DNA from: a virus
IMG/VR virus record: IMGVR_UViG_3300027733_000042
Coordinates: 1-64,000 of that record
DNA: 64,000 bases
Strand: one strand, 5' to 3'
Shown here: in pieces, positions 1-64,000 of the stretch
Numbering within the stretch: the first letter of the stretch is position 1
How the letters are laid out: every line of letters begins with the position of its first letter
Notes under the pieces: generated by a model
Told to the model about the DNA's origin: nothing
What the model saw: the letters and a program-made list of their open reading frames with translations, nothing else
Databases searched by the model: none
Program-made: the position numbers and the translations under genes

Positions 1-6276: not shown

Positions 6277-6708
6277 TTATCTAGGTCTAGTTAGTAATAT
6301 TTCGATTTTTGGTCGAATTGTACGTTCTATCTTAAACGCTGGGGCAGAGTATGCTCCAATAATTTTCTGTACTGTGTCTGGCCCAGGAATACCATTCATT
6401 TGACGATTGTTAAAACCTTCGTCAAACATTGTGGCACCTCGATCCTCAATCTGAGTTAGCGGTTTTGAAAAATCAAAAATTATTTTATCGGCACCTGCAC
6501 CATTTGTGGTAGTTGGGTTAAACGTTTTGAAATCCCAGCCTTTTTCTACAATAAACATATATACCTCATGACCCAATCTTCCAGTAAAAGTTATTCTATT
6601 TGGCCATTTACCGGCTTCTTCTCGTAACTCAGAAAGATATTCTGACATGACTTGAAATACGTCCTGCGTGAATTGCGCATCTTTTATTATAGGAACATTA
6701 AACCGCAT
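6277..6708 (-). CDS. Unknown phage protein, 143 aa
   Basis: 143 aa. The N-terminal half is helical (DVFQVMSEYLSELREEAGKWPN), the middle has the strand-like TFTGRLGHEVYMFIVEKGW, and a Gly/Asn-rich linker follows. The tail ends in a basic strand. The layout recalls small phage structural or capsid-vertex proteins, but this is not strong enough to name. It overlaps the upstream gene by 11 nt. Confidence 0.65.
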   Translation of the reverse strand: MRFNVPIIKDAQFTQDVFQVMSEYLSELREEAGKWPNRITFTGRLGHEVYMFIVEKGWDFKTFNPTTTNGAGADKIIFDFSKPLTQIEDRGATMFDEGFNNRQMNGIPGPDTVQKIIGAYSAPAFKIERTIRPKIEILLTRPR

Positions 6709-7009
6709 TTGTAGTTATTGTAAATTCACCAAGTTGCTTTTTAGGATGCAACTCGCTACTAATTTTTCGAAGAATCGCATTTACACGATCACTACATTTA
6801 CCGTCAAGCCACATTGTTCCATTATTTCTGCAAGTAAATGTGCGTTGCGCATCATCCATGCATTCAAATTTAAAAGAATCTGAAGTATCATGAATTACAC
6901 CAAAATGGAAAATGAATACTTCTCTCGAATAATAGTCTGGCTTTGCTTCTGCAAATTTTGTCAGAACATCGTAAACTTTCTCAGCAATATTGGTTGGTAA
7001 CTTTTGCAT
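6698..7009 (-). CDS. Unknown protein, 103 aa
   Basis: 103 aa with mixed alpha/beta composition, two cysteines near the middle (FECMDDAQRTFTCRNNGTMW) and a possible small folded domain. It sits 6 nt from the upstream gene and overlaps the downstream one, so expression is probably coupled. No recognised motif. Confidence 0.6.
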   Translation of the reverse strand: MQKLPTNIAEKVYDVLTKFAEAKPDYYSREVFIFHFGVIHDTSDSFKFECMDDAQRTFTCRNNGTMWLDGKCSDRVNAILRKISSELHPKKQLGEFTITTNAV

Positions 7010-7015
7010 TATTTC

Positions 7016-7216
7016 TTATTTAAGAACATCCATGATTTTCGATTCCTGAACGCTGGCTACTGCAAATTCTGCAATAGAATCTTTAAATCGAGCAGTCAAT
7101 TTAGTTTCAGCTTCTGAGATTGACTCAGCTGCGACTAGATACTGTTCTTTAATTGTTTTTGTGCGACCTGAACGGTCATCGATTGTTTCAAATTTTACAG
7201 TTGCTATGTAATACAT
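7016..7216 (-). CDS. Unknown protein, 66 aa
   Basis: 66 aa. The pattern MYYIATVKFETIDDRSGRTKTIKEQYLVAAESISEAETKL resembles a small family of phage and Bacteroidota proteins (DUF4494-like) in which a strand pair is followed by a helix carrying SxxEAE. The family link is by eye only. Function unknown. It lies 3 nt after the next upstream gene. Confidence 0.65.
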   Translation of the reverse strand: MYYIATVKFETIDDRSGRTKTIKEQYLVAAESISEAETKLTARFKDSIAEFAVASVQESKIMDVLK

Positions 7217-7219
7217 AAT

Positions 7220-7393
7220 CTATTTTGTTTTTTTGTTTGTTTTTCTTATTTTATCAATATATGCATGACACTCGCTTGGACCAAGAAGAGCATCATATTT
7301 GTCTAGTCGACGAAAAAATTCATCGTGCCCGGCTTCTTTATATTCCTGCTTAAGAGTTTTAAGATCAGGTAAATATCTTTTTTCGAATCCCAT
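7220..7393 (-). CDS. Small basic protein, 57 aa
   Basis: ATG-started 57-aa frame (MGFEKRYLPDLKTLKQEY...) ending in a Lys-rich tail and TAG. It lies 4 nt after the ligase gene on the same strand and 3 nt before the 66-aa gene, filling what would otherwise be a gap in the operon. Helical and basic; it may bind nucleic acid, but nothing specific is visible. Confidence 0.6.
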   Translation of the reverse strand: MGFEKRYLPDLKTLKQEYKEAGHDEFFRRLDKYDALLGPSECHAYIDKIRKTNKKTK

Positions 7394-7397
7394 GTTA

Positions 7398-8681
7398 TTA
7401 TATACTCCGAGTTTTTCCGTGGTTTATCTTGAAGACTGGAAAACGTAAAGAATTGTTACCATGCTGATCAGTAGTCTCCTCAAAATAAGTAACTGTTATG
7501 ATTGCATCAACTATTTTTTCAGGATGGTCATAATATTCACGGCGTTCATTTATTGAAAATCCACTGCCTACTTGAACTCGATTTCCTTTATGCTCAATAA
7601 TAACTGCACTTAGCATTGTCTCCTCGACTTCACGTTCATTTACGATAACTCGCTGTGGACCCATAATCGTTTCAACTACTCTATATTCGGCATCAAAAAA
7701 TTCTTTAAGCTTTAGCATATTTTTTGTGCGATCGCCTTCATAACCAACGTCACGACGTGCAATCAATCCTTCCCATCCACGTTCTTTTGCAGTCTGTCTA
7801 AAATCAAGTACATTCTGTTCAGTGTAGACTCTAGTTTGAGGTAATGTTGCAAGAATAGGTGAATCAGTAAAGATATGACGATGTCTTCTGTACTGTAATT
7901 TTTCTTCTCCGTGACCATTATCGAATTCTTCAAGTGTTAGGCAATCAAATACCCAATATCTAGGTTTTTGAATAGTATGATCTTTACGCTGAATCTGTTT
8001 CAGGATTCCCTGGAAGTCATCTGTGCCATCTTCATTCATCATGCATATTTCACCATCCAACACACAATCGTTTAACCCCAGGCGTTCTATTTCCTCTCTG
8101 ACTTTTCCAAGAGTTTCAAATTCTTTACCGTTTCTTGAAAAGAACTTAACACTACCATTTCTAATTATTACGATACACCGAACTCCATCTAATTTACGCG
8201 AAATATACCAAGTACCATCGGCCAGGTTGACCTTTTTAGCTTTGGTAAAATCATATGCAAGTGCGACATCAAATGTAGGAATTAATCCGGGAACAACTCG
8301 ATTAATCAGACTAGTTGTTGCTCTGGTTTCAAGGTTACGATCGATTATTTGGTAGATTAGATAATCGAATTTTGAATATTGTGCAATAAAATTATTAACA
8401 GCTTCAATTGCATTGTGACCAGTAAGATGACGATCATTTAAGTCGTCCAGTAAATAGAAAAGATTGTCATATACATCAACTGCTGCCGTAAGATCTGATC
8501 TCTTTTTAAGATTAGCAGAAGTTACACCATATTGTTTATATGGGTGATATGTGTATTTCAACACATTGCAGATGAATTCGTCACCTGAATACTTTTTAAG
8601 AATTTCGATTTTGTGATTTGTCGAATTTGAGGAGTTCATCTCAGCGATGAAATTTGCAAGATTCTCGAAACGATCAGTCAT
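7398..8681 (-). CDS. ATP-dependent DNA ligase
   Basis: 427 aa. The nucleotidyltransferase core has motif I KLDGVR with the lysine to be adenylated at K163, motif III LDGE at 208-211, motif IV EGLIARR near 304 and motif V LKLKEF near 323. The C-terminal about 100 residues should be an OB-fold. An N-terminal helical domain of about 140 residues precedes the core, as in T4 gp30-type ligases. It seals nicks in DNA during replication and recombination. It is preceded by no late-type box, which fits early or middle expression. RNA ligase is less likely because the motif spacing and OB-fold fit DNA ligases. Confidence 0.92.
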   Translation of the reverse strand: MTDRFENLANFIAEMNSSNSTNHKIEILKKYSGDEFICNVLKYTYHPYKQYGVTSANLKKRSDLTAAVDVYDNLFYLLDDLNDRHLTGHNAIEAVNNFIAQYSKFDYLIYQIIDRNLETRATTSLINRVVPGLIPTFDVALAYDFTKAKKVNLADGTWYISRKLDGVRCIVIIRNGSVKFFSRNGKEFETLGKVREEIERLGLNDCVLDGEICMMNEDGTDDFQGILKQIQRKDHTIQKPRYWVFDCLTLEEFDNGHGEEKLQYRRHRHIFTDSPILATLPQTRVYTEQNVLDFRQTAKERGWEGLIARRDVGYEGDRTKNMLKLKEFFDAEYRVVETIMGPQRVIVNEREVEETMLSAVIIEHKGNRVQVGSGFSINERREYYDHPEKIVDAIITVTYFEETTDQHGNNSLRFPVFKINHGKTRSI

Positions 8682-8730
8682 AATAGTATAATATTGGTGT
8701 ATTACTATTATACTAAATTATTGTAGTTAA

Positions 8731-9171
8731 TTAAATAGTAAGGTCACAATTATCACTTCCATGTTTATCAAACCAACCGGCAGTAAGCTCGACTGCAAAT
8801 CTGGCAGGTTTTTTACTAAAATATCTTGGCAGTTTATGATCAGCTTCGCCAGTAGTCGGCACCATTGTTTCGTGACCAACATATCGCATTGCAGAATCAA
8901 AGAAGATTATATCTAATGGAAAGCGTACGTCCTTCATCCAAAAAGACAGAGGTTGATTTCCATCATATATAAAGATAATTCCTTCACCTTCTTCCGGCTC
9001 AGATGTCGCTCCCATAAATCCTTTTGCTTGACTCTGAGCAGTTGCTGCAACTTTTAATCGCAAGGTTTTACCAGCAATTTTTGCGTCAATCTCTTTACCA
9101 TCTACCTGATTCTTTTTGCAGAATTCTTCAAATAGTGGCACTGTTTTATTATGTCGATACTCGCTCATCAT
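8731..9171 (-). CDS. DUF192 family protein
   Basis: 146 aa. Residues 45-140 follow the DUF192 pattern: KGFMGATSEPEEGEGIIFIY, then PLSFWMKDVRFPLDIIFFD, then ARFAVELTAGWFDKHG. DUF192 proteins are small beta-barrels found in bacteria, archaea and phages; their role is unresolved. Here there is no signal peptide, so it is likely cytoplasmic or virion-associated. A late-type box lies immediately upstream (9182-9173), so close to the ATG that the transcript would be nearly leaderless, or the second ATG (9168) is used. Confidence 0.85.
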   Translation of the reverse strand: MMSEYRHNKTVPLFEEFCKKNQVDGKEIDAKIAGKTLRLKVAATAQSQAKGFMGATSEPEEGEGIIFIYDGNQPLSFWMKDVRFPLDIIFFDSAMRYVGHETMVPTTGEADHKLPRYFSKKPARFAVELTAGWFDKHGSDNCDLTI

Positions 9172-9200
9172 AATTATTTATTTCAGTTCTGTGAAAATAA

Positions 9201-9233
9201 AAAACGAGTGATCGCATATGCGCCCACTCGCTT
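9201..9233 (-). terminator. Rho-independent terminator
   Basis: On the minus strand a stem CGAGTG/CACTCG with an inner GCGCATATGC self-pairing loop (9230-9205) is followed by TTTTTTATTTT. It ends the transcript of the acidic protein gene. Confidence 0.75.
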
Positions 9234-9257
9234 GTGTTTAATTATATTAGTTGTGAA

Positions 9258-9644
9258 TTACTTTGCAGGTTCTTCTTCAGGTGCTTCTTCTCCTTCTGGA
9301 GCTTCTTCGCCTTCTGGAGCTTCTTCGCCTTCTTTTCCTTCTTCCTCTTCGCCTTCTTCACCACCTTCAAGTTTTTCAACTCTTTCAGTTAAGTCTTCAA
9401 TCATAGCTTTTAAACTATCAAGAGTTACAGGTTCAGTTTCTTCTCCTTCTGGAGCTTCTTCTCCTTCTGGAGCTTCTTCTTCCTCTGGATTAGCTCCAAA
9501 TTTAGCGTCAGTATTCCAATCATCGAGTGATTCAATTTTATTGTTTACGATTCCGGCAGGGTTACTGTTTTTTGGGCTATAATCACCCATATCTTGTTCA
9601 TTTACACAGGTTTTCATAAAGCCTGCAAAGTTCTTTACTCTCAT
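9258..9644 (-). CDS. Acidic repeat protein, probably capsid-packaged
   Basis: 128 aa. The N-terminus MRVKNFAGFMKTCVNEQ resembles the T4 capsid-targeting motif. The C-terminal half is low-complexity and extremely acidic, with a hexapeptide EEAPEG repeated in at least two blocks (about residues 53-68 and 108-124) around a short coiled-coil segment (LDSLKAMIEDLTERVEKLE). Acidic internal proteins may serve as counter-charged core or scaffolding material in proheads. It has its own late box (9671-9662) and a terminator, so it forms a single-gene unit. Confidence 0.7.
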   Translation of the reverse strand: MRVKNFAGFMKTCVNEQDMGDYSPKNSNPAGIVNNKIESLDDWNTDAKFGANPEEEEAPEGEEAPEGEETEPVTLDSLKAMIEDLTERVEKLEGGEEGEEEEGKEGEEAPEGEEAPEGEEAPEEEPAK

Positions 9645-9661
9645 TGTTAATTCAATTTTTT

Positions 9662-9671
9662 ATTATTTATC
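9662..9671 (-). promoter_or_regulatory. Late-type promoter box GATAAATAAT
   Basis: The recurrent box followed by AAAAAA, 17 nt upstream of the acidic protein's ATG. It lies just after the stop of the preceding gene. Confidence 0.65.
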
Positions 9672-9678
9672 TGATAAA

Positions 9679-10182
9679 TTAACTCGTTTTCTCAGTTTGT
9701 AACTCAGCTTTAAGCAAATTGATCTTTTCATCGATTTTACGAATTGCCTCCATTGATTGACGAAACATCATCGATACTGAAAATAATCGTTGTGCAGACT
9801 CGATACCCTTTCCGCTAATCTTCGTTAAGAAGAAATTAATTGGTTCAATAGTAGATGCAGGTAATTGAATTTTAATAGGTGTGGAGTCTTTTGGGTCCAT
9901 TGCTTGTAACGTATTGTCAAGTGTTAAGACTGACATGATTATCAAGTATGCTTCATTTGGGCCTTTCCATTCAACTTTCTGATTGATTGTATTTTTAAGG
10001 AATTTTAAATCAGCATGATTGATTCGAACTTCGAATTCACCAGTACGGCGATTAATCAATTGATTTAATTGGTCTTGCGGAGTTACCGGTTCAGCGATTG
10101 CGTCGTCTTGAACTGGTGTAACAGCCGGTGTAGCAACTAGAGTTTCTTCTGCGCTTACTGTTGTGTTTTCGGTATTTTCCAT
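9679..10182 (-). CDS. Unknown virion-associated protein, 167 aa
   Basis: 167 aa. A disordered N-terminus rich in Thr, Val and Glu (about residues 1-35) is followed by a compact helical region (DQLNQLINRRTGEFEVRINHADLKFLKN...) and a C-terminal helix that may form a coiled coil. It lies between the packaged hydrolase and the acidic protein, which suggests virion assembly. No family recognised. Confidence 0.6.
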   Translation of the reverse strand: MENTENTTVSAEETLVATPAVTPVQDDAIAEPVTPQDQLNQLINRRTGEFEVRINHADLKFLKNTINQKVEWKGPNEAYLIIMSVLTLDNTLQAMDPKDSTPIKIQLPASTIEPINFFLTKISGKGIESAQRLFSVSMMFRQSMEAIRKIDEKINLLKAELQTEKTS

Positions 10183-10227
10183 TTTTAGAATATTTTAATC
10201 TATTCTACTTAGGACAAGTAAATGGTT

Positions 10228-11916
10228 TTATGCCAGAGCAGCAGGTTCGACGTCTATTGTAAAATTTTTCTCAATTTGCTTGGCATTTGCATAAGTTTCA
10301 GTACCTTTAACTTCTTTGCCGCCTGCGTTCGCTTTAACAAATGCGTATGTCGCATCTTCTTGATTAGTAAAGCTATTTGGGTCTAAATTTAATCTCTTTA
10401 CTCCATTAATAAGTAAGGAAACTGCAACCTTTGCTGCAGTAGCTTTATCATTTAATAGATCGGGGTTATTTACAAGATCAAGACCAACTTCTTTACCATA
10501 TTTGTCATATAAATACTTAAACGTTACTCCATTAAATCCGCGACCACGATATTTATATCCATCGCCAGGTGAAGTGTTTCCAGTTTCCCAACCAAGAAAA
10601 GATTTTGCTTCAGGTCCATAAATTACATCATAGAATTTTACATTGTCTTTTTTCAATTCTTCCAATTGAGGATCCGTGAATCGGGTAAGTCGTGCACCAA
10701 ATATTCCTCGTAGTCTGGAATTATCAGTTCCGCTATAACTATATTCTGATTTTGGGATAAATCCGCTTTCTTTACCAATAACTGAAAGTATTCCAACTTG
10801 TGAATATGGATTTGTTAAATTTTCTTTTTCCATCTCACCAATTAAAATATTGATATTTGCTGCTTTATCTCCAGTATATGTCGATTTAATTTTTCCACCA
10901 GCTACACTAATTGTATTTGGTACAGTCTTATTTGGAGTACTTCCAAATAGCGCAGAATATGTCTGCGGCCCAACTATTCCATCAACTCCAATATTACTTG
11001 CAGTTTGAAATGCTTTTACCGCATTATATGTATCTTTATCAAATTCTCCATTTGGCTCCTTAGTAAGAAGCCCTTTTTCTTTTAACTTCTTCTGAAGCTC
11101 AGTGACTGCATCACCAGTTGATCCAGACTTAAGTAATTTTGCGCCAGATTGAATTTGTGCCATTGTGATATCTTGTTTATTTTTACTGTTTACTGTGGTA
11201 ATCATCGTTGCGACAAACTCGCGATCCGTCATCTTGCCTGAAGACCAGTCAGTAAGCGCAGCCAATGGCATGCCAGCCGAATCTGATAACTCTTTCTTAT
11301 TTTCAGGCGATAGTGCATTAATTTGATCTTTATTTTTAAGATATTGAATCGTATTTGGTTTAGCCATTGCTGCATCAATTTGTGCATCACTTGGAGAATT
11401 AGCTGAATATGCAGTAGACTGAGTTTGTCCTTTTATGTCTTGTACACTAGCCGTATGTTCCCAATGCCATGGTTCTCTAGGAATATTTGAAAATCCATAT
11501 GTTGCGGCATTCGCTTTTAACCAATTTAATGATTTATCGTAATTTGCTTGTTGTTCTTGTGATAGCGGACGTTGTGCTCCAGGACCTGCAAGATTTAGAT
11601 CGACTGCGCTACCCCAACCATGATTAGATGTGCCAGGTGTTGCGGCTAGTCCGCCTTTTGAATATAATCCTTTTTCATCAGCAAGTTTTTGTTGTATTGC
11701 AAGAGTTCGATACGAATCTGTAATTCCCCAAGTAACACCATCTTTTTTTGCAGCATCCACCATTTTTGAGTAAGCGTCAGCTGCTGTTGGGTTTAACTTA
11801 TGATTTGATGAATCTCCAGGTAAAGTTGGAATAATATCTAGAGTATCTGCCGAGAGTTGTCCGTTCGACGCTTCATGTATTGCCTTCCATTTATTATAAT
11901 TTACAAGATATGTCAT
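10228..11916 (-). CDS. Three-domain peptidoglycan hydrolase (M15 peptidase, PG-binding, GH19-like)
   Basis: 562 aa with three recognisable domains. Residues about 35-160 are a VanY/M15 peptidase: SNHGWGSAVD supplies zinc ligands H99 and D106, and the WHWE motif near 150 the third. Residues about 260-325 are a peptidoglycan-binding type 1 domain (GDAVTELQKKLKEKG, FDKDTYNAVKAFQ). Residues about 355-560 look like a GH19 chitinase/lysozyme, with catalytic-type E383 (IGKESGF) and GYKYRGRGF at 453-461. It would cut both peptide stems and glycan strands. The N-terminus NYNKWKAIHEA resembles a capsid-targeting motif and there is a late box, so it may be packed in the virion and used at entry rather than only for lysis. 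Confidence 0.9.
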   Translation of the reverse strand: MTYLVNYNKWKAIHEASNGQLSADTLDIIPTLPGDSSNHKLNPTAADAYSKMVDAAKKDGVTWGITDSYRTLAIQQKLADEKGLYSKGGLAATPGTSNHGWGSAVDLNLAGPGAQRPLSQEQQANYDKSLNWLKANAATYGFSNIPREPWHWEHTASVQDIKGQTQSTAYSANSPSDAQIDAAMAKPNTIQYLKNKDQINALSPENKKELSDSAGMPLAALTDWSSGKMTDREFVATMITTVNSKNKQDITMAQIQSGAKLLKSGSTGDAVTELQKKLKEKGLLTKEPNGEFDKDTYNAVKAFQTASNIGVDGIVGPQTYSALFGSTPNKTVPNTISVAGGKIKSTYTGDKAANINILIGEMEKENLTNPYSQVGILSVIGKESGFIPKSEYSYSGTDNSRLRGIFGARLTRFTDPQLEELKKDNVKFYDVIYGPEAKSFLGWETGNTSPGDGYKYRGRGFNGVTFKYLYDKYGKEVGLDLVNNPDLLNDKATAAKVAVSLLINGVKRLNLDPNSFTNQEDATYAFVKANAGGKEVKGTETYANAKQIEKNFTIDVEPAALA

Positions 11917-11935
11917 CGACTAATATTCTTTTCTT

Positions 11936-11945
11936 TTATTTATTT
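11936..11945 (-). promoter_or_regulatory. Late-type promoter box AATAAATAAA
   Basis: A variant of the recurrent box, 20 nt upstream of the hydrolase start and overlapping the end of the NUDIX gene. Confidence 0.5.
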
Positions 11946-12445
11946 CCGCCTAACACAAGAAGTCGGTCTAATATAATTAGTTGTGATCGTGTGATAATTG
12001 GATACGCTTCTTCTGGAGTAACAAATTTTGCCCAATCGACCTCTTCAATTTGGAGTTGGCTTATTGGCACACGTTCTGTTTCTAAGCCGATTTCAGAAAG
12101 ATCATTTATTTTACAGATAAAATAGATGAGTTGTCGTTCAACTTTACGCGTTTTACTATAAAAATTAACTAGCTCTGGACTGGGATCGAGCTGTCCAGCA
12201 TCTAATATTATTCCAGTTTCTTCGCGTAATTCACGAAGAGCAGCAGTAATCGGTTCTTCACCAGCTTCCATGCTTCCTTTTGGGATCCCGCAAATTCCAC
12301 GTTGCCATGTACCACCAGTTGGGTGTACTAATAATATTTTATTTTGATAGATTATCGCGACGCCGGCTGCCATTCTCTTTTTCAAGTTAGGATTAATGTC
12401 TTCGTAACCTTCACTGATATAGTCGTTAAAGTTCAGAATTACCAT
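11936..12445 (-). CDS. NUDIX hydrolase
   Basis: 169 aa. The complete NUDIX box runs from G57 to I79 (GSMEAGEEP..., REL..., REETGI), with the REUxEExGU metal-binding glutamates intact. NUDIX enzymes hydrolyse nucleoside diphosphates linked to other groups, such as oxidised dNTPs, NAD, ADP-ribose or capped RNA; the substrate cannot be told here. The first 13 residues, LNFNDYISEGYE, precede the fold and resemble the T4 capsid-targeting motif, so the enzyme may be injected with the DNA. The start overlaps the end of the bS21 gene by 20 nt. Confidence 0.92.
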   Translation of the reverse strand: MVILNFNDYISEGYEDINPNLKKRMAAGVAIIYQNKILLVHPTGGTWQRGICGIPKGSMEAGEEPITAALRELREETGIILDAGQLDPSPELVNFYSKTRKVERQLIYFICKINDLSEIGLETERVPISQLQIEEVDWAKFVTPEEAYPIITRSQLIILDRLLVLGGNK

Positions 12446-12617
12446 ACTTTATATTCTTATATTTTGCTAATTGTAATGCTTCTCTCTTTTTAACAGATGG
12501 TTTCTTAAAAGTCTTGCGATCTCGAAGCTCACGAATAGTACCTACCTGATCGCTCTTCTGTCGATATAACTTAAGACATGCCTCTATTTTTTTATTATTA
12601 CAATTTATGATAATCAC
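12426..12617 (-). CDS. rpsU: Phage ribosomal protein bS21
   Basis: 63 aa, the usual length of bS21. The pattern MIIINCNNKKIEACLKLYRQKSDQ, TIRELRDRKTFKKPSVKKREA follows bacterial bS21: a short strand, a first helix, RELR, the FxKPSxKR turn and a second basic helix. bS21 binds the small subunit near the anti-Shine-Dalgarno end of 16S rRNA. Phage bS21 can replace the host copy. In Bacteroidota, bS21 helps hide the anti-Shine-Dalgarno sequence, so a phage copy could change which mRNAs are favoured. Start is GTG overlapping the upstream stop (TAGTG). Confidence 0.88.
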   Translation of the reverse strand: MIIINCNNKKIEACLKLYRQKSDQVGTIRELRDRKTFKKPSVKKREALQLAKYKNIKYGNSEL

Positions 12618-13465
12618 TAGTCTGCGTATTTTTTAAAATCAATTGAATGTTTTGGTTTAAGTAAAGCAGAGTCATAATATCTCTTCTTGTAATACGGTTT
12701 TATGTATGTTTCAAATAATTGGGTTTTAAACCAATTTGGTAATTTGGCAACATAAAAATCTTCGTACGCGTTTTCGTACATTTTTATACTTTGTGATGGA
12801 CTTAGGTTTAGAGAAGTTGAAATTGCATCTAAGTATAAATTATCACCAGACTCAACTAGTCCAAGATGATAGAAATCTAGTGGGTATTCTGAGGCGATTG
12901 ATTCAATTATTGTATTTACTTGATCTAAGTATTTGAATCTTGAAGGATTAATATCAAACCCTAGAGTATTTGTTTTTTCTTGAACATGAATCGGTCTGTC
13001 TTTAAATGCCAGCACATCGAATCGCGTATTAGGTATCTTCTTTTCTCTAAATATTGGGAAGTGTCTTTCTGATTTTCTAAATTTTCCAAATGTTTTGAAG
13101 ATCTCGGAATTATCACCATCAACTCCGGTGACAGGAAATTTTAAACCTTTGACTTTTGATCGGTCAATTGTTGATTTAGGGATAAATTGATTGCCGCCAA
13201 GCTTTTCACAAAGTTCTTCGTATGTTGGAATCGGTTTAGTATTGAATATATAACTTTCATTTACAGTATCTGTAGGATATTTAAAATTATTCCATAAAAT
13301 GACTGGTGCAGTTGAACTCAATGCTCGAGTTTCTGAAGACTCTGTGATATGGTTAAATACGTCTACTCCATAATTCTCAGAGCAAGCTAGAACTACGCGT
13401 TTTTCAAAATTCTTTGGATCTTTTGAATAATATGCTGCATAATCTGTAAAATTCTTTAGTTTCAC
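12617..13465 (-). CDS. Unknown protein with capsid-targeting-like N-terminus, 282 aa
   Basis: 282 aa, GTG start at 13465. The N-terminus KLKNFTDYAAYYSKD resembles the motif seen on other genes here. The middle has PVTGVDGDNSEIFKTFGKF near residue 110 and the C-terminal third LYLDAISTSLNLSPSQS, a layout reminiscent of ATP-grasp proteins, but I cannot show the metal-binding residues. It is the first gene of a three-gene unit with bS21 and NUDIX, preceded by a late box at 13490-13481. Confidence 0.65.
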   Translation of the reverse strand: MKLKNFTDYAAYYSKDPKNFEKRVVLACSENYGVDVFNHITESSETRALSSTAPVILWNNFKYPTDTVNESYIFNTKPIPTYEELCEKLGGNQFIPKSTIDRSKVKGLKFPVTGVDGDNSEIFKTFGKFRKSERHFPIFREKKIPNTRFDVLAFKDRPIHVQEKTNTLGFDINPSRFKYLDQVNTIIESIASEYPLDFYHLGLVESGDNLYLDAISTSLNLSPSQSIKMYENAYEDFYVAKLPNWFKTQLFETYIKPYYKKRYYDSALLKPKHSIDFKKYAD

Positions 13466-13480
13466 GAGAATAGTCTTTTT

Positions 13481-13490
13481 ATTATTTATC
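13481..13490 (-). promoter_or_regulatory. Late-type promoter box GATAAATAAT (leftward)
   Basis: The minus-strand member of a divergent pair, 16 nt upstream of the GTG of the 282-aa gene. The two boxes are separated by 5 nt on opposite strands. Confidence 0.65.
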
Positions 13491-13495
13491 GCGAG

Positions 13496-13505
13496 GATAA
13501 ATAAA
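13496..13505 (+). promoter_or_regulatory. Late-type promoter box GATAAATAAA (rightward)
   Basis: The plus-strand member of the divergent pair, 14 nt upstream of the ATG at 13520. Confidence 0.6.
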
Positions 13506-13519
13506 ATAAAGTATTTTTC

Positions 13520-14614
13520 ATGATTAAGTCATTCAATAATTGGTCCTCGTTAACCGAAGCTATCGCCAAAGGTAAAGATACAATGACCGACCCTACATCT
13601 GGCAAGACACATAAGATTACATATAAGGTTCAATCCAATACTAAATTTGTTATGAAAATAATTAACGATTTAGATGTAATTGACGCATCAAATAAATTAA
13701 CTGCAACTGGAATAGAGGCAATTAAAAACTATCTTAATGATGAAGATCAATTTACGATGACACTCGGTCAATTGACTCCTTCTTTCTTTACTAAAAAATT
13801 CATCGTTTATACTATTTTAAAAGATGGTGAGTTATTTGGGAGAACTAAACAGAAGATTCAATTTGAAATTATTGATAGAAATGATGCCTCTGGAGCACCA
13901 GTACACCCAAACATTACTGCAGGTATTCAATTTATTGACGATGTGAGTTTCAAAGCACTTTCAACTCTTGCACCAGCAATTGTTACTGATCTACTAAATA
14001 CTGCAAATCAAGCGCAACTTCCCGATCCAGCAGCAGACGATGCTAAAGCAAAGGATGCCGGAAATAACGAAACAAAGAAAGAACAGGGTAAGAAATTCCT
14101 GTATACTATGCGAACAAATAGTAAACTTTATAAAATGGAGTTTATTGAAAATGGTTCAATTACTGCAAAGACGCAAGACGGGTCTGATCCAAACGGAACA
14201 GTATCATATGATACACAAAACAAGAAAGTAATGTGGACAACTACATTAGATGATGCTGAATCAAAAGACAGTAAATTATCTAAGAGTACATCAACTCCAT
14301 TATTTAGTGATTCTGAAATAACAAATACTCAAGATAAAACATTTTTGGAGAAAATGTTCACAGATGCTGCATTTAGAAAGAAAACAATTGATGACTACGA
14401 AAAAGACTATGCATCGACTGAATTAACACCAGAAAATCTTCGTAAAATGTTATTTTATAAAGATGGAAAATCAATTTTTGGTACAAATGCTCCTGCTGAA
14501 ACTCCAGGAGCAGCAACTGCTGGACTAAGTAAAGATAAAGAGAATGCAATTATTAAAGGATTAGCAGATCTTAAAACATCATTTAATACTCCTGCCCCTG
14601 CAAAAACTGCTTAA
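13520..14614 (+). CDS. Unknown probably capsid-packaged protein, 364 aa
   Basis: 364 aa. The N-terminus IKSFNNWSSLTEAIAKG matches the recurrent motif. The rest is soluble, with strand-rich segments (TSGKTHKITYKVQSNTKFV; NSKLYKMEFIENGSITAKT) that may be repeated beta domains, and an Ala/Pro/Thr-rich tail. No enzymatic signature. It starts the plus-strand unit with the 534-aa gene 16 nt downstream. Confidence 0.65.
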   Translation: MIKSFNNWSSLTEAIAKGKDTMTDPTSGKTHKITYKVQSNTKFVMKIINDLDVIDASNKLTATGIEAIKNYLNDEDQFTMTLGQLTPSFFTKKFIVYTILKDGELFGRTKQKIQFEIIDRNDASGAPVHPNITAGIQFIDDVSFKALSTLAPAIVTDLLNTANQAQLPDPAADDAKAKDAGNNETKKEQGKKFLYTMRTNSKLYKMEFIENGSITAKTQDGSDPNGTVSYDTQNKKVMWTTTLDDAESKDSKLSKSTSTPLFSDSEITNTQDKTFLEKMFTDAAFRKKTIDDYEKDYASTELTPENLRKMLFYKDGKSIFGTNAPAETPGAATAGLSKDKENAIIKGLADLKTSFNTPAPAKTA

Positions 14615-14630
14615 AAATAACATATATTAC

Positions 14631-16235
14631 ATGTTTTTAGATAAACGACAATACACACAAATCTATGAAAATTACTTAAATCCAGTTCTTGAACAGGGAC
14701 CTGCTGTAATTTCAGACGATTTAAACACTCGACTTAAAGGGTATTTAGATAATGACCAACTTCTTACGAAGCTCGGAGAAATCCTAACTGCTCACGACAA
14801 AGGAGAATATGAATTAACTGATCTTGATAAAAAGACATTTGGTATATCTGACGAAGATAGACTATTTGTAAAGGTTGATAAATCAGAAAAGGGTGATCCT
14901 AAGTTTTTTATGTGGATCATGAATGATCAGTTTCTATGGGGCGATCTAGATATGGAAACAGCAGCAGCTATCTTAAAAGCCGGCGGTGAAGGAACTGACT
15001 GGACAGAACGCGGAGTAATTGGTTCAATTGGAAGTTTCTTTGGAGGAAATGGTTCTGGTGATGCTGGAACAGATGAAGGAACAATTGCATCTCTTGCTGG
15101 AGCATTCGCACAGATTGCTGCAGAAAAGAGTGTCGATCCACAAATCTATTTTGATAAACTTGATGCTGTTTTCAAAGATAAGTATAACAAGTCAATTAAA
15201 GATTTTATGGAAGAGGAATTTAGCGGGTATGGAGAAGTAGTTTCATGTAATCTATATCGTCGTAAAATTGAAGCATCAGTATTACGGGGATTGAATATTT
15301 GGAGTATACTCGGAGATGTAGCATTAACTATTGTTACCTTTGGAGGATCTGCATCATTTACTGCAGGTTTAAAAGGTGCAGAAATTGCAAACGCTACATC
15401 AAAGGCAAGTAAATTAGCAAAAGCAACTGGCATGGCACAGGCAAGTGCAACACTCGGTAGAGGAATTGGAGCGTTAGCTGATATTACAAGATTAAGTGCA
15501 GTATTTGCAAAATTAGAAAAAGCACGTCAAATTGCAGCTTTAGAAAAAATTGGAGTATCTGCAGGAAAAACGATTGAATATAATCGTGGTGGAAAAATGA
15601 TAGCGCATGAAGTTGTTTCAGTAGGCGAAGGCGAAGTTAAATTAATGGTAAAAGGAACGAAACAGACTTTCTCTACACCATTTGAAAGAGTACCTGGATA
15701 TCTTACTCCGGAAAAAGCAACCGAGTTATTTACCGTTGCTGGAGTTAATTTAACTCCAATGGGAGTTCTAGCAGCTAAAAAGGCAGGAGATATTGGAACA
15801 TCTGGTTCAACTCCAGCTGGCGCTGAAGAGCCTGGAATAGCAACAAAGGGTGCAGAAGCTATGGGATGGTATGATACAATGGCGGCAGATCCGAGTGCAT
15901 ATATTGCAAATGCAAAACAGCAAGGAGCATCAGATATTGCATCAATGTTACTTGATCTTAAAAACGGTAGCGGATTATTTGGAAACACTACTGACCAAGA
16001 AGAGTGTTCAATTGCTTTACTTATTACTGGATTAACTCCAGAAATGGCAAAAGAAGTTAGTATCGCATACGGAAAGATTGATGCTAAAATGAATGTCTAT
16101 GCAGTATTAGATGATGAACTTGGTGGAGATATTGCAACCCTAGCAAAAGCATACTGGACAGGTTGTACCGGCGAAGGTGATGAATATAAAGAATCAATCA
16201 CAAATTTACTTGAAAAGATTAAGAAGAAAGATTAA
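14631..16235 (+). CDS. Probable ejected membrane-active protein, 534 aa
   Basis: 534 aa. A long hydrophobic and Gly/Ala-rich stretch lies at about 220-280 (LNIWSILGDVALTIVTFGGSAS...). Two segments, near 145-205 (GTDEGTIASLAGAF, KYNKSIKDFMEEEFSG) and 460-515 (DQEECSIALLITGL, LDDELGGDIATLAKAYWTG), faintly resemble annexin-like repeats; this is only a by-eye resemblance. Together with the packaged neighbours it may form a pore or channel for DNA delivery. Its stop overlaps the stop of the convergent 633-aa gene by 4 nt. Confidence 0.6.
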   Translation: MFLDKRQYTQIYENYLNPVLEQGPAVISDDLNTRLKGYLDNDQLLTKLGEILTAHDKGEYELTDLDKKTFGISDEDRLFVKVDKSEKGDPKFFMWIMNDQFLWGDLDMETAAAILKAGGEGTDWTERGVIGSIGSFFGGNGSGDAGTDEGTIASLAGAFAQIAAEKSVDPQIYFDKLDAVFKDKYNKSIKDFMEEEFSGYGEVVSCNLYRRKIEASVLRGLNIWSILGDVALTIVTFGGSASFTAGLKGAEIANATSKASKLAKATGMAQASATLGRGIGALADITRLSAVFAKLEKARQIAALEKIGVSAGKTIEYNRGGKMIAHEVVSVGEGEVKLMVKGTKQTFSTPFERVPGYLTPEKATELFTVAGVNLTPMGVLAAKKAGDIGTSGSTPAGAEEPGIATKGAEAMGWYDTMAADPSAYIANAKQQGASDIASMLLDLKNGSGLFGNTTDQEECSIALLITGLTPEMAKEVSIAYGKIDAKMNVYAVLDDELGGDIATLAKAYWTGCTGEGDEYKESITNLLEKIKKKD

Positions 16236-18133
16236 AACCTAGAATAAGGGATAATATAACGAAGGTGTGAAAGTGATTCTTTTACACCTTTTTCTTTTTC
16301 TGAATGAGTCGTCGCATTTGCAAGTTCTGGAGTATCTACTGTTCCTTTACGAACACTATTCCAAAAATCTTCAAACTGATCATCAGTATCACCATATTTT
16401 TTATAGATTACTGGAATAATACTTGGCTGACCAAATAATTTGGCATAATTGTTTTGATAATTTGTAATTCTATCAAATGTTTCTTTTTCACTAGAATCAA
16501 AATTTGCTGCAGGCAGATATGTTGCGCCAGCCTCTTCTTTTTGTTTGTGAATATCTTGTGCAATCCATGTCTGCATAGCCGAATTTCCCCAATATTTAAT
16601 TTCTTCTTCCTTATATCCAGCCTTCTGTGCGTCGACTCCAGTAATTAATTTAATAATCTGTTTTCCAATGAATAGTGAAAGTTGACCTGCAGATTTTGTG
16701 ACTCTCCAGCCTTTCTTTAAGAAATATTTACCGACTCCTTCAAGCATCTTAGTATTAGATGATGCAACGCTTGAATAATATTTAGCAATTGCTTTTTCTT
16801 CGCCAACTGCAAATAAACCAGTTGCTTTTTTATCAAATACTTTGACTAGGTGCTCTGCTGGAAATTCTTTAGTTAGAAGCTTGCCGTCTGATCCGATAAT
16901 TTTTGCAGTTTGTGTAACTGGATCGATTTCCATTGCGATTTTGCTATCCTTTAGCATAGCCTCAACTGCAACATCTGCGTCCTTTGCTGCAAGATCAAGA
17001 GCGACTTTTTCAGCTTCACCAAATTCTTTTGAAAAGTTACCAAGTTTTTCTCCATACTTTGAGAAAGCTTTGCCCATTGTTTCAAAGAAACCTTTCAACG
17101 GCTTACCGATAAATGGAATCCAGCCAACCACTTTTCCAACAAATGCTTCAAAGAATTTTCCAAGCATGCCAGTAGCTTTGCCTAAAGCCTCAGTAACATT
17201 TTTTGCAATAAATCTTAATAATTTAATAGCTGGGCCACTCTCTTTTGCTGGTAATTTAGCTAGCATTTCGCCGCCTTCTTTACTTCCGCCTTTCATCATT
17301 GCCATAATTACTGGCTCTGCGGCGTTTGCTCCAGGTTTAAGAAGCTTTATCATATCTCCTGCACCAAATACCAATGCTCCGATTAATGAAATACAGCCTA
17401 ATAGCCATTTACCTCTAATGAAATAGATGATTGCGTTAATAATATCGGCAATGGCACCGACTCCGGGAATAATAAAATCACCAAATGCTCCAATAATATC
17501 AAGTAACAGATGCAGAATACCGATCGGCGATCCGCCTTCAGTAATTCCATCGTATAAACTATTTAGAAAGCCTAAAACTCCACCTTTACTATGTTGAGTT
17601 GCAGCTCCTCCAGCAAGGGCTGCATCAAACTCTTCTGGAGTTCCTGCAATTTGACCTGCTGGTGCAGGTGGAGTAGTAGATGCAGTTGCCGGTTTTGCGC
17701 CGCCAATTAGAGCAGCTTTTAATTGATCTCCAAATTGAGTAGTTGGAATCGCGGCTGCTGCCTGTTCAGTAAGTAGAGTAGTAAGTTTATCTTTTACACG
17801 AAGTCTAAAAATTTCAGCGGCTTCGTTTATTTTAGTTGAATTTGGAACTTTTAGCTTAATTTTAGCCTGTTCAAGTATCTCATTCTTTCCTGAGATAAGT
17901 TCCTTATAGTAATTAGTAACTGCTTTTGCACCCTGATTTAAAATCATATCTAGGTGTAGGTCAAACGCAAGATTCTCCGGAATCGACATTTCAGCAAGAT
18001 TTAGCATCTTTGCTTCCCATTCAATGTTTTCAAAGGTTATTACTGGCGCAAAGATATGCTCATTTCCTTTGAAATATTCATTTATTAGTTTGGTTGACTC
18101 CGGTTGAGAGCCGTATGCTGAAACATATTTCAT
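16232..18133 (-). CDS. Probable ejected membrane-active protein, 633 aa
   Basis: 633 aa. Residues about 185-265 are strongly hydrophobic with the pattern IGILHLLLDIIGAFGDFIIPGVGAI... followed by IRGKWLLGCISLIGALVFGAGD. This GxGxIxD...GxW..A.ISLIxxxxxGxGD arrangement also occurs before toxin domains in polymorphic toxins and in membrane-inserting proteins. The flanks are helical. It ends in TAG and has a late box at 18161-18152. With its convergent neighbour it may form a membrane-crossing complex. No catalytic domain is recognised. Confidence 0.6.
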   Translation of the reverse strand: MKYVSAYGSQPESTKLINEYFKGNEHIFAPVITFENIEWEAKMLNLAEMSIPENLAFDLHLDMILNQGAKAVTNYYKELISGKNEILEQAKIKLKVPNSTKINEAAEIFRLRVKDKLTTLLTEQAAAAIPTTQFGDQLKAALIGGAKPATASTTPPAPAGQIAGTPEEFDAALAGGAATQHSKGGVLGFLNSLYDGITEGGSPIGILHLLLDIIGAFGDFIIPGVGAIADIINAIIYFIRGKWLLGCISLIGALVFGAGDMIKLLKPGANAAEPVIMAMMKGGSKEGGEMLAKLPAKESGPAIKLLRFIAKNVTEALGKATGMLGKFFEAFVGKVVGWIPFIGKPLKGFFETMGKAFSKYGEKLGNFSKEFGEAEKVALDLAAKDADVAVEAMLKDSKIAMEIDPVTQTAKIIGSDGKLLTKEFPAEHLVKVFDKKATGLFAVGEEKAIAKYYSSVASSNTKMLEGVGKYFLKKGWRVTKSAGQLSLFIGKQIIKLITGVDAQKAGYKEEEIKYWGNSAMQTWIAQDIHKQKEEAGATYLPAANFDSSEKETFDRITNYQNNYAKLFGQPSIIPVIYKKYGDTDDQFEDFWNSVRKGTVDTPELANATTHSEKEKGVKESLSHLRYIIPYSRF

Positions 18134-18151
18134 TAATACAGAATCTTTCTT

Positions 18152-18161
18152 ATTATTTATC
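18152..18161 (-). promoter_or_regulatory. Late-type promoter box GATAAATAAT
   Basis: The recurrent box followed by AAGAAA, 18 nt upstream of the ATG of the 633-aa gene. Confidence 0.65.
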
Positions 18162-18174
18162 TAGACTACACAGG

Positions 18175-18279
18175 TTAGTTTTTAATTATCTTTTCAAAAA
18201 GAGAACTGCAGTTTCTTAAATAGCGGTTGTAATATTTATCTAAACGCTTGAAATCAATAGAATTGGGAGGATTGTGCAT
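18175..18279 (-). CDS. Small protein, 34 aa
   Basis: ATG at 18279 lies inside the last codons of the 62-aa gene in another frame, typical of coupled phage genes. It encodes 34 aa (MHNPPNSIDFKRLDKYYNRY...), basic and helical. Function unknown. Confidence 0.45.
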   Translation of the reverse strand: MHNPPNSIDFKRLDKYYNRYLRNCSSLFEKIIKN

Positions 18280-18442
18280 TTAAACGACCAATTAGTTCTC
18301 TAAATAGAGACACGTCATTTGTGCGGTTAAAAAATAGCACAACATATTTTGTCGCGGCTTCAATATGATCGACTGTTGTACAGCTTTCGATTACTCGAAT
18401 TACTTTCTGTTCTATTTCTTGATTAGTCATATGTGTTTTCAC
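18254..18442 (-). CDS. Unknown protein, 62 aa
   Basis: 62 aa, all-helical by composition (TNQEIEQKVIRVIESCTTVDHIEAATKYVVLFF). It overlaps the end of the glycosyltransferase-like gene by 20 nt, so it belongs to that operon. No recognised family. Confidence 0.6.
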   Translation of the reverse strand: MKTHMTNQEIEQKVIRVIESCTTVDHIEAATKYVVLFFNRTNDVSLFRELIGRLNAQSSQFY

Positions 18443-19493
18443 AATAGTTAAGGTAAGAATTAATAAAGGTTAAGTATGCCTTTTTCAAGTCGTCTTGGTC
18501 GCACTCATTTAAGTAAATAATGATTTCACGCAAATCATCCGGAGTATTAAACGAAAAAGTTTCACTTAAGAATGAAAATTTATATGAAACTGGGATCATT
18601 CCAAAAATCATCGCTTCATATATTCTGGCTGGAATAAATCGACGCTCGTCATATTTTTCTTTAGTAACATTAATCATTACTAAATATTTTTCAAGCGTTG
18701 ACCATACTGCTTGCCGCATATTTCGATAGGTCAATAGAATATTTGGTTGTAAATTTTCAAGGTCTTTTTGCTTTCCAATGAGTATTAATTTTACGACATT
18801 TGGATTTCGAATACTTGTTGTTGATAATAAACCTAACACGTCCATTAGAATTGAACTTTTTGAGTTTCCGCTCTTATAATTTGAAGTATCAATATTTCCA
18901 TAAAATACAGAAGCTTTCTCTTTTGTATAATTCTCTTTATGTACTGCGACACACTCTAATAAGAACCGATTAGATATTCCTGGAAAATCAATAGATGGAA
19001 TACTAATAGTTACTACGTCTCCATATATTTTATAAAATGATGTAGGCAATGAAAGATCAGTATCAAGTATTATGATATTTTCCTTAGTATAACCCGACGC
19101 AACTGCAGTATCAATAATCTCTTCGAAATCATGAGCATCTTTCCATTTTTTAGTAAGTGTTGAGATGTTTCTAAATCTAGCTTTAAGATATAGTTGTGAA
19201 TATTTTTTAGTACGAATATTATCCAATACTGTACTTAAATATAACCCATATTCATCAAACACATCGGTTCGATATTTAGCAAATACTTTTCCAAGATCAG
19301 TGTCTGGAAATTGAATACCCTTTGGGATTTCACCAGCCTGCAATTCCTTTGGGTAATACGAATAGAAATCAAATTTTTCGACTCCATACGATACTCTAAT
19401 TGAGTCGATCAACCCTAGTTGATATAATGAATGTCCTGGCGAGTCAATTGTGTGTAGGTCGATTAGACCAAAATATGCATATAGTGCTTTCAT
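18423..19493 (-). CDS. GT-B-fold glycosyltransferase (T4 beta-glucosyltransferase-like layout)
   Basis: 356 aa, close to T4 beta-glucosyltransferase (351 aa). The C-terminal part has the donor-site layout of GT-B enzymes: ASVFYGNIDTSNYKSG near 215, RRFIPARIYEAMIFGMIPVSY near 290, and a closing helix. The T4 enzyme has VIYGGSFRSGQRESK and TLRVWETMASDAVMLI in the same order. It could glycosylate modified bases in the phage DNA, or another acceptor. It is followed by a DNA glycosylase and a methyltransferase gene with overlaps, which supports a DNA-modification role but does not prove it. Confidence 0.65.
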   Translation of the reverse strand: MKALYAYFGLIDLHTIDSPGHSLYQLGLIDSIRVSYGVEKFDFYSYYPKELQAGEIPKGIQFPDTDLGKVFAKYRTDVFDEYGLYLSTVLDNIRTKKYSQLYLKARFRNISTLTKKWKDAHDFEEIIDTAVASGYTKENIIILDTDLSLPTSFYKIYGDVVTISIPSIDFPGISNRFLLECVAVHKENYTKEKASVFYGNIDTSNYKSGNSKSSILMDVLGLLSTTSIRNPNVVKLILIGKQKDLENLQPNILLTYRNMRQAVWSTLEKYLVMINVTKEKYDERRFIPARIYEAMIFGMIPVSYKFSFLSETFSFNTPDDLREIIIYLNECDQDDLKKAYLTFINSYLNYCENTYD

Positions 19494-19499
19494 ATTCTG

Positions 19500-19937
19500 T
19501 TATATTGATTTTAAGTTAACTGGTTTTATTAGATTTTCAGGTCGCTTGGCCCAAGCCAAATACGTATTTAATACTCCATCAGTCGGCATAACGGTCAAAT
19601 TTCCTTTCTGGAATATCTCCCAGGAATCTTGTGTATACTTACCTATTCCATATAATTCACTAGGTTCGGACCAATCTAGGGTCATCCAGTCTATCGAGAA
19701 TCGCCGAATAGTATTTGTTCGCCTATTCTTAAAGCCCAATGACGCAAGCAGATCTGCCATCTCAAATGGATCAGCACAGGCTGCTTCAAGAGCATTTGGA
19801 TATCTTCTAAAAAATTCTTCGCGAATCACATCTACCTGTTTTCTAGAAGTACAGTTTAACATGATACAACAAACGAGCATCCTCCACGGATGCTCGTTGT
19901 ATATTTCTTGTAGTAAATTATATGGACTATTTCTCAT
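19500..19937 (-). CDS. MBD4-like HhH-GPD DNA glycosylase
   Basis: 145 aa. The pattern follows the MBD4 glycosylase domain: MLVCCIMLNCTSRKQVD near 20-36, ADLLASLGFKNRRTNTIRRFS near 61-81, the helix-hairpin-helix LYGIGKY at 95-101 and the catalytic Asp of the GPD motif at about D120 (MPTDGVLNTY). MBD4 enzymes remove T or U opposite G, or damaged bases. No Fe-S cysteines are present. In a phage it may protect against deaminated cytosines or take part in a base-modification pathway. It overlaps the FkbM gene by 11 nt. Confidence 0.88.
   Translation of the reverse strand: MRNSPYNLLQEIYNEHPWRMLVCCIMLNCTSRKQVDVIREEFFRRYPNALEAACADPFEMADLLASLGFKNRRTNTIRRFSIDWMTLDWSEPSELYGIGKYTQDSWEIFQKGNLTVMPTDGVLNTYLAWAKRPENLIKPVNLKSI
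19873..19897. repeat. Perfect 10-bp inverted repeat inside the glycosylase gene
   Basis: ACGAGCATCC and GGATGCTCGT flank a 5-nt loop near the 5' end of the coding sequence. In the mRNA this is a very stable hairpin about 40 nt after the start. It is followed on the minus strand by TTGTTGT, so it is at best a weak terminator. It may tune translation of the gene. Confidence 0.6.
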
Positions 19938-20748
19938 CCGATTTCATCGCTACAAAGTGAGTGATAAAATTCTTACCATATTCAACATTTGGTAATCCTC
20001 GGATGATATCGAAACCTGCATTTTTGAAGATGCTCATGATTTCTTGGTATAGGGTGACACGATAGTTTTTATCTTTAGTTATCGTACGCATTGCATTAAA
20101 ATGCCATTCAACAATTACTAATCGAATATTTGACCAGTCTTTAACTGATTTGATTAATTCGTATTCGGCACCTTCAACATCCATTTTTATGGCAGTTGCA
20201 CCAGAGCTTGTAATTGCATCATTGATATTGATTGCCGGAACAGTAATTACGTCGCGACCTTTTACTGGAAGGATTGAGTGTTTGCCGGAGTCAGATGAAA
20301 TAAAGAAATCGATTGATGTTTCGTTATTTGGAACAATTGCTTTTTGTACAAATTCACAAGTTCCTTCAACATTATTTACTTTCACATTCTCTAATGCAAA
20401 ACTTACGTTATGTGGAAGAGCCTCATATGAAATAATCTTTTTGATCTTTGGAAACTGTTTTGCCATACGAATTGCAAAGAATCCTAAGTGACCACCAACA
20501 TCTAACCACGTATCTTCACGATTAAGTGAATGGTTTACATTTAACGGTGCTCCCATTCTTTCTGAAACGAATGGTTTAATATACTCGCCACTGTTTGGGC
20601 TTTTTGAAACGTTTGTTCCTACATTATACTTGACTTCATTAAGTCCTTTTCTAACATAAAATTTAAAATCAGAGTATTGGGTTTTCCAATCAACTAATTC
20701 AAGTTGGTCAAATTTTTTGGCAGTTGTAAAATCTATTCTAGTGTCCAT
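19927..20748 (-). CDS. FkbM-family SAM-dependent methyltransferase
   Basis: 273 aa. SAM-binding motif I is WLDVGGHLGFF at 81-91. The FkbM post-I and C-terminal signature KMDVEGAEYELIKS is near 188-201. FkbM enzymes methylate hydroxyl groups, often on sugars. Together with the adjacent glycosyltransferase this suggests building and O-methylating a glycan, on DNA or on a virion or host surface. It is the first gene of the operon reaching to about 18.2 kb. A degenerate late box may lie near 20811. Confidence 0.88.
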   Translation of the reverse strand: MDTRIDFTTAKKFDQLELVDWKTQYSDFKFYVRKGLNEVKYNVGTNVSKSPNSGEYIKPFVSERMGAPLNVNHSLNREDTWLDVGGHLGFFAIRMAKQFPKIKKIISYEALPHNVSFALENVKVNNVEGTCEFVQKAIVPNNETSIDFFISSDSGKHSILPVKGRDVITVPAININDAITSSGATAIKMDVEGAEYELIKSVKDWSNIRLVIVEWHFNAMRTITKDKNYRVTLYQEIMSIFKNAGFDIIRGLPNVEYGKNFITHFVAMKSDEK

Positions 20749-20865
20749 ATTAAAAATTAAGTGTTTACTTATTGTACTGTGCAGCTCAAATCGGTTTTGA
20801 TTAGTTTACATATTTATGCTGTTTTACTTTACATATTATACTATTTTTCTGGCTAATCTAAAATA

Positions 20866-20888
20866 AAAAAGGAGCATTTGCTCCTTTT
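20866..20888 (-). terminator. Rho-independent terminator
   Basis: The stem GGAGC/GCTCC (20884-20871) with loop AAAT is followed on the minus strand by TTTTTTATTTT. It closes the transcript carrying the frameshift gene pair. Confidence 0.8.
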
Positions 20889-20892
20889 TACT

Positions 20893-21150
20893 TTATAGTA
20901 CGTTAAGTGATTTTTCTTTAGGTCTTTTCTTTCGAGTTATATCTTCTGCTTTTGAGCTTTTCTTTTTGATGGGCGCGATCTTATGTACTTCTGATGTTGG
21001 ATATCGTTCACTTTTTGAGCCACACATTACTATGTATTCACCACTTAGTCCATTTACTCCAATTACTTTACCGATTTTTCCTTTTACTTCGACTGGATCG
21101 CCAATTTTAAATTTGATCTCTTTAGCTTTACCTTCGTTTACGCTAGTTCC
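20893..21150 (-). CDS. KOW/SH3-like domain made by -1 frameshift from the 532-aa gene
   Basis: An 85-aa open frame in the -1 frame after the slippery A-run. It has no start codon in its first half: the first ATG comes only after about 30 codons. The domain IKFKIGDPVEVKGKIGKVIGVNGLSGEYIVM has a KOW or SH3-like barrel pattern, followed by a Lys-rich tail. Continuing from the 532-aa protein it would make a fusion of about 613 residues. The terminator directly after its stop fits a real gene end. The alternative is a homopolymer sequencing error in one continuous gene. Confidence 0.6.
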   Translation of the reverse strand, partial: GTSVNEGKAKEIKFKIGDPVEVKGKIGKVIGVNGLSGEYIVMCGSKSERYPTSEVHKIAPIKKKSSKAEDITRKKRPKEKSLNVL

Positions 21151-22736
21151 TTTTTTTTTAATAGATCAAGACGAATAAATTCTTCTTTTAAATTATTGAT
21201 TGTTTTTTCAACAGATTCTCTAATGTCTTCAAGTTTGTTGATACTTTGAGCATCAAGATCAGTATTTGCACAAGACTCAGTTAATTTCTTAGCTGCTCCT
21301 TCTAATTTTTCGATATCTGCTAGGATAACCTTTTTTTGTTCTTCGATCTTCATAATCTCAGCAACTTCTTTGTTGATTTCAGTTCCGAAAATAGGGCTAA
21401 TATCGTAATTAAATTTAGTTTTAAAGAACTCAAACATTTCAAGTTCATTTACTTCATTCCATACTCTATCAGAAGTATTTACTTTTTCACAGATGAAGTA
21501 TTTGTCATTTAATTTAACAAGTACAGCTTCTGCCAGTGTTCTATCATTTGAAATTTCTTTAATAAAATCAAAATTGAATAGACAATTTGTATTTTCAATA
21601 ATCTTTGAAACTTTTGTTTTAACGACATTGTTCTCTAGTGCTAGAGCTTCAGATACATTTACTGCATTTGGAGTTCCGATTTTTGAACCATTTACATACA
21701 AGTCAACTCCTTTTTCTTCGTTTACTTTGAAACCAAGTTTAAAGTTTCTGATTGATTTTGATTCGACACCAAGACCATCGTCAGATTTAGCAAAACCTAG
21801 AGTTGCATATGCTTCACAAAGATCGTAGAAATTACCATACGTTGTTTTTACATAATTTGGGTCAACATCCGCAATTTTGAATGCTCCGTCTAAATGAATT
21901 TTTGATTCATTTCCAGCTAATCCTTTAGCTTCACGAATTGATAAAAAACGATTGTCAGTATAAACAATTAATCCGTCAGCTGTTTGCACGGCTGGAGAAA
22001 CTAGGTTGTTTATTTTAGTATCGAAGTTGCCTTCACCTAGAGTAAAATTTCCAGTTTGAGCGGATTCGATAATTGAAAGGTCATTAATTAATGCAGAAAC
22101 TGCAGGAACAGATGTTCCGTATTTGACCTTAAGAATATCTGCTGTATAACTTTCGTCAATCAGCATACGTTTTAAGTCCGAACTTACACCTGCATAAATT
22201 GCAGAGTTTAATGAATCCATTTGATAGATTGTATTTAGTACTGCAAGTTTTGATTGGTTTTCGTTTACATATTGTTTTACAGAAGCAACGCATTTTTTAA
22301 TAGTTACATCGTAATTGTATTGTTCAAACATGTTAATAAATGATGCACAGACTGCAAAATCTACTGCACCTTTGTTTAAATATGATTCAAATGAATCAAT
22401 TTTAGTCTTAACTAATGGATTACAGTATGCGTTAGATTCTTTAAGTAAATTGATTTTAGCTAAAAGATTTACTTCTTTTGCAATAGTTGTAACTTTTGCG
22501 TCCGGTGTGTTTGCACTTTCGTCAAATTTAGTTAGTAGGGTACTTAACTCAGGATTTTTAATCGTTTCGTTAATATATGCTAGTCCAGTTTTAAGATTTG
22601 CACTAACCAACGCAACGTTTTCTCCTAATGCAATCGATTTATTTGCGGATTCGACTATCATCTTTACTAATGGCTCAGAGCTCACAGACTTATTAGAATT
22701 GAGGTCGGCTAGCATTTTTTGCAAGAATTCGTTCAT
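21138..22736 (-). CDS. Unknown structural protein, 532 aa, with slippery site at its end
   Basis: 532 aa, mostly helical. An N-terminal helical bundle (MNEFLQKMLADLNSNKS...) of about 200 residues is followed by a beta-rich middle (about 225-420) and a C-terminal coiled coil (about 455-530). No membrane span. The unit has a late box at 22766-22757, so it is probably virion or assembly related. The frame ends eight codons after an A9 run that fits A-AAA-AAG slippage into the KOW-like frame. I do not recognise the family. Confidence 0.7.
   Translation of the reverse strand: MNEFLQKMLADLNSNKSVSSEPLVKMIVESANKSIALGENVALVSANLKTGLAYINETIKNPELSTLLTKFDESANTPDAKVTTIAKEVNLLAKINLLKESNAYCNPLVKTKIDSFESYLNKGAVDFAVCASFINMFEQYNYDVTIKKCVASVKQYVNENQSKLAVLNTIYQMDSLNSAIYAGVSSDLKRMLIDESYTADILKVKYGTSVPAVSALINDLSIIESAQTGNFTLGEGNFDTKINNLVSPAVQTADGLIVYTDNRFLSIREAKGLAGNESKIHLDGAFKIADVDPNYVKTTYGNFYDLCEAYATLGFAKSDDGLGVESKSIRNFKLGFKVNEEKGVDLYVNGSKIGTPNAVNVSEALALENNVVKTKVSKIIENTNCLFNFDFIKEISNDRTLAEAVLVKLNDKYFICEKVNTSDRVWNEVNELEMFEFFKTKFNYDISPIFGTEINKEVAEIMKIEEQKKVILADIEKLEGAAKKLTESCANTDLDAQSINKLEDIRESVEKTINNLKEEFIRLDLLKKKELA
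21150..21159 (-). other. Candidate -1 frameshift (or transcriptional slippage) site
   Basis: The zero-frame codons are TTA AAA AAA AAG GAA, containing the A-AAA-AAG heptamer used by E. coli dnaX for -1 frameshifting. After slippage reading continues GGA ACT AGC GTA and stays open for 85 codons. The run of nine A could also cause polymerase slippage. No strong downstream hairpin is seen. Confidence 0.55.
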
Positions 22737-22756
22737 TGTGGTAATGATTTATTTTA

Positions 22757-22766
22757 GTTTATTTAT
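22757..22766 (-). promoter_or_regulatory. Late-type promoter box GATAAATAAA
   Basis: A variant of the recurrent box 20 nt upstream of the 532-aa gene's ATG. Confidence 0.55.
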
Positions 22767-22802
22767 CTGACTTTTAGAGCAGATATTCATAATTTCCGGG
22801 AT

Positions 22803-24779
22803 CTATTTAAGACCCTTTCCAGCATTTGTTGAATTTGGGGAAACACTTTGTGGCAAAGATACTCCGAATTTATTAACTACTGGTGAGACTGCAGTCTTCT
22901 TAATAGCAGTATGTGGAACAACTGCAGTTGCTGTATCTTTAACTAATGTATTTGCTTTAATCTCATTTAGAGTAGATTGAAGCTGAGACATGGCATTTCC
23001 TTCTTCTTTCGCAGTAGCGATTGCAAGGTCAATATCTGATTGTTCAGTTGCTTTTCTCCATTCTCCAGTATAAATTAAAGTCTCTGTTCCATCCTGCCCA
23101 ACTGATATTAAATAGGCAGTTCTATTTTGTGCCTGTAAGATAGCTTCACTATCCTTTTTTGAAACAGTAAATGCAATTACACCAGTTGAAAGATTTTCAA
23201 TTTTGGAATTATTCATGTTTGTGATAGGAATTTTACCACTATCTGTTTCAAATACAAGTCGATATTTTGCAGAATTTATATTTAAGTCCAACGGAACTTG
23301 TGTAACTTTGCTGCTTGATGTATTTGTTGTGTATACCTTTAATTTGATGATATTATCGAATGGTGAAAGAATAAATCGAAGTTTTCCTTGGGAGAAGATT
23401 ACTTCTTCTAGGGAGTCTTTTGTTTTAATTAGGGAACTTACATTCGATATAGATATGCTACTATTATTGAAAAAGATCGGCACATATTCAGTCTGAACAA
23501 CTTTGCTTACTGCAGTGATTTGTGCAGGAATATTCGTATTAAGTTTAGGCTCGCTAAATAATTTACTTGCCTCAAAGCTCTTCTTGATAATTTTATTGTA
23601 CACCTTTTGAGATTGTGGCTTATCCTGTAATGGCAGAGTGATTAACTTCTTACCATATTTCTTTGGAGAAATTAATGAGAATGATGCTTCACGGATAATT
23701 TGCTCACCATTTGAACGGTTAGTTAAACGTGCAAGATAATCAATCGACATACTTACTGCTTCATTTGCATTTCGCAATACTGGTCTAAATGTATTTGGTT
23801 CATCAAATCTTTCCTCTTGGAAGAAGACAAACCGTGCAGTATTATTGAAACGTGTGCCGACTTGTTCAAATACGCTAATTTGATGAATGATTATCCAGTC
23901 ATTTGCTGGATTTCGTTGATTTAAAATGCTAATTAAATCTGATGGGAAACCGGCATTGAATGTCATATAGAATTCAATAAAATCTCCGTCTATCGCTTCA
24001 CTGATATATGCACCAACATTGTCAAATTCATTGCTTTGTGAAAGCGGTGCTTCGAAATATTCAGTTACCTCAAAAGTATCGTATGTCACACCGGCATTTG
24101 TGTATAGAGTTTTACGTCTTCCGCATTCTCCTAGACCAATTGAGAGTTGATTGTTGTATATGAATCCAGTTGACCCGAGTGCATTTGGCGTAATTGCGGC
24201 AACAAAGGTTGATGCTGGGACAAGTGCTGTTTTATAATCCTCGTTAATATTCTTAATGGATGGAACCATAAGATCAATATATCGATCATACGTTGCATTC
24301 GCTAAGAATAGTGGCTTTGGATTGAAACTAATTAATTGAGCAATTGTTTCTGGTGCAAGTAGAATATTTGCAAACAGGTTTGACTTGCCGTCATTTTCTG
24401 AGTGTTTAATACTTAGAATTAGAGCTTTGAAATTATCAAAATCAAAACCTGCAACAAAATGGAATCTAACTTGATCCATTACAACATTATATCCAGTGAT
24501 TGGAGTCTGTGTGATTTCAGCATCATATGCTAAATAGTTCGGTATCTTCTCGCTATCTAAATAAGCGAACGTATTATTGCCAATAGGAACGACTGTTAAA
24601 TCTTGGATATTCTTAGTAGATGAAAATGAACTATCACTATTTAAGATCTGATGTGAGTCAGTATGATTATTTTGGAGTAATACAAATGAATCTGTATAAA
24701 AATCCAATGACCCTAATTGGTCAAACATGTATTCGACAACACAATATGATGTTAAATTTACGAATCTACTTTTTCTCAT
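22803..24779 (-). CDS. Virion structural protein, 658 aa, unknown
   Basis: 658 aa, beta-rich through most of its length, with a Ser/Asn-rich linker near residue 430 and a disordered Pro/Thr/Val-rich C-terminus from about 600. No membrane span or enzymatic motif. Its size, composition and position beside other late genes suggest a tail or baseplate component. It lies 3 nt from the next upstream gene. Family not recognised. Confidence 0.65.
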   Translation of the reverse strand: MRKSRFVNLTSYCVVEYMFDQLGSLDFYTDSFVLLQNNHTDSHQILNSDSSFSSTKNIQDLTVVPIGNNTFAYLDSEKIPNYLAYDAEITQTPITGYNVVMDQVRFHFVAGFDFDNFKALILSIKHSENDGKSNLFANILLAPETIAQLISFNPKPLFLANATYDRYIDLMVPSIKNINEDYKTALVPASTFVAAITPNALGSTGFIYNNQLSIGLGECGRRKTLYTNAGVTYDTFEVTEYFEAPLSQSNEFDNVGAYISEAIDGDFIEFYMTFNAGFPSDLISILNQRNPANDWIIIHQISVFEQVGTRFNNTARFVFFQEERFDEPNTFRPVLRNANEAVSMSIDYLARLTNRSNGEQIIREASFSLISPKKYGKKLITLPLQDKPQSQKVYNKIIKKSFEASKLFSEPKLNTNIPAQITAVSKVVQTEYVPIFFNNSSISISNVSSLIKTKDSLEEVIFSQGKLRFILSPFDNIIKLKVYTTNTSSSKVTQVPLDLNINSAKYRLVFETDSGKIPITNMNNSKIENLSTGVIAFTVSKKDSEAILQAQNRTAYLISVGQDGTETLIYTGEWRKATEQSDIDLAIATAKEEGNAMSQLQSTLNEIKANTLVKDTATAVVPHTAIKKTAVSPVVNKFGVSLPQSVSPNSTNAGKGLK

Positions 24780-24782
24780 TTC

Positions 24783-25574
24783 TTATTTGTTTCTTTTGAG
24801 TGCTTTAAATTTATAGTAATATCCAACTCCAACTTCCTGGTTAGTATTTGCACTAAATATGATATTATGTTGACTTGCAATACTGATTCCTACTCCAATT
24901 CCGATGCAACCAAATGTTGAGGATTTTAGCGGTTTCATATAATTACCACCAACAATGAGTTGAAAAGTTCGATCAACCGTCGGTACATATTTGTCTGGCG
25001 GTAAACTATTTACTTGAAGTGAATCTATGAGTAACCATTCAGGACCGACAATTCTGTGTTTCCATAATCCAGTCTTTTCTTCGGTAACAACTATCTGAAT
25101 TGGCAGTTTACCAAATGACCAATTACCGCGATACGCAGCGGTCTTTTTATTTACAAATCCATCCCATTTAATAAATGGGTCCTTTTCTGCAGGATATTTG
25201 AGTGCAATATCAATTTGATTAGAATCTGTTGGATTAAATTTACCGAATCCTTCTTCAACCGATCCTTTGAGTGAAATAACAGTCGATGTTAAGCTTAATA
25301 TTTTTTCTCCCTGTGACTTAACTACTTTATACAGATCAGTATTTGAATTTTTTAATTCGGTATTTAGATCTTTTTCACTCTTATAATAATCGACTAATTT
25401 AGAATAATTACCATCAGATTCTTTTATTAAAATATTTGATGCAAGAATTGAACGTTTTAATTCATCTGCTTGCCCGATTGAATTCTGACGAATTCCTTCT
25501 ATTCTCCATGCCATAAAAATTAATAATAGGATAAGAATTCCTATAGAAATTAAGTAAAATTTGTCTTTATTCAT
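24783..25574 (-). CDS. Membrane-anchored coiled-coil protein, 263 aa
   Basis: 263 aa. One N-terminal membrane helix (residues about 6-22, LISIGILILLLIFMAW) is followed by a coiled coil to about 105 and a beta-rich periplasm-type domain. The C-terminal 60 residues (FQLIVGGNYMKPL, FGCIGIGVGISI, VGVGYYYKF) look like outer-membrane-style strands. An inner-membrane anchor with a C-terminus reaching the outer membrane recalls a spanin-like role in lysis, but this is inference. It overlaps the upstream gene by 8 nt. Confidence 0.65.
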   Translation of the reverse strand: MNKDKFYLISIGILILLLIFMAWRIEGIRQNSIGQADELKRSILASNILIKESDGNYSKLVDYYKSEKDLNTELKNSNTDLYKVVKSQGEKILSLTSTVISLKGSVEEGFGKFNPTDSNQIDIALKYPAEKDPFIKWDGFVNKKTAAYRGNWSFGKLPIQIVVTEEKTGLWKHRIVGPEWLLIDSLQVNSLPPDKYVPTVDRTFQLIVGGNYMKPLKSSTFGCIGIGVGISIASQHNIIFSANTNQEVGVGYYYKFKALKRNK

Positions 25575-25806
25575 TTGTTTGTATTATTTCTAGAAGATCG
25601 TCTTGAGTAAGAGGTCGATCTAACTCTGCTTCTATCTTATTTATTACGATTTTTTCAGCCTTTCGAGTATACTCTAATTCTTGGCTAAGCATGGATTGAC
25701 TATTTGCAAGATCCTGGGCAAGACGGTTAAGCTCAGCCATGTCTTCATGTATTCGACTGTATGTTGAATATACACGTTTTAATTCTTTATTGTATTGCGT
25801 TATCAT
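25567..25806 (-). CDS. Small coiled-coil protein, 79 aa
   Basis: 79 aa, a single long amphipathic helix by pattern (RIHEDMAELNRLAQDLANSQSMLSQELEYTRKAE), with no membrane span. It overlaps its neighbour on each side by 1-8 nt, so translation is coupled. Function unknown; perhaps an assembly chaperone. Confidence 0.65.
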   Translation of the reverse strand: MITQYNKELKRVYSTYSRIHEDMAELNRLAQDLANSQSMLSQELEYTRKAEKIVINKIEAELDRPLTQDDLLEIIQTNE

Positions 25807-27431
25807 TATTCGACTATTTTTACGTCAAGTGTTCCACTTAACAAGTATTCTATTCTAGCAAGACGTGATTCGATATCGCCAGTATTCATTGAACCTGAGG
25901 TAGCTGCTTGTCCAGCAGATTCAGTCGGTGCACTTGTCGCTTTTGCAGGACTTTCTGCCTCAGGCGATTCAGATTTTACTTCCTTCGCAGTAACAGGTTC
26001 AGTCTTTTTATCAATCGGTTCTGCAGGTAACTGAGCTTTTACTTCTGGTGCTTTTGCTGCAGGTAATGCCGGTTTTGTTTTTACAACCTCAGTTGATCCA
26101 GTCTTATCTGCTGCGCCTTTCTTAGAGGCAGATACATCAAATCCTGCATACTTCTTAAGTAACATTGCATCACTTGAACTAATATTATTTGTAGTAGATT
26201 CAGCAGATTTAGATTCGCTGCTTTTTTCAATATTTTGTTCTTCCTTATTAGTTATCTCATTAACTGATGAATTAGTAGAAGAAGTTGATGTTTTTGAATC
26301 AGCTGAACTCTTGTTATTTTCAGTATTCTTTGAAGTTGAGATATTATTAATTGTTGAACTTGCGGCACCTCCGACAGCTGTCGGCACATTGACTGAAACA
26401 CCAGTATATTTTTTAAGTAGGGCTGCATCGTTTGTACTAAATGAGCTGGTTGTCTTTTCAGCAGAGATATTATTAGTAGTTACGTTATTTGTTACCGTTT
26501 CCTTTGATGAATTTACTGGGCTTGGCGCTGCTGCTGGTTTCGATTGTGTAGCAGGCGGTGCAGCAGTCGGAGTAGTCGGCTTCTCAGCTGGTGCAGGAGA
26601 AGCTGGTAATTTAGATGCAGCAGATTCAACATTTACTACAACTGCAGGCGCACCTGTTTCTGGACCCTTTCCGACTTCCTTTGGCAATTCTGATTTGCCT
26701 GCAGTAACAGTACCAGTAGTTGTTTCTAATGGAGTTTGTGCTGATTTTTCCGGATTTAAAGCTGATGCAGGTTTAGACTTCTCAGATTTTGTAGTGTCAT
26801 TAATTGGTGCAGAGCCAGCAGGTTTTGGTGTTTCTGTAGCATTTACTGGAGAGCTTGGAGTTTCAGGAGTAGCATTACCGGATTCAATAAATGCATCGTA
26901 TAGTGGAGCAACTAATCCGCCAGGTAAATTATATAAAATAATTCCTTCGCTCAGATCATCAAGTACAGTCTCAAAATCACTAAATATTTTATAGTCAGAT
27001 ATTTTTTGTTTGACTTGGGCCATCTTAGCCAGAGCAGATGACATAAATAACTTGAGCCATCCTTCTCCGCCAAGTTCCTTTAATCGTATGTACTTGGTCT
27101 TATTTACTGGCTCATAAAAATTCTTGTGTAATATTTTATATTCTGCTTTTCCTGGACTGTCCTTTCCGGCAAGATTTTCAAGAATTACTGGAGCAAATCC
27201 TTCAGGCATAACTTCAGATCCGCCAGCTTCTGGATATACCCATGCAAATAATTCACCAATCGTTGAGAACGATACCTGTGGCTTAGAAAAACTTAGTGAA
27301 ATCGGGTCAGTTAATTTGATCGCTTTTTGTCGAGCTGCAGTATACTGTGCAATCTTTTCATCTGATTGTTTAATCAGGTCATCTGCCTTTTTATTAAAGG
27401 CGTCGACAAATATTTTTTTCTTTTCTAACAC
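25806..27431 (-). CDS. Long disordered protein with a repeated short motif, 541 aa
   Basis: 541 aa, GTG start at 27431. The first 190 residues are folded (helical, with GELFAWVYPEAGGSEVMPEG). The remainder is low-complexity, rich in Ser, Thr, Ala, Pro and Asn. Within it a short module is repeated: FSTNDAALLKKYTGVSV near 330 and ISSSDAMLLKKYAGFDV near 420, each preceded by NNIS. Such repeats on a flexible tether often bind several copies of a partner. A late box lies at 27458-27449. It is next to the baseplate genes, so a tail-assembly or tether role is plausible. Confidence 0.6.
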   Translation of the reverse strand: MLEKKKIFVDAFNKKADDLIKQSDEKIAQYTAARQKAIKLTDPISLSFSKPQVSFSTIGELFAWVYPEAGGSEVMPEGFAPVILENLAGKDSPGKAEYKILHKNFYEPVNKTKYIRLKELGGEGWLKLFMSSALAKMAQVKQKISDYKIFSDFETVLDDLSEGIILYNLPGGLVAPLYDAFIESGNATPETPSSPVNATETPKPAGSAPINDTTKSEKSKPASALNPEKSAQTPLETTTGTVTAGKSELPKEVGKGPETGAPAVVVNVESAASKLPASPAPAEKPTTPTAAPPATQSKPAAAPSPVNSSKETVTNNVTTNNISAEKTTSSFSTNDAALLKKYTGVSVNVPTAVGGAASSTINNISTSKNTENNKSSADSKTSTSSTNSSVNEITNKEEQNIEKSSESKSAESTTNNISSSDAMLLKKYAGFDVSASKKGAADKTGSTEVVKTKPALPAAKAPEVKAQLPAEPIDKKTEPVTAKEVKSESPEAESPAKATSAPTESAGQAATSGSMNTGDIESRLARIEYLLSGTLDVKIVE

Positions 27432-27448
27432 AGACAGTTATTCTTTTT

Positions 27449-27458
27449 ATTATTTATT
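27449..27458 (-). promoter_or_regulatory. Late-type promoter box AATAAATAAT
   Basis: The recurrent box followed by AAAAAG, 17 nt upstream of the GTG start at 27431. Confidence 0.65.
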
Positions 27459-27663
27459 TTAGAGATAGCCCTTCTGGTAAATTAACACGAAGTGGTTGCG
27501 CAGCGACTTGCGTTTCCTGTGAGATAGTATCGTTTGCGGCCTCAATATCTTTTTTAAGTATATTTAACAGCAATGAATATTCCAAGTATTCTAAATTATA
27601 AAGTGTATCTAGGGATTGACCCAGCCGCACCGCCAACCGAGCATTAAGCTCCAATAAGTTCAT
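27454..27663 (-). CDS. Small baseplate-associated protein, 69 aa
   Basis: The frame is open further upstream, but that part runs antiphase through the gp26-like gene. ATG at 27663, 20 nt before the end of that gene, is the natural coupled start and gives 69 aa (MNLLELNARLAVRLGQSLDTLYNLEYLEYSLL...). Helical; it ends PLRVNLPEGLSLK. Its place after a gp26-like hub gene suggests a baseplate assembly partner. Confidence 0.6.
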   Translation of the reverse strand: MNLLELNARLAVRLGQSLDTLYNLEYLEYSLLLNILKKDIEAANDTISQETQVAAQPLRVNLPEGLSLK

Positions 27664-28651
27664 CAAGTCCAGTTGAAATAATGAAAATATCTTTGACAGT
27701 GAAGCTTCCTCCCAAAAAAATATGGCTCTCCGTTTGTGTTTTACATTTTTCGCAAACACTAGCCGCTTTATTTAGGCTGTTTTTTTCAAGTAGATCCGTG
27801 AACTTATGGATAACTACAAATTTTGTTTCATTCCAGTCAAGTGAACTCATTTTTAATTCACTTAATACAGAAAGGTCGATTTTTCTCCAATCACGAAGTA
27901 GGTATGGACCATGCGCATAAAATGAATCATCGATTGCAATTCCACGTTCTTGTTCATCACGACGTTTCTGTTTAAATTTAGCAGACATTCCAATAGTCGG
28001 CAAATGAAGTCGAATTGTATCTCCGAGTTTTTCAGATGATATAGAAAAGCATCTCTCTTCTGACGAGTACCATTTCATTACTTCGTCTGGAAAATGGAAA
28101 CCCAATAGATTTTTACTTGTGACTTGTGTTTGATTTACATGACCACATTGATCGTTTGAACATTTAATATATGCCCAAAGCTTATTCTCCTGATTAGGAA
28201 AAGTTAATTCATAGATTCTAAATAGAATATGATATTTGTCGACTTCAAGATAATCATTGAAGTTCATCGGCATCATCTGGCCTTTAATTTTAAATTTAGT
28301 ACAGGCATTAAGCACAAAATTTATCTTTTCACGAATATCAATCGGATCAGTTTCATCGATCGTAGACCAGTGACGAATCTCTTTGGTTTTTGCAGACCTG
28401 ATTAATAATTCTGCCTTTTCTGGATAGAACAGTCCTCGAGATGGTAGATTTTCAAGATTTAATATTTTCCATGGAGATTCTTCAGCTGCCGACATTTCAA
28501 TCATGTTCTGATGACTGGATGCTTTACCTAAGCTGGTCACCTTTGCTGGTTCCTCTGACTTAACTTCAATCTGCGCGATATTATTTACTCCATACTTAAG
28601 ATCTTGTTCATTCAGGAAACGTTCTGCTTCTTCTGGATTGACTGTGCTCAT
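27644..28651 (-). CDS. T4 gp26-like baseplate hub protein
   Basis: 335 aa from ATG at 28651 (an ATG 13 codons upstream exists but MSTVNPEEAER is a better start). The N-terminal half has LPSRGLFYPEKAELLIRSAKTKE, the characteristic opening of the T4 gp26 baseplate-hub family, then NFVLNACTKF and the HILFRIYELTF segment. Cysteine pairs CSNDQC near 165 and CEKC near 305 may bind zinc, as in many members. It helps assemble the baseplate hub. Several helices near the C-terminus are beyond the usual 208-aa T4 protein. Confidence 0.78.
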   Translation of the reverse strand: MSTVNPEEAERFLNEQDLKYGVNNIAQIEVKSEEPAKVTSLGKASSHQNMIEMSAAEESPWKILNLENLPSRGLFYPEKAELLIRSAKTKEIRHWSTIDETDPIDIREKINFVLNACTKFKIKGQMMPMNFNDYLEVDKYHILFRIYELTFPNQENKLWAYIKCSNDQCGHVNQTQVTSKNLLGFHFPDEVMKWYSSEERCFSISSEKLGDTIRLHLPTIGMSAKFKQKRRDEQERGIAIDDSFYAHGPYLLRDWRKIDLSVLSELKMSSLDWNETKFVVIHKFTDLLEKNSLNKAASVCEKCKTQTESHIFLGGSFTVKDIFIISTGLDELIGA

Positions 28652-28678
28652 TATATGATATTTTTTTATCTTATATAT

Positions 28679-28714
28679 GCAAAAAAGCAACTGGTTCTAA
28701 AATCAGTTGCTTTT
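28679..28714 (-). terminator. Rho-independent terminator
   Basis: A 7-bp stem GCAACTG/CAGTTGC (28710-28687) is followed on the minus strand by TTTTTT. It ends the unit 31.2-28.7 kb. Confidence 0.8.
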
Positions 28715-28735
28715 GCTAATTAAAATATGATAAAC

Positions 28736-29209
28736 TTATGAATTGATAAATTGTGAGAATGACATTACATGAGTAGATGTAGATTCGTAGACTCGTTCAA
28801 TTGTCTCAGGATAAACTTCCTGTATTTCTAACGTTTTTGGATTCTTTATATAGACTTGGATCGAATTGTTTGTATAATCAGGAACAATTTTATGTAATTT
28901 GCCAACTACCGATACTCCATTTTCATGGTCAAGCATCGAGTTTACGATAACACCTCTAATTCTGTCACCCGGTTTATAAAATAACTTTAATTTACTAACT
29001 GCAATATCAAAATCTGTATATCCCTTGTCTCCCTTAATTGATAAGTCAACGAATGCTTTTTGAGATATTGAAATACCTGGTGTAAATTTACTACGACCTA
29101 CTGTGAAGTTAAAATCTCCCTTGGTTCCATAAAATGGAATTCCTCGAGTAAAATCTCCTCGAGAAACAAGTGGTGATATATTATTTTCGTTAACGTTTTC
29201 CATTACCAA
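28736..29209 (-). CDS. Unknown structural protein, 157 aa
   Basis: 157 aa, beta-rich (DFNFTVGRSKFTPGISISQKAFVDLSIKGD...). The segment LKLFYKPGDRIRGVIVNSMLDHENGVSVVGKLHKI near 72-106 looks like a small barrel. The C-terminus VMSFSQFINS resembles the capsid-targeting motif but is at the wrong end. Last gene before a terminator; overlaps the upstream gene by 7 nt. Confidence 0.6.
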   Translation of the reverse strand: MVMENVNENNISPLVSRGDFTRGIPFYGTKGDFNFTVGRSKFTPGISISQKAFVDLSIKGDKGYTDFDIAVSKLKLFYKPGDRIRGVIVNSMLDHENGVSVVGKLHKIVPDYTNNSIQVYIKNPKTLEIQEVYPETIERVYESTSTHVMSFSQFINS

Positions 29210-29604
29210 GCAAGTGGAATTCCTCTCTTTTTATAACCAACAATTGTATATTCTCCGCCCGGGTCAGCCGATGTTCCATCAGATTCACAGAAGTCAAATT
29301 TCTTTAAGTATACGTTAATTACTGGAAATTTCAGAAGATATGCAACTGGATAAATTGGTGCATCTGCATCCTTATTATCGATTCCCCAGATTTTAACATA
29401 TTCAGCTGAGACACTTGATAGATCTACAAATTCAACTTTAAATACTGGACCTTTTGCAAAGCCATATTGTTGAAGTTCTCCAATTTGTTGATAACCTAGA
29501 GTGGTTGGTGCGCCGGCTGGAGCACGTTTATCTGTACTAATAAAAGTTGGTTCGTAATTTAATTGATTTACCAGAGTAATTAGCTCTGCTCCAGTGTGCA
29601 TCAT
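29203..29604 (-). CDS. Unknown structural protein, 133 aa
   Basis: 133 aa, mixed beta, with a Pro/Gly-rich turn (RAPAGAPTTLGYQQIG). No membrane span. It is followed by an overlapping gene and preceded at 15 nt by the 180-aa gene. Probably part of the same virion module; function unknown. Confidence 0.55.
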   Translation of the reverse strand: MMHTGAELITLVNQLNYEPTFISTDKRAPAGAPTTLGYQQIGELQQYGFAKGPVFKVEFVDLSSVSAEYVKIWGIDNKDADAPIYPVAYLLKFPVINVYLKKFDFCESDGTSADPGGEYTIVGYKKRGIPLAW

Positions 29605-29619
29605 GTGCGTTTTATTTTT

Positions 29620-30162
29620 TTATATCGACTGTCCAAATATTACTAGAGCAGATACTCTAACATTATATAGCAAGTTAGTATTAATGATCTTTATCTTATT
29701 TATTAAGTCTTCTGCCTTATTTGACTTCGGATTTGTAAAGATCGTAAAAAGATCATATAATGGATATTCAGTAGCAGTTAGAGTGTCAGTATTCTCCAGA
29801 GATATTTTTACTGATTTGTTTACTAATTCAATCGTTTCACCATTCGTGTCATATGTTGGATAAATGATACGAAGCATTACTCCTCTAGCATATAATTTAC
29901 CGCTTTCTAATTCGCTACTAGGCGAAAGTATACTCGTTTGATTATCAAAGATTGTAATATCTCCGCCATTCATTTCAGCAGTAAGACCGATACATGTGTA
30001 CCCGTCCACTGGAAAAGCAAAATCGCCAATGCAGAACTCACCATGTGTAGCTTTACCATCGACTACCCGAAAGCATTTATCGTCGAATAGTTGCAAGATT
30101 GGCTGGTTTTCATAGCCGCCACAATCGTCGCATACATCATTTAAGTTACCAAGTGTCATCAT
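29620..30162 (-). CDS. Unknown protein with N-terminal CxxC, 180 aa
   Basis: 180 aa. The N-terminus has DVCDDCGGY and a later C32, C43 and C57, which may form a small metal site or disulfides. The rest is beta-rich (YTCIGLTAEMNGGDITIFDN...). It overlaps the membrane-protein gene by 4 nt. Family not recognised. Confidence 0.58.
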   Translation of the reverse strand: MMTLGNLNDVCDDCGGYENQPILQLFDDKCFRVVDGKATHGEFCIGDFAFPVDGYTCIGLTAEMNGGDITIFDNQTSILSPSSELESGKLYARGVMLRIIYPTYDTNGETIELVNKSVKISLENTDTLTATEYPLYDLFTIFTNPKSNKAEDLINKIKIINTNLLYNVRVSALVIFGQSI

Positions 30163-30842
30163 TTTCCAAGTATTTTTTTCATCTTATTGCTAAGGCCCAT
30201 CTTCTGACGTTGATTGGGCGCCAGGTGAGGATTTTGAGTAGGTGTACTCGGTAAAACTGGTGGCTCAACAGGGTGGATTGGAGTTTCAACTTTTACTTCT
30301 TCAATTTTTTCTGGAGCAACAATTTGTTCAGATACTGGTTCTTCAATTTCTTCTGGTTTAGCTGGCTCAATATTATCTATTCCATCATACTTAATAAAAA
30401 AATGCAAACACGTAAGTGAAATTATTGGAAGTAATCCACCTTCGATTAATGCTAACCATCGGCGCTGAGCTATTGCATTTGATACGTCTGCGCCAATCAT
30501 ATCAAATGCTGGAGCAGTAAGATCTGACCAGTCTTTAAAACTCTTGGTTGTAACATCAATATCCGAATAACAGAAGTAGATATTGCCTATAAATTGTATA
30601 AATGTTACTAAAATGAATACAAACCATACTGAGAAACCTTTAATTCGAACAGAGGCTGCAGAAATTGCAGACATTGCCGCTATTTCAATCGCAACAGAAA
30701 GATATATTGCCCAGCTGGTTGGATTTGCTAGATCATACCAGCTAATAACATGGGAAATAGAAACAATCATCACTAGGATGATTGGAACCAAGAACATTCC
30801 ACGGATAACTCCGCGCTTATTTAATTTGATCCACTCTATCAT
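30159..30842 (-). CDS. Polytopic membrane protein, 227 aa
   Basis: 227 aa with four predicted membrane helices at about 13-35, 43-65, 70-92 and 130-150. The C-terminal 75 residues are cytoplasmic-type, Pro/Glu/Val-rich (EPAKPEEIEEPV...) and end in a basic helix. This layout resembles small phage membrane proteins of unknown role, for example superinfection exclusion or lysis. The start overlaps the stop of the upstream gene by 1 nt. Confidence 0.65.
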   Translation of the reverse strand: MIEWIKLNKRGVIRGMFLVPIILVMIVSISHVISWYDLANPTSWAIYLSVAIEIAAMSAISAASVRIKGFSVWFVFILVTFIQFIGNIYFCYSDIDVTTKSFKDWSDLTAPAFDMIGADVSNAIAQRRWLALIEGGLLPIISLTCLHFFIKYDGIDNIEPAKPEEIEEPVSEQIVAPEKIEEVKVETPIHPVEPPVLPSTPTQNPHLAPNQRQKMGLSNKMKKILGK

Positions 30843-31153
30843 TATTTCTCTAAATTTTGAATCTCTTTATCAATCTCAGATTGTCGATTAACATCAAGTA
30901 TTTTACGGTCAGTTGATTGAATCATTCTTTTTTCAGTCTTTAACCCTTCAATAGTCAGCATTTTTTGAATATCGGTCTTTGGCACAATATTCGAAATAAT
31001 AATTGAATCGTTTGATTTAATAGTATTTGTTAACTCTGCATTTGTTTTATCAAGTCTACTATTTGTTGAGCAGGTTTTGAAAAAAATAATTATTACAAGT
31101 GGTAACATTATACGATGTGCCCAAGTGTCTAAAAAGGTGAAAATTTTATTCAT
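30842..31153 (-). CDS. Single-pass membrane protein, 103 aa
   Basis: 103 aa. One membrane segment at about 14-27 (RIMLPLVIIIFFKTC) ends in a cysteine that could be a lipobox-like site, though the signal is weak. The rest is a charged helix of about 70 residues. With the overlapping four-helix protein it may form a small membrane module. Preceded by a late box at 31177-31168. Confidence 0.6.
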   Translation of the reverse strand: MNKIFTFLDTWAHRIMLPLVIIIFFKTCSTNSRLDKTNAELTNTIKSNDSIIISNIVPKTDIQKMLTIEGLKTEKRMIQSTDRKILDVNRQSEIDKEIQNLEK

Positions 31154-31167
31154 CTTGTTTCTTTTTA

Positions 31168-31177
31168 TTATTTATTT
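31168..31177 (-). promoter_or_regulatory. Late-type promoter box AATAAATAAT
   Basis: The recurrent box followed by AAAAAG, 14 nt upstream of the 103-aa membrane gene. Confidence 0.65.
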
Positions 31178-31189
31178 AACTGGAAGGTA

Positions 31190-31651
31190 CTAAAATAGCC
31201 AGAGTGCTAGGCCAATTAAAATTAGTGCAAGGGTTGAAAAGTATGAAACTGCATATACTAGGACAGGGCGTTTATACTTTTTGTAGTCGAATGTGATTTG
31301 TAGAATATATCCATAATACTCTTCATTTTTAATCCTGTCATACTCAACTTTAACTGAATCAAGTATTCCCTCCTTAGTTAGGAATTCAGTATATTTTTTC
31401 ATTCGATCACTAATCATTTTAAGCTCAACTGATTCAGATGATGTTTCTGAATACATTAATATCTCAGGATTAAGATTTACACCAATATATAAATTGGAAT
31501 CAGCATCTACTAAAAGACCGATTGCATCTAACTTGCCATCTTTTTGTAGTTCAGCAATTATTGATTTGTACTTTGCAAATCGGGCTAAGTCTTCAAGACA
31601 GCCTTGAAGACTTTTAAAAATTTTTACTGGGTTGATTTTGTCTAAGATCAT
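31190..31651 (-). CDS. Tail-anchored membrane protein next to the sigma factor, 153 aa
   Basis: 153 aa. A soluble N-terminal domain of about 125 residues is followed by one C-terminal membrane helix (about 133-152, [22 protein letters not shown]). The start ATG overlaps the sigma-factor stop (ATGA), so the two are made together. ECF sigma factors are often paired with a membrane anti-sigma factor, so this could be a regulator of the sigma factor. That is inference from context; no anti-sigma domain is recognised. Confidence 0.55.
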
Positions 31652-32274
31652 ATTATTGTTCGTATTTTTTCTTCGAGATCAGGATTGTCTTTAATTACTG
31701 CTTCTCGAATATCTACTCGAATTTTGCGAAGTTTGGTCTTCACAGTATTTTCATTCATTTTATAGTCGGTCGCAATTTGTCTAACCTTTTTATTTTTTAT
31801 CATCTTATCGATTGCGATGTTTTTCATCGTCTCATCGTTAATATTATAAATTTCAGCAAGGGTCTTTGCATATATCTCTTCCACGTCAAGGTGGTATGAT
31901 TGTGTTATTTCAAAATCATCGGCTTTATCTACTTTCTGATAAAGATCATCAATATCAAGATGGGTATGCTTTTTCTTATGGTAGAGGTAATATAGGGTCT
32001 CATTTCTAGCGATCGTGTAGATCCATGTAGTAAATCTGCCTTTTTCGAATTTAAACTGTGCGACATTTTTAAAGATACGTTTAAGACTATATTGTAGTGC
32101 TTCTTCTGTATCAAATTCATTTTTACAGAATTTCCACACGAAAAATTTTAATTTTGGATAAATTAGAGAAGCTAGCTCATTTCGCTCAACTTCAGTAATT
32201 GCATCTGTTAATAATTTTTCAGAAATTTCTTTTATTCTTAGATTGACTCGTTCATTGATTTCGTCGTATCCCAT
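31648..32274 (-). CDS. Phage sigma-70-family factor (ECF-like), probable late sigma
   Basis: 208 aa. Region 2 lies at about 40-105 ([28 protein letters not shown], then [22 protein letters not shown]), the standard sigma core-binding and -10 element segment. Region 4 is the HTH at about 160-195 ([24 protein letters not shown]). The size fits ECF or T4 gp55-type factors. Repeated TATAAATA-like boxes before structural genes match what gp55 recognises in T4, so this is the likely late specificity factor. Confidence 0.85.
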
Positions 32275-32275
32275 A

Positions 32276-32587
32276 TTATTTTATTACTACCTCGGCGTTA
32301 TTTTTTAACTCGTTAATTACATTTAAGCACAACTGACATTTTTCATAGGCTTCTGACTTTTCATAGAAGGAGATCGCGTTCTCAAGACCACTAATAAATT
32401 TATCACGACTCAAGTTGACAGTATAGTCAACCGCATTGATTGTAATATTGATTACCGTGATCTCATGAATTGCAGGATCTCGATAGTTTGCACAAATAGA
32501 TTCTACAACTTTATCATAAATTGTAATTCGATGAAGATTAAAAACTTCTTCAAGCGTAATATCACCATTGAATTTGAGGGATGTCAT
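32276..32587 (-). CDS. Unknown protein, 103 aa
   Basis: 103 aa, alpha/beta, ending in helices with two cysteines ([11 protein letters not shown]). It lies 1 nt before the sigma-factor start, so it is the first gene of that unit. No recognised motif. It could be a regulatory partner of the sigma factor, but nothing in the sequence shows that. Confidence 0.55.
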
Positions 32588-32641
32588 ACTCTGTTTTTTT
32601 TTATATTTGTGTTGGTTCTATCCTATAATACTATAAAATAG

Positions 32642-34618
32642 TTAATCTTTAAAAAATCTATCCTTTATTTTTTTCATATGTTCCATGGATTCCATATCAA
32701 ACACATTAGATTGAACTTTAGGTCCGTCGCCAGATGCAGGTGCAGTACTGTTTAATCGACGTAGCTCATCAAAATTATACAAACTCTTTTTATTATTTTC
32801 ACGATAGACGTTAAATATTTTTTCTTCGAGTTCTTTTCGATATTCAGCTGGAGCATTCTCAAACGTCTCAATTCCTATATCCCAGAACTGTGTCGAGTCG
32901 AAAAATGGTGCAATATTTATGCAGGTCATAGCTAAATCATCATTTCCATTTTGACCACGATATGCGCCGCCTTTAGTTTTACCAAATGACATAAGTTCCA
33001 TGAAAGTTAAATATTCGTTTGGAATAATCTTATTAATTGTAACTAGATGTTTAAATCGTTCGCAATATTTAATTTTATTTGTTGGCCCAAGTCGTAATCC
33101 GATCTTTGGAACAACTGCCATTTCAGTATGTTTAGTATGAACAAATTGTCCCGTCCAGTATTCAGAATTATCTGCACATCTTGAGTGAACGATCTCACCT
33201 TTATGATTCATCTCCAGGACTATTCTAACTTTGCTAGGATTAAATATTCGATAGATGATAAATTCAGCAGCAGCTGCAAATTGAGTAACATCAAGTTCAT
33301 TTGTTCTAAATGTTCCAATTTGAACTAGTGAAATTGCATCTAATTCGTTTCGAACAGCATCCTTCTTCTTTAAGAGTTCAGAAACTGGCATCGCAACTAC
33401 TTTGTAAATATTTAAAACTGAATAGTCGCCGCCAACTCCATCTGCAGTATCAATACTGAATAGGTAATTTGCAGCATCATTCTTAAAGTCTGATAATTGA
33501 CGCTTTACGTATCTAGGATGCAATTTTAAGTGATCGTTAATATACATACGATCTTCATCTAGTGCAAAATTGGAGTTTTTATAGTCTACTCGGATATTAT
33601 TTAATTTCTTAAGCTCATTTGAGCCAAGTAATAATTGATCTGACGAGAAGAACTGAAGTCCATATTCCTGGTTAAAATCATCAATTGAACCGATATCAGC
33701 AATTGCGTCTTCTTTCCATTTTTCATCACGACCAGGTACTTGCCACCAGTCGACTCGAAGGGCAACATAATTACTTCTATTTTCAATTGCATCAACCCAA
33801 ATATCATGGAACTTGTTTTTACCATTTGGTGTAGATGTAATTATAATCTTTGAATTAGGATCGGCAGAAATCGTTGGGAATATTGTACGATAAAACTCAT
33901 CTAATTTTGCTTGGTCAATATGCGCAAACTCATCAATATACAATAAGTTAACGGTTAAACCGATACCTGATTTTTTAGTGGTTGTTCTACCAACAACACG
34001 ACTATCATTATCAAATTTTATATTACCGGTATTGACATGTTTAATACCAGGTTTCATAAAGAATGGAAGATTGTCTAATGAAATTCTGAACTTATCTAAT
34101 AATTCTCGAGTAGTTGTAAAATTATCTGCAACAAGTAGTGCAGTTTTTTCTGCATGGAATAGAGTAAACCATAAGATAAAGATAGCAGAAGTCACAGATT
34201 TACCAATCTGACGACTTGCCATTAAGATACTATATTTGTTTCCTTGGAATGAAAGTAGAATTTGTTCTTGAAAATCGCGTAACCCGCCGGCTTCTTTAAT
34301 TAGTTTGACTCCATCATGCGTTTGAATAAAACAGTAATTATATGCGAAGTAAATAATATCTTCTTTACATTTGGAAAGTTCTTGCCATTCATCTGGAGTA
34401 TATTCAAACGGTAGATTTGCACGCTTGAGATTAATATCATTATCTCTGAATGGAGAATTATGTAATCCCTTAACATCTAACCCATTATCAATTTGATCTA
34501 ATAATTTAGCGATGCGAACAGTCGTCCATATAGAACTATTTGTATCATCGTCGTCTCCGCTCATTCTGGAAATCTTACGTGATGTGAATGCACCCCTATT
34601 TGACATTATATCCTTCAT
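32642..34618 (-). CDS. terL: Terminase large subunit (T4 gp17-like)
   Basis: 658 aa, near the T4 gp17 length (610). The ATPase has Walker A SRQIGKS at 135-141, Walker B LLYIDEFAH at 225-233 with the catalytic Glu, and the coupling motif TSTPNG near 262. The C-terminal RNase H-like nuclease has the first acid in FSIDTADG near 388 and later acids near DLAM. It packs DNA into the prohead and cuts concatemers. ATG at 34618 is used; a second ATG four codons on is possible. It lies 5 nt after the likely small subunit. Confidence 0.95.
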   Translation of the reverse strand: MKDIMSNRGAFTSRKISRMSGDDDDTNSSIWTTVRIAKLLDQIDNGLDVKGLHNSPFRDNDINLKRANLPFEYTPDEWQELSKCKEDIIYFAYNYCFIQTHDGVKLIKEAGGLRDFQEQILLSFQGNKYSILMASRQIGKSVTSAIFILWFTLFHAEKTALLVADNFTTTRELLDKFRISLDNLPFFMKPGIKHVNTGNIKFDNDSRVVGRTTTKKSGIGLTVNLLYIDEFAHIDQAKLDEFYRTIFPTISADPNSKIIITSTPNGKNKFHDIWVDAIENRSNYVALRVDWWQVPGRDEKWKEDAIADIGSIDDFNQEYGLQFFSSDQLLLGSNELKKLNNIRVDYKNSNFALDEDRMYINDHLKLHPRYVKRQLSDFKNDAANYLFSIDTADGVGGDYSVLNIYKVVAMPVSELLKKKDAVRNELDAISLVQIGTFRTNELDVTQFAAAAEFIIYRIFNPSKVRIVLEMNHKGEIVHSRCADNSEYWTGQFVHTKHTEMAVVPKIGLRLGPTNKIKYCERFKHLVTINKIIPNEYLTFMELMSFGKTKGGAYRGQNGNDDLAMTCINIAPFFDSTQFWDIGIETFENAPAEYRKELEEKIFNVYRENNKKSLYNFDELRRLNSTAPASGDGPKVQSNVFDMESMEHMKKIKDRFFKD

Positions 34619-34623
34619 GGTCC

Positions 34624-35355
34624 TTAAATTATTTCAGTAAGATCGATGAAATCGTCAGTGTCGTCTTGTTCGATCTCAATATTGTGTTCTTTCATGAGAT
34701 CCGATTTATTATTAGGATTAATTAGATTACCCGATACTTTCCCTTTCTGACGATCTTGGGAAGCGACAGGTAAACTTTTTGTAACGTTTTTAGTTCCTAC
34801 TGTAATAAAGAACTGGCCTTCCTCTGGACTTGAGCCGACCTTTTGTGTATCTTCGTTTACTGGTTTATCGCGGTTTAATTTTTGATATGTGTCTTCTAAG
34901 AAGATGATGTAATTTGCCTGCATCTTAGTTACTGCAGCCATTTTATCTTGTAATTGCCCCATGACCTCGATTAGTCGAGGATGAGTATTACCTGAAGTTA
35001 TTTCTTCCATCACTTTAATGATGGTGATTTTAATAGTCTTCAGCTGAAAGAATAAGTTCGAAATGTTAATAGTATCGAGTTCTTTCTTGTGTTTTGCGTA
35101 GTCACTCTCTTCAAAAATTCCAATATCTACGTAATTTTTAAATAGCGAATTAGTTATTTCGCGAGCTTTTTTCGTGAACTGACTGCTCATTTCCTCAAAG
35201 TCATATGGACTTTCCGTCTTAGTCTCATTGGAAATCTCAGAATCTATAACTAAATCATTTTGATTTTCATTACCTATTGAACCCAATAGTGCCTGTATTT
35301 CGTCTTTTAAATGTCTTCTATTCTCTTTGTCGATTCCGCCTTGTTTATTTGACAT
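34624..35355 (-). CDS. Probable terminase small subunit
   Basis: 243 aa. A central helical region (about 60-160, MSSQFTKKAREITNSLFKNY ... FFQLKTIKITIIKVMEEITSG) with coiled-coil character is flanked by disordered acidic ends. This matches the form of T4 gp16-type small terminases, which make rings that recognise DNA. The position directly before the large subunit supports it. Sequence alone does not show a DNA-binding motif. Confidence 0.6.
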   Translation of the reverse strand: MSNKQGGIDKENRRHLKDEIQALLGSIGNENQNDLVIDSEISNETKTESPYDFEEMSSQFTKKAREITNSLFKNYVDIGIFEESDYAKHKKELDTINISNLFFQLKTIKITIIKVMEEITSGNTHPRLIEVMGQLQDKMAAVTKMQANYIIFLEDTYQKLNRDKPVNEDTQKVGSSPEEGQFFITVGTKNVTKSLPVASQDRQKGKVSGNLINPNNKSDLMKEHNIEIEQDDTDDFIDLTEII

Positions 35356-35359
35356 GAAA

Positions 35360-35605
35360 TTACTTTATTTTATTTTCATACTTGTCTAATGCTGGATTTG
35401 CGTGTATTTTAATCTGTTTTACTGCTTCGACCCATTCATAAACGATGCTATCGATACTTGACAAGTATGAAGTTAACGTGGCATTCACGTTAAACATTTG
35501 TGAGGATAACGTACGCTTAAGTATTTGGCCTTTGTAATTGAACCCAGTGTGAAGACGTTTTTCACGTCTTTCAAGAATAGGTCTAAATATGCTGTTTTTT
35601 ACCAT
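35360..35605 (-). CDS. Unknown basic protein, 81 aa
   Basis: 81 aa, basic N-terminus (FRPILERREKRLHTGFNYKGQILKR), helical C-terminus. It lies between the baseplate gene (1 nt gap) and the small terminase (4 nt gap), so it is cotranscribed with both. Probably a structural or assembly protein; no family recognised. Confidence 0.6.
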   Translation of the reverse strand: MVKNSIFRPILERREKRLHTGFNYKGQILKRTLSSQMFNVNATLTSYLSSIDSIVYEWVEAVKQIKIHANPALDKYENKIK

Positions 35606-35606
35606 T

Positions 35607-37271
35607 TTAGTATGATGTTTTTGGTCGAGGTACTATTGATTTTATTTGAATATTTACTGAGCCTAGACCTTCTTCTGAAAGTCCAGCAGAGTATGCATTT
35701 CCAAAACGATCTGAGAATCCTCCTCGAATTAATGGAAGTTCAGCGTCGATTGTCACAATATCATTAAATTCATCAAGTCCTGTGTCTACTGCATTTGGAT
35801 TTGCAATTTTTGCAAGTTCATTCTTCTGTGAAACGAGGTTGACTGATACTGAATCGACTCCATTTACCCCTTCGATAATTTTAATTAAATCACTCTTTGG
35901 AACACGATTTCTACGAGTATTTTGAATAAAGAACGTGCCTAATGCATTTAATATATCGCGTTTAATAATATCAGTGTCAATATCGTCAAATACGATAACT
36001 GACGTATTAATAACATAATTACTAGGAATCGGATCAAGTATCTTAATATCAGTTGAAATAAGTTTTGATCCAGATTTTTCAATATATCTAAGAAGTTCGT
36101 TCTTTTGATAGTCAGTTAGGATAAATCGGGCAAGGTCAGCATTAAAGTAATCTTGGCCAGTACTAAAGGTTTTTCTAATATCTGGAATCAAGAATAGATT
36201 AAGTACACGGTTATCGACTGCATCAAGAAATACAGTGATAACTGAGAATAGTTTAAGTTTTCGAAGTAAGACTTCATAATGATCAGCATTAACTAGAGCA
36301 AAGCTTTTTGACATTCTTGGAGCAATAAGTCGAGTTAAGTTAGAATCTTCAGGATTTGACCCAAAAAATGGCGGATGTGTTGTTATAACATCAATATAGT
36401 CATTTAGATTAATTTCATCGCCTAAAATACTAAAACCGGTATCGATGAATTCAAATTGAACTTTACCTGGATCATTTGTTCTAATATTTCCATTTGCTCC
36501 CTCAGTAACAAGATATTCTACTGAGATATCTGAACCGAAACTTGGAATTTTGCCATAATTGCCGTTTCCAAAATAAAGATCGATTCCGCTAGTTATTCCA
36601 GTTTTAACCATGTATGCATTATCGCCCCTAGGCATGTCTAACATAGAATCATATTTGGTCCATTTTTCACCATTTACATAAACATTTACATAGAAATTAT
36701 CTACATAGAAATTTTGTGGGCTACCGATTGAGAAACTATCGATTGCGACACCCTTTGCGGTAACTGTCTGAGTTTCAACGACTCCTTGACGAATTTGTAA
36801 TTTCGTACCATTATCCTTGCCGCTAAATGAAAATTTAACTTCATCTTGTGGAAGATCTAAGATATATGTTAGTCCATTATTTAGACAGCGCAGCCTGGTT
36901 AAATTTGGAACAATTACAAAATCATATTGTGCGTCAACTGCAGCTACGTTCGTAGAAAGCTTTATCTCACCGATTGCTGAGACTGCACGACTTGCATTGT
37001 GGCCAGTAAGACTGGCTAATGAATAAACTGAGGTTAATCGAGTTGCTTCATTTATATTAAGTTCAGTAATTGCATCTTCAATATAGTAGAAAACCAGCTG
37101 AGTTAAATTCTCTACAACTAAGAGTAATTGTCCGAAAGGTGACGCTGCCGTGAAAACTACACGGTTCTGATCAAATTTACTGGTTAAGTAATTTATTGAC
37201 TGACCGAGTATATCCTCGACATAAATGCTAAGTCGTGTAAAGACTTTAAAATTTTCAGTTGCACTAGTCAT
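35607..37271 (-). CDS. Baseplate wedge protein (T4 gp6/baseplate J-like)
   Basis: 554 aa. The order is a helical N-terminus (SIYVEDILGQSINYLTSKFD), a beta-rich centre with ITSGIDLYFGNGNYGKIPSFGSDISVEYLVTEGANGN near 235-272, and a C-terminal part with VPKSDLIKIIEGVNGVDSVSVNLVSQ near 460. The FGNG...G..P..G..I.V.Y..T.G..GN signature is typical of gp6/J-type wedge proteins. These form the ring that drives baseplate sheath triggering, so the phage probably has a contractile tail. A perfect late box TATAAATAAT precedes it. Confidence 0.85.
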   Translation of the reverse strand: MTSATENFKVFTRLSIYVEDILGQSINYLTSKFDQNRVVFTAASPFGQLLLVVENLTQLVFYYIEDAITELNINEATRLTSVYSLASLTGHNASRAVSAIGEIKLSTNVAAVDAQYDFVIVPNLTRLRCLNNGLTYILDLPQDEVKFSFSGKDNGTKLQIRQGVVETQTVTAKGVAIDSFSIGSPQNFYVDNFYVNVYVNGEKWTKYDSMLDMPRGDNAYMVKTGITSGIDLYFGNGNYGKIPSFGSDISVEYLVTEGANGNIRTNDPGKVQFEFIDTGFSILGDEINLNDYIDVITTHPPFFGSNPEDSNLTRLIAPRMSKSFALVNADHYEVLLRKLKLFSVITVFLDAVDNRVLNLFLIPDIRKTFSTGQDYFNADLARFILTDYQKNELLRYIEKSGSKLISTDIKILDPIPSNYVINTSVIVFDDIDTDIIKRDILNALGTFFIQNTRRNRVPKSDLIKIIEGVNGVDSVSVNLVSQKNELAKIANPNAVDTGLDEFNDIVTIDAELPLIRGGFSDRFGNAYSAGLSEEGLGSVNIQIKSIVPRPKTSY

Positions 37272-37289
37272 TTAGTATAATTTCTTTAG

Positions 37290-37299
37290 ATTATTTATA
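37290..37299 (-). promoter_or_regulatory. Late promoter box TATAAATAAT
   Basis: An exact T4-type late box, 18 nt upstream of the gp6-like gene. It would drive the gp6, terminase and sigma region. Confidence 0.7.
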
Positions 37300-37366
37300 T
37301 CAGCAAAAACTTTTTTAAGCTTTTCTATATAATACTCAGGATAGATAATATAGATCTAGCAAATAT

Positions 37367-37749
37367 GGGGTCGCCCGGTTTTGACAGGTAATTTAGTTCT
37401 TTGAAGTGCAGGCCGTGTTAGTATTGGAAACACGTTAATCACCTATATACATTTTAAATGACGAAAAGTCAACTTTCACTTTCGAAGACGCAATGTCTTT
37501 CGTTGGTGCTGATTACGCAGTATCTGCATAGTCACTAGGTCGCACTTACCTGTTTTAAAAAATGTGCACCATCAAGGCACTACGGATAGACGTGAGGCAT
37601 ACAGTAAGCCGTTATGAGAGTGAGAAGGAAACTCATTATAAACTGTCCAGAAAACCAAAAATTTTGTCTGTTTCGAAAAATAGACTAAGCTTGTGAATGA
37701 ATTTCATCGATCAGTTATTTGGACGAGGGTTCGATTCCCTCCGACTCCA
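37367..37749 (+). ncRNA. ssrA: tmRNA
   Basis: The ends form a tRNA-Ala-like domain: acceptor GGGGTCG (37367-37373) with CGACTCC (37742-37748), including the G3-U70 pair read by alanyl-tRNA synthetase, T arm GAGGG/TTCGATT/CCCTC and discriminator A. The tag frame starts most likely at GAC 37460, after AAAT, by analogy with Bacteroidota tmRNAs. It runs 23 codons to TAG 37529-37531. The tag begins DEKSTFTF and ends GADYAVSA. The end differs from the usual YALAA degron. CCA is not encoded. Downstream sequences up to 37700 would form the pseudoknots. It rescues stalled ribosomes and tags their products. Confidence 0.93.
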
Positions 37750-37774
37750 CGGGAATACGTCTAAGTGGTGAATT

Positions 37775-37798
37775 GAGAAAGAAATATAAAACTTTCTC
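37775..37798 (+). terminator. Weak terminator hairpin after tmRNA
   Basis: A 7-bp stem GAGAAAG/CTTTCTC with a 10-nt loop is followed by GCCATTTT. The U-run is short, so termination is probably inefficient. Confidence 0.4.
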
Positions 37799-37810
37799 GC
37801 CATTTTGATG

Positions 37811-37820
37811 TATAAATAAT
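37811..37820 (+). promoter_or_regulatory. Late promoter box TATAAATAAT
   Basis: An exact T4-type late box followed by AAAAAAA, 20 nt upstream of the lipoprotein ATG. Confidence 0.7.
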
Positions 37821-37840
37821 AAAAAAATACAAATATTACT

Positions 37841-38023
37841 ATGAAAAAGATGATCGTGTTATGCATTGCAATGTCTATCTTGGCTTCATGTGGAAGTAAC
37901 AGTGCGCCTGCAACAACAGCGACCGTTGATTCTACTAAAGTTGCGGTTGACTCAAGTGCTTGCTGCCCAGCAGTAGACACTGCAAAAACAGTTGACACAG
38001 CGAAAGTTGTGAAAGTAAAGTAA
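37841..38023 (+). CDS. Small lipoprotein, 60 aa
   Basis: 60 aa. A signal sequence KKMIVLCIAMSILASC has a clear lipobox LASC, with lipidation expected at C17. The mature part is Thr/Ala/Val-rich, with a CC pair and a repeated VDTAKTVDTAK end. It would sit in the host membrane on the periplasmic side or be surface exposed. Phage lipoproteins often block superinfection, or aid lysis; the role is open. It is alone in a unit with its own late box and terminator. Confidence 0.8.
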   Translation: MKKMIVLCIAMSILASCGSNSAPATTATVDSTKVAVDSSACCPAVDTAKTVDTAKVVKVK

Positions 38024-38049
38024 TTACTCTTACTTAACGGAAATTAAAA

Positions 38050-38073
38050 GGGATCCAATTGGGTCCCTTTTTT
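38050..38073 (+). terminator. Rho-independent terminator
   Basis: The stem GGGATCC/GGGTCCC (one G-U) with loop AATT is followed by TTTTTT. The next late box begins 2 nt after it, so the units are separated exactly here. Confidence 0.85.
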
Positions 38074-38074
38074 G

Positions 38075-38082
38075 TATAAATA
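38075..38082 (+). promoter_or_regulatory. Late promoter box TATAAATA
   Basis: An exact match directly after the terminator and 17 nt before the ATG at 38100. Confidence 0.7.
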
Positions 38083-38099
38083 GAATAAAGGTATCTTTC

Positions 38100-39419
38100 A
38101 TGTTTAAATCAATTTCAAATAAAGAAATTTATGACAATTCAAGTCTATCCTTTGTATTTGAATTCTTTACCCCACTAAATAAAAGAGAGGCAGCTGCAAA
38201 GTTTGCTAGAGCACTAGGTAAACATGTAAAATGGTTTGTCGATATCGAAAAAGGTAGCGAACCCACATATGAATCATTTACCGTAGCTCCAAGATATTCA
38301 AACGGATATAAGGAGATTACTCTATCTACTGGTTTTTTACCATACCAGGAAGCAGTTCACATGTTCTTAAAAACAATGAATGTGATTGAAAGTATTGGGT
38401 ACACAACGGACAGATGTTCAGTAAAGACTAGAATTCGTCTTGATGAGTCAAACTTAAAATTACCAATTAAACTTGACAAATTAAACAAGTTTAAATATCT
38501 GCTTGGAATCAACGAGGAAGAATTATTTAACCTCTGGCCAGTACAACAAAATGAAAATCGTAAGTTATATCAAAATCACTTAAATTTTATTCAGCCTAGA
38601 GATATTTACAATACTGTCGTTACTGAACGCTTTATTGAACGTATGGATCCAACTGAATTCAAATTTCCAGAATCAGATTTCTTTGCAAATGACTTTTCTG
38701 AATTAGGAGAAGGTAATCTTGTAATCAATTATATCGGTGGTAAAGATTATACGAAGAAGAAGAAAGAGGCAGTTTCTGCAATTAATCTAGTAATAGAACA
38801 TTTATTTACGACAATGTCTTCAAATTATTCATACACGGTAGAGGAGAAGAGAAAGATTAATACGATAGTTAACGAATTTAGAACATCAATTGACGGTACT
38901 CGTAATTATTTTAATTTTAAAATGTTGTACCCAAATATTTCAGTTTATATTGATCTAAAGGATGACCCTCGAATCGTTGAAGCAAACTACACGATTCTAC
39001 GCGAAAAGGTATTTAAGTTAATAGTCGGCGGTGGAATAACTGAAGCTACTATAAACTATGATAGCCGCAGAAAAGCAGTTCAAGTAAAAGATGCGGTTCT
39101 AAAGAAAAGTATCTTAATTGAGGGTATCGAGTTTTATCAGTGTCAAATTGAAGCAGATGCACATCTATGTTTATTTGAAGGTTGCACAATTAAACACTCA
39201 AAATTACAAGAGTGTACTATCTTCTCAAATAATATCATCAAAGGTTCTAAAATAATTGATTGTGATTACTTAGGTGGAGAAAATGAGATTAGCATGAGCT
39301 ATCTAGATAACTCAGAAACAAAGATGATTAATGCTGAACTTAAGGAGTGTCTTGTAAATCGAGGTAAATTCACAATAAATTCAACTGTTGACAAATCAAC
39401 AAAAATTATTAAAAAGTAA
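38100..39419 (+). CDS. Unknown protein with pentapeptide-like C-terminus, 439 aa
   Basis: 439 aa. The N-terminal 330 residues include KEITLSTGFLPYQEAVHMFLKTMNVIESIGY near 77-107, TRIRLDES near 116, and a helical LDKLNKFKYLLGINEEELFNLWP. This order vaguely resembles amidoligase (COOH-NH2 ligase) enzymes, but I do not see a secure active site. The C-terminal part (about 340-430) has Cys/Ile-rich short repeats (IEFYQCQIEADAHLCLFEGC...) typical of a right-handed beta-helix. It has its own late promoter and is followed by the beta-helical fibre gene. Confidence 0.6.
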   Translation: MFKSISNKEIYDNSSLSFVFEFFTPLNKREAAAKFARALGKHVKWFVDIEKGSEPTYESFTVAPRYSNGYKEITLSTGFLPYQEAVHMFLKTMNVIESIGYTTDRCSVKTRIRLDESNLKLPIKLDKLNKFKYLLGINEEELFNLWPVQQNENRKLYQNHLNFIQPRDIYNTVVTERFIERMDPTEFKFPESDFFANDFSELGEGNLVINYIGGKDYTKKKKEAVSAINLVIEHLFTTMSSNYSYTVEEKRKINTIVNEFRTSIDGTRNYFNFKMLYPNISVYIDLKDDPRIVEANYTILREKVFKLIVGGGITEATINYDSRRKAVQVKDAVLKKSILIEGIEFYQCQIEADAHLCLFEGCTIKHSKLQECTIFSNNIIKGSKIIDCDYLGGENEISMSYLDNSETKMINAELKECLVNRGKFTINSTVDKSTKIIKK

Positions 39420-39452
39420 TAGGTGTAGTATATTCTAACTGCCCGATTCTTT

Positions 39453-39462
39453 AATAAATAAT
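39453..39462 (+). promoter_or_regulatory. Late-type promoter box AATAAATAAT
   Basis: The recurrent box followed by AAAAATAAC, 18 nt upstream of the fibre ATG at 39481. Confidence 0.65.
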
Positions 39463-39480
39463 AAAAATAACTTATACAGG

Positions 39481-42400
39481 ATGCCTGTTTATAAAAATTT
39501 AAAGGCTGTGCGCAAATTAACAAACTCAAGTCTGACATCAATTATTGATATCACAAATTTGAACTTTGCGAGCCTTTCTAATGCAAATTTAGAATTTTTA
39601 ACAAATATTAAATATGATGAGGTTTTAAATACTTTTCAAGTATACCGCGGAACATTTGATTTTGTGAATATTACTGATAAGCTTAGCTTGACACTAGATG
39701 GAATCCCAACATTTACAATTGACTCACTAGGCCGTGCTGAAGGGCAGCAGTTATTAGTTAAAGTAGCTGAAACAAAACGTCAGCGTTTTACTGATTTTAA
39801 TGATTGGCCAGAGATTGGTGTTCCAGGTGAAATAATTTACACTGGGATTCAAAACCAACGCCCACAATTTGGAGAAGACTTTATTGGATATCTTCAGAGT
39901 CGTGGATGGGTAAGTTTAACTGAGCCAAATGCTGCAGCATTCTTAACACTATATGAATTAGCAGGAAGTCCACCAGTACCAGCATGTCCAGCAGCAAATA
40001 CTGGAATAATTTGGGTAGGTCCTCCAGGTTATGAAACAGCAACTGTTCCAACTACACAAACTCTATATTATACTGATGAAAACTGTAATATCTACGATCT
40101 TACTGGCGGAGGAGGAGGCGGAGCAACACTAATTTCAATCACATATGCACAATTAGTAACAGCAATTGGTGCTGGAACTCTTATACCAGGTCAGCAATAT
40201 TTACTGACTAATTATCAAACAGTATATGACCAGCCAGATTATGATAATAGTGGAGCGATAAAATATCCAATTGTCACAAAGACCGGAACGGTGGAGCCTC
40301 TAATTCTTACTGCAACATCCACGACAACCATCTCGGCAACTGCACTATCTGCTGTTTGGCCAGGAGATAGAATTCAATATGATTGGAGCTTTTCGTTCAC
40401 TGAACTTGGGTTACAACCTGCACTTGGAAGAATCTCAGAGCGAATTACAGCAGACGATAATAATAGAACAAGTTATGACCATCGTGCCGTATTATTTAAA
40501 AGATATGCAGATACATTAACTGGCTGCTTTACTGAAATTAACGAACCTTATCCTGGTGCAACATATCGAGACGATACACCTACATTTGGAGTAGAATGTG
40601 ATAATATGTTCCTCGGCGGAATCTTTGATGGATTTGGATTTGACGATCCAGCATTTATTGTACCTAATAGTATCTTTGGCGATTACTGCGAAAGTGTTAC
40701 TACTGGAGGCGATTTTTATAATAATACGATTGGGTCATTTGATCCAGTCGGACTTGGAGCATTCTGTTACGGTACAGTATTTGGGCACTGGTGTCATAAT
40801 AATAAAATCGGCGATGGGTTTTACAATAACCGCATTTTTAACGAGTTTTCTAATAACGTAATTGGTAGCGATTTTAACCAAAACGATATTGGAAACGGCT
40901 TTAGCGAAAACCTTATTGGCAATAGCTTTATTCAAAATACGATTCTAAGCAATTTTAAAAAAAATATTATTTCAGATAGCGTATTTTTATCAAACGTTAT
41001 TGATGATGATTTTTTGGGAAACGAAATAACAAAGACGACATTTCAAAACAATAGCATTGAGGATTATTTTCAAAATAATACTATTGGGGATAGCTATTTT
41101 TCAAGTGGCTTTTTCCAAAATAATCAAATCGGTGATTCCTGTTCCAATAACTATATGAGTAATTTTACAGCGAATCAGATTGGATTTAGCTTTTTTGGGA
41201 ATGGATCTAAATTTGCGTATATTGATACATTCGATGGAAACCGAATTGGTGACCATTTTGAGAAAAATTTTGCATATAATTTTTATAATAATAGAATCGG
41301 GGATTACTTTAATAATAATGGATCGCCTGAGTCAAAAACCGGCAGAGTTGCTACGTTTTCTTCAGCTATAACATTTCCAACTGCTGGAGGGTATACTACT
41401 GGAACATATTTAGATATTCCAACACTTGGTGCAGGTATCGGATTTACGGTAGATATTGTCGTAGATGGTGCTGGCACAATTGCAAATTTTAGTGATATTG
41501 TTTTAAATTCTCAAGGAACTGGTTATCAAACTGGTAATATTGTTGTAATTGATGGAGCAGAACTTGGCGGAGTTAGTGGAGTTGACGATATTGAACTTAT
41601 GATTGAATCTATTTCATTTGTAGCAAATTACTGTTACGAATTTCATGATAATATTATCGGAAACTACTTTCAGACTGGCAATCAGGTAAATAATTTAAGC
41701 TCAAATAAAATCGGAGATTATTTTCAGACAAATGGTGATCAAAACACTCCATGTTCAGACATGAAGAATAATGTAATCGGTGACGGCTTTAAATTAAATT
41801 TTGTAAATACGTTTAATAGCAATCACATAGGCAATGACTTTGTAGGCAATACTGGCTGGTCAAAGAATTCAGTATTTAGTAATTTTATATCTAATCAAAT
41901 TGGTGATAATTGTCATCTAAATAAAATGCCTGATGTCTTCGGTAGCAATAAAATCGGTAACGACTTTTTTAGGAATACTTTTCAAGGACAGGAGGCTAGC
42001 AGTAATTTACAATATTTTGGAATTAATCCAGAGACTGAGCAAAATGATGGAAACGTGATTGGTGACTACTTTGCATACAATGCCTTTTCCAGTGTAACTG
42101 GTAAACTTCACTTTACTGGAAACCATATTGGAAACTACTTCGGCGGACGACTCGATGGTAAAAATGGTCCAGGAAATACTATTTCTGGAGGGCAGCCGTT
42201 TGCAGACAATTATATCGGAAATGATTTTTTCTCAAATTATATTTATTTAGATGGAAGTGGCAAAGCTGGATTTATCGGTAATACTATTGGAACTAAATTT
42301 TGGTATAATGCGATACACGGAGACTTTTCATATAATACACTTGGTAGTTTCTTTCAAACAAATGTGAGCAACGGATTCCAATATAACTGGACCCAATATG

Positions 42401-42549
42401 CGGTGATTGGTGTAGATTTTACGGCCAACCCAGCAACTCATGTTTATAACCCATATACATGTAATATATTTGCGAATTCTACTGGAACTCTGAGATTAAG
42501 TTATTTCGATAATTTGGATGTTCAAATAATAACTGATCCTGATCTATAA
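39481..42549 (+). CDS. Tail fibre/appendage with long IG-F-N beta-helix repeat
   Basis: 1022 aa. A phage-type N-terminal region of about 380 residues includes a Gly-rich linker near 216. From about 395 to 980 short units of the form N-x-I-G-x-x-F-x-x-N recur every 9-12 residues, for example KIGDGFYNN, VIGSDFNQN, DIGNGFSEN and LIGNSFIQN. This is the periodicity of a right-handed beta-helix with Asn ladders. A beta-sandwich-like insert of about 95 residues interrupts it near 620-715. Such helices form rigid receptor-binding or depolymerising fibres. Most related repeats are known from phage appendages; receptor unknown. Confidence 0.8.
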   Translation: MPVYKNLKAVRKLTNSSLTSIIDITNLNFASLSNANLEFLTNIKYDEVLNTFQVYRGTFDFVNITDKLSLTLDGIPTFTIDSLGRAEGQQLLVKVAETKRQRFTDFNDWPEIGVPGEIIYTGIQNQRPQFGEDFIGYLQSRGWVSLTEPNAAAFLTLYELAGSPPVPACPAANTGIIWVGPPGYETATVPTTQTLYYTDENCNIYDLTGGGGGGATLISITYAQLVTAIGAGTLIPGQQYLLTNYQTVYDQPDYDNSGAIKYPIVTKTGTVEPLILTATSTTTISATALSAVWPGDRIQYDWSFSFTELGLQPALGRISERITADDNNRTSYDHRAVLFKRYADTLTGCFTEINEPYPGATYRDDTPTFGVECDNMFLGGIFDGFGFDDPAFIVPNSIFGDYCESVTTGGDFYNNTIGSFDPVGLGAFCYGTVFGHWCHNNKIGDGFYNNRIFNEFSNNVIGSDFNQNDIGNGFSENLIGNSFIQNTILSNFKKNIISDSVFLSNVIDDDFLGNEITKTTFQNNSIEDYFQNNTIGDSYFSSGFFQNNQIGDSCSNNYMSNFTANQIGFSFFGNGSKFAYIDTFDGNRIGDHFEKNFAYNFYNNRIGDYFNNNGSPESKTGRVATFSSAITFPTAGGYTTGTYLDIPTLGAGIGFTVDIVVDGAGTIANFSDIVLNSQGTGYQTGNIVVIDGAELGGVSGVDDIELMIESISFVANYCYEFHDNIIGNYFQTGNQVNNLSSNKIGDYFQTNGDQNTPCSDMKNNVIGDGFKLNFVNTFNSNHIGNDFVGNTGWSKNSVFSNFISNQIGDNCHLNKMPDVFGSNKIGNDFFRNTFQGQEASSNLQYFGINPETEQNDGNVIGDYFAYNAFSSVTGKLHFTGNHIGNYFGGRLDGKNGPGNTISGGQPFADNYIGNDFFSNYIYLDGSGKAGFIGNTIGTKFWYNAIHGDFSYNTLGSFFQTNVSNGFQYNWTQYAVIGVDFTANPATHVYNPYTCNIFANSTGTLRLSYFDNLDVQIITDPDL

Positions 42550-42565
42550 TCAAATAAAAAATAAC

Positions 42566-43099
42566 ATGGCAGCAGCACAAGAGTCAATTTTGGCAAATCT
42601 TGAAAATAACTTAAATGATACTATTTTAAAAGAGATTAATGCTCGAGTAAAACTTGAGGTTAATGCGTATGAGATACTAAATAGACAAATACTTAAGAAT
42701 ATAAAAAGTAAAGCTATTTTAGAAACTCAAAATCAGAATGATCCAGCAGTTGCCAATCAACTGCATCAATTAACTTCGCAATTAGCAGATGACACAAAAA
42801 CTTTTCTTGATGCTACCCAAACAGTAGAGATTAATGGTCAAGCGGCTGGCAGCCTTGCTAGCAAAATTGTGGAAGAGATATTTGCAGCTCAACCGGTGGC
42901 GGCAATTAAAACACCGGCGCTAATTAAATTAGAAGAGACCGCAATTAAAACAAAGGGTAATATTCAAATTACTGCAGCGTATGTTCAAACCATGCTGGAT
43001 AATCAATTCCGCTTGAACAATATTCGAAATAAAAGAACTACTGACTCCGTAAAGAATTTTGTTGCTGAACTTACTGTTAAAACGAAAGCCGTAATTTAA
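42566..43099 (+). CDS. Coiled-coil protein after the fibre gene, 177 aa
   Basis: 177 aa, nearly all helical (LANLENNLNDTILKEINARVKLEVNAYEILN...), no cysteine and no membrane span. It lies 16 nt after the fibre gene, so it may be the fibre's chaperone or a coiled-coil adaptor. The stop overlaps that of the convergent gene by 4 nt. Family not recognised. Confidence 0.6.
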   Translation: MAAAQESILANLENNLNDTILKEINARVKLEVNAYEILNRQILKNIKSKAILETQNQNDPAVANQLHQLTSQLADDTKTFLDATQTVEINGQAAGSLASKIVEEIFAAQPVAAIKTPALIKLEETAIKTKGNIQITAAYVQTMLDNQFRLNNIRNKRTTDSVKNFVAELTVKTKAVI

Positions 43100-43644
43100 T
43101 CGAAATCTAATTCGATATCAAAATCAAAGTATTTAAACTTTGCAGTAAATGTTCTGAAATCAGGAGTACCTGAACTATATGACAGCTTAAATCCGTCTTG
43201 GCCTGTTAAGATTGGGCGTTGAAAAATAATTGACGCTACAAGATAACCCTGATTATCAAGTAAAGAGAGTCGCATCGGCGGAAAGGTCGGAGTCTTATTA
43301 CTAAAATCCAAATAGTCTTTACTGTTTTCAAGAAAGATAAAGTAATTTAAGTACGCATCAGTCAACTTAAAAGTGATTGAAAATGTTCGAGTAAACAAAT
43401 CAGGTATCTGAACAGCATTCTTAAAATCCTGTTTCTTACCAAATAGTCGAGTCTGAACAACTGGATCCATTTCCCATCCTGGAAAATCTACACTTTGGAT
43501 AGTGGATGACATAAAGTCATTAATACTATCATATGGTAGTATTAAACTCTGATAATACTTTTTATATTTCTCCTTTACTCGATCATTAAAATAATCTGGC
43601 GGAAAGGAGAAGATAAATCCATTTTGTCTTGCGTTCAATAACAT
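43096..43644 (-). CDS. Tail-tube-fold protein (gp19/gp54-like)
   Basis: 182 aa. The order FSFPPDYF, SIQSVDFPGWEMDPVVQ, FSITFKLTDAYLNYFIFLE, then SYSSGTPDFRTFTAKFKYFDFDIELDF matches T4 tube-type proteins: two beta-sheets with a final edge strand pair after the GTPDFRTFTAKFKY segment. It could be the tail tube itself or the tube initiator. Sequence cannot separate these. No sheath gene is seen in this window. Confidence 0.65.
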   Translation of the reverse strand: MLLNARQNGFIFSFPPDYFNDRVKEKYKKYYQSLILPYDSINDFMSSTIQSVDFPGWEMDPVVQTRLFGKKQDFKNAVQIPDLFTRTFSITFKLTDAYLNYFIFLENSKDYLDFSNKTPTFPPMRLSLLDNQGYLVASIIFQRPILTGQDGFKLSYSSGTPDFRTFTAKFKYFDFDIELDFD

Positions 43645-43677
43645 TATTTGCCTACGTTTTTTACATTTGCCCAGCTC

Positions 43678-43782
43678 TTACTTGGCAATCGATAATTCAT
43701 GAGTAGCATGATATTTCAATTCATTTGAAATTTCTAAACTCTCTCCTATAAATTGGATAAAACTTTTTAATCTTGTTTCCAT
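43678..43782 (-). CDS. 34-aa peptide with capsid-targeting motif
   Basis: ATG-started 34-aa frame in a gap between structural genes. The first 18 residues TRLKSFIQFIGESLEIS match the T4 capsid-targeting pattern (F-x-x-F-I-x-E), and a late box AATAAATAAT lies 5 nt upstream. It is essentially a targeting peptide with a short tail. It may be a small internal protein or a decoy substrate for the prohead protease. Confidence 0.5.
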   Translation of the reverse strand: METRLKSFIQFIGESLEISNELKYHATHELSIAK

Positions 43783-43787
43783 ATTAT

Positions 43788-43797
43788 ATTATTTATT
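43788..43797 (-). promoter_or_regulatory. Late-type promoter box AATAAATAAT
   Basis: The recurrent box, overlapping the stop of the 261-aa gene and 5 nt before the ATG at 43782. Confidence 0.55.
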
Positions 43798-44578
43798 CAG
43801 ACGGTGGAAAATCAGGATCAATAAACACGCTATCTAGTGGCGAATTTGATCCGCTTTGAGATTCGCGTAAATTGATCTGCTTAATAGTATTTCCTTTGTA
43901 GAATGTCGAATGGTCGTCAAAACTAGGGAAATATGTTTCGACATCTAAGTTTAATGTGATTGAGACAGTATTCGTATCAGTATATGAAAATGCATAATTC
44001 TTTTGAAAGTCAGCATTATCTGGAAAGACAATTTGTGCTGGAACTCGAAGACCTCTAAATTGAAAATATCTCACTTGATTCTTATAATAGAAATCAAAGA
44101 TTTTTTCGATTATCTTAAATGTCTTATTAATATTGTCGCTTTCAATTTTTACTGCATATTTTAGTGCAATTGGCATTGTAAATAATCTAGATGAAAAAGC
44201 TTTCATCTGTTTCTCGTCATTCGCATCACGAGTCTCCTGAGTAAACGTTCCACGAACATACTTATTTGTAATATCTGTTGATTTGATTGCAAAAGAGCTT
44301 AGCGTTACAATTCCGCGAGGCATCTGTTCATAATTTCCTTCTACATGTTTTGGGTATTTACAATCGGTTGGTAATTCTACAAAGAAATCTTTCATGAATC
44401 CTTCGTCTCCACCGAAATTATAAAAGAATGGAATTTCATGCTTAGTAACTACATCATCTCTCTTAAGATCAATAATAACATTTCGATTTAATAAGTCAAG
44501 CAGAGTAAGCGTTGCGTTTCTCATGAAAACGTCTTGTGTATTCTCATTTCTTATATTTTCATGTGTTGAACTCTTCAT
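43793..44578 (-). CDS. Unknown structural protein, 261 aa
   Basis: 261 aa, beta-rich, with strand-like NVIIDLKRDDVVTKHEIPFFYNFGGDEGFMKDFFVELP near 33-70 and a Thr/Ser-rich end. Position between the tube-like and 714-aa genes suggests a tail component. It lies 5 nt after the 714-aa gene. No family recognised. Confidence 0.62.
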   Translation of the reverse strand: MKSSTHENIRNENTQDVFMRNATLTLLDLLNRNVIIDLKRDDVVTKHEIPFFYNFGGDEGFMKDFFVELPTDCKYPKHVEGNYEQMPRGIVTLSSFAIKSTDITNKYVRGTFTQETRDANDEKQMKAFSSRLFTMPIALKYAVKIESDNINKTFKIIEKIFDFYYKNQVRYFQFRGLRVPAQIVFPDNADFQKNYAFSYTDTNTVSITLNLDVETYFPSFDDHSTFYKGNTIKQINLRESQSGSNSPLDSVFIDPDFPPSE

Positions 44579-44583
44579 TTAGA

Positions 44584-46728
44584 TTATCTGTTTTTTGCAA
44601 TATATGGAATATTTAATTGTGGTCTACAATTATCAATTAGCAGTAACATTGATTCATCCTTAATAAATTGTTGACTTAGGATAAAATCATGCTGTTCTTC
44701 CTTGACCATCGTATTAAATAGTCTTAAATTTGTTATCAATAGAGTTGATGTCGGTAGAGTATAATACTGAGTTAGATTGAATGTGGTCTGAGTCAGAGAT
44801 GACGCACTTGAAAAGATCTTTTTAAAATCATTGTGATTTATTACATCTGATTGATCTTCTTCAATCGAATATACATAGACTCCGCACTGTTTAAATTCAT
44901 TAGATGCAGAGACAATTAGTCCGTGCCATGCATCACTCTTGAAATTAGCAATATTATATGCTTTGACTTGTGAATTAATAGTGACCGTGATATTTAGGTC
45001 TCCTTCAGGCTGCGTACTGATATATCGGGTAAAATGTGCAGTTGCCTTGAACCCAGTGCCAGTTTCATTATCGTATCCATCTAGGAAACTAATTGAACTT
45101 GCGGCTGCTGGAACATTAAATAAACACGTAAATGAAATATTTTTCGAATCAGTTAAGTTAAATTTCGGTTGAGCTGAATAGACTACTGCAGTCTGACGAA
45201 CTTTAAATTTAGCGTAATCTTTTCCACCAACTGTATCGATTAAGATATCCCGCTGATCTTTAAATGTTAAATTACGATATGCTTCAACTCGGATATATCG
45301 ACCAGAGTCAGATTGTCCAATATGATTTGGAATTGTATCAAATGGTCCGCGAACTCGACAAAATAGAGTAGAAGTACTTTTGACATTTTTATCGTTTGTC
45401 ATCAGAGCACTGTTTTTCCAAGCAGTATACATTTCGCTGCCCTGATATGCAAGTACTACATCATTTGATTGTATAACATTTGTTTCTAAACTTGGCAGAG
45501 TTGCAAGATTCATGCTTTCTGCAGTTAGAATTGGGTCATTTGTTAATTCATAATTTAAGTCAGATAATGGAATAGTACTTAAGTCATAGTAGTTATCGAT
45601 TAGACTTGCAAAATTAAATGTGTATTTTAGTGGACGAATTGAAACTTCCGGATGGATCGCTCGACGCGAAGAGTCAAACGTGGTTGAAATAGTTGAGTAT
45701 TGCTCTGGCATCGTTCCGTCCTTTATGTCATCCTTTACTGCTTCACTAAATAGTTGATCTGCACTAAGTATTACATTGTCCAAGAAGTGACGTGCGTCAT
45801 CCTTGAGCAGCATGTCGATGTTTGGACTGAATTTTTTAAGCTGTATTTTCCAAAAGGTCGGAGACATCATAAATCCACGGTGCAGATATGAGCCTTGAAT
45901 TTCAAACATACGATTTAGTAATGGAAAATATAAGAAGTCCCTCTTTCGAGGTTCTGAGTTTGTTCCAAAAATTGATTGAAAATATCGATGGTCTAGATGT
46001 ATCTCAAATGGCATTTGAAAATCTATTCCAAATTCAGCATATTTCGGCATGTTACTTGGGAATGCATTCTTTGGAACCATTACTTTAACACACTTACGAT
46101 CGACATTTTTATATAGTGTCCACTCTTTAAATACATAATCGCCGCTGTCTGCTTCAGGTAGGGTTCTAAAATAGACGACCTGGTGGCCATATAGTTGATT
46201 TGTAAAATAAGACATCTCCTGATACATACTAACTGCACTACCGACTTCATATGGTCTGAAGCTTGGATCGCGGTTAGTAATAATTGAGATACTTTTCTCA
46301 TCAGAACAAGAAGAAACTGGAGTAAACGTGGTTGGAATATTTACGCCGACTTCAAATCGAAGTTTAATCTCATTGACCTGAATAACTGATGATAATTCAT
46401 TTGCTGTTCCATCATCGTACTCATATTTAACTTCAAAATAGAAATCATCTGCTTTATCTAGGAAGATAGACGCAGCATCTCCCAAGTTGCCTGGAGAAAC
46501 TTCATACCATAGAGACCAGTCCAGCCTGTTTCTAGAGTATCTAATATATCGCTTAAGATTGGTTAGGTCAAGTGCAGTAGGTGAAGTAGTAAGTACATCT
46601 TCTACGAAATCTGTAAAGTTGACAATTCCACATACCGGATCAAGGGTAGAGAAAATTCTAAAGTTTTTACTAAACGTTAACGAATTTTTCTGTGGGTCTA
46701 TTAAAATTTTTACGGTAGTCTTTATCAT
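44584..46728 (-). CDS. Large structural protein with concanavalin-like segment, 714 aa
   Basis: 714 aa. The N-terminal 140 residues read as Ig-like strands (YIRYSRNRLDWSLWYEV). Residues about 500-650 have a LamG/concanavalin-like pattern (ISFTCLFNVPAAASSISFLDG, DAWHGLIVSASNEFKQCGVYVYS). The C-terminus is helical. No membrane span. It is probably a baseplate or tail-spike base protein. A late box lies at 46760-46751. Confidence 0.62.
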   Translation of the reverse strand: MIKTTVKILIDPQKNSLTFSKNFRIFSTLDPVCGIVNFTDFVEDVLTTSPTALDLTNLKRYIRYSRNRLDWSLWYEVSPGNLGDAASIFLDKADDFYFEVKYEYDDGTANELSSVIQVNEIKLRFEVGVNIPTTFTPVSSCSDEKSISIITNRDPSFRPYEVGSAVSMYQEMSYFTNQLYGHQVVYFRTLPEADSGDYVFKEWTLYKNVDRKCVKVMVPKNAFPSNMPKYAEFGIDFQMPFEIHLDHRYFQSIFGTNSEPRKRDFLYFPLLNRMFEIQGSYLHRGFMMSPTFWKIQLKKFSPNIDMLLKDDARHFLDNVILSADQLFSEAVKDDIKDGTMPEQYSTISTTFDSSRRAIHPEVSIRPLKYTFNFASLIDNYYDLSTIPLSDLNYELTNDPILTAESMNLATLPSLETNVIQSNDVVLAYQGSEMYTAWKNSALMTNDKNVKSTSTLFCRVRGPFDTIPNHIGQSDSGRYIRVEAYRNLTFKDQRDILIDTVGGKDYAKFKVRQTAVVYSAQPKFNLTDSKNISFTCLFNVPAAASSISFLDGYDNETGTGFKATAHFTRYISTQPEGDLNITVTINSQVKAYNIANFKSDAWHGLIVSASNEFKQCGVYVYSIEEDQSDVINHNDFKKIFSSASSLTQTTFNLTQYYTLPTSTLLITNLRLFNTMVKEEQHDFILSQQFIKDESMLLLIDNCRPQLNIPYIAKNR

Positions 46729-46750
46729 TACTTGCCTACTGATGCTTTAT

Positions 46751-46760
46751 GTTATTTATT
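46751..46760 (-). promoter_or_regulatory. Late-type promoter box AATAAATAAC
   Basis: A variant of the recurrent box 22 nt upstream of the 714-aa gene. With the plus-strand box at 46804 it makes a divergent late promoter region. Confidence 0.55.
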
Positions 46761-46803
46761 TATTTGTTAAGAATAAACTAAACTGATATTCGCCGCGTAG
46801 TAA

Positions 46804-46813
46804 AATAAATAAT
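46804..46813 (+). promoter_or_regulatory. Late-type promoter box AATAAATAAT
   Basis: The recurrent box followed by AAAAAG, 16 nt upstream of the TTG start at 46830. It would drive the 273-aa and metallopeptidase genes. Confidence 0.65.
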
Positions 46814-46829
46814 AAAAAGAAGATTAACT

Positions 46830-47651
46830 TTGAAAAAGGATTTTATATTAGACCCGCTCTGGATTACCCAAGGCACCTATTTAGACTCGGAATACTTTAA
46901 CTATGTTCTCTTGGGTGCCAGTGTGAAGTATAAAGAGGAGATCGCAGCTGATAATATTGACCGATTTTATGAGGTCATGTTTCATATACTTAATTTGAAC
47001 AATTTAGCCGTGACCGGTAACATATTTACTGCAAAATACAAAGAAATTTGGAAAGAAGCTAGAATTAAACAGATTCAGGATGAATTGAAGAAAGTATATG
47101 ACTTGCCTGAAGAAACTGCAAAGATTTTTAAGAATGCAAATTACGTGTTCTTGAATATTGCTATTGAGTACATGAAGATTCATCTTGATATCTTGGACAA
47201 GATTAAATTATTTCATATGAATAGAGATATTCATTGTGAAAAAGAAATATTTATTGTAACAAATAAACTTGGAACAAATATTTATCGAATTTGGAAGCTG
47301 TCAGATGACCCAAAAAGAAACTTTGGCTACTCTTTCTCAAAGGTAAAAACGATCACTATTCCAGACCTGGCAAGTAATTCATTTGGAACAGCCGCTGATG
47401 CAATAAATGATCCAAAGCTAATTGGATTAACTAGTAGTAAAAATGTATGTTTTGCCGTTATTCAAGAGAAAGAAGATGAATCCATGGTTGCAAAAACTGT
47501 GAAGGACACCCTGCTTCTAAATAAAGGCATTGCTAAGAATCGCGGGTTTGAACCGCTCCTAATTGCCGAGTTATATCGTTATATTTGGATAGAAAAAATG
47601 TTACCATTTACGCTAAGTCAATGGAGATCAGAAAATGTTAAAGAACTTTAA
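46830..47651 (+). CDS. Unknown protein, 273 aa
   Basis: 273 aa, TTG start (TTGAAAAAGGAT), soluble and mostly helical (EETAKIFKNANYVFLNIAIEYMKIH). No catalytic motif. It overlaps the metallopeptidase start by 17 nt, so the two are translationally coupled; it may be an assembly or packaging partner of that protein. Confidence 0.65.
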   Translation: MKKDFILDPLWITQGTYLDSEYFNYVLLGASVKYKEEIAADNIDRFYEVMFHILNLNNLAVTGNIFTAKYKEIWKEARIKQIQDELKKVYDLPEETAKIFKNANYVFLNIAIEYMKIHLDILDKIKLFHMNRDIHCEKEIFIVTNKLGTNIYRIWKLSDDPKRNFGYSFSKVKTITIPDLASNSFGTAADAINDPKLIGLTSSKNVCFAVIQEKEDESMVAKTVKDTLLLNKGIAKNRGFEPLLIAELYRYIWIEKMLPFTLSQWRSENVKEL

Positions 47652-48606
47652 TCAATTTATTACTGAAGCTCGAGGATTCTCGACAACCGTTGAGGAATAT
47701 GCACAAGTGTGTAAGACTCTAATCAACGCAACGCTCGACAAATATATCGCTGCGAATAGGACTGAGTTTACTAATTTTAGTAAGTCGATTATACTTAAAG
47801 ATGCCTATCTAGAAGTATCTCAGGAGGCCGCTACTAAATTTCCATTAGACCAAATTAAGATACTGTTTGAGATTTCGGCAGTTGACGAGGAGGAATTTAT
47901 TCCCTATGCTGCGCACTATCAACGCAATTACAATAAAGTAAAATTAATTGAAGGTAAGGGTGTCAAAGTAAAAATTGATATGTTGTGTAAATTTGTTGTG
48001 CCGAAGACCGGTGGTCAAATTGATCGAGCAGTAATCAATAAGTATTTGGACGATATTTTAAATCATGAATTGACTCATGCATACAATGATTACAAAGATC
48101 CAAATTTCTTTAAAGACTATCGTCTTGGTATGACGACTCAGTATGCTGCAGAAACATATCCATACTTGATGAAGTCTCGAGTGCTTAAGCTATTTTTTGA
48201 TTTGCTCTATGTCTTAACACCGACTGAGATAAAGGCAATTGCTGGTGAGCGTAGCGAATTTAAAAGTCAAGAAGAATTACGTGAATATAGTGGATATCGG
48301 TGGTCACAACTCGCAAGAGATTTTGACCCAGATGAATATTATGAAATTATCCTTTCCCAAATCGAAGATCGCCGATTCGTTCAATATATTGATACGAAAT
48401 TTGGTGAATTCTTTGTAAATGTATATGTTGACTCTGTACACCAAGACAGTGCAACAGTTGACCCTAAAATTCTTAGACTTAAGAAATCTGCAGGTTTAAT
48501 GGATGTGTTACGCTTCTTTGAACAAAGAATACATAAGGGCGGCCAAGAACTTTTTAGGAAATTGGCCGCGAAAGTTACTGATCAAGGATCCGGTAAACTT
48601 ATCTAG
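47635..48606 (+). CDS. Zinc metallopeptidase with capsid-targeting N-terminus
   Basis: 323 aa. The N-terminus LKNFNQFITEARG is the best match here to the T4 capsid-targeting sequence (MKTYQEFIAEA). A zincin motif HELTH lies at 144-148, in the helix LDDILNHELTHAYNDY; a more distant third ligand is not certain. After it come helices and a C-terminal region with FFEQRIHKGGQELFRK. If packaged, it would be injected into the host and could cut a host protein early in infection. The HExxH identification is firm; substrate unknown. Confidence 0.75.
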   Translation: MLKNFNQFITEARGFSTTVEEYAQVCKTLINATLDKYIAANRTEFTNFSKSIILKDAYLEVSQEAATKFPLDQIKILFEISAVDEEEFIPYAAHYQRNYNKVKLIEGKGVKVKIDMLCKFVVPKTGGQIDRAVINKYLDDILNHELTHAYNDYKDPNFFKDYRLGMTTQYAAETYPYLMKSRVLKLFFDLLYVLTPTEIKAIAGERSEFKSQEELREYSGYRWSQLARDFDPDEYYEIILSQIEDRRFVQYIDTKFGEFFVNVYVDSVHQDSATVDPKILRLKKSAGLMDVLRFFEQRIHKGGQELFRKLAAKVTDQGSGKLI

Positions 48607-48612
48607 TCTAGG

Positions 48613-51600
48613 TTAAGCTCCAGCATATATTATATAATTCATAACTATGAATTCTGGTGAGGGGTCTGTTCCAATACCGGTTGATGATAGTATATCACCA
48701 ACAGTATCAAACGGATAAGTCGCTGAGTCATATCCTACAGGAATACGGTGTTTTAAATTAGGTACCCTAAAGTTAGTTCCAGAAGTGGATCCATAAACTG
48801 TGCCAAGTGCAGCAAATAATGTAACATACGTATATCTACTATGCAGTGTCCCATCGCAGAATAACCAGCCGTTCGGTGCAGTGGTTCCAGCAAATGGAAC
48901 AGTTACTCCAATTGGCACTGCACCTAGTCCAGCAATAACTCCATTGACTAATAAGTTATCTCCAATTTCGACTGGTCCGCCGACATTTAATCCACCACCA
49001 ATATTTGCATTTTGAGTTACGTCAAGTTGATCTGCACGCAGTGATTCGATATGTGCACCGCCGGTATAAATACCATCAAAATCAATAGCGATAAGTGATT
49101 CAACATTTGTAGTATCATCACTACTACTATGTATACCAACATAAATATGTTTTCCGACAACCAAGAATCGTGACGCTAAGAAGTTTAAATCTTTACAATA
49201 TACTTGTGTTGGAGGGCTAGTTACTGACCATGTAGAATTAGTAGTGTCCACTCCTCCAGAAACATCAACTTTAAATGCATAGGATGTTGATTTATCTGAA
49301 TTAACTGCTAGAACATATAGGCTATTCCCTAACTGTTTCATATCATATATCTCACAGGTACCGCTAGGAATAGTTAGAGTCAGCTCGGTAATTTTGTCAT
49401 ATATGTGTCTGCACGGATCTGCATCATCACTAAGATCTCCAGCAGCTGATGGCAACATTAAATCAAATATTGTTATTTTATTACCGTATCCGGCGTAAAT
49501 ATATTTTTTATTTGCAACAATTGCACCACGTTTATTTACAGATGGAAAACTATCAATCGGTATTGCAGTCTCGTACGCTACGTGCAAACTGCCAAGTCCA
49601 TCCCAGGAAATGTTACCAGTCTTATTGTTTAAATTAAATACGTCAATTCTTACTTGATAATCGGTGCTTATTTCGTGATTTCCGCCACTATGTTGCCAAG
49701 TAAGAGTTATAACCTTATCATCAACGATATCCATATCAAGTATGGCATTCTCACGATATCTGAACGGTGCGGACACAGTTGATTCAAACATGGCTGGGAC
49801 AGCTGAATTTACCACGACTGGAGTGGTAGGATCGGTAATATTAATTGTCGTGACTCCGCCAAGGGATTCGGTGTTAAATACTCCAAGTAATGTGTATAGA
49901 CCGTTTGTTGCAACAACTGCATGATTGCCAGCAATCAATACACGATATGCACTATTTAATTCCGGAGAATCACCGCCAGGCGCCCCATATCCAAGTCGAG
50001 AGATTCGGCGTGGTGCAGTGTTCCTAACACTATCAAGTTCACATATTTGGAAATATGTTCGGTAGAATAGATGTGCTGGACTGGCCGTATGGTTTGGAGT
50101 ACGGTCGTTATGTTGATTATTCACAACATACATGTATTTTCCAGCAATTGCAATATCTGCTGCTCCTGGACCAACTAGTGAATCAGAACTATTATACGAA
50201 TCAGTAGAAACAAAACACCCTGGCAGATGTGCTATTACATTTGTCGTTGTTCCATCAAATTTTGCAGACCATTCTGAGATCGGATTATTTGGGTTCTCTA
50301 TTGTAAATCTATCAAAATACCCATATTTTTCTACTAATGTCGTCGGGTTCGGATCGCCAGAAACAGTATAAATAGTATTTCCATCTCGAGCAATTCCCAT
50401 ATGACCTAAGAACGAACTTGGTGAAACATTCGCAGATACTTCAACGTCTACTGCTCTAGGCTCAGTCGTTGCCACTTGGATAATATTTCCACCATTCTGT
50501 AAAACGTCGTCATTTAAGTATATTCCATTAAGATCAGAAGCAGCGGTCATCATAAAATAATCTTTCGCTGGATGATTTGTGATATATCCAGTCTCAGCCG
50601 GAAGATTTGCAATCAGATAGTCTTTTGCGATTCCAATATTTGCTCCATTGATTCCACCATCAGATAGGTAAAATAAGATACCGTCTGCTAAATTTCCAGT
50701 GTTTCCAGTAATTTCATTAAGCCCGTATTTTGAACCAATATATACATGGGCTGATTCGTTTACTGAATCAATAATATTTGCCTTTGGTGTAATAAATTCA
50801 AAAACTCCATTAAAATTACGAGTAAATAGAACTCCAGTCTCAGGTATATCCATTGAAAACTGTGCAACATTGTAGTGATCAGAATATACTCCGCCTGGCG
50901 GAATTACTCTAAGATATCGCATCTTATAGTTTTCGTAAACATTTGTGAGTATCGGATTTGGATCAGGCAGAGTATCATCTTGGTATAACTCACCTAATTC
51001 TACATGATATCTACCAATCGAACCAAATCGGTGGTCAACATAGATTGATAATAGTGAATTATAGAGAGTCTCAGTACCAATTTGTGGCATGACCGGCGTT
51101 TCCGCAGGACCATATATAAATCCTGGAGGAATTAGGGCAGCCATCGTATCCTCATCAAAATTATTTAAGAAGAGTATATCGTTATTTGCATTGTTTCCGC
51201 CAACTCCACCAAGTGTAACGTCAGTTATATTGTCTGAACGACGATTGAATAGGATAAATCGATCATCATTTGGAGAACCAATACCTAATCCTCTAGTGAA
51301 TGGTGAAGGTGAACCGGCTAGGTAATTATTAATAATTGCAGTTAGATCAAATAAGAAATTCCATGAAGTTCCATCCCATTGCCATACTGCAAAATTTGAT
51401 GAGTCTAAATAAAAATCACCAGGTAATAAATCATCGGGAATAGCTGGATCATCGACAATCGTAGGATCACCCGGCCCAACAAACCAGATATTTCCTCTAG
51501 TTCCATCTGGACCTTGAATACCGCCAGGACCAGCTGATCCTTGATTACCAAGGAATCCTCTTAACCCCTGCTCTCCAATGCCTAACTCTAATAATTTATT

Positions 51601-51681
51601 AAAGTTGAAGTTTATTTTATCAATTGAAATTTCCTGAGCGTCTGCTGGAAATAGTTCTTTTAAATTAATTCGTATTGGCAT
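48613..51681 (-). CDS. Tail fibre with collagen-like stem, propeller and tail-collar tip
   Basis: 1022 aa. Residues about 35-68 are Gly-X-Y collagen-like (GEQGLRGFLGNQG, GPGGIQGPDGTRG). The middle (about 430-870) has beta-propeller-like repeats with TTINITDPTTPVVVN, as in LVIVD-repeat proteins. A coiled trimer segment with GGGLNVGGPVEIGDNL follows. The C-terminal part (about 925-1000) is a phage tail-collar domain: PNGWLFCDGTLHSRYTYVTLFAALG, then FRVPNLKHRIPVG. Tail-collar tips bind receptors or hold divalent metals. It is a likely second host-range determinant beside the beta-helical fibre. Confidence 0.82.
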   Translation of the reverse strand: MPIRINLKELFPADAQEISIDKINFNFNKLLELGIGEQGLRGFLGNQGSAGPGGIQGPDGTRGNIWFVGPGDPTIVDDPAIPDDLLPGDFYLDSSNFAVWQWDGTSWNFLFDLTAIINNYLAGSPSPFTRGLGIGSPNDDRFILFNRRSDNITDVTLGGVGGNNANNDILFLNNFDEDTMAALIPPGFIYGPAETPVMPQIGTETLYNSLLSIYVDHRFGSIGRYHVELGELYQDDTLPDPNPILTNVYENYKMRYLRVIPPGGVYSDHYNVAQFSMDIPETGVLFTRNFNGVFEFITPKANIIDSVNESAHVYIGSKYGLNEITGNTGNLADGILFYLSDGGINGANIGIAKDYLIANLPAETGYITNHPAKDYFMMTAASDLNGIYLNDDVLQNGGNIIQVATTEPRAVDVEVSANVSPSSFLGHMGIARDGNTIYTVSGDPNPTTLVEKYGYFDRFTIENPNNPISEWSAKFDGTTTNVIAHLPGCFVSTDSYNSSDSLVGPGAADIAIAGKYMYVVNNQHNDRTPNHTASPAHLFYRTYFQICELDSVRNTAPRRISRLGYGAPGGDSPELNSAYRVLIAGNHAVVATNGLYTLLGVFNTESLGGVTTINITDPTTPVVVNSAVPAMFESTVSAPFRYRENAILDMDIVDDKVITLTWQHSGGNHEISTDYQVRIDVFNLNNKTGNISWDGLGSLHVAYETAIPIDSFPSVNKRGAIVANKKYIYAGYGNKITIFDLMLPSAAGDLSDDADPCRHIYDKITELTLTIPSGTCEIYDMKQLGNSLYVLAVNSDKSTSYAFKVDVSGGVDTTNSTWSVTSPPTQVYCKDLNFLASRFLVVGKHIYVGIHSSSDDTTNVESLIAIDFDGIYTGGAHIESLRADQLDVTQNANIGGGLNVGGPVEIGDNLLVNGVIAGLGAVPIGVTVPFAGTTAPNGWLFCDGTLHSRYTYVTLFAALGTVYGSTSGTNFRVPNLKHRIPVGYDSATYPFDTVGDILSSTGIGTDPSPEFIVMNYIIYAGA

Positions 51682-51683
51682 CT

Positions 51684-54600
51684 TTAGATGAATTTAATTT
51701 TTATCTTCGGACTGATATCTTGTCCAGCTGCCGTTGATTTTGGTATGCTGAAGCTTAATATTAATCTGTCTGTTTTATTTATTTGCACATTTTTGAATTC
51801 TGCGTAACCTAAAGCTTTGCGCTGAATATCATCTAAGAATACAAACGAGATCGGATTTGAATTTTGTACTGTCTTTGTTGAAAAAAGGCTAGCATTTCTT
51901 TTACTAAAGAATTCAATAGTGTCTGTATTGTATAGTTTGAGAATATTTAATTTTATGTAATCCTTAACATATTCTTGAATTGTGACGTAGTTTCCAATAA
52001 ACTCATTTGAATTTACTAGATAATCATTGAATTTTTGTTCGATTCCATCAGCAATAAGGTAATTAGTGATTGCATTGTTTAAATTAATAAATCCATCAAG
52101 ACTAGAGGTTCCCTCTTTTGCAACAATTTCAATTTGAGTAAGGTCAACATCTGATAATTTTTGGCTATCTGTTAGCATTACTATATTAAACTGGGTAAGG
52201 TATAGTGTTTCAGGAACAGTTAATATTTTACCTAAGAAATTTTCATCTTCTTCTACTCGAACTGCACCAGATGCTGCAGAATATTCAGTTTTACTAGAAT
52301 ATCTGTGGTGAAAGCCCCAATCCCAATTACTATTTAGTAGGAAATGCGGAGCTTGACCGATTGCGACTTCACCAATTTTTGGATAAATTGGAAGATGTGC
52401 AGGATCAGATTCAAGATCGAGTATCTTGGTGTTAGCTACCTTAATATGATTAAAATTAGCCAGAGTCAATAAGTTATCGATTTGTGTATTCAATCGAGTA
52501 TTACTTAATGGTAAATCGTTTATCTTATTTTTAAAAAATTTGAAATTTGATTTGCAATATAATACATCGTGTGTAATAGGTTCATATCCACCAGGATAAC
52601 GATTTAGCTCAACAATATTGTTTAATTTAGCCTGTTCATATTGATATCCAATTTCATTATTAAATGAGAATTGAGTTGGAACATCAATATCTGAGTTAAT
52701 AATAATTTGACTTGTATTTTCAACATTTGCAACATCTGGAATCTCTAAATAGAATTTAGGGTCAGGTGATAACTGACTCACTCCATTTATATCTAGAGAG
52801 TATGATTCAAATTCAATAATTGGATCAAGAGTATTTAGGTATTGTTTAAATTTAGAAAAAGACAGTTTTTGTAATAACTTTTCAAAATAGTTCTTACCTC
52901 CGCCAATCACAAAGAATGTGAAGTAATTTCGGACAACTACTGTGAATCCAGAAGGCAGCGGTAGATTTTGGAAAATTGAAGTAAATGGCGGAAGACTAAT
53001 TGGAGTTACTAAACTTAAATCTGCACCACCTAGAATATCATCAAGACTAAAATTAAGACGATCATCTATTGCACTATCAATTGGATTTGAGTTTTGTGGA
53101 GCAAATGCTGAATTCGTTTGGTCAATAATATAAAATATTCCAGATGCAGAGTTGCGCATTGCAACTAGACCTAGGTTACTAATTGGTGTAAATTCATCGG
53201 CTAGTGATGCTGGATAATTTGAAATACTTGGTATTTGGGTTGATTTAATTGTTCCTGAGACTGGCGGACCTGCGACAAAATTAACACCATTTGTGCCAGC
53301 AACTGAAATTGCAAGCTGTGATGATAATTTTATATTTGAGAAGTTATCAAGTCTAGAGTTATATTTTTTATTCTTTAGAGAATAAAGTAGAGTATGATTT
53401 AGGTTTGACACATCAACTCCATCTACTTGTTCAAATTGAATTCGATAATCTCCATATATTGTCTCAAATGGAAGATCTCCACCAATTAGTGGTCCAGCAT
53501 AAAATGTTTCATTAGGTGGAACAACTGATGGTTTTGCACTTGAGAGGCCAACTGGTGAACCCATAATTATGAATTGCTTCCAAAATGAATTAATTTGATC
53601 AATTGAACCAATTGCAAGTTCAATAACTAGTGTTATAAATTTATAGTCGGTGTGCTCAATAAATCTAAATCGGATTGGCGGCTGATCGCGATTGAAGAAA
53701 TCTTCCTTCACCGGTTTTAAGACGCAGCTAAATTTATAGCCATCGAATCTAGAAGTAGAGTCAGTTGCCACAGGTTTACCGTCTGCTCCAAATACAGTTG
53801 AATTATGAACATCATTAAATATTAACTTAAATCCTTTGAAAAAAGCCTCATATTGTCCTGCAATATTCTTAAATACTTCTGAATATCTGAATTGAGTTGG
53901 TGCAACGTCTAAGTCCTCTCCATTTATGTCAGTTCCAAATTTTGGAGTATACGTAAAATATTCAATAAAATAATTTGGGTCACTTAGTAATTTTGTAATA
54001 TCGAGTGGCTTGTCAAAATAGTAATTATTTTGCTTAGCTGTCGCTAACGTATCTAGATAATTGAATCGACTCTCAATATAGAACCACTCATGGGTAAAAT
54101 TATTTGGGTTTTGTGAACGATCAGTATGATCTGGTGAAAAATTATTTCTACCAAATACAATTTCTGTATTTAATCGATATGGATTATCTCTAGAATCGAG
54201 TCCATTTTTTATTCCCCATTTTGTGATATATGGAATAATTTTTGAACGCAATGCAAAATCAATACTTTCATTTTCTTTATAGAAGTCATATTCTGTTTGG
54301 GTTAACCCATTTACATATTTTGTCTTTATTGCATATTCGTCAGATGAGTCAGCTGCAATAACTTTAGTTGGATCTTTAAGAATTGAGAAACCGGAAAAAT
54401 TACGTAATTCCAAATTCTCATCTTTGATTGGACACATAAGTACATCACCAGGTGTAAATTTTGTTGTTTGTGATATGATTGGGGAGCCGATATAATTTGA
54501 ATAATAACATGGCTGAGTCACTGTAAATTCTATGATAGGATTAATAGTGGTTCCAGGCAAAGCGACTTGATAGATATTCCAAGAAGATAAAGGAGTCAAT

Positions 54601-57290
54601 ATATTCCAGACCACACTAAGTACGATTAGTGATAGATTGCCAGTTAATGAGTCATACCCTACCGGTGTGTCAACTTGTGCAATAAAATAATTGTCAGCAT
54701 CGTATTCTATTTTAACCTGCTGTAAATGATTTTGAGAACCATCGTCAAATCCATATGTTACAAGTGTTCCAACATTAAGAGTAATAGAACCACTTAAACT
54801 AGATAATAGTATACTCGTTGTTGAGGTAGCTTGAGTTGCAGGATCTTCAATTTTTGCAGTTCCATTATTAATTACAGAGTATCGAGTATATTTTATGTCT
54901 GCCAGATCTCTCTTTGGTGTTAATAAAGCAAGTCCTTCAGGTATGTAATAATATTGATAAAAATCTATTTCTGGAAAATTTAAGTAATCGCTGCTATAAA
55001 AATCAAAGCTAATATCTTTGATTGGAAATAGTGAAAGTAATCCAAATGCAGGTCTAAATTTCTTGCGCATGATAAAATCAGTGTATGCAATTGCTGGAGA
55101 CTCTGCGTCTTCTAAAACAACTGCACATTTATTGAAATATGCAGAAATTGCGGACTTTATTGTAGACTCAGTAACTGAATTTTCTTCAGTCACTAGATCA
55201 ATATAACTGGAAGTTTTTTTAATCTTTGACCAGCCGGAAGTTGTTTTAATTAGGATATTATTAATTTCCTGATTAATCTTAGCCATGTGTTCACGGTCGA
55301 CAATTAGACGATTACCAGTAACTATAGATCCGCCTTTAAATTGGAACATTGTCCCAACGAGTGACGTCCCGCCAGTTTCATCTAGATCAATAACTGTGTA
55401 CTGTGCAGTAGGTGATGTAAAAGATAATTGGTGAATTGCATCAAACTCTCCAGCAACATTACACTTGATAAAAACGTATGAATCAAACGCATATGCAGTG
55501 AATGTACGATTTCGTGTGCTATTAATTACATCAGCAAGCGCTTTTGCAATTTCATGTTTTAGACCAATCGCGTTAAAATAGAATACATCATGTCCAACAA
55601 CATTATCATAATCAATATATGAATAAAAATCTCCAGGATTAGGCGTTAGTGTATATCCAATTGCTGCTGTATAATAATCATATTTTCCATTAAGGTCAAC
55701 ATTTGTTCCATTTGGATGGTATAATCGAATTTCATCGAGGTGACCAAGATTTGAGTTAATTGTAATAACTGAATGCGAGAACCCAGCAGATTGACTACTA
55801 AACCCAGTGTCTTGTAGAAATAGGTCATGAGATGGGCCAAATAACCTAGCTAAATCAAATTTTGCATCACTTAACGTCAATATACCAGTTCCAATATCTT
55901 TTGCGACAAATCCAAAAACTAGCGGAGTCGCTGTTGTGTTTAGATATGTGAATTGGATATCTGATATCCTAGTGACAAAGTAGCTTCCGGTTAACTCAGT
56001 TAATGTATCTGTAATTTGAACAAGGTCATCTGTATTAAAGCCATGTGGAATATTTGATATTGCAGTTACTGTTGTTCCATCGCAAGTTAATTCAATAAAT
56101 ACTTTTTCTGAATAATTAACAGTATATGGCTGTTCTAGCTTAGGTAAATGTAATTTACCATAGCAATCAGTCACATAATTAAAATACAGAGACTCTGAAT
56201 CTGAAAAAATATCTTCAAACTCAGCCATATTAAAATCAATATTTGTATATGGAACAACTACACCAGTTGAATTTGATTGAACTAGAGTAGTATCATCTGA
56301 TTCTAAATACAGTTTTTTAGTATGCGGAGTATTTGGCCAAGTTCTACGCTCTGCGTAAAGTCTTTCCAGGTCGATATCTAATTTTGATAATTCTAGCGTA
56401 TCCACATATAATCCTAAATAACGATTAAATTCATAATTCTCAGAAGTATCATCGGTAAATATGAAATCAAGATTTAGAATATTTGGGAAAATGACGCCGT
56501 TTCGCTCAAATCCACCAGTAATATTTCCTTCAAAGAATTTTAGAGGAGTTGACTGTTTGTATTGATCGTATAATAATTCGCCTTTACTTCCAAGAATACC
56601 GGAATCAACTATGATTCCATTCCAAGTAGTAAAATCGTCTTCGTTGAATGATACACTTAGTGGGCTTACTGGAAAATTATTACTATTAATATATGAACGA
56701 ATGTATTTACCTGGTTTTGAGGTTTCACTTAGATCAAAGGTTTTAATAATTGTCGCATTCTTAAACAGGTCAATAATAAACTCTGATTTTGATTGACCTG
56801 TTTCAAAATTTTGTTTTGAAAGATCAATCTTTGAATTTAAAGGATCCTTAATTTTTAAGATTACAAAATAATTAGGTATCTCCTTTTTAAGATATAGGGG
56901 AGCAAAATATGAAAGTCGCTCGTCATACTTATTAGATGGAAAATATTTGATTCCACTAAAATAATTAGAAAAATCGTACTGATCTTTAAAATCCTTTGAT
57001 GTTTTAGTAGTGTCGACCTTTTCTGTTAAACCGAAAATAATCTCGTTTGGAGTTTCACCATTTTTAAAGAATTTATGCATATTTCCAGCTAGAGACTGTG
57101 TAGTATCTATTGGAAACCGTGAATAGTCATCTTTTGCAAGTTCAAGATTCGCCTTAATTGAATCTAACCACATATCGCCGGCTTCATTAATTGTTATCTT
57201 AACATTGCCCGTTAATTTTGGATTAGTTCTAACCAGTTGAAAACTCGAATCTGCACTAAGCGGTTTAGTGTATAATAAGTCTTTTGCCAT
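51684..57290 (-). CDS. Giant tail/virion protein, 1868 aa, unknown
   Basis: 1868 aa, the largest protein of the window. It is beta-rich throughout, has no membrane span and no enzyme motif I can recognise. Segments such as GTSLVGTMFQFKGGSIVTGNRL and several Tyr/Asn-rich strand arrays suggest many repeated small beta domains. It sits 2 nt from the collagen-like fibre gene and 4 nt from the 1193-aa gene, so all three are made together. Most likely a tail-fibre or baseplate-attached structural protein; identity uncertain. Confidence 0.65.
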   Translation of the reverse strand: MAKDLLYTKPLSADSSFQLVRTNPKLTGNVKITINEAGDMWLDSIKANLELAKDDYSRFPIDTTQSLAGNMHKFFKNGETPNEIIFGLTEKVDTTKTSKDFKDQYDFSNYFSGIKYFPSNKYDERLSYFAPLYLKKEIPNYFVILKIKDPLNSKIDLSKQNFETGQSKSEFIIDLFKNATIIKTFDLSETSKPGKYIRSYINSNNFPVSPLSVSFNEDDFTTWNGIIVDSGILGSKGELLYDQYKQSTPLKFFEGNITGGFERNGVIFPNILNLDFIFTDDTSENYEFNRYLGLYVDTLELSKLDIDLERLYAERRTWPNTPHTKKLYLESDDTTLVQSNSTGVVVPYTNIDFNMAEFEDIFSDSESLYFNYVTDCYGKLHLPKLEQPYTVNYSEKVFIELTCDGTTVTAISNIPHGFNTDDLVQITDTLTELTGSYFVTRISDIQFTYLNTTATPLVFGFVAKDIGTGILTLSDAKFDLARLFGPSHDLFLQDTGFSSQSAGFSHSVITINSNLGHLDEIRLYHPNGTNVDLNGKYDYYTAAIGYTLTPNPGDFYSYIDYDNVVGHDVFYFNAIGLKHEIAKALADVINSTRNRTFTAYAFDSYVFIKCNVAGEFDAIHQLSFTSPTAQYTVIDLDETGGTSLVGTMFQFKGGSIVTGNRLIVDREHMAKINQEINNILIKTTSGWSKIKKTSSYIDLVTEENSVTESTIKSAISAYFNKCAVVLEDAESPAIAYTDFIMRKKFRPAFGLLSLFPIKDISFDFYSSDYLNFPEIDFYQYYYIPEGLALLTPKRDLADIKYTRYSVINNGTAKIEDPATQATSTTSILLSSLSGSITLNVGTLVTYGFDDGSQNHLQQVKIEYDADNYFIAQVDTPVGYDSLTGNLSLIVLSVVWNILTPLSSWNIYQVALPGTTINPIIEFTVTQPCYYSNYIGSPIISQTTKFTPGDVLMCPIKDENLELRNFSGFSILKDPTKVIAADSSDEYAIKTKYVNGLTQTEYDFYKENESIDFALRSKIIPYITKWGIKNGLDSRDNPYRLNTEIVFGRNNFSPDHTDRSQNPNNFTHEWFYIESRFNYLDTLATAKQNNYYFDKPLDITKLLSDPNYFIEYFTYTPKFGTDINGEDLDVAPTQFRYSEVFKNIAGQYEAFFKGFKLIFNDVHNSTVFGADGKPVATDSTSRFDGYKFSCVLKPVKEDFFNRDQPPIRFRFIEHTDYKFITLVIELAIGSIDQINSFWKQFIIMGSPVGLSSAKPSVVPPNETFYAGPLIGGDLPFETIYGDYRIQFEQVDGVDVSNLNHTLLYSLKNKKYNSRLDNFSNIKLSSQLAISVAGTNGVNFVAGPPVSGTIKSTQIPSISNYPASLADEFTPISNLGLVAMRNSASGIFYIIDQTNSAFAPQNSNPIDSAIDDRLNFSLDDILGGADLSLVTPISLPPFTSIFQNLPLPSGFTVVVRNYFTFFVIGGGKNYFEKLLQKLSFSKFKQYLNTLDPIIEFESYSLDINGVSQLSPDPKFYLEIPDVANVENTSQIIINSDIDVPTQFSFNNEIGYQYEQAKLNNIVELNRYPGGYEPITHDVLYCKSNFKFFKNKINDLPLSNTRLNTQIDNLLTLANFNHIKVANTKILDLESDPAHLPIYPKIGEVAIGQAPHFLLNSNWDWGFHHRYSSKTEYSAASGAVRVEEDENFLGKILTVPETLYLTQFNIVMLTDSQKLSDVDLTQIEIVAKEGTSSLDGFINLNNAITNYLIADGIEQKFNDYLVNSNEFIGNYVTIQEYVKDYIKLNILKLYNTDTIEFFSKRNASLFSTKTVQNSNPISFVFLDDIQRKALGYAEFKNVQINKTDRLILSFSIPKSTAAGQDISPKIKIKFI

Positions 57291-57294
57291 CTAT

Positions 57295-60200
57295 TTAGAA
57301 TGTGCTAATTTTTCCTTTTCCTTGAACTAGCGGAGCATCTAATGATGTTTCTTTAGTGTATTGTGCGCTTACTTCAAGGTCAAATGAAAAAGGAACGTCG
57401 TTTTTAATATTAATATCGAGTCCAATCTTCTTCTGATATTTTATATTGTTTAATGTGCCCGCGGTTCTATAACCACCAACATATCCTAGTCTATCAGAAC
57501 ATCTGAATTGAAATAGAACTGGAATATTGAATGCATTTTCAGAGCCAACTTTTACTTGACTCACAGATCTTGCTGGGAAATTTCCTTGTACTGATACGGA
57601 TTCGTAATCTTGTGGGAATAAGTATAAGTATGCACCACAGGTATATTTACCAATTAGATATTCATCATTTGGAGTAAATCCTAATTTGACAGGATATTGA
57701 TTATCCTCCAGGGTAGTATTATCAGTAGGAGGTGCTGGAGCAATTCGAGTTGCTTGTTTATAATATTTTATGCCAAACGCATTAATATCTTCCTGTACAG
57801 ATGTTTCAAAATGTATTGCATGGGCAAATGGTAGGGTTTGTTGTGGAGCAGTTGTATCAACTGCTGTTGGTATAGCTGACGCAAACACAGGTCTAAAAAC
57901 AGACGACATAAGACCAGGACCAGGATATGCAAAACTTGCACCTAATGATTTAAGATATGGATGATCTTTGCTGATACAAAACTCCGTTAGAAATCCTCCG
58001 CCAACACCGCTTGTGCTAGTGTCAGTTGTTCCATTCCAAACTTTGCTATTTGCCGTTGCAGTAAATGTAACATTTTGTGGATCAAACGGTAAATAATGTG
58101 CCCAGTTTACTGGAACATGTGGTGTTGTCCCAATTGTTATACCGACACGATAATCATACGTTGCAGAATACTGAGATATTAGATCTACTGCTGGTTTGCT
58201 TGGTGAATATACTTCTTCAGAAAGTCCATAATTTCGGATACGACTTGTTAACCATTGACTCTTAACTTGTGTTGATTGCTGACTTGCAATTTGTTTAACA
58301 TTACCAATAATTGGAGTTACATTTTTGTTTACTCCGACTGGAACTAAGTCATATCTACGATTTAAGTGATAGTCACTATCTGGATTGGCAACTGGATCAG
58401 ATGATGTTGCAGTTTCATCAATTCCACCAAATAAGAATGACATTAATTCTAAGGTCGTCGCTGATGTATTTTGAATTGAAATAACGTATTGTTTTGTAAT
58501 AATACGACCTTCATTATAAACAGTTGTTCCACCAGTTGTGTCTTTAATAAGATCACGGTAATATCCAGCAAAAAGATTAATTGTATCTCCATTTGAAACA
58601 TCTGTTGTGTTTCCATTAGGATCAATAATACTTACTTTAATTACACCAGAATCTAGTGCAATTGATTGTTGTACGCTATCTAATGTCGTTTTGATCGATT
58701 TTAACTGGTCATAAAGATTAATTACGGCACCTTGAGTTGTATAGAATCCGCTGGCGATGTCCTCTGCTAGGTGGGCAAAGAATTTCTCACCAGTTGTAAA
58801 TTGATTTGCAAGGTGAGTATCAAGTCCTCGAGCAATGAGACCTTTTTCAAAGTCGATTTTCGTCTTATCAGCAAATGCTTTTTGAGTAAGAACCGAAGAT
58901 TCTTCTTCAGAAGAAACACTTTCTGGAAAAGGTATTTGTACTGCGTTTGACCAATCAGACTCGGCAGCATTATCTGGCCATCCAGCTTCAGAAAGAGATT
59001 TAACTTGTATTTCTACAATTTCTCCCTTACGAATTGTAATATCTAATTGATTTGAGTTTACAACGTCTGAATCAGAAACGTTTTCAACGTCCCAAGTATA
59101 TAAACCAGTCGTTGTATCTAAACTCTTGGTTCTAGGCTTAGATAATTTTTCTGTCCATGGAGAAAATGATGCAGAACGTTTAGTTCCATCAGTTTCAACA
59201 AACGTATGTTGCTGAGCGGTTGGCTGATTTCCAGCTTGACTTAAATAACGATATCGATATTTAAACTGTACAACCGTTTGGTCACCATATGTTGACTTAA
59301 CTGGGTCAGGAATCTGCCAGAATCCACGAACACTGTACTTTTTAGGAACAATGAATTGTGGAGTAGTTGAGATTTGAAGAGTAAGGTTAGTAACAACAGT
59401 TGATAAACTAACTGTTTTTTCATCTCTAGTCTTCTGAACCTCAGTTAATTGTTTTTTAAGACGTTTTGCTTCTTGATCAGTTTTTGCAGTCGTTGTGATA
59501 TTTGCTTTAATATCATCGATCTTCTTGTTTAATTCCTGAATCTCTTTCTCAGTCGTAGCTTTTTCTTTAATTGTATTTTGAACCTGAGTTACGTTTTTAT
59601 CGTCTTGAATATGTTGATCTGTCTGAACAACTGTGAAGTTTGCAGCAGATAATGTTGGAGCAGTCGGTTTATTTGCAACAATCGCAGGTAACTTACGCTC
59701 TTTTGCCATATTAAGGAGAATTAATCCAAAATCGGCAACGAAATTTGTATAGTAATTGGCTAAGGTTGCTGTTGTATTATCTGGTAATGGGATAGTTAAG
59801 TCATTTGTATAAACGGCTACTCCATTCGAATAATCATCAACTGTTAAATTTTTAGCCTTGCTAATTGGGCGAATGAATACTACTTGACGTTCATTAAATC
59901 CTACATTAACTTGTAATTCAGGAGCACGATACGGTGCTGGTTTTATTCTAAGAATACTTGCACCAATTGTAATTGGGTCAATTCCAAAGATTCTTTCAAG
60001 AACGACTTCAGTGTCTGTTTTATTAACAGTTATTACTTTATATTCTGAATCATTATTCGTGATTAAGATATCTCCTTCGGATAAGAGTTTACTGTTTTTA
60101 ACTCCAGAAAGAACATCAGTATAATTTAAAGTATTGATTTTATAACGACGACGAACTACTGTAACCGTTTGATCAGTTAGTGCCTGATCTACCGTTTCTT

Positions 60201-60876
60201 CAAGAACACGCAGTACATCAAATGATCCTTTGAATCGATTTATGGCAATTTGAACATCAACTACATTATCATCTTCAAAATAATCAATTGAGTTTGTGTC
60301 TAAATCTGTTTTTAAAGCATCGTAATTAATATTGTTTTTGCCTTTATAATTCGTATCAAAGAAAGCAGCAATATCATCGTTATTTACTGCATTAACAATA
60401 AGCCTCTTTACAACGAAACTGTCAATATCATCAGTTAAAATGTCTGAAATATTTAAGTTTACATAAAGTAATGGATTTAGGAATGATTCAAAGAACCAGT
60501 TATTCTTAACTCCAAATTCAGTAGGTAGAGCAAGTGCTAAATTTTGAACACTTTCTAATTCTTGTAAAAGTTGAGAAGTTTTCTTTAATTCAAATTTTCG
60601 AACTTCACCATTTGCTGATTTGATTCCAATAACATCACTATTTGTTGAAAGAAGAGTCTCAAAGCGAGTATCAATATCTTCAATTTTTCCTTTTAAATAA
60701 CCGAATGATGGGACGTTAATTGAGTATGTTGAACCATCGTTTTTAGTTTGGTTAACATTTACGTTTTCTGATTTCGATTCAAGAATATTCTGTAAACTGT
60801 ACAGAAAGCTATTCATGTTGTCGATATCAACAACGAGTCTTTTTAAAACATCGGATAGTGTATGTTTGACTTCCAT
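57295..60876 (-). CDS. Large structural protein with central coiled coil, 1193 aa
   Basis: 1193 aa. A helical N-terminal 90 residues is followed by beta-rich sequence, a coiled coil at about 415-500 (TTEKEIQELNKKIDDIKANI, EAKRLKKQLTEVQK) and a fibronectin-like beta region (YRYRYLSQAGNQP, VEIQVKSLSEAGWPDN). This trimer-like arrangement fits a tail or baseplate attachment protein. No known family matched by eye. Confidence 0.65.
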   Translation of the reverse strand: MEVKHTLSDVLKRLVVDIDNMNSFLYSLQNILESKSENVNVNQTKNDGSTYSINVPSFGYLKGKIEDIDTRFETLLSTNSDVIGIKSANGEVRKFELKKTSQLLQELESVQNLALALPTEFGVKNNWFFESFLNPLLYVNLNISDILTDDIDSFVVKRLIVNAVNNDDIAAFFDTNYKGKNNINYDALKTDLDTNSIDYFEDDNVVDVQIAINRFKGSFDVLRVLEETVDQALTDQTVTVVRRRYKINTLNYTDVLSGVKNSKLLSEGDILITNNDSEYKVITVNKTDTEVVLERIFGIDPITIGASILRIKPAPYRAPELQVNVGFNERQVVFIRPISKAKNLTVDDYSNGVAVYTNDLTIPLPDNTTATLANYYTNFVADFGLILLNMAKERKLPAIVANKPTAPTLSAANFTVVQTDQHIQDDKNVTQVQNTIKEKATTEKEIQELNKKIDDIKANITTTAKTDQEAKRLKKQLTEVQKTRDEKTVSLSTVVTNLTLQISTTPQFIVPKKYSVRGFWQIPDPVKSTYGDQTVVQFKYRYRYLSQAGNQPTAQQHTFVETDGTKRSASFSPWTEKLSKPRTKSLDTTTGLYTWDVENVSDSDVVNSNQLDITIRKGEIVEIQVKSLSEAGWPDNAAESDWSNAVQIPFPESVSSEEESSVLTQKAFADKTKIDFEKGLIARGLDTHLANQFTTGEKFFAHLAEDIASGFYTTQGAVINLYDQLKSIKTTLDSVQQSIALDSGVIKVSIIDPNGNTTDVSNGDTINLFAGYYRDLIKDTTGGTTVYNEGRIITKQYVISIQNTSATTLELMSFLFGGIDETATSSDPVANPDSDYHLNRRYDLVPVGVNKNVTPIIGNVKQIASQQSTQVKSQWLTSRIRNYGLSEEVYSPSKPAVDLISQYSATYDYRVGITIGTTPHVPVNWAHYLPFDPQNVTFTATANSKVWNGTTDTSTSGVGGGFLTEFCISKDHPYLKSLGASFAYPGPGLMSSVFRPVFASAIPTAVDTTAPQQTLPFAHAIHFETSVQEDINAFGIKYYKQATRIAPAPPTDNTTLEDNQYPVKLGFTPNDEYLIGKYTCGAYLYLFPQDYESVSVQGNFPARSVSQVKVGSENAFNIPVLFQFRCSDRLGYVGGYRTAGTLNNIKYQKKIGLDINIKNDVPFSFDLEVSAQYTKETSLDAPLVQGKGKISTF

Positions 60877-60884
60877 TTAGTGTA

Positions 60885-64000: not shown

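Follow-up and report, generated by a model that had tools for sequence, protein, structure and literature searches.

A 64,000-nucleotide window of viral DNA (IMG/VR record IMGVR_UViG_3300027733_000042, positions 1 to 64,000) encodes a set of dissimilar proteins that share short N-terminal tags, and these tags are in all likelihood cleavable capsid-targeting propeptides of the T4 type. Capsid targeting alone is well supported, loading of unrelated enzymes into the head is very likely and the tags are probably removable; we infer that they are cleaved and that the cargo is injected into the host. Support at the level of sequence comes from the motif itself, its enrichment, its conservation, the swapping of cargo behind it, late-type promoters, and resemblance to the scaffold and capsid proteins of relatives. 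The tag set is a much expanded variant of the known T4 system, and what is new is the match to the scaffold.

The class I tag, [FYW]xx[FYW][ILV]xE within the first ~25 residues, was found in 27 of 525 ORFs from four related genomes, where 2.2 were expected (p=2e-16); G000 has 5 (0.4 expected) and its relative G002 has 12 (0.6 expected). The class II tag, [FY]xxWxx[IL]xE, is two residues longer and occurs in 15 of the 525 ORFs against 1.4 expected (p=3.5e-9). W occupies motif position 4 in 11 of 13 class II tags versus 2 of 27 class I tags (p=2e-6), and spacings beyond these two forms showed no clear enrichment in the same ORFs. An [ILV]xE[AGSQ] site after class I or II tags is present in 40 of 525 ORFs (2.2 expected). 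Aromatic-aromatic pairs (57 versus 8) are the sole residue class with so large an excess; K/R-K/R pairs, which rank next (45 versus 12), are due mainly to a different family of tags in LR756502. When G002 was searched blind for triplets, FxxxIxE ranked first.

The first-pass annotation had described at least seven N-termini sharing F-x-x-[FWY]-hydrophobic-x-E in one cluster at 9258-18133. All of the quoted N-termini are present at the named genes, and three (FNDYISE, FNQFITE and FIQFIGE) match strictly. FNNWSSLTE (13520) and YNKWKAIHE (10228) fit the +2 form instead, FAGFMK (9258) has the aromatic pair with a floating site, and FTDYAAYY (12617) lacks [ILV]xE. Genes 43678 and 47635 fall outside those coordinates. 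The tag on 14631 had been missed, as had those on two genes outside the window. The first-pass set also included two putatively pore-like proteins lacking a clear motif. The window holds three proteins with the strict form, two with the +2 form and two with a looser form; 12617 and 16232 are weak candidates (Table 1).

Table 1. Candidate tagged proteins and late-type promoter boxes in the window; a slash marks the putative cut
Feature	Position	Strand	Remarks
Acidic E/G-rich protein	9258..9644	-	N-terminus NFAGFMKTCVNE/Q; aromatic pair and floating VNE site
Peptidoglycan hydrolase (VanY + PG-binding + GH19-like)	10228..11916	-	class II tag NYNKWKAIHE/A
NUDIX hydrolase	11936..12445	-	class I tag NFNDYISE/G; Pfam NUDIX 2e-14 from residue 23
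Protein without assigned family, weak candidate	12617..13465	-	FTDYAAYY N-terminus, aromatic pair without [ILV]xE site
Protein without assigned family	13520..14614	+	class II tag SFNNWSSLTE/A
Protein with hydrophobic segment	14631..16235	+	tag-like YENYLNPVLE/Q
Protein with hydrophobic segment, weak candidate	16232..18133	-	LINE/Y near N-terminus
34-aa ORF METRLKSFIQFIGES...	43678..43782	-	class I tag FIQFIGE and remnant of a 189-aa protein
HExxH (zincin-like) protein	47635..48606	+	class I tag NFNQFITE/A
Late-type promoter box ATAAATAA	9663..9670	-	for 9258-9644, 26 nt upstream
Late-type promoter box ATAAATAA	11936..11943	-	for 10228-11916, 27 nt upstream
Late-type promoter box ATAAATAA	13482..13489	-	for 12617-13465, 24 nt upstream
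Late-type promoter box ATAAATAA	13497..13504	+	for 13520-14614, 23 nt upstream
Late-type promoter box ATAAATAA	18153..18160	-	for 16232-18133, 27 nt upstream
Late-type promoter box ATAAATAA	43789..43796	-	before 43678-43782

Tags are kept among orthologues, and the cargo domains behind them are swapped. The peptidoglycan hydrolase matches Pfam VanY (1e-16), PG_binding_1 (5e-16) and GH19 (6e-6); its tag precedes other catalytic domains in relatives, and a GH19 protein without the tag is present in G005. The NUDIX tag is kept in G002 and G005 and is absent from the LR756504 homologue and from T4 NudE. NUDIX domains thus occur both with and without a tag, and one tag stands before different hydrolase domains, which shows that the cargo domain does not need the tag and that the tag can move between cargoes. 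The NFAGFM N-terminus of 9258-9644 is kept in G002 and G005 at a varying distance from VNE. The 13520-14614 tag is kept in G002 and G003, with YKSWGSVNE/G in the G005 homologue; 14631-16235, which starts 17 nt after this gene, keeps its tag-like N-terminus in G002 and has YNNYQGAVNE/Q in G003. The G005 orthologue of 16232-18133 starts MHSFSEYL...KLFE/T, and the 189-aa protein corresponding to the 43678-43782 remnant is whole in G002. In the 47635-48606 protein, F5, F8, E11/A12 and H144 E145 xx H148 are invariant in six relatives. Its zincin label comes only from the conserved HExxH: a structure model (pLDDT 57, half of it low confidence) gave no significant Foldseek match and no related solved chain. 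PHROG and Pfam yielded no family for 12617, 13520, 14631, 16232 or 47635. Tags also occur outside the window, on genes 81830 and 82318 of the genome; a weak PADLOC match of 81830 to DpdD (E 0.005) was not believed.

As the first-pass annotation had stated, most of these genes have late promoters, or at least late-type ones: a box, RATAAATAA, lies 14-32 nt upstream of seven of the eleven candidates, and the remaining four sit just behind, or overlap, another same-strand gene. Upstream of 47635, a box at 46805 precedes gene 46830.

A PF03420 search of the phage's own 90.8-kb fragment found no gp21-family prohead protease, and the enzyme, which the first-pass annotation had expected elsewhere in the genome, was therefore sought in relatives; it is present in G005, G006 and G007. 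In relatives this gp21-type protease is fused to the scaffold (S77 family match 2.5e-12) and matches the solved T4 protease 5jbl. The scaffold part consists of 8-14 tandem 14-residue repeats with the tag motif at the start of each. An AlphaFold model of the fusion (pLDDT 41, low confidence) displays only long helices over the repeats. Period-14 motif repeats were found in 12 of 12 relatives' loci and also in LR756502, LR756501, LR756504 and LR745206. All of these arrays are homologous and form one lineage. The major capsid protein of relatives has an N-terminal W-K-P-[VI]-L-E that resembles the class II tag. Since the contig stops short of the head genes, we infer the scaffold repeats of the phage itself from its relatives. 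The tag-scaffold and tag-capsid resemblances concern short motifs noticed after the fact. A letter-by-letter position matrix built from the scaffold repeats misses most tags, with no clear matches beyond G002, and we therefore claim a likeness only at the level of residue classes; tags prefer F and the scaffold prefers Y.

Mutational work on the T4 capsid-targeting sequence, MKTYQEFIAE, as summarized in PMC9026906, assigns targeting to residues 4 and 7 and permission for cutting to residues 8 and 10, and the clade motif residues coincide with both pairs. The same summary places the gp21 cut after L/I-x-E, where T4 core proteins are likewise cut, and attributes the sequence on IPI, IPII and IPIII to Mullaney and Black 1996. 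Like these internal proteins, the clade proteins have an N-terminal propeptide of ~10 residues with aromatics at motif positions 1 and 4, I/L-x-E before the cut, late genes and, in relatives, a gp21-family protease. IPI also offers a parallel for FAGFMK...VNE/Q of 9258, as its cleavage-like site also floats relative to an aromatic pair. The clade differs in its far more numerous and varied cargo, in a second tag class (W, +2 spacing) and in a scaffold made of tandem motif copies. The relatives resemble T4 gp21/gp22/gp23 in the S77 protease and L/I-x-E sites. Maturation of T4 gp23 removes 65 residues (PMC9958956); its propeptide contains WKPLLE and ends in FGSFLTE (residues 59-65), both like clade motifs. 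Protease and scaffold form one fused protein in relatives, unlike in the T4 head, and period-14 arrays are absent from gp22. Because T4 has the targeting sequence though gp22 carries a single YxxYV, the repeats are not required in general.

Other phages share parts of this arrangement. P1 DarB has an N-terminal signal for head packaging, but the available account gives P1 no common consensus, unlike the clade tags (PMC9024508). In phiKZ and SPN3US, a relative of gp21 cuts head propeptides off after E, although the propeptides described for SPN3US often exceed 100 residues, unlike the short clade tags (PMC9026906, PMC5694885). The accounts drawn on here report no aromatic-pair motif for P1 or phiKZ/SPN3US (PMC9024508, PMC9026906, PMC5694885). 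In Sphingomonas phage PAU, many small proteins likewise begin with a short tag: MK[TS][IL]xxLYEAKLNE/A is found on 20 ORFs, including four of five annotated internal capsid proteins (p=8e-5), and the PAU capsid protein has WGAKLNE/S at the same spacing, so that the LNE/A or LNE/S end is shared. The PAU tag differs in sequence, and PAU has neither motif repeats nor an aromatic-pair tag. In PTm1, motif and blind searches found no tag motif, no motif repeats and no tag of its own, and PTm1 therefore supplies no independent replicate of the scaffold link.

The claim of T4-type capsid targeting is strongly favored by the residue match to the T4 sequence, the [ILV]xE/[AGSQ] site, the relatives' gp21-family protease, the late-type promoters and the scaffold motif; it does not extend to every protein first listed, 12617 being weak and 43678 a remnant. 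These data have led us to propose a model whereby tagged cargo would be made late in infection and would dock onto the prohead core, presumably through the aromatic pair. Closure of the shell would enclose the docked cargo, and a gp21-type protease would then release it by cutting after [ILV]-x-E. Released cargo would stay among the packaged DNA and probably enter the next infected cell together with it. Resemblance of the tag to pieces of the scaffold and shell proteins suggests how it might be recognized. Class I tags ([FY]xx[FYW][ILV]xE) may copy the scaffold's 14-residue repeat, and class II tags ([FY]xxWxx[IL]xE) the W-K-P-[VI]-L-E segment of the capsid protein N-terminus. That the tags are mimics, each cargo bearing one scaffold unit or scaffold-facing capsid segment and co-assembling as a head part, is a tentative proposal with somewhat less than an even chance.

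The tags might instead bring proteins to the head and keep them there as structural components of the inner core, with no delivery into the host. The 9258 protein resembles an acidic core protein, its prohead-core-like composition being comparable to that of T4 gp67; cutting of T4 core proteins at the same site would suit this reading too, and ejection is itself conjectural. However, NUDIX, ADP-ribosyltransferase, RNA ligase, PPK2 and peptidoglycan hydrolase have no obvious structural use and in this resemble T4 Alt, an injected ADP-ribosyltransferase, and IPI, both of them active inside the host; we consider a purely structural role unlikely. Short aromatic-bearing N-terminal helices can also act as address tags for the membrane, replication compartment or baseplate, with an incidental [ILV]xE end, and packaging in the clade is a prediction from sequence. 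Such an address is improbable, as the spacing and the E/small-residue junction match prohead protease specificity, the scaffold repeats are built from the same motif and late-type promoters precede most tagged genes. Recent duplication of a few genes, biased N-terminal composition or chance is scarcely credible as the source of the shared N-termini: tandem paralogues do occur among tagged genes (G002 122028/122498; many in LR756502) and the N-termini are rich in lysine, but the cargo families (NUDIX, GH19, ART, HExxH) are unrelated, strong enrichment is limited to two main spacings of aromatic pairs, and PTm1 and PAU, analysed by the same method, show no comparable excess.

Under capsid targeting, the cargo would be diverse. 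In relatives it includes an ADP-ribosyltransferase domain protein (ART-PolyVal, G002), likened to Alt by enzyme kind, and an RNA ligase and PPK2 in the 642-kb LR756502, which has ~70 tag-bearing ORFs; these three kinds fit host takeover. To our knowledge, NUDIX, peptidoglycan hydrolase, RNA ligase and polyphosphate kinase are not enzyme kinds found in T4 heads. Tags in giant relatives may load dozens of different proteins.

According to a 2023 review, the way in which proteins are brought into the scaffolding core of T4 is mysterious (PMC9958956). Since the scaffold of this lineage repeats the tag motif in tandem, that question becomes directly testable. Sequence alone would reveal the probable protein contents of a giant phage's head, a list of candidates for host takeover and counter-defence, and the tags might act as loading signals for phage-borne protein delivery.

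The first-pass annotation had described at least seven N-termini sharing F-x-x-[FWY]-[hydrophobic]-x-E and read them as a T4-like set of injected proteins. Every quoted N-terminus was found in the sequence, and three of the seven fit the strict form [FYW]xx[FYW][ILV]xE (class I); the other four deviate, two carrying two extra residues ahead of [ILV]xE (the +2 form [FY]xxWxx[IL]xE, class II) and one a floating VNE. The N-terminus of the uncharacterised 12617 protein lacks a cleavage-like site. In 525 ORFs pooled from the virus fragment containing the window (G000) and three relatives (G002, G003, G005), with expectations taken from internal segments of these proteins, the strict form occurs on 27 ORFs versus 2.2 expected (p=2e-16). 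Another 15 ORFs bear the +2 form, versus 1.4 expected (p=3.5e-9). Both p-values are somewhat overstated because homologues were counted as independent. Enrichment is weak at spacing 3 and absent at spacings 1, 4, 5 and 6. The aromatic-aromatic pair (57 vs 8) is the sole residue-class excess of such size; K/R-K/R pairs (45 vs 12) come mainly from the MKHLKxYKIFES family of the huge-phage record LR756502. Within G002 by itself the strict form occurs 12 times versus ~0.5 expected, and a blind search made FxxxIxE the top gapped triplet; the blind search of G005 did not single it out. A RATAAATAA box lies 14-32 nt upstream of 7 of 11 candidate genes. By sequence these boxes resemble T4 late promoters, TATAAATA.

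G000 is a linear fragment of 90,786 bases with a T4-like terminase, closest to those of uncultured huge phages (460-640 kb), Flavobacterium phage MaF61, Prevotella Lak phages and Sphingomonas phage PAU, each below 60% identity. Syntenic genomes, among them G002 (131 kb), G003 (58 kb) and G005 (207 kb), were identified from relatives of the 47635 protein. G000 stops short of the genes for the major capsid protein, the scaffold and the protease; an S77 protease is encoded in G005.

Further features of the fragment (genome positions)
Position	Feature	Observation
14631-16235; 16232-18133	Uncharacterised proteins	Long hydrophobic Gly-rich segments (IPGVGAIADIINAIIYFIRGKWLLG...)
28736-29209	C-terminal motif	Ends SFSQFINS (SFxQFINS in 4 relatives): class I motif at the opposite protein end, E replaced by S, possibly giving docking without cutting
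31648-32274	Sigma-factor-like gene	Could read RATAAATAA boxes
39481-42549	Tail-fibre-like protein	Many NxIGDxF repeats; 1022 aa vs 342-493 aa in relatives
43678-43782	34-aa remnant	Also present in G001; whole 189-aa gene there in G002, so cargo seems lost from the phage species by deletion
74279-75925; 85979-86278	GroEL- and GroES-like genes	Phage-encoded; off-window

Capsid-targeting sequences are already known from T4 and, as regards function, also from P1 (PMC9024508) and phiKZ-like phages (PMC9026906, PMC5694885). PMC9026906 states that residues 1-10 of T4 IPIII (MKTYQEFIAE) suffice for head packaging, that residues 4 and 7 serve targeting and 8 and 10 processing, and that gp21 cuts after L/I-x-E; positions 4, 7, 8 and 10 are the motif's four positions. 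In T4 IPI (MKTFKEFTSTTTPVSTITE/A, the slash marking a cut or cleavage-like site) the aromatic pair and the cut can stand apart, as in the acidic 9258 protein of the window. The tag is kept among orthologues while the sequence behind it varies in length (in NUDIX orthologues, GYEDINPNLKKRMAAGV vs SEDLSNLAAGV), NUDIX homologues of LR756504 and T4 are untagged, the same tag precedes differing hydrolase domains across G000, G002 and G005, and G005 additionally encodes a GH19 protein without it; these comparisons show that the tag is a module. Recognisable tagged cargo comprises NUDIX, VanY/GH19 peptidoglycan hydrolase and ART-PolyVal ADP-ribosyltransferase domains; LR756502 adds polyphosphate kinase 2 and a T4-type RNA ligase. 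HExxH is invariant in the 47635 protein, for which a fold search gave no match; family searches gave none for the 14631 and 16232 proteins, whose hydrophobic segments recall translocation segments preceding polymorphic toxin domains.

The tag resembles parts of the head itself, likenesses noticed after the fact. A 659-residue G005 protein begins with the S77 protease (2.5e-12), which matches solved T4 gp21, and continues as tandem repeats whose period is exactly 14 residues; every repeat opens with [FYH]xx[YH][ILV]xE (e.g. YSEYIKE, YQNYLAE, YTEYVAE). The array is present in 12/12 loci of this protease-scaffold protein. The huge phages LR756502, LR756501, LR756504 and LR745206 (635-735 kb) have 11 to 14 copies (e.g. 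YSEYIAENLDKNIA), and the array of LR756500 is decayed. A class-pattern match in some 7-residue window of such a repeat has a chance of ~0.003 (2.4e-4 per position). Tag and scaffold agree in residue classes rather than in individual letters, and all arrays have a single common origin. T4 has the tag, yet lacks scaffold repeats. The adjoining capsid protein starts TW[KN]P[VI]LE/[SGA] in close relatives, akin to WKPLLE/G of T4 gp23, and shares its W...[IL].E spacing with class II tags (YNKWKAIHE, FAKWKQLNE, FSKWKKLNE); W stands at position 4 in 11/13 class II versus 2/27 class I tags (p=2e-6). The known gp23 cut removes 65 residues (PMC9958956), and residues 59-65, directly ahead of it, read FGSFLTE, a class I motif.

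The repeat-clade motif was not found in PAU proteins, and neither tag nor motif repeats in PTm1. PAU carries a different tag, MK[TS][IL]xxLYE(AKLNE/A), on 20/286 ORFs, including 4 of 5 proteins annotated in its record as internal capsid protein (p=8e-5), and its capsid protein has WGAKLNE/S with the spacing of the tag. The tagged PAU ORFs cluster near head genes. In LR756502 (642 kb), ~70/938 ORFs have aromatic-pair N-termini, including 39 of the form Yx[IL]FE[SA] versus 3.9 expected; many belong to one extensive group of small paralogues (MKHLKxYKIFES...).

A full-text literature search did not find a scaffold built from the tag motif, two tag classes or equally wide cargo, and a 2023 review called the placement of proteins in the core mysterious (PMC9958956). 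We propose that each tag is a docking peptide that copies a component of the head itself, whereby tagged cargo would join the prohead core, become enclosed in the head and be freed by the prohead protease cutting after E, probably to be ejected along with the DNA.

Follow-up and report, generated by a model that had tools for sequence, protein, structure and literature searches.

A conserved extended tmRNA tag in a T4-like, probably flavobacterial phage and its viral relatives

The DNA analyzed here, a 64,000-nucleotide stretch of viral sequence referred to as the window, carries a real one-piece tmRNA (ssrA) gene at positions 37367 to 37749 (+), counted from acceptor base 1 to discriminator A73. 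It is ordinary as a tmRNA and unusual in its tag. What sets it apart is not its AVSA end alone but an extended tag that is conserved among phages and was not found in the searched hosts. An extended tag of almost this sequence recurs in many other phages, a pattern suggesting that phages have evolved a protein label of their own. The window comes from a virus record of 90,786 bases that encodes a T4-type terminase and a baseplate wedge protein; this is a T4-like phage, probably of flavobacteria. Named relatives of its baseplate protein (24 to 38% identity) belong to Prevotella, Tenacibaculum, Flavobacterium, and Chryseobacterium phages and to uncultured huge phages; Sphingomonas phage PAU provides a further one. 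When compared with the host tmRNAs that were fetched, the 3′ part of the gene aligns best with mostly flavobacterial ones (67 to 79 bases at 76 to 82%). The initial annotation was right in proposing a Bacteroidota-type host. Since the host collection compared is biased to Bacteroidota, a flavobacterial host is supported rather than proved.

ARAGORN calls the tmRNA at 37367 to 37750 (+), with the tag DEKSTFTFEDAMSFVGADYAVSA and its stop encoded by gene positions 94 to 165. The Rfam model RF00023 matches 37367 to 37752 over its whole length (model positions 1 to 374) with 94.2 bits (E = 2e-35; gathering score, 47). Reading of the sequence together with the Rfam alignment places the 5′ strand of the acceptor stem, GGGGTCG, at 37367 to 37373 (+), its 3′ strand, CGACTCC, at 37742 to 37748 (+), and the T-arm, GAGGG-TTCGATT-CCCTC, at 37725 to 37741 (+). 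G37369 and T37746 form the G3-U70 pair, and A37749 is the discriminator. The main parts of a tmRNA are present, as had been annotated. G3-U70 occurs in 71/72 unique phage and 137/137 host tmRNAs. Because the bases after A37749 are CGG, the window tmRNA lacks an encoded CCA; in this it is like most hosts (CCA is encoded in 17/137 host and 25/72 unique phage tmRNAs). A PK1-like pseudoknot at 37414 to 37447 (+), read by eye and consistent with the Rfam alignment, consists of stem 1 (CGTGTT/AACACG, 37414 to 37419 with 37429 to 37434) and stem 2 (TATTGG/CCTATA, 37422 to 37427 with 37442 to 37447, one mismatch).

The tag frame occupies 37460 to 37531 (+) and comprises 23 codons (37460 to 37528) and the stop codon TAG (37529 to 37531). 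By eye, its resume codon, GAC at 37460, lies 12 nt past the PK1-like pseudoknot, and the preceding bases, TTTTAAAT, put T at −5 and A at −4. Among the unique phage tmRNAs, −4 is A in 72/72 and −5 is T in 69/72, counts that retain some ARAGORN tags judged to be mis-started (e.g., APVSLMGL, or AEYAVAA for L158); the corresponding figures for host tmRNAs are 137/137 and 119/137. The window therefore has what marks a tmRNA: a tag frame with a stop, downstream of PK1 as read by eye, and A at −4. In the relatives, third-position changes keep the same frame open. A short tag with a resume codon further downstream, the outcome that the initial annotation named as contrary to its 23 codons, is ruled out by the fit of −5T and −4A to GAC and by the full frame that the relatives share, and DEKSTFTFEDAMSFVGADYAVSA is the right reading.

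The contrast with bacterial tags is clear. RF00023 matched in 147 of 148 Bacteroidota genomes, 141 of them over the cut-off, and ARAGORN called 137 of the 143 Bacteroidota loci in the host tmRNA sample, leaving 6 uncalled. Host tags have 9 to 10 residues in 132 of the 137 calls (131 end in LAA or MAA and 1 in YAA), compared with 23 in the window, so the tag is indeed longer than those of Bacteroidota, as first claimed, and about twice their length; the other five calls, of 10 to 33 residues, are implausible and look like wrong frames or starts. The window tmRNA resembles host tmRNAs (with tags such as GENNYALAA and ADDYSYAMAA) in its one-piece standard RF00023 form, its G3-U70 pair, its A at −4, and its GNN-kind resume codon, but its 23-residue tag ends in AVSA where the 9- to 10-residue host tags end in LAA, MAA, or YAA. 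The last part of the tag is host-like (ADYAVSA in the window and NYALAA in hosts), and the extension amounts to 13 to 14 extra residues. The tag core pattern matched in 0 of 395 Bacteroidota genomes and 0 of 4 named-locus genomes. The N-terminal pattern DEKSTFTFEDA, which alone covered the other phyla and is narrower, matched no stretch in genome_contigs. A tag common to the phage and a bacterial host was rejected on these 0 matches in the bacterial genomes searched. A similarly degenerate pattern for GENNYALAA, the commonest flavobacterial host tag, matched only 7 viral stretches.

In viral_contigs, the degenerate 3′-half tag pattern AMxFVxA[DE]xAV matched 92 stretches, and in all 92 the tag core S[ST]x[TS]FEDAM[SA]FVGADxAVAA lies in a short open reading frame (ORF). 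None of the 92 falls inside a long ORF, and we rejected the core as a piece of an ordinary protein. Eighty-six were recognized as tmRNA, 75 by ARAGORN and 11 of the 13 that ARAGORN missed by Rfam; of the rest, 4 run off the end of a contig or locus, and neither tool made a call for L348 or L357. Two further pattern sets, which overlap with this one and with each other and, like it, draw on several near-duplicate contigs, add 15 stretches with the N-terminal half of the tag (8 recognized by ARAGORN, 5 by Rfam, and 2 cut) and 26 with a second long tag, GNT..W...N (22 recognized by ARAGORN and 1 by Rfam, 2 cut, and 1 false match, L386, within a long ORF). Pattern-matching contigs are up to 288 kb long. 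By tblastn, a 22-residue tag had no match in phages and plasmids, so short a query being a weak test, and against named phages blastn gave no match with the window tmRNA region and short pieces only with that of a relative. In L348, a group I intron match (positions 2 to 207, −; 65.5 bits) lies a few hundred bases downstream of the long-tag frame and possibly marks an intron-bearing phage tmRNA.

Both long-tag families occupy the same syntenic site, which is marked by the divergent baseplate wedge gene (35607 to 37271, −; PHROG 219, E = 3.1e-27); this gene adjoins the tag in 39 of 118 loci, from both families. Among 63 loci fetched via the baseplate protein and 80 fetched via the terminase, a tmRNA occupies this position in several and is missing from others. 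Tags at this site in relatives include DEKSTFTFEDAMSFVSADLAVAA, DEKSTFTFEDALAFVGADLAVAA, and DEKSTFTFEDAMSFVSGEVAVAA and, read by eye, a shorter one in L011, GNSFVGAEMAIAA, and that of L049, GNTTSFWSLVNAPVSTPAGTELVEA; ARAGORN called a family of tags comprising GNTSIWDVINGFVGAPATEVEYAVAA, GNTNFWSLVNQGVNTPVAEELLAA, and GNTVNFWSLVNDTVNSPVAEELLVA. On the other side of the window tmRNA is a small lipoprotein-like ORF (37841 to 38023, +; NF050142, 20.3 bits, below the cut-off of 50). In L009, L010, and other relatives without a tmRNA at the site, the baseplate gene and the small lipoprotein-like ORF lie close together, which points to gain or loss of the tmRNA as a cassette. The window gene itself looks mosaic, since its 5′ part and tag are 90 to 92% identical to L003/L169 while its 3′ part has its best match in the L011 tmRNA (76% over 181 bases). 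In the close relatives L004, L047, and L169, the 3′ end of the tmRNA differs from that of the window: as read by eye, its T-arm takes the unusual form GGGGC-TATCGTAT-GCCCC, and CCA is encoded.

The initial annotation treated the changed tag end as the key feature. That the tag lacks ALAA and ends in AVSA is real, but apart from this record the end was seen in a single contig, which has an identical tmRNA (L013/L066/L164), and is therefore possibly limited to one population. Among 52 unique sequences, 49 tags end in AVAA and one each in AVSA (the window), AVMA, and KLAA; that of L159, outside this count, ends in AVTA. As judged from these sequences, AVSA is a private variant in an AVAA-ending family that includes close relatives, and it is the smaller part of the finding; the larger part is the conserved extension upstream. 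The annotation's interpretation is thus supported in part, the biggest difference from hosts being the 13 to 14 conserved extra residues. The window (VSA) and the family consensus (VAA) both depart from the canonical ssrA degron end, LAA or, in hosts, also MAA. SspB-type reading of the tag end is known from E. coli. A tag that stabilizes products or reroutes them, be it toward a phage structure or out of reach of host proteases, is quite improbable; the last three residues do set the strength of the E. coli tag, LVA, AAV, and ASV being degraded differently according to the portion of PMC9097571 at hand, but the family consensus AVAA is a plausible degron, and neither stability nor a target finds support here.

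Codon usage within the extension suggests selection on the tag peptide. Over the 8 codons before AM, which lie outside the constraint of the 3′-half pattern, 30 unique sequences differ 660, 584, and 1,717 times at codon positions 1, 2, and 3. The codon differences number 984 synonymous and 1,005 nonsynonymous, where random single changes give 420:1,740 (a ratio of ∼0.25 by arithmetic), and these figures are only suggestive because the pairs are related and nonindependent and because some of the 52 sequences came from the N-terminal pattern, which constrains these codons. They bear on the reading of the tag as an ordinary host-like ClpXP degron, with the extension a tolerated spacer, AVSA or AVAA about equivalent to LAA, and a tmRNA that boosts ribosome rescue only. 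At its end the tag looks like those of hosts (DYAVAA beside NYALAA), bacterial tags vary in length and sequence (PMC9097571, in the part available), and some relatives keep short tags, namely, GNTKLAMAA (L080), DETQYASLAA (L145), and, by eye, DDEIDFRMAA of Lak phage. A spacer, however, would not need the same 15 to 20 residues across many phages with changes biased to third positions, and we regard this explanation as rather unlikely. It is extremely improbable that the gene is a decoy or a decayed host-derived tmRNA without function: phages can carry tmRNA-like fragments, that of DS6A being little beyond the tRNA-like domain (PMC4131195, in the text available), but the anatomy here is complete, the frame is open, the tag appears to be under selection, and many phages share it.

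Conservation of the N-terminal part of the tag could partly reflect RNA pairing. Folding predicts a small hairpin, TGAC-GAAAA-GTCA, at the tag start (37459 to 37471, +), where it overlaps the resume codon, and the extension might be kept for the RNA, with the hairpin positioning the resume codon or shielding the frame and the peptide a by-product. Stems of ≥4 bp near the tag start occur in 34 of 35 unique long-tag phage tmRNAs, compared with 27% in shuffles (maximum, 46%), and in 50 of 96 host tmRNAs, compared with 29%. Across 27 relatives, one of the five hairpin pairs swaps A-U (15 sequences) for U-A (9 sequences); the covariation score was reached by 1 of 500 shuffles, and 91.9% of cells are paired, compared with 82.6% in shuffles. 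Against this explanation, RNAalifold found no consensus structure among the relatives, the single covarying pair possibly reflects one event, the fold of the window tag region is just marginally better than those of shuffled sequences (z = −1.73), and the FEDAMxFVGAD part varies at synonymous positions. Single folds of the tag region were also unremarkable in three of five cases. We consider an RNA role of this kind improbable as the reason for the extension, and the tag-start hairpin is a lead, not a result.

The reading that we favor, with reasonable but far from full confidence, is that of a working tmRNA that borrows host SmpB and carries, in the extension of its tag, a phage-specific signal for recognition or degradation. 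Maturation would fall to RNase P and the CCA-adding enzyme of the host, a host synthetase would alanylate the RNA through G3-U70, and during infection host SmpB would deliver it to ribosomes that have stalled on non-stop or broken mRNA. We infer from the anatomy and the known tmRNA cycle that Ala plus DEKSTFTFEDAMSFVGADYAVSA would be added to unfinished proteins. The gene, its frame, the conservation of the tag, and its absence from the searched hosts are shown by the sequences, and what is proposed for function, reader, and degradation rate is inferred. The 13- to 14-residue extension may then serve as a recognition element for a specific unfoldase or adaptor, encoded by either host or phage, and through such a reader the tagged products would be handled on the phage's terms. 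The V and S of the tag end could in addition weaken reading by the LAA-specific ClpXP of the host.

The distribution of partner proteins was surveyed in the phage records. No SmpB was found in the 19 records that make up the window's group (its own record and 18 related ones); 5 of 25 further records have it (G433, G434, Lak-B5, LR756504, and LR756501). The window's 90.8-kb record, which may be partial, yielded no SmpB, ClpP, or Clp unfoldase, and we found no reader of the window's own tag. ClpP is encoded in 9 of the 25 long-tag records and in none of 14 additional long-tag fragments; of 9 records lacking a long tag, 2 have it. A tie between ClpP and the long tag was rejected (9/25 versus 2/9; Fisher P = 0.68, with the 14 fragments left out). 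In G001 and G002, the closest relatives of the window phage, the ClpP-like proteins best match a head-maturation protease model. AAA_2 domains occur in 10 of 25 long-tag records. Five are in two-domain proteins of 657 to 664 residues, and the one tested has its best match in ClpC (PDB 3j3t, 754 bits), its “ggigf” region aligning with the “VGF” segment of ClpC, which we take to be the ClpP-docking loop. The other five are MoxR/GvpN-like, as judged from one tested, and the MoxR-like proteins of 402 aa (L437 to L439) were rejected as ClpX, their best NCBIfam match being GvpN below the cut-off. Lon (PF05362) was found in none of the 25 long-tag phage records, many of which are fragments; a phage-encoded Lon was rejected as the tag reader on this basis, and the reader could still be a host Lon.

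Two 270-kb records, G433 and G434, encode a long-tag tmRNA, SmpB, ClpP, and a ClpC-like unfoldase without an N-domain together (loci L375, L376, L426, L427, L435, and L436), and because their ClpP and ClpC-like sequences are identical, we count them as one phage population. The G434 ClpP matches bacterial ClpP (NF011091, 254 bits against a cut-off of 361; PDB 3q7h, 170 bits). Judged by its gene content, this phage potentially carries a whole set for trans-translation and proteolysis. Large Bacteroidota phages might by extension maintain a private tag-and-process pathway parallel to host ClpXP, with a dedicated phage unfoldase-protease or adaptor, for which the ClpC-like protein and ClpP of the 270-kb phages would be candidate readers. 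We regard this as rather unlikely; if true, host-derived stalled products would be sorted by tag from other proteins in infected cells.

The extended tag of Mycoplasma and Mesoplasma and its relation to Lon are reportedly the subject of work by Gur and Sauer in 2008 and by Ge and Karzai in 2009, going by their titles. The extended ssrA tag of Mycoplasma and Mesoplasma florum is read by Lon (PMC9097571, PMC9382460). It resembles the phage tag in being extended, with Lon as its specialized reader, but it ends in NYAFA, is unrelated in sequence, and has no counterpart to that reader in the 25 long-tag phage records. It is the nearest precedent, by analogy a parallel in principle and not a sign of family membership. 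Phage tmRNA genes are known from mycobacteriophages, Bacillus phage G, OM43 phage Melnitz, and huge phages (PMC4131195, PMC9004378, PMC7162821); these share with the window a tmRNA gene in a lytic phage, but no conserved extended tag is described for them in the parts available, and the Melnitz tmRNA is two-piece where that of the window is one-piece. A survey that covered 18,146 phages found tmRNA in 402 and distinguished 133 unique structures (PMC9004378), and some huge phages have both tmRNA and SmpB (PMC7162821). Chryseobacterium phage MA9V-3 has a tmRNA and a protein annotated as ClpX (PMC13120357), and Maribacter phage Panino has ssrA (PMC11590407). In a database of 97,179 tmRNA sequences, the commonest tag length is 10 residues and the shortest is 2 (PMC11915505).

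The uncultured huge phages LR756504 (636 kb) and LR756501 (735 kb) also have long tags, DNVNSFEQSILNELFAPVEMAVAA (by eye) and GDYKMNAEDMMSIPTSLTGKVATESFVEDLVLA (by eye from a sub-threshold match), respectively. Their sequences differ from that of the window tag, and both phages carry SmpB, which was not found in the window's record. The match in LR756501 (L579) scores 21 bits and contains a readable 33-codon tag ending in VLA. We found no report of a conserved extended phage tag in the open-licence literature. Why phages carry tmRNA is unsettled, with maintenance of the hijacked machinery or protein recycling having been proposed (PMC9004378, in the text available). A tag conserved in phages and absent from the searched hosts poses the direct question of what binds the peptide. 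If it has a reader of its own, it would be the second extended-tag case after Mycoplasma, degradation tags would be re-codable by viruses, and an orthogonal degron would be at hand for engineering in Bacteroidota.

Upstream of the tmRNA, a weak candidate −10 box, TATAAT, can be read at 37328 to 37333 (+); upstream of the 72 phage tmRNAs, this word occurs 15 times, compared with a shuffle mean of 13.6, i.e., without enrichment. The pair TTTG-TAnnTTTG, presumably the primary promoter of Bacteroidota, precedes 9 of the 72 phage tmRNAs, compared with a mean of 0.4 in simple shuffles, and the window tmRNA is not among the cases found by eye. T4-type late promoter words, TATAAATA, were read by eye at 37292 to 37299 (−), 37811 to 37818 (+), and 38075 to 38082 (+), upstream of the neighboring genes, with none upstream of the tmRNA. 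Other RNA features were noted in the window and among the relatives. A weak tRNA match of 103 bases (32 bits) at 136 to 238 (−) has no ARAGORN call, and a tRNA cluster at 2497 to 2783 (−) contains two tRNAs with CAT anticodons and one tRNA-Asp. A large tRNA array in a long-tag phage has a GOLLD RNA at its middle (L323, 5021 to 5439, −; 292 bits).
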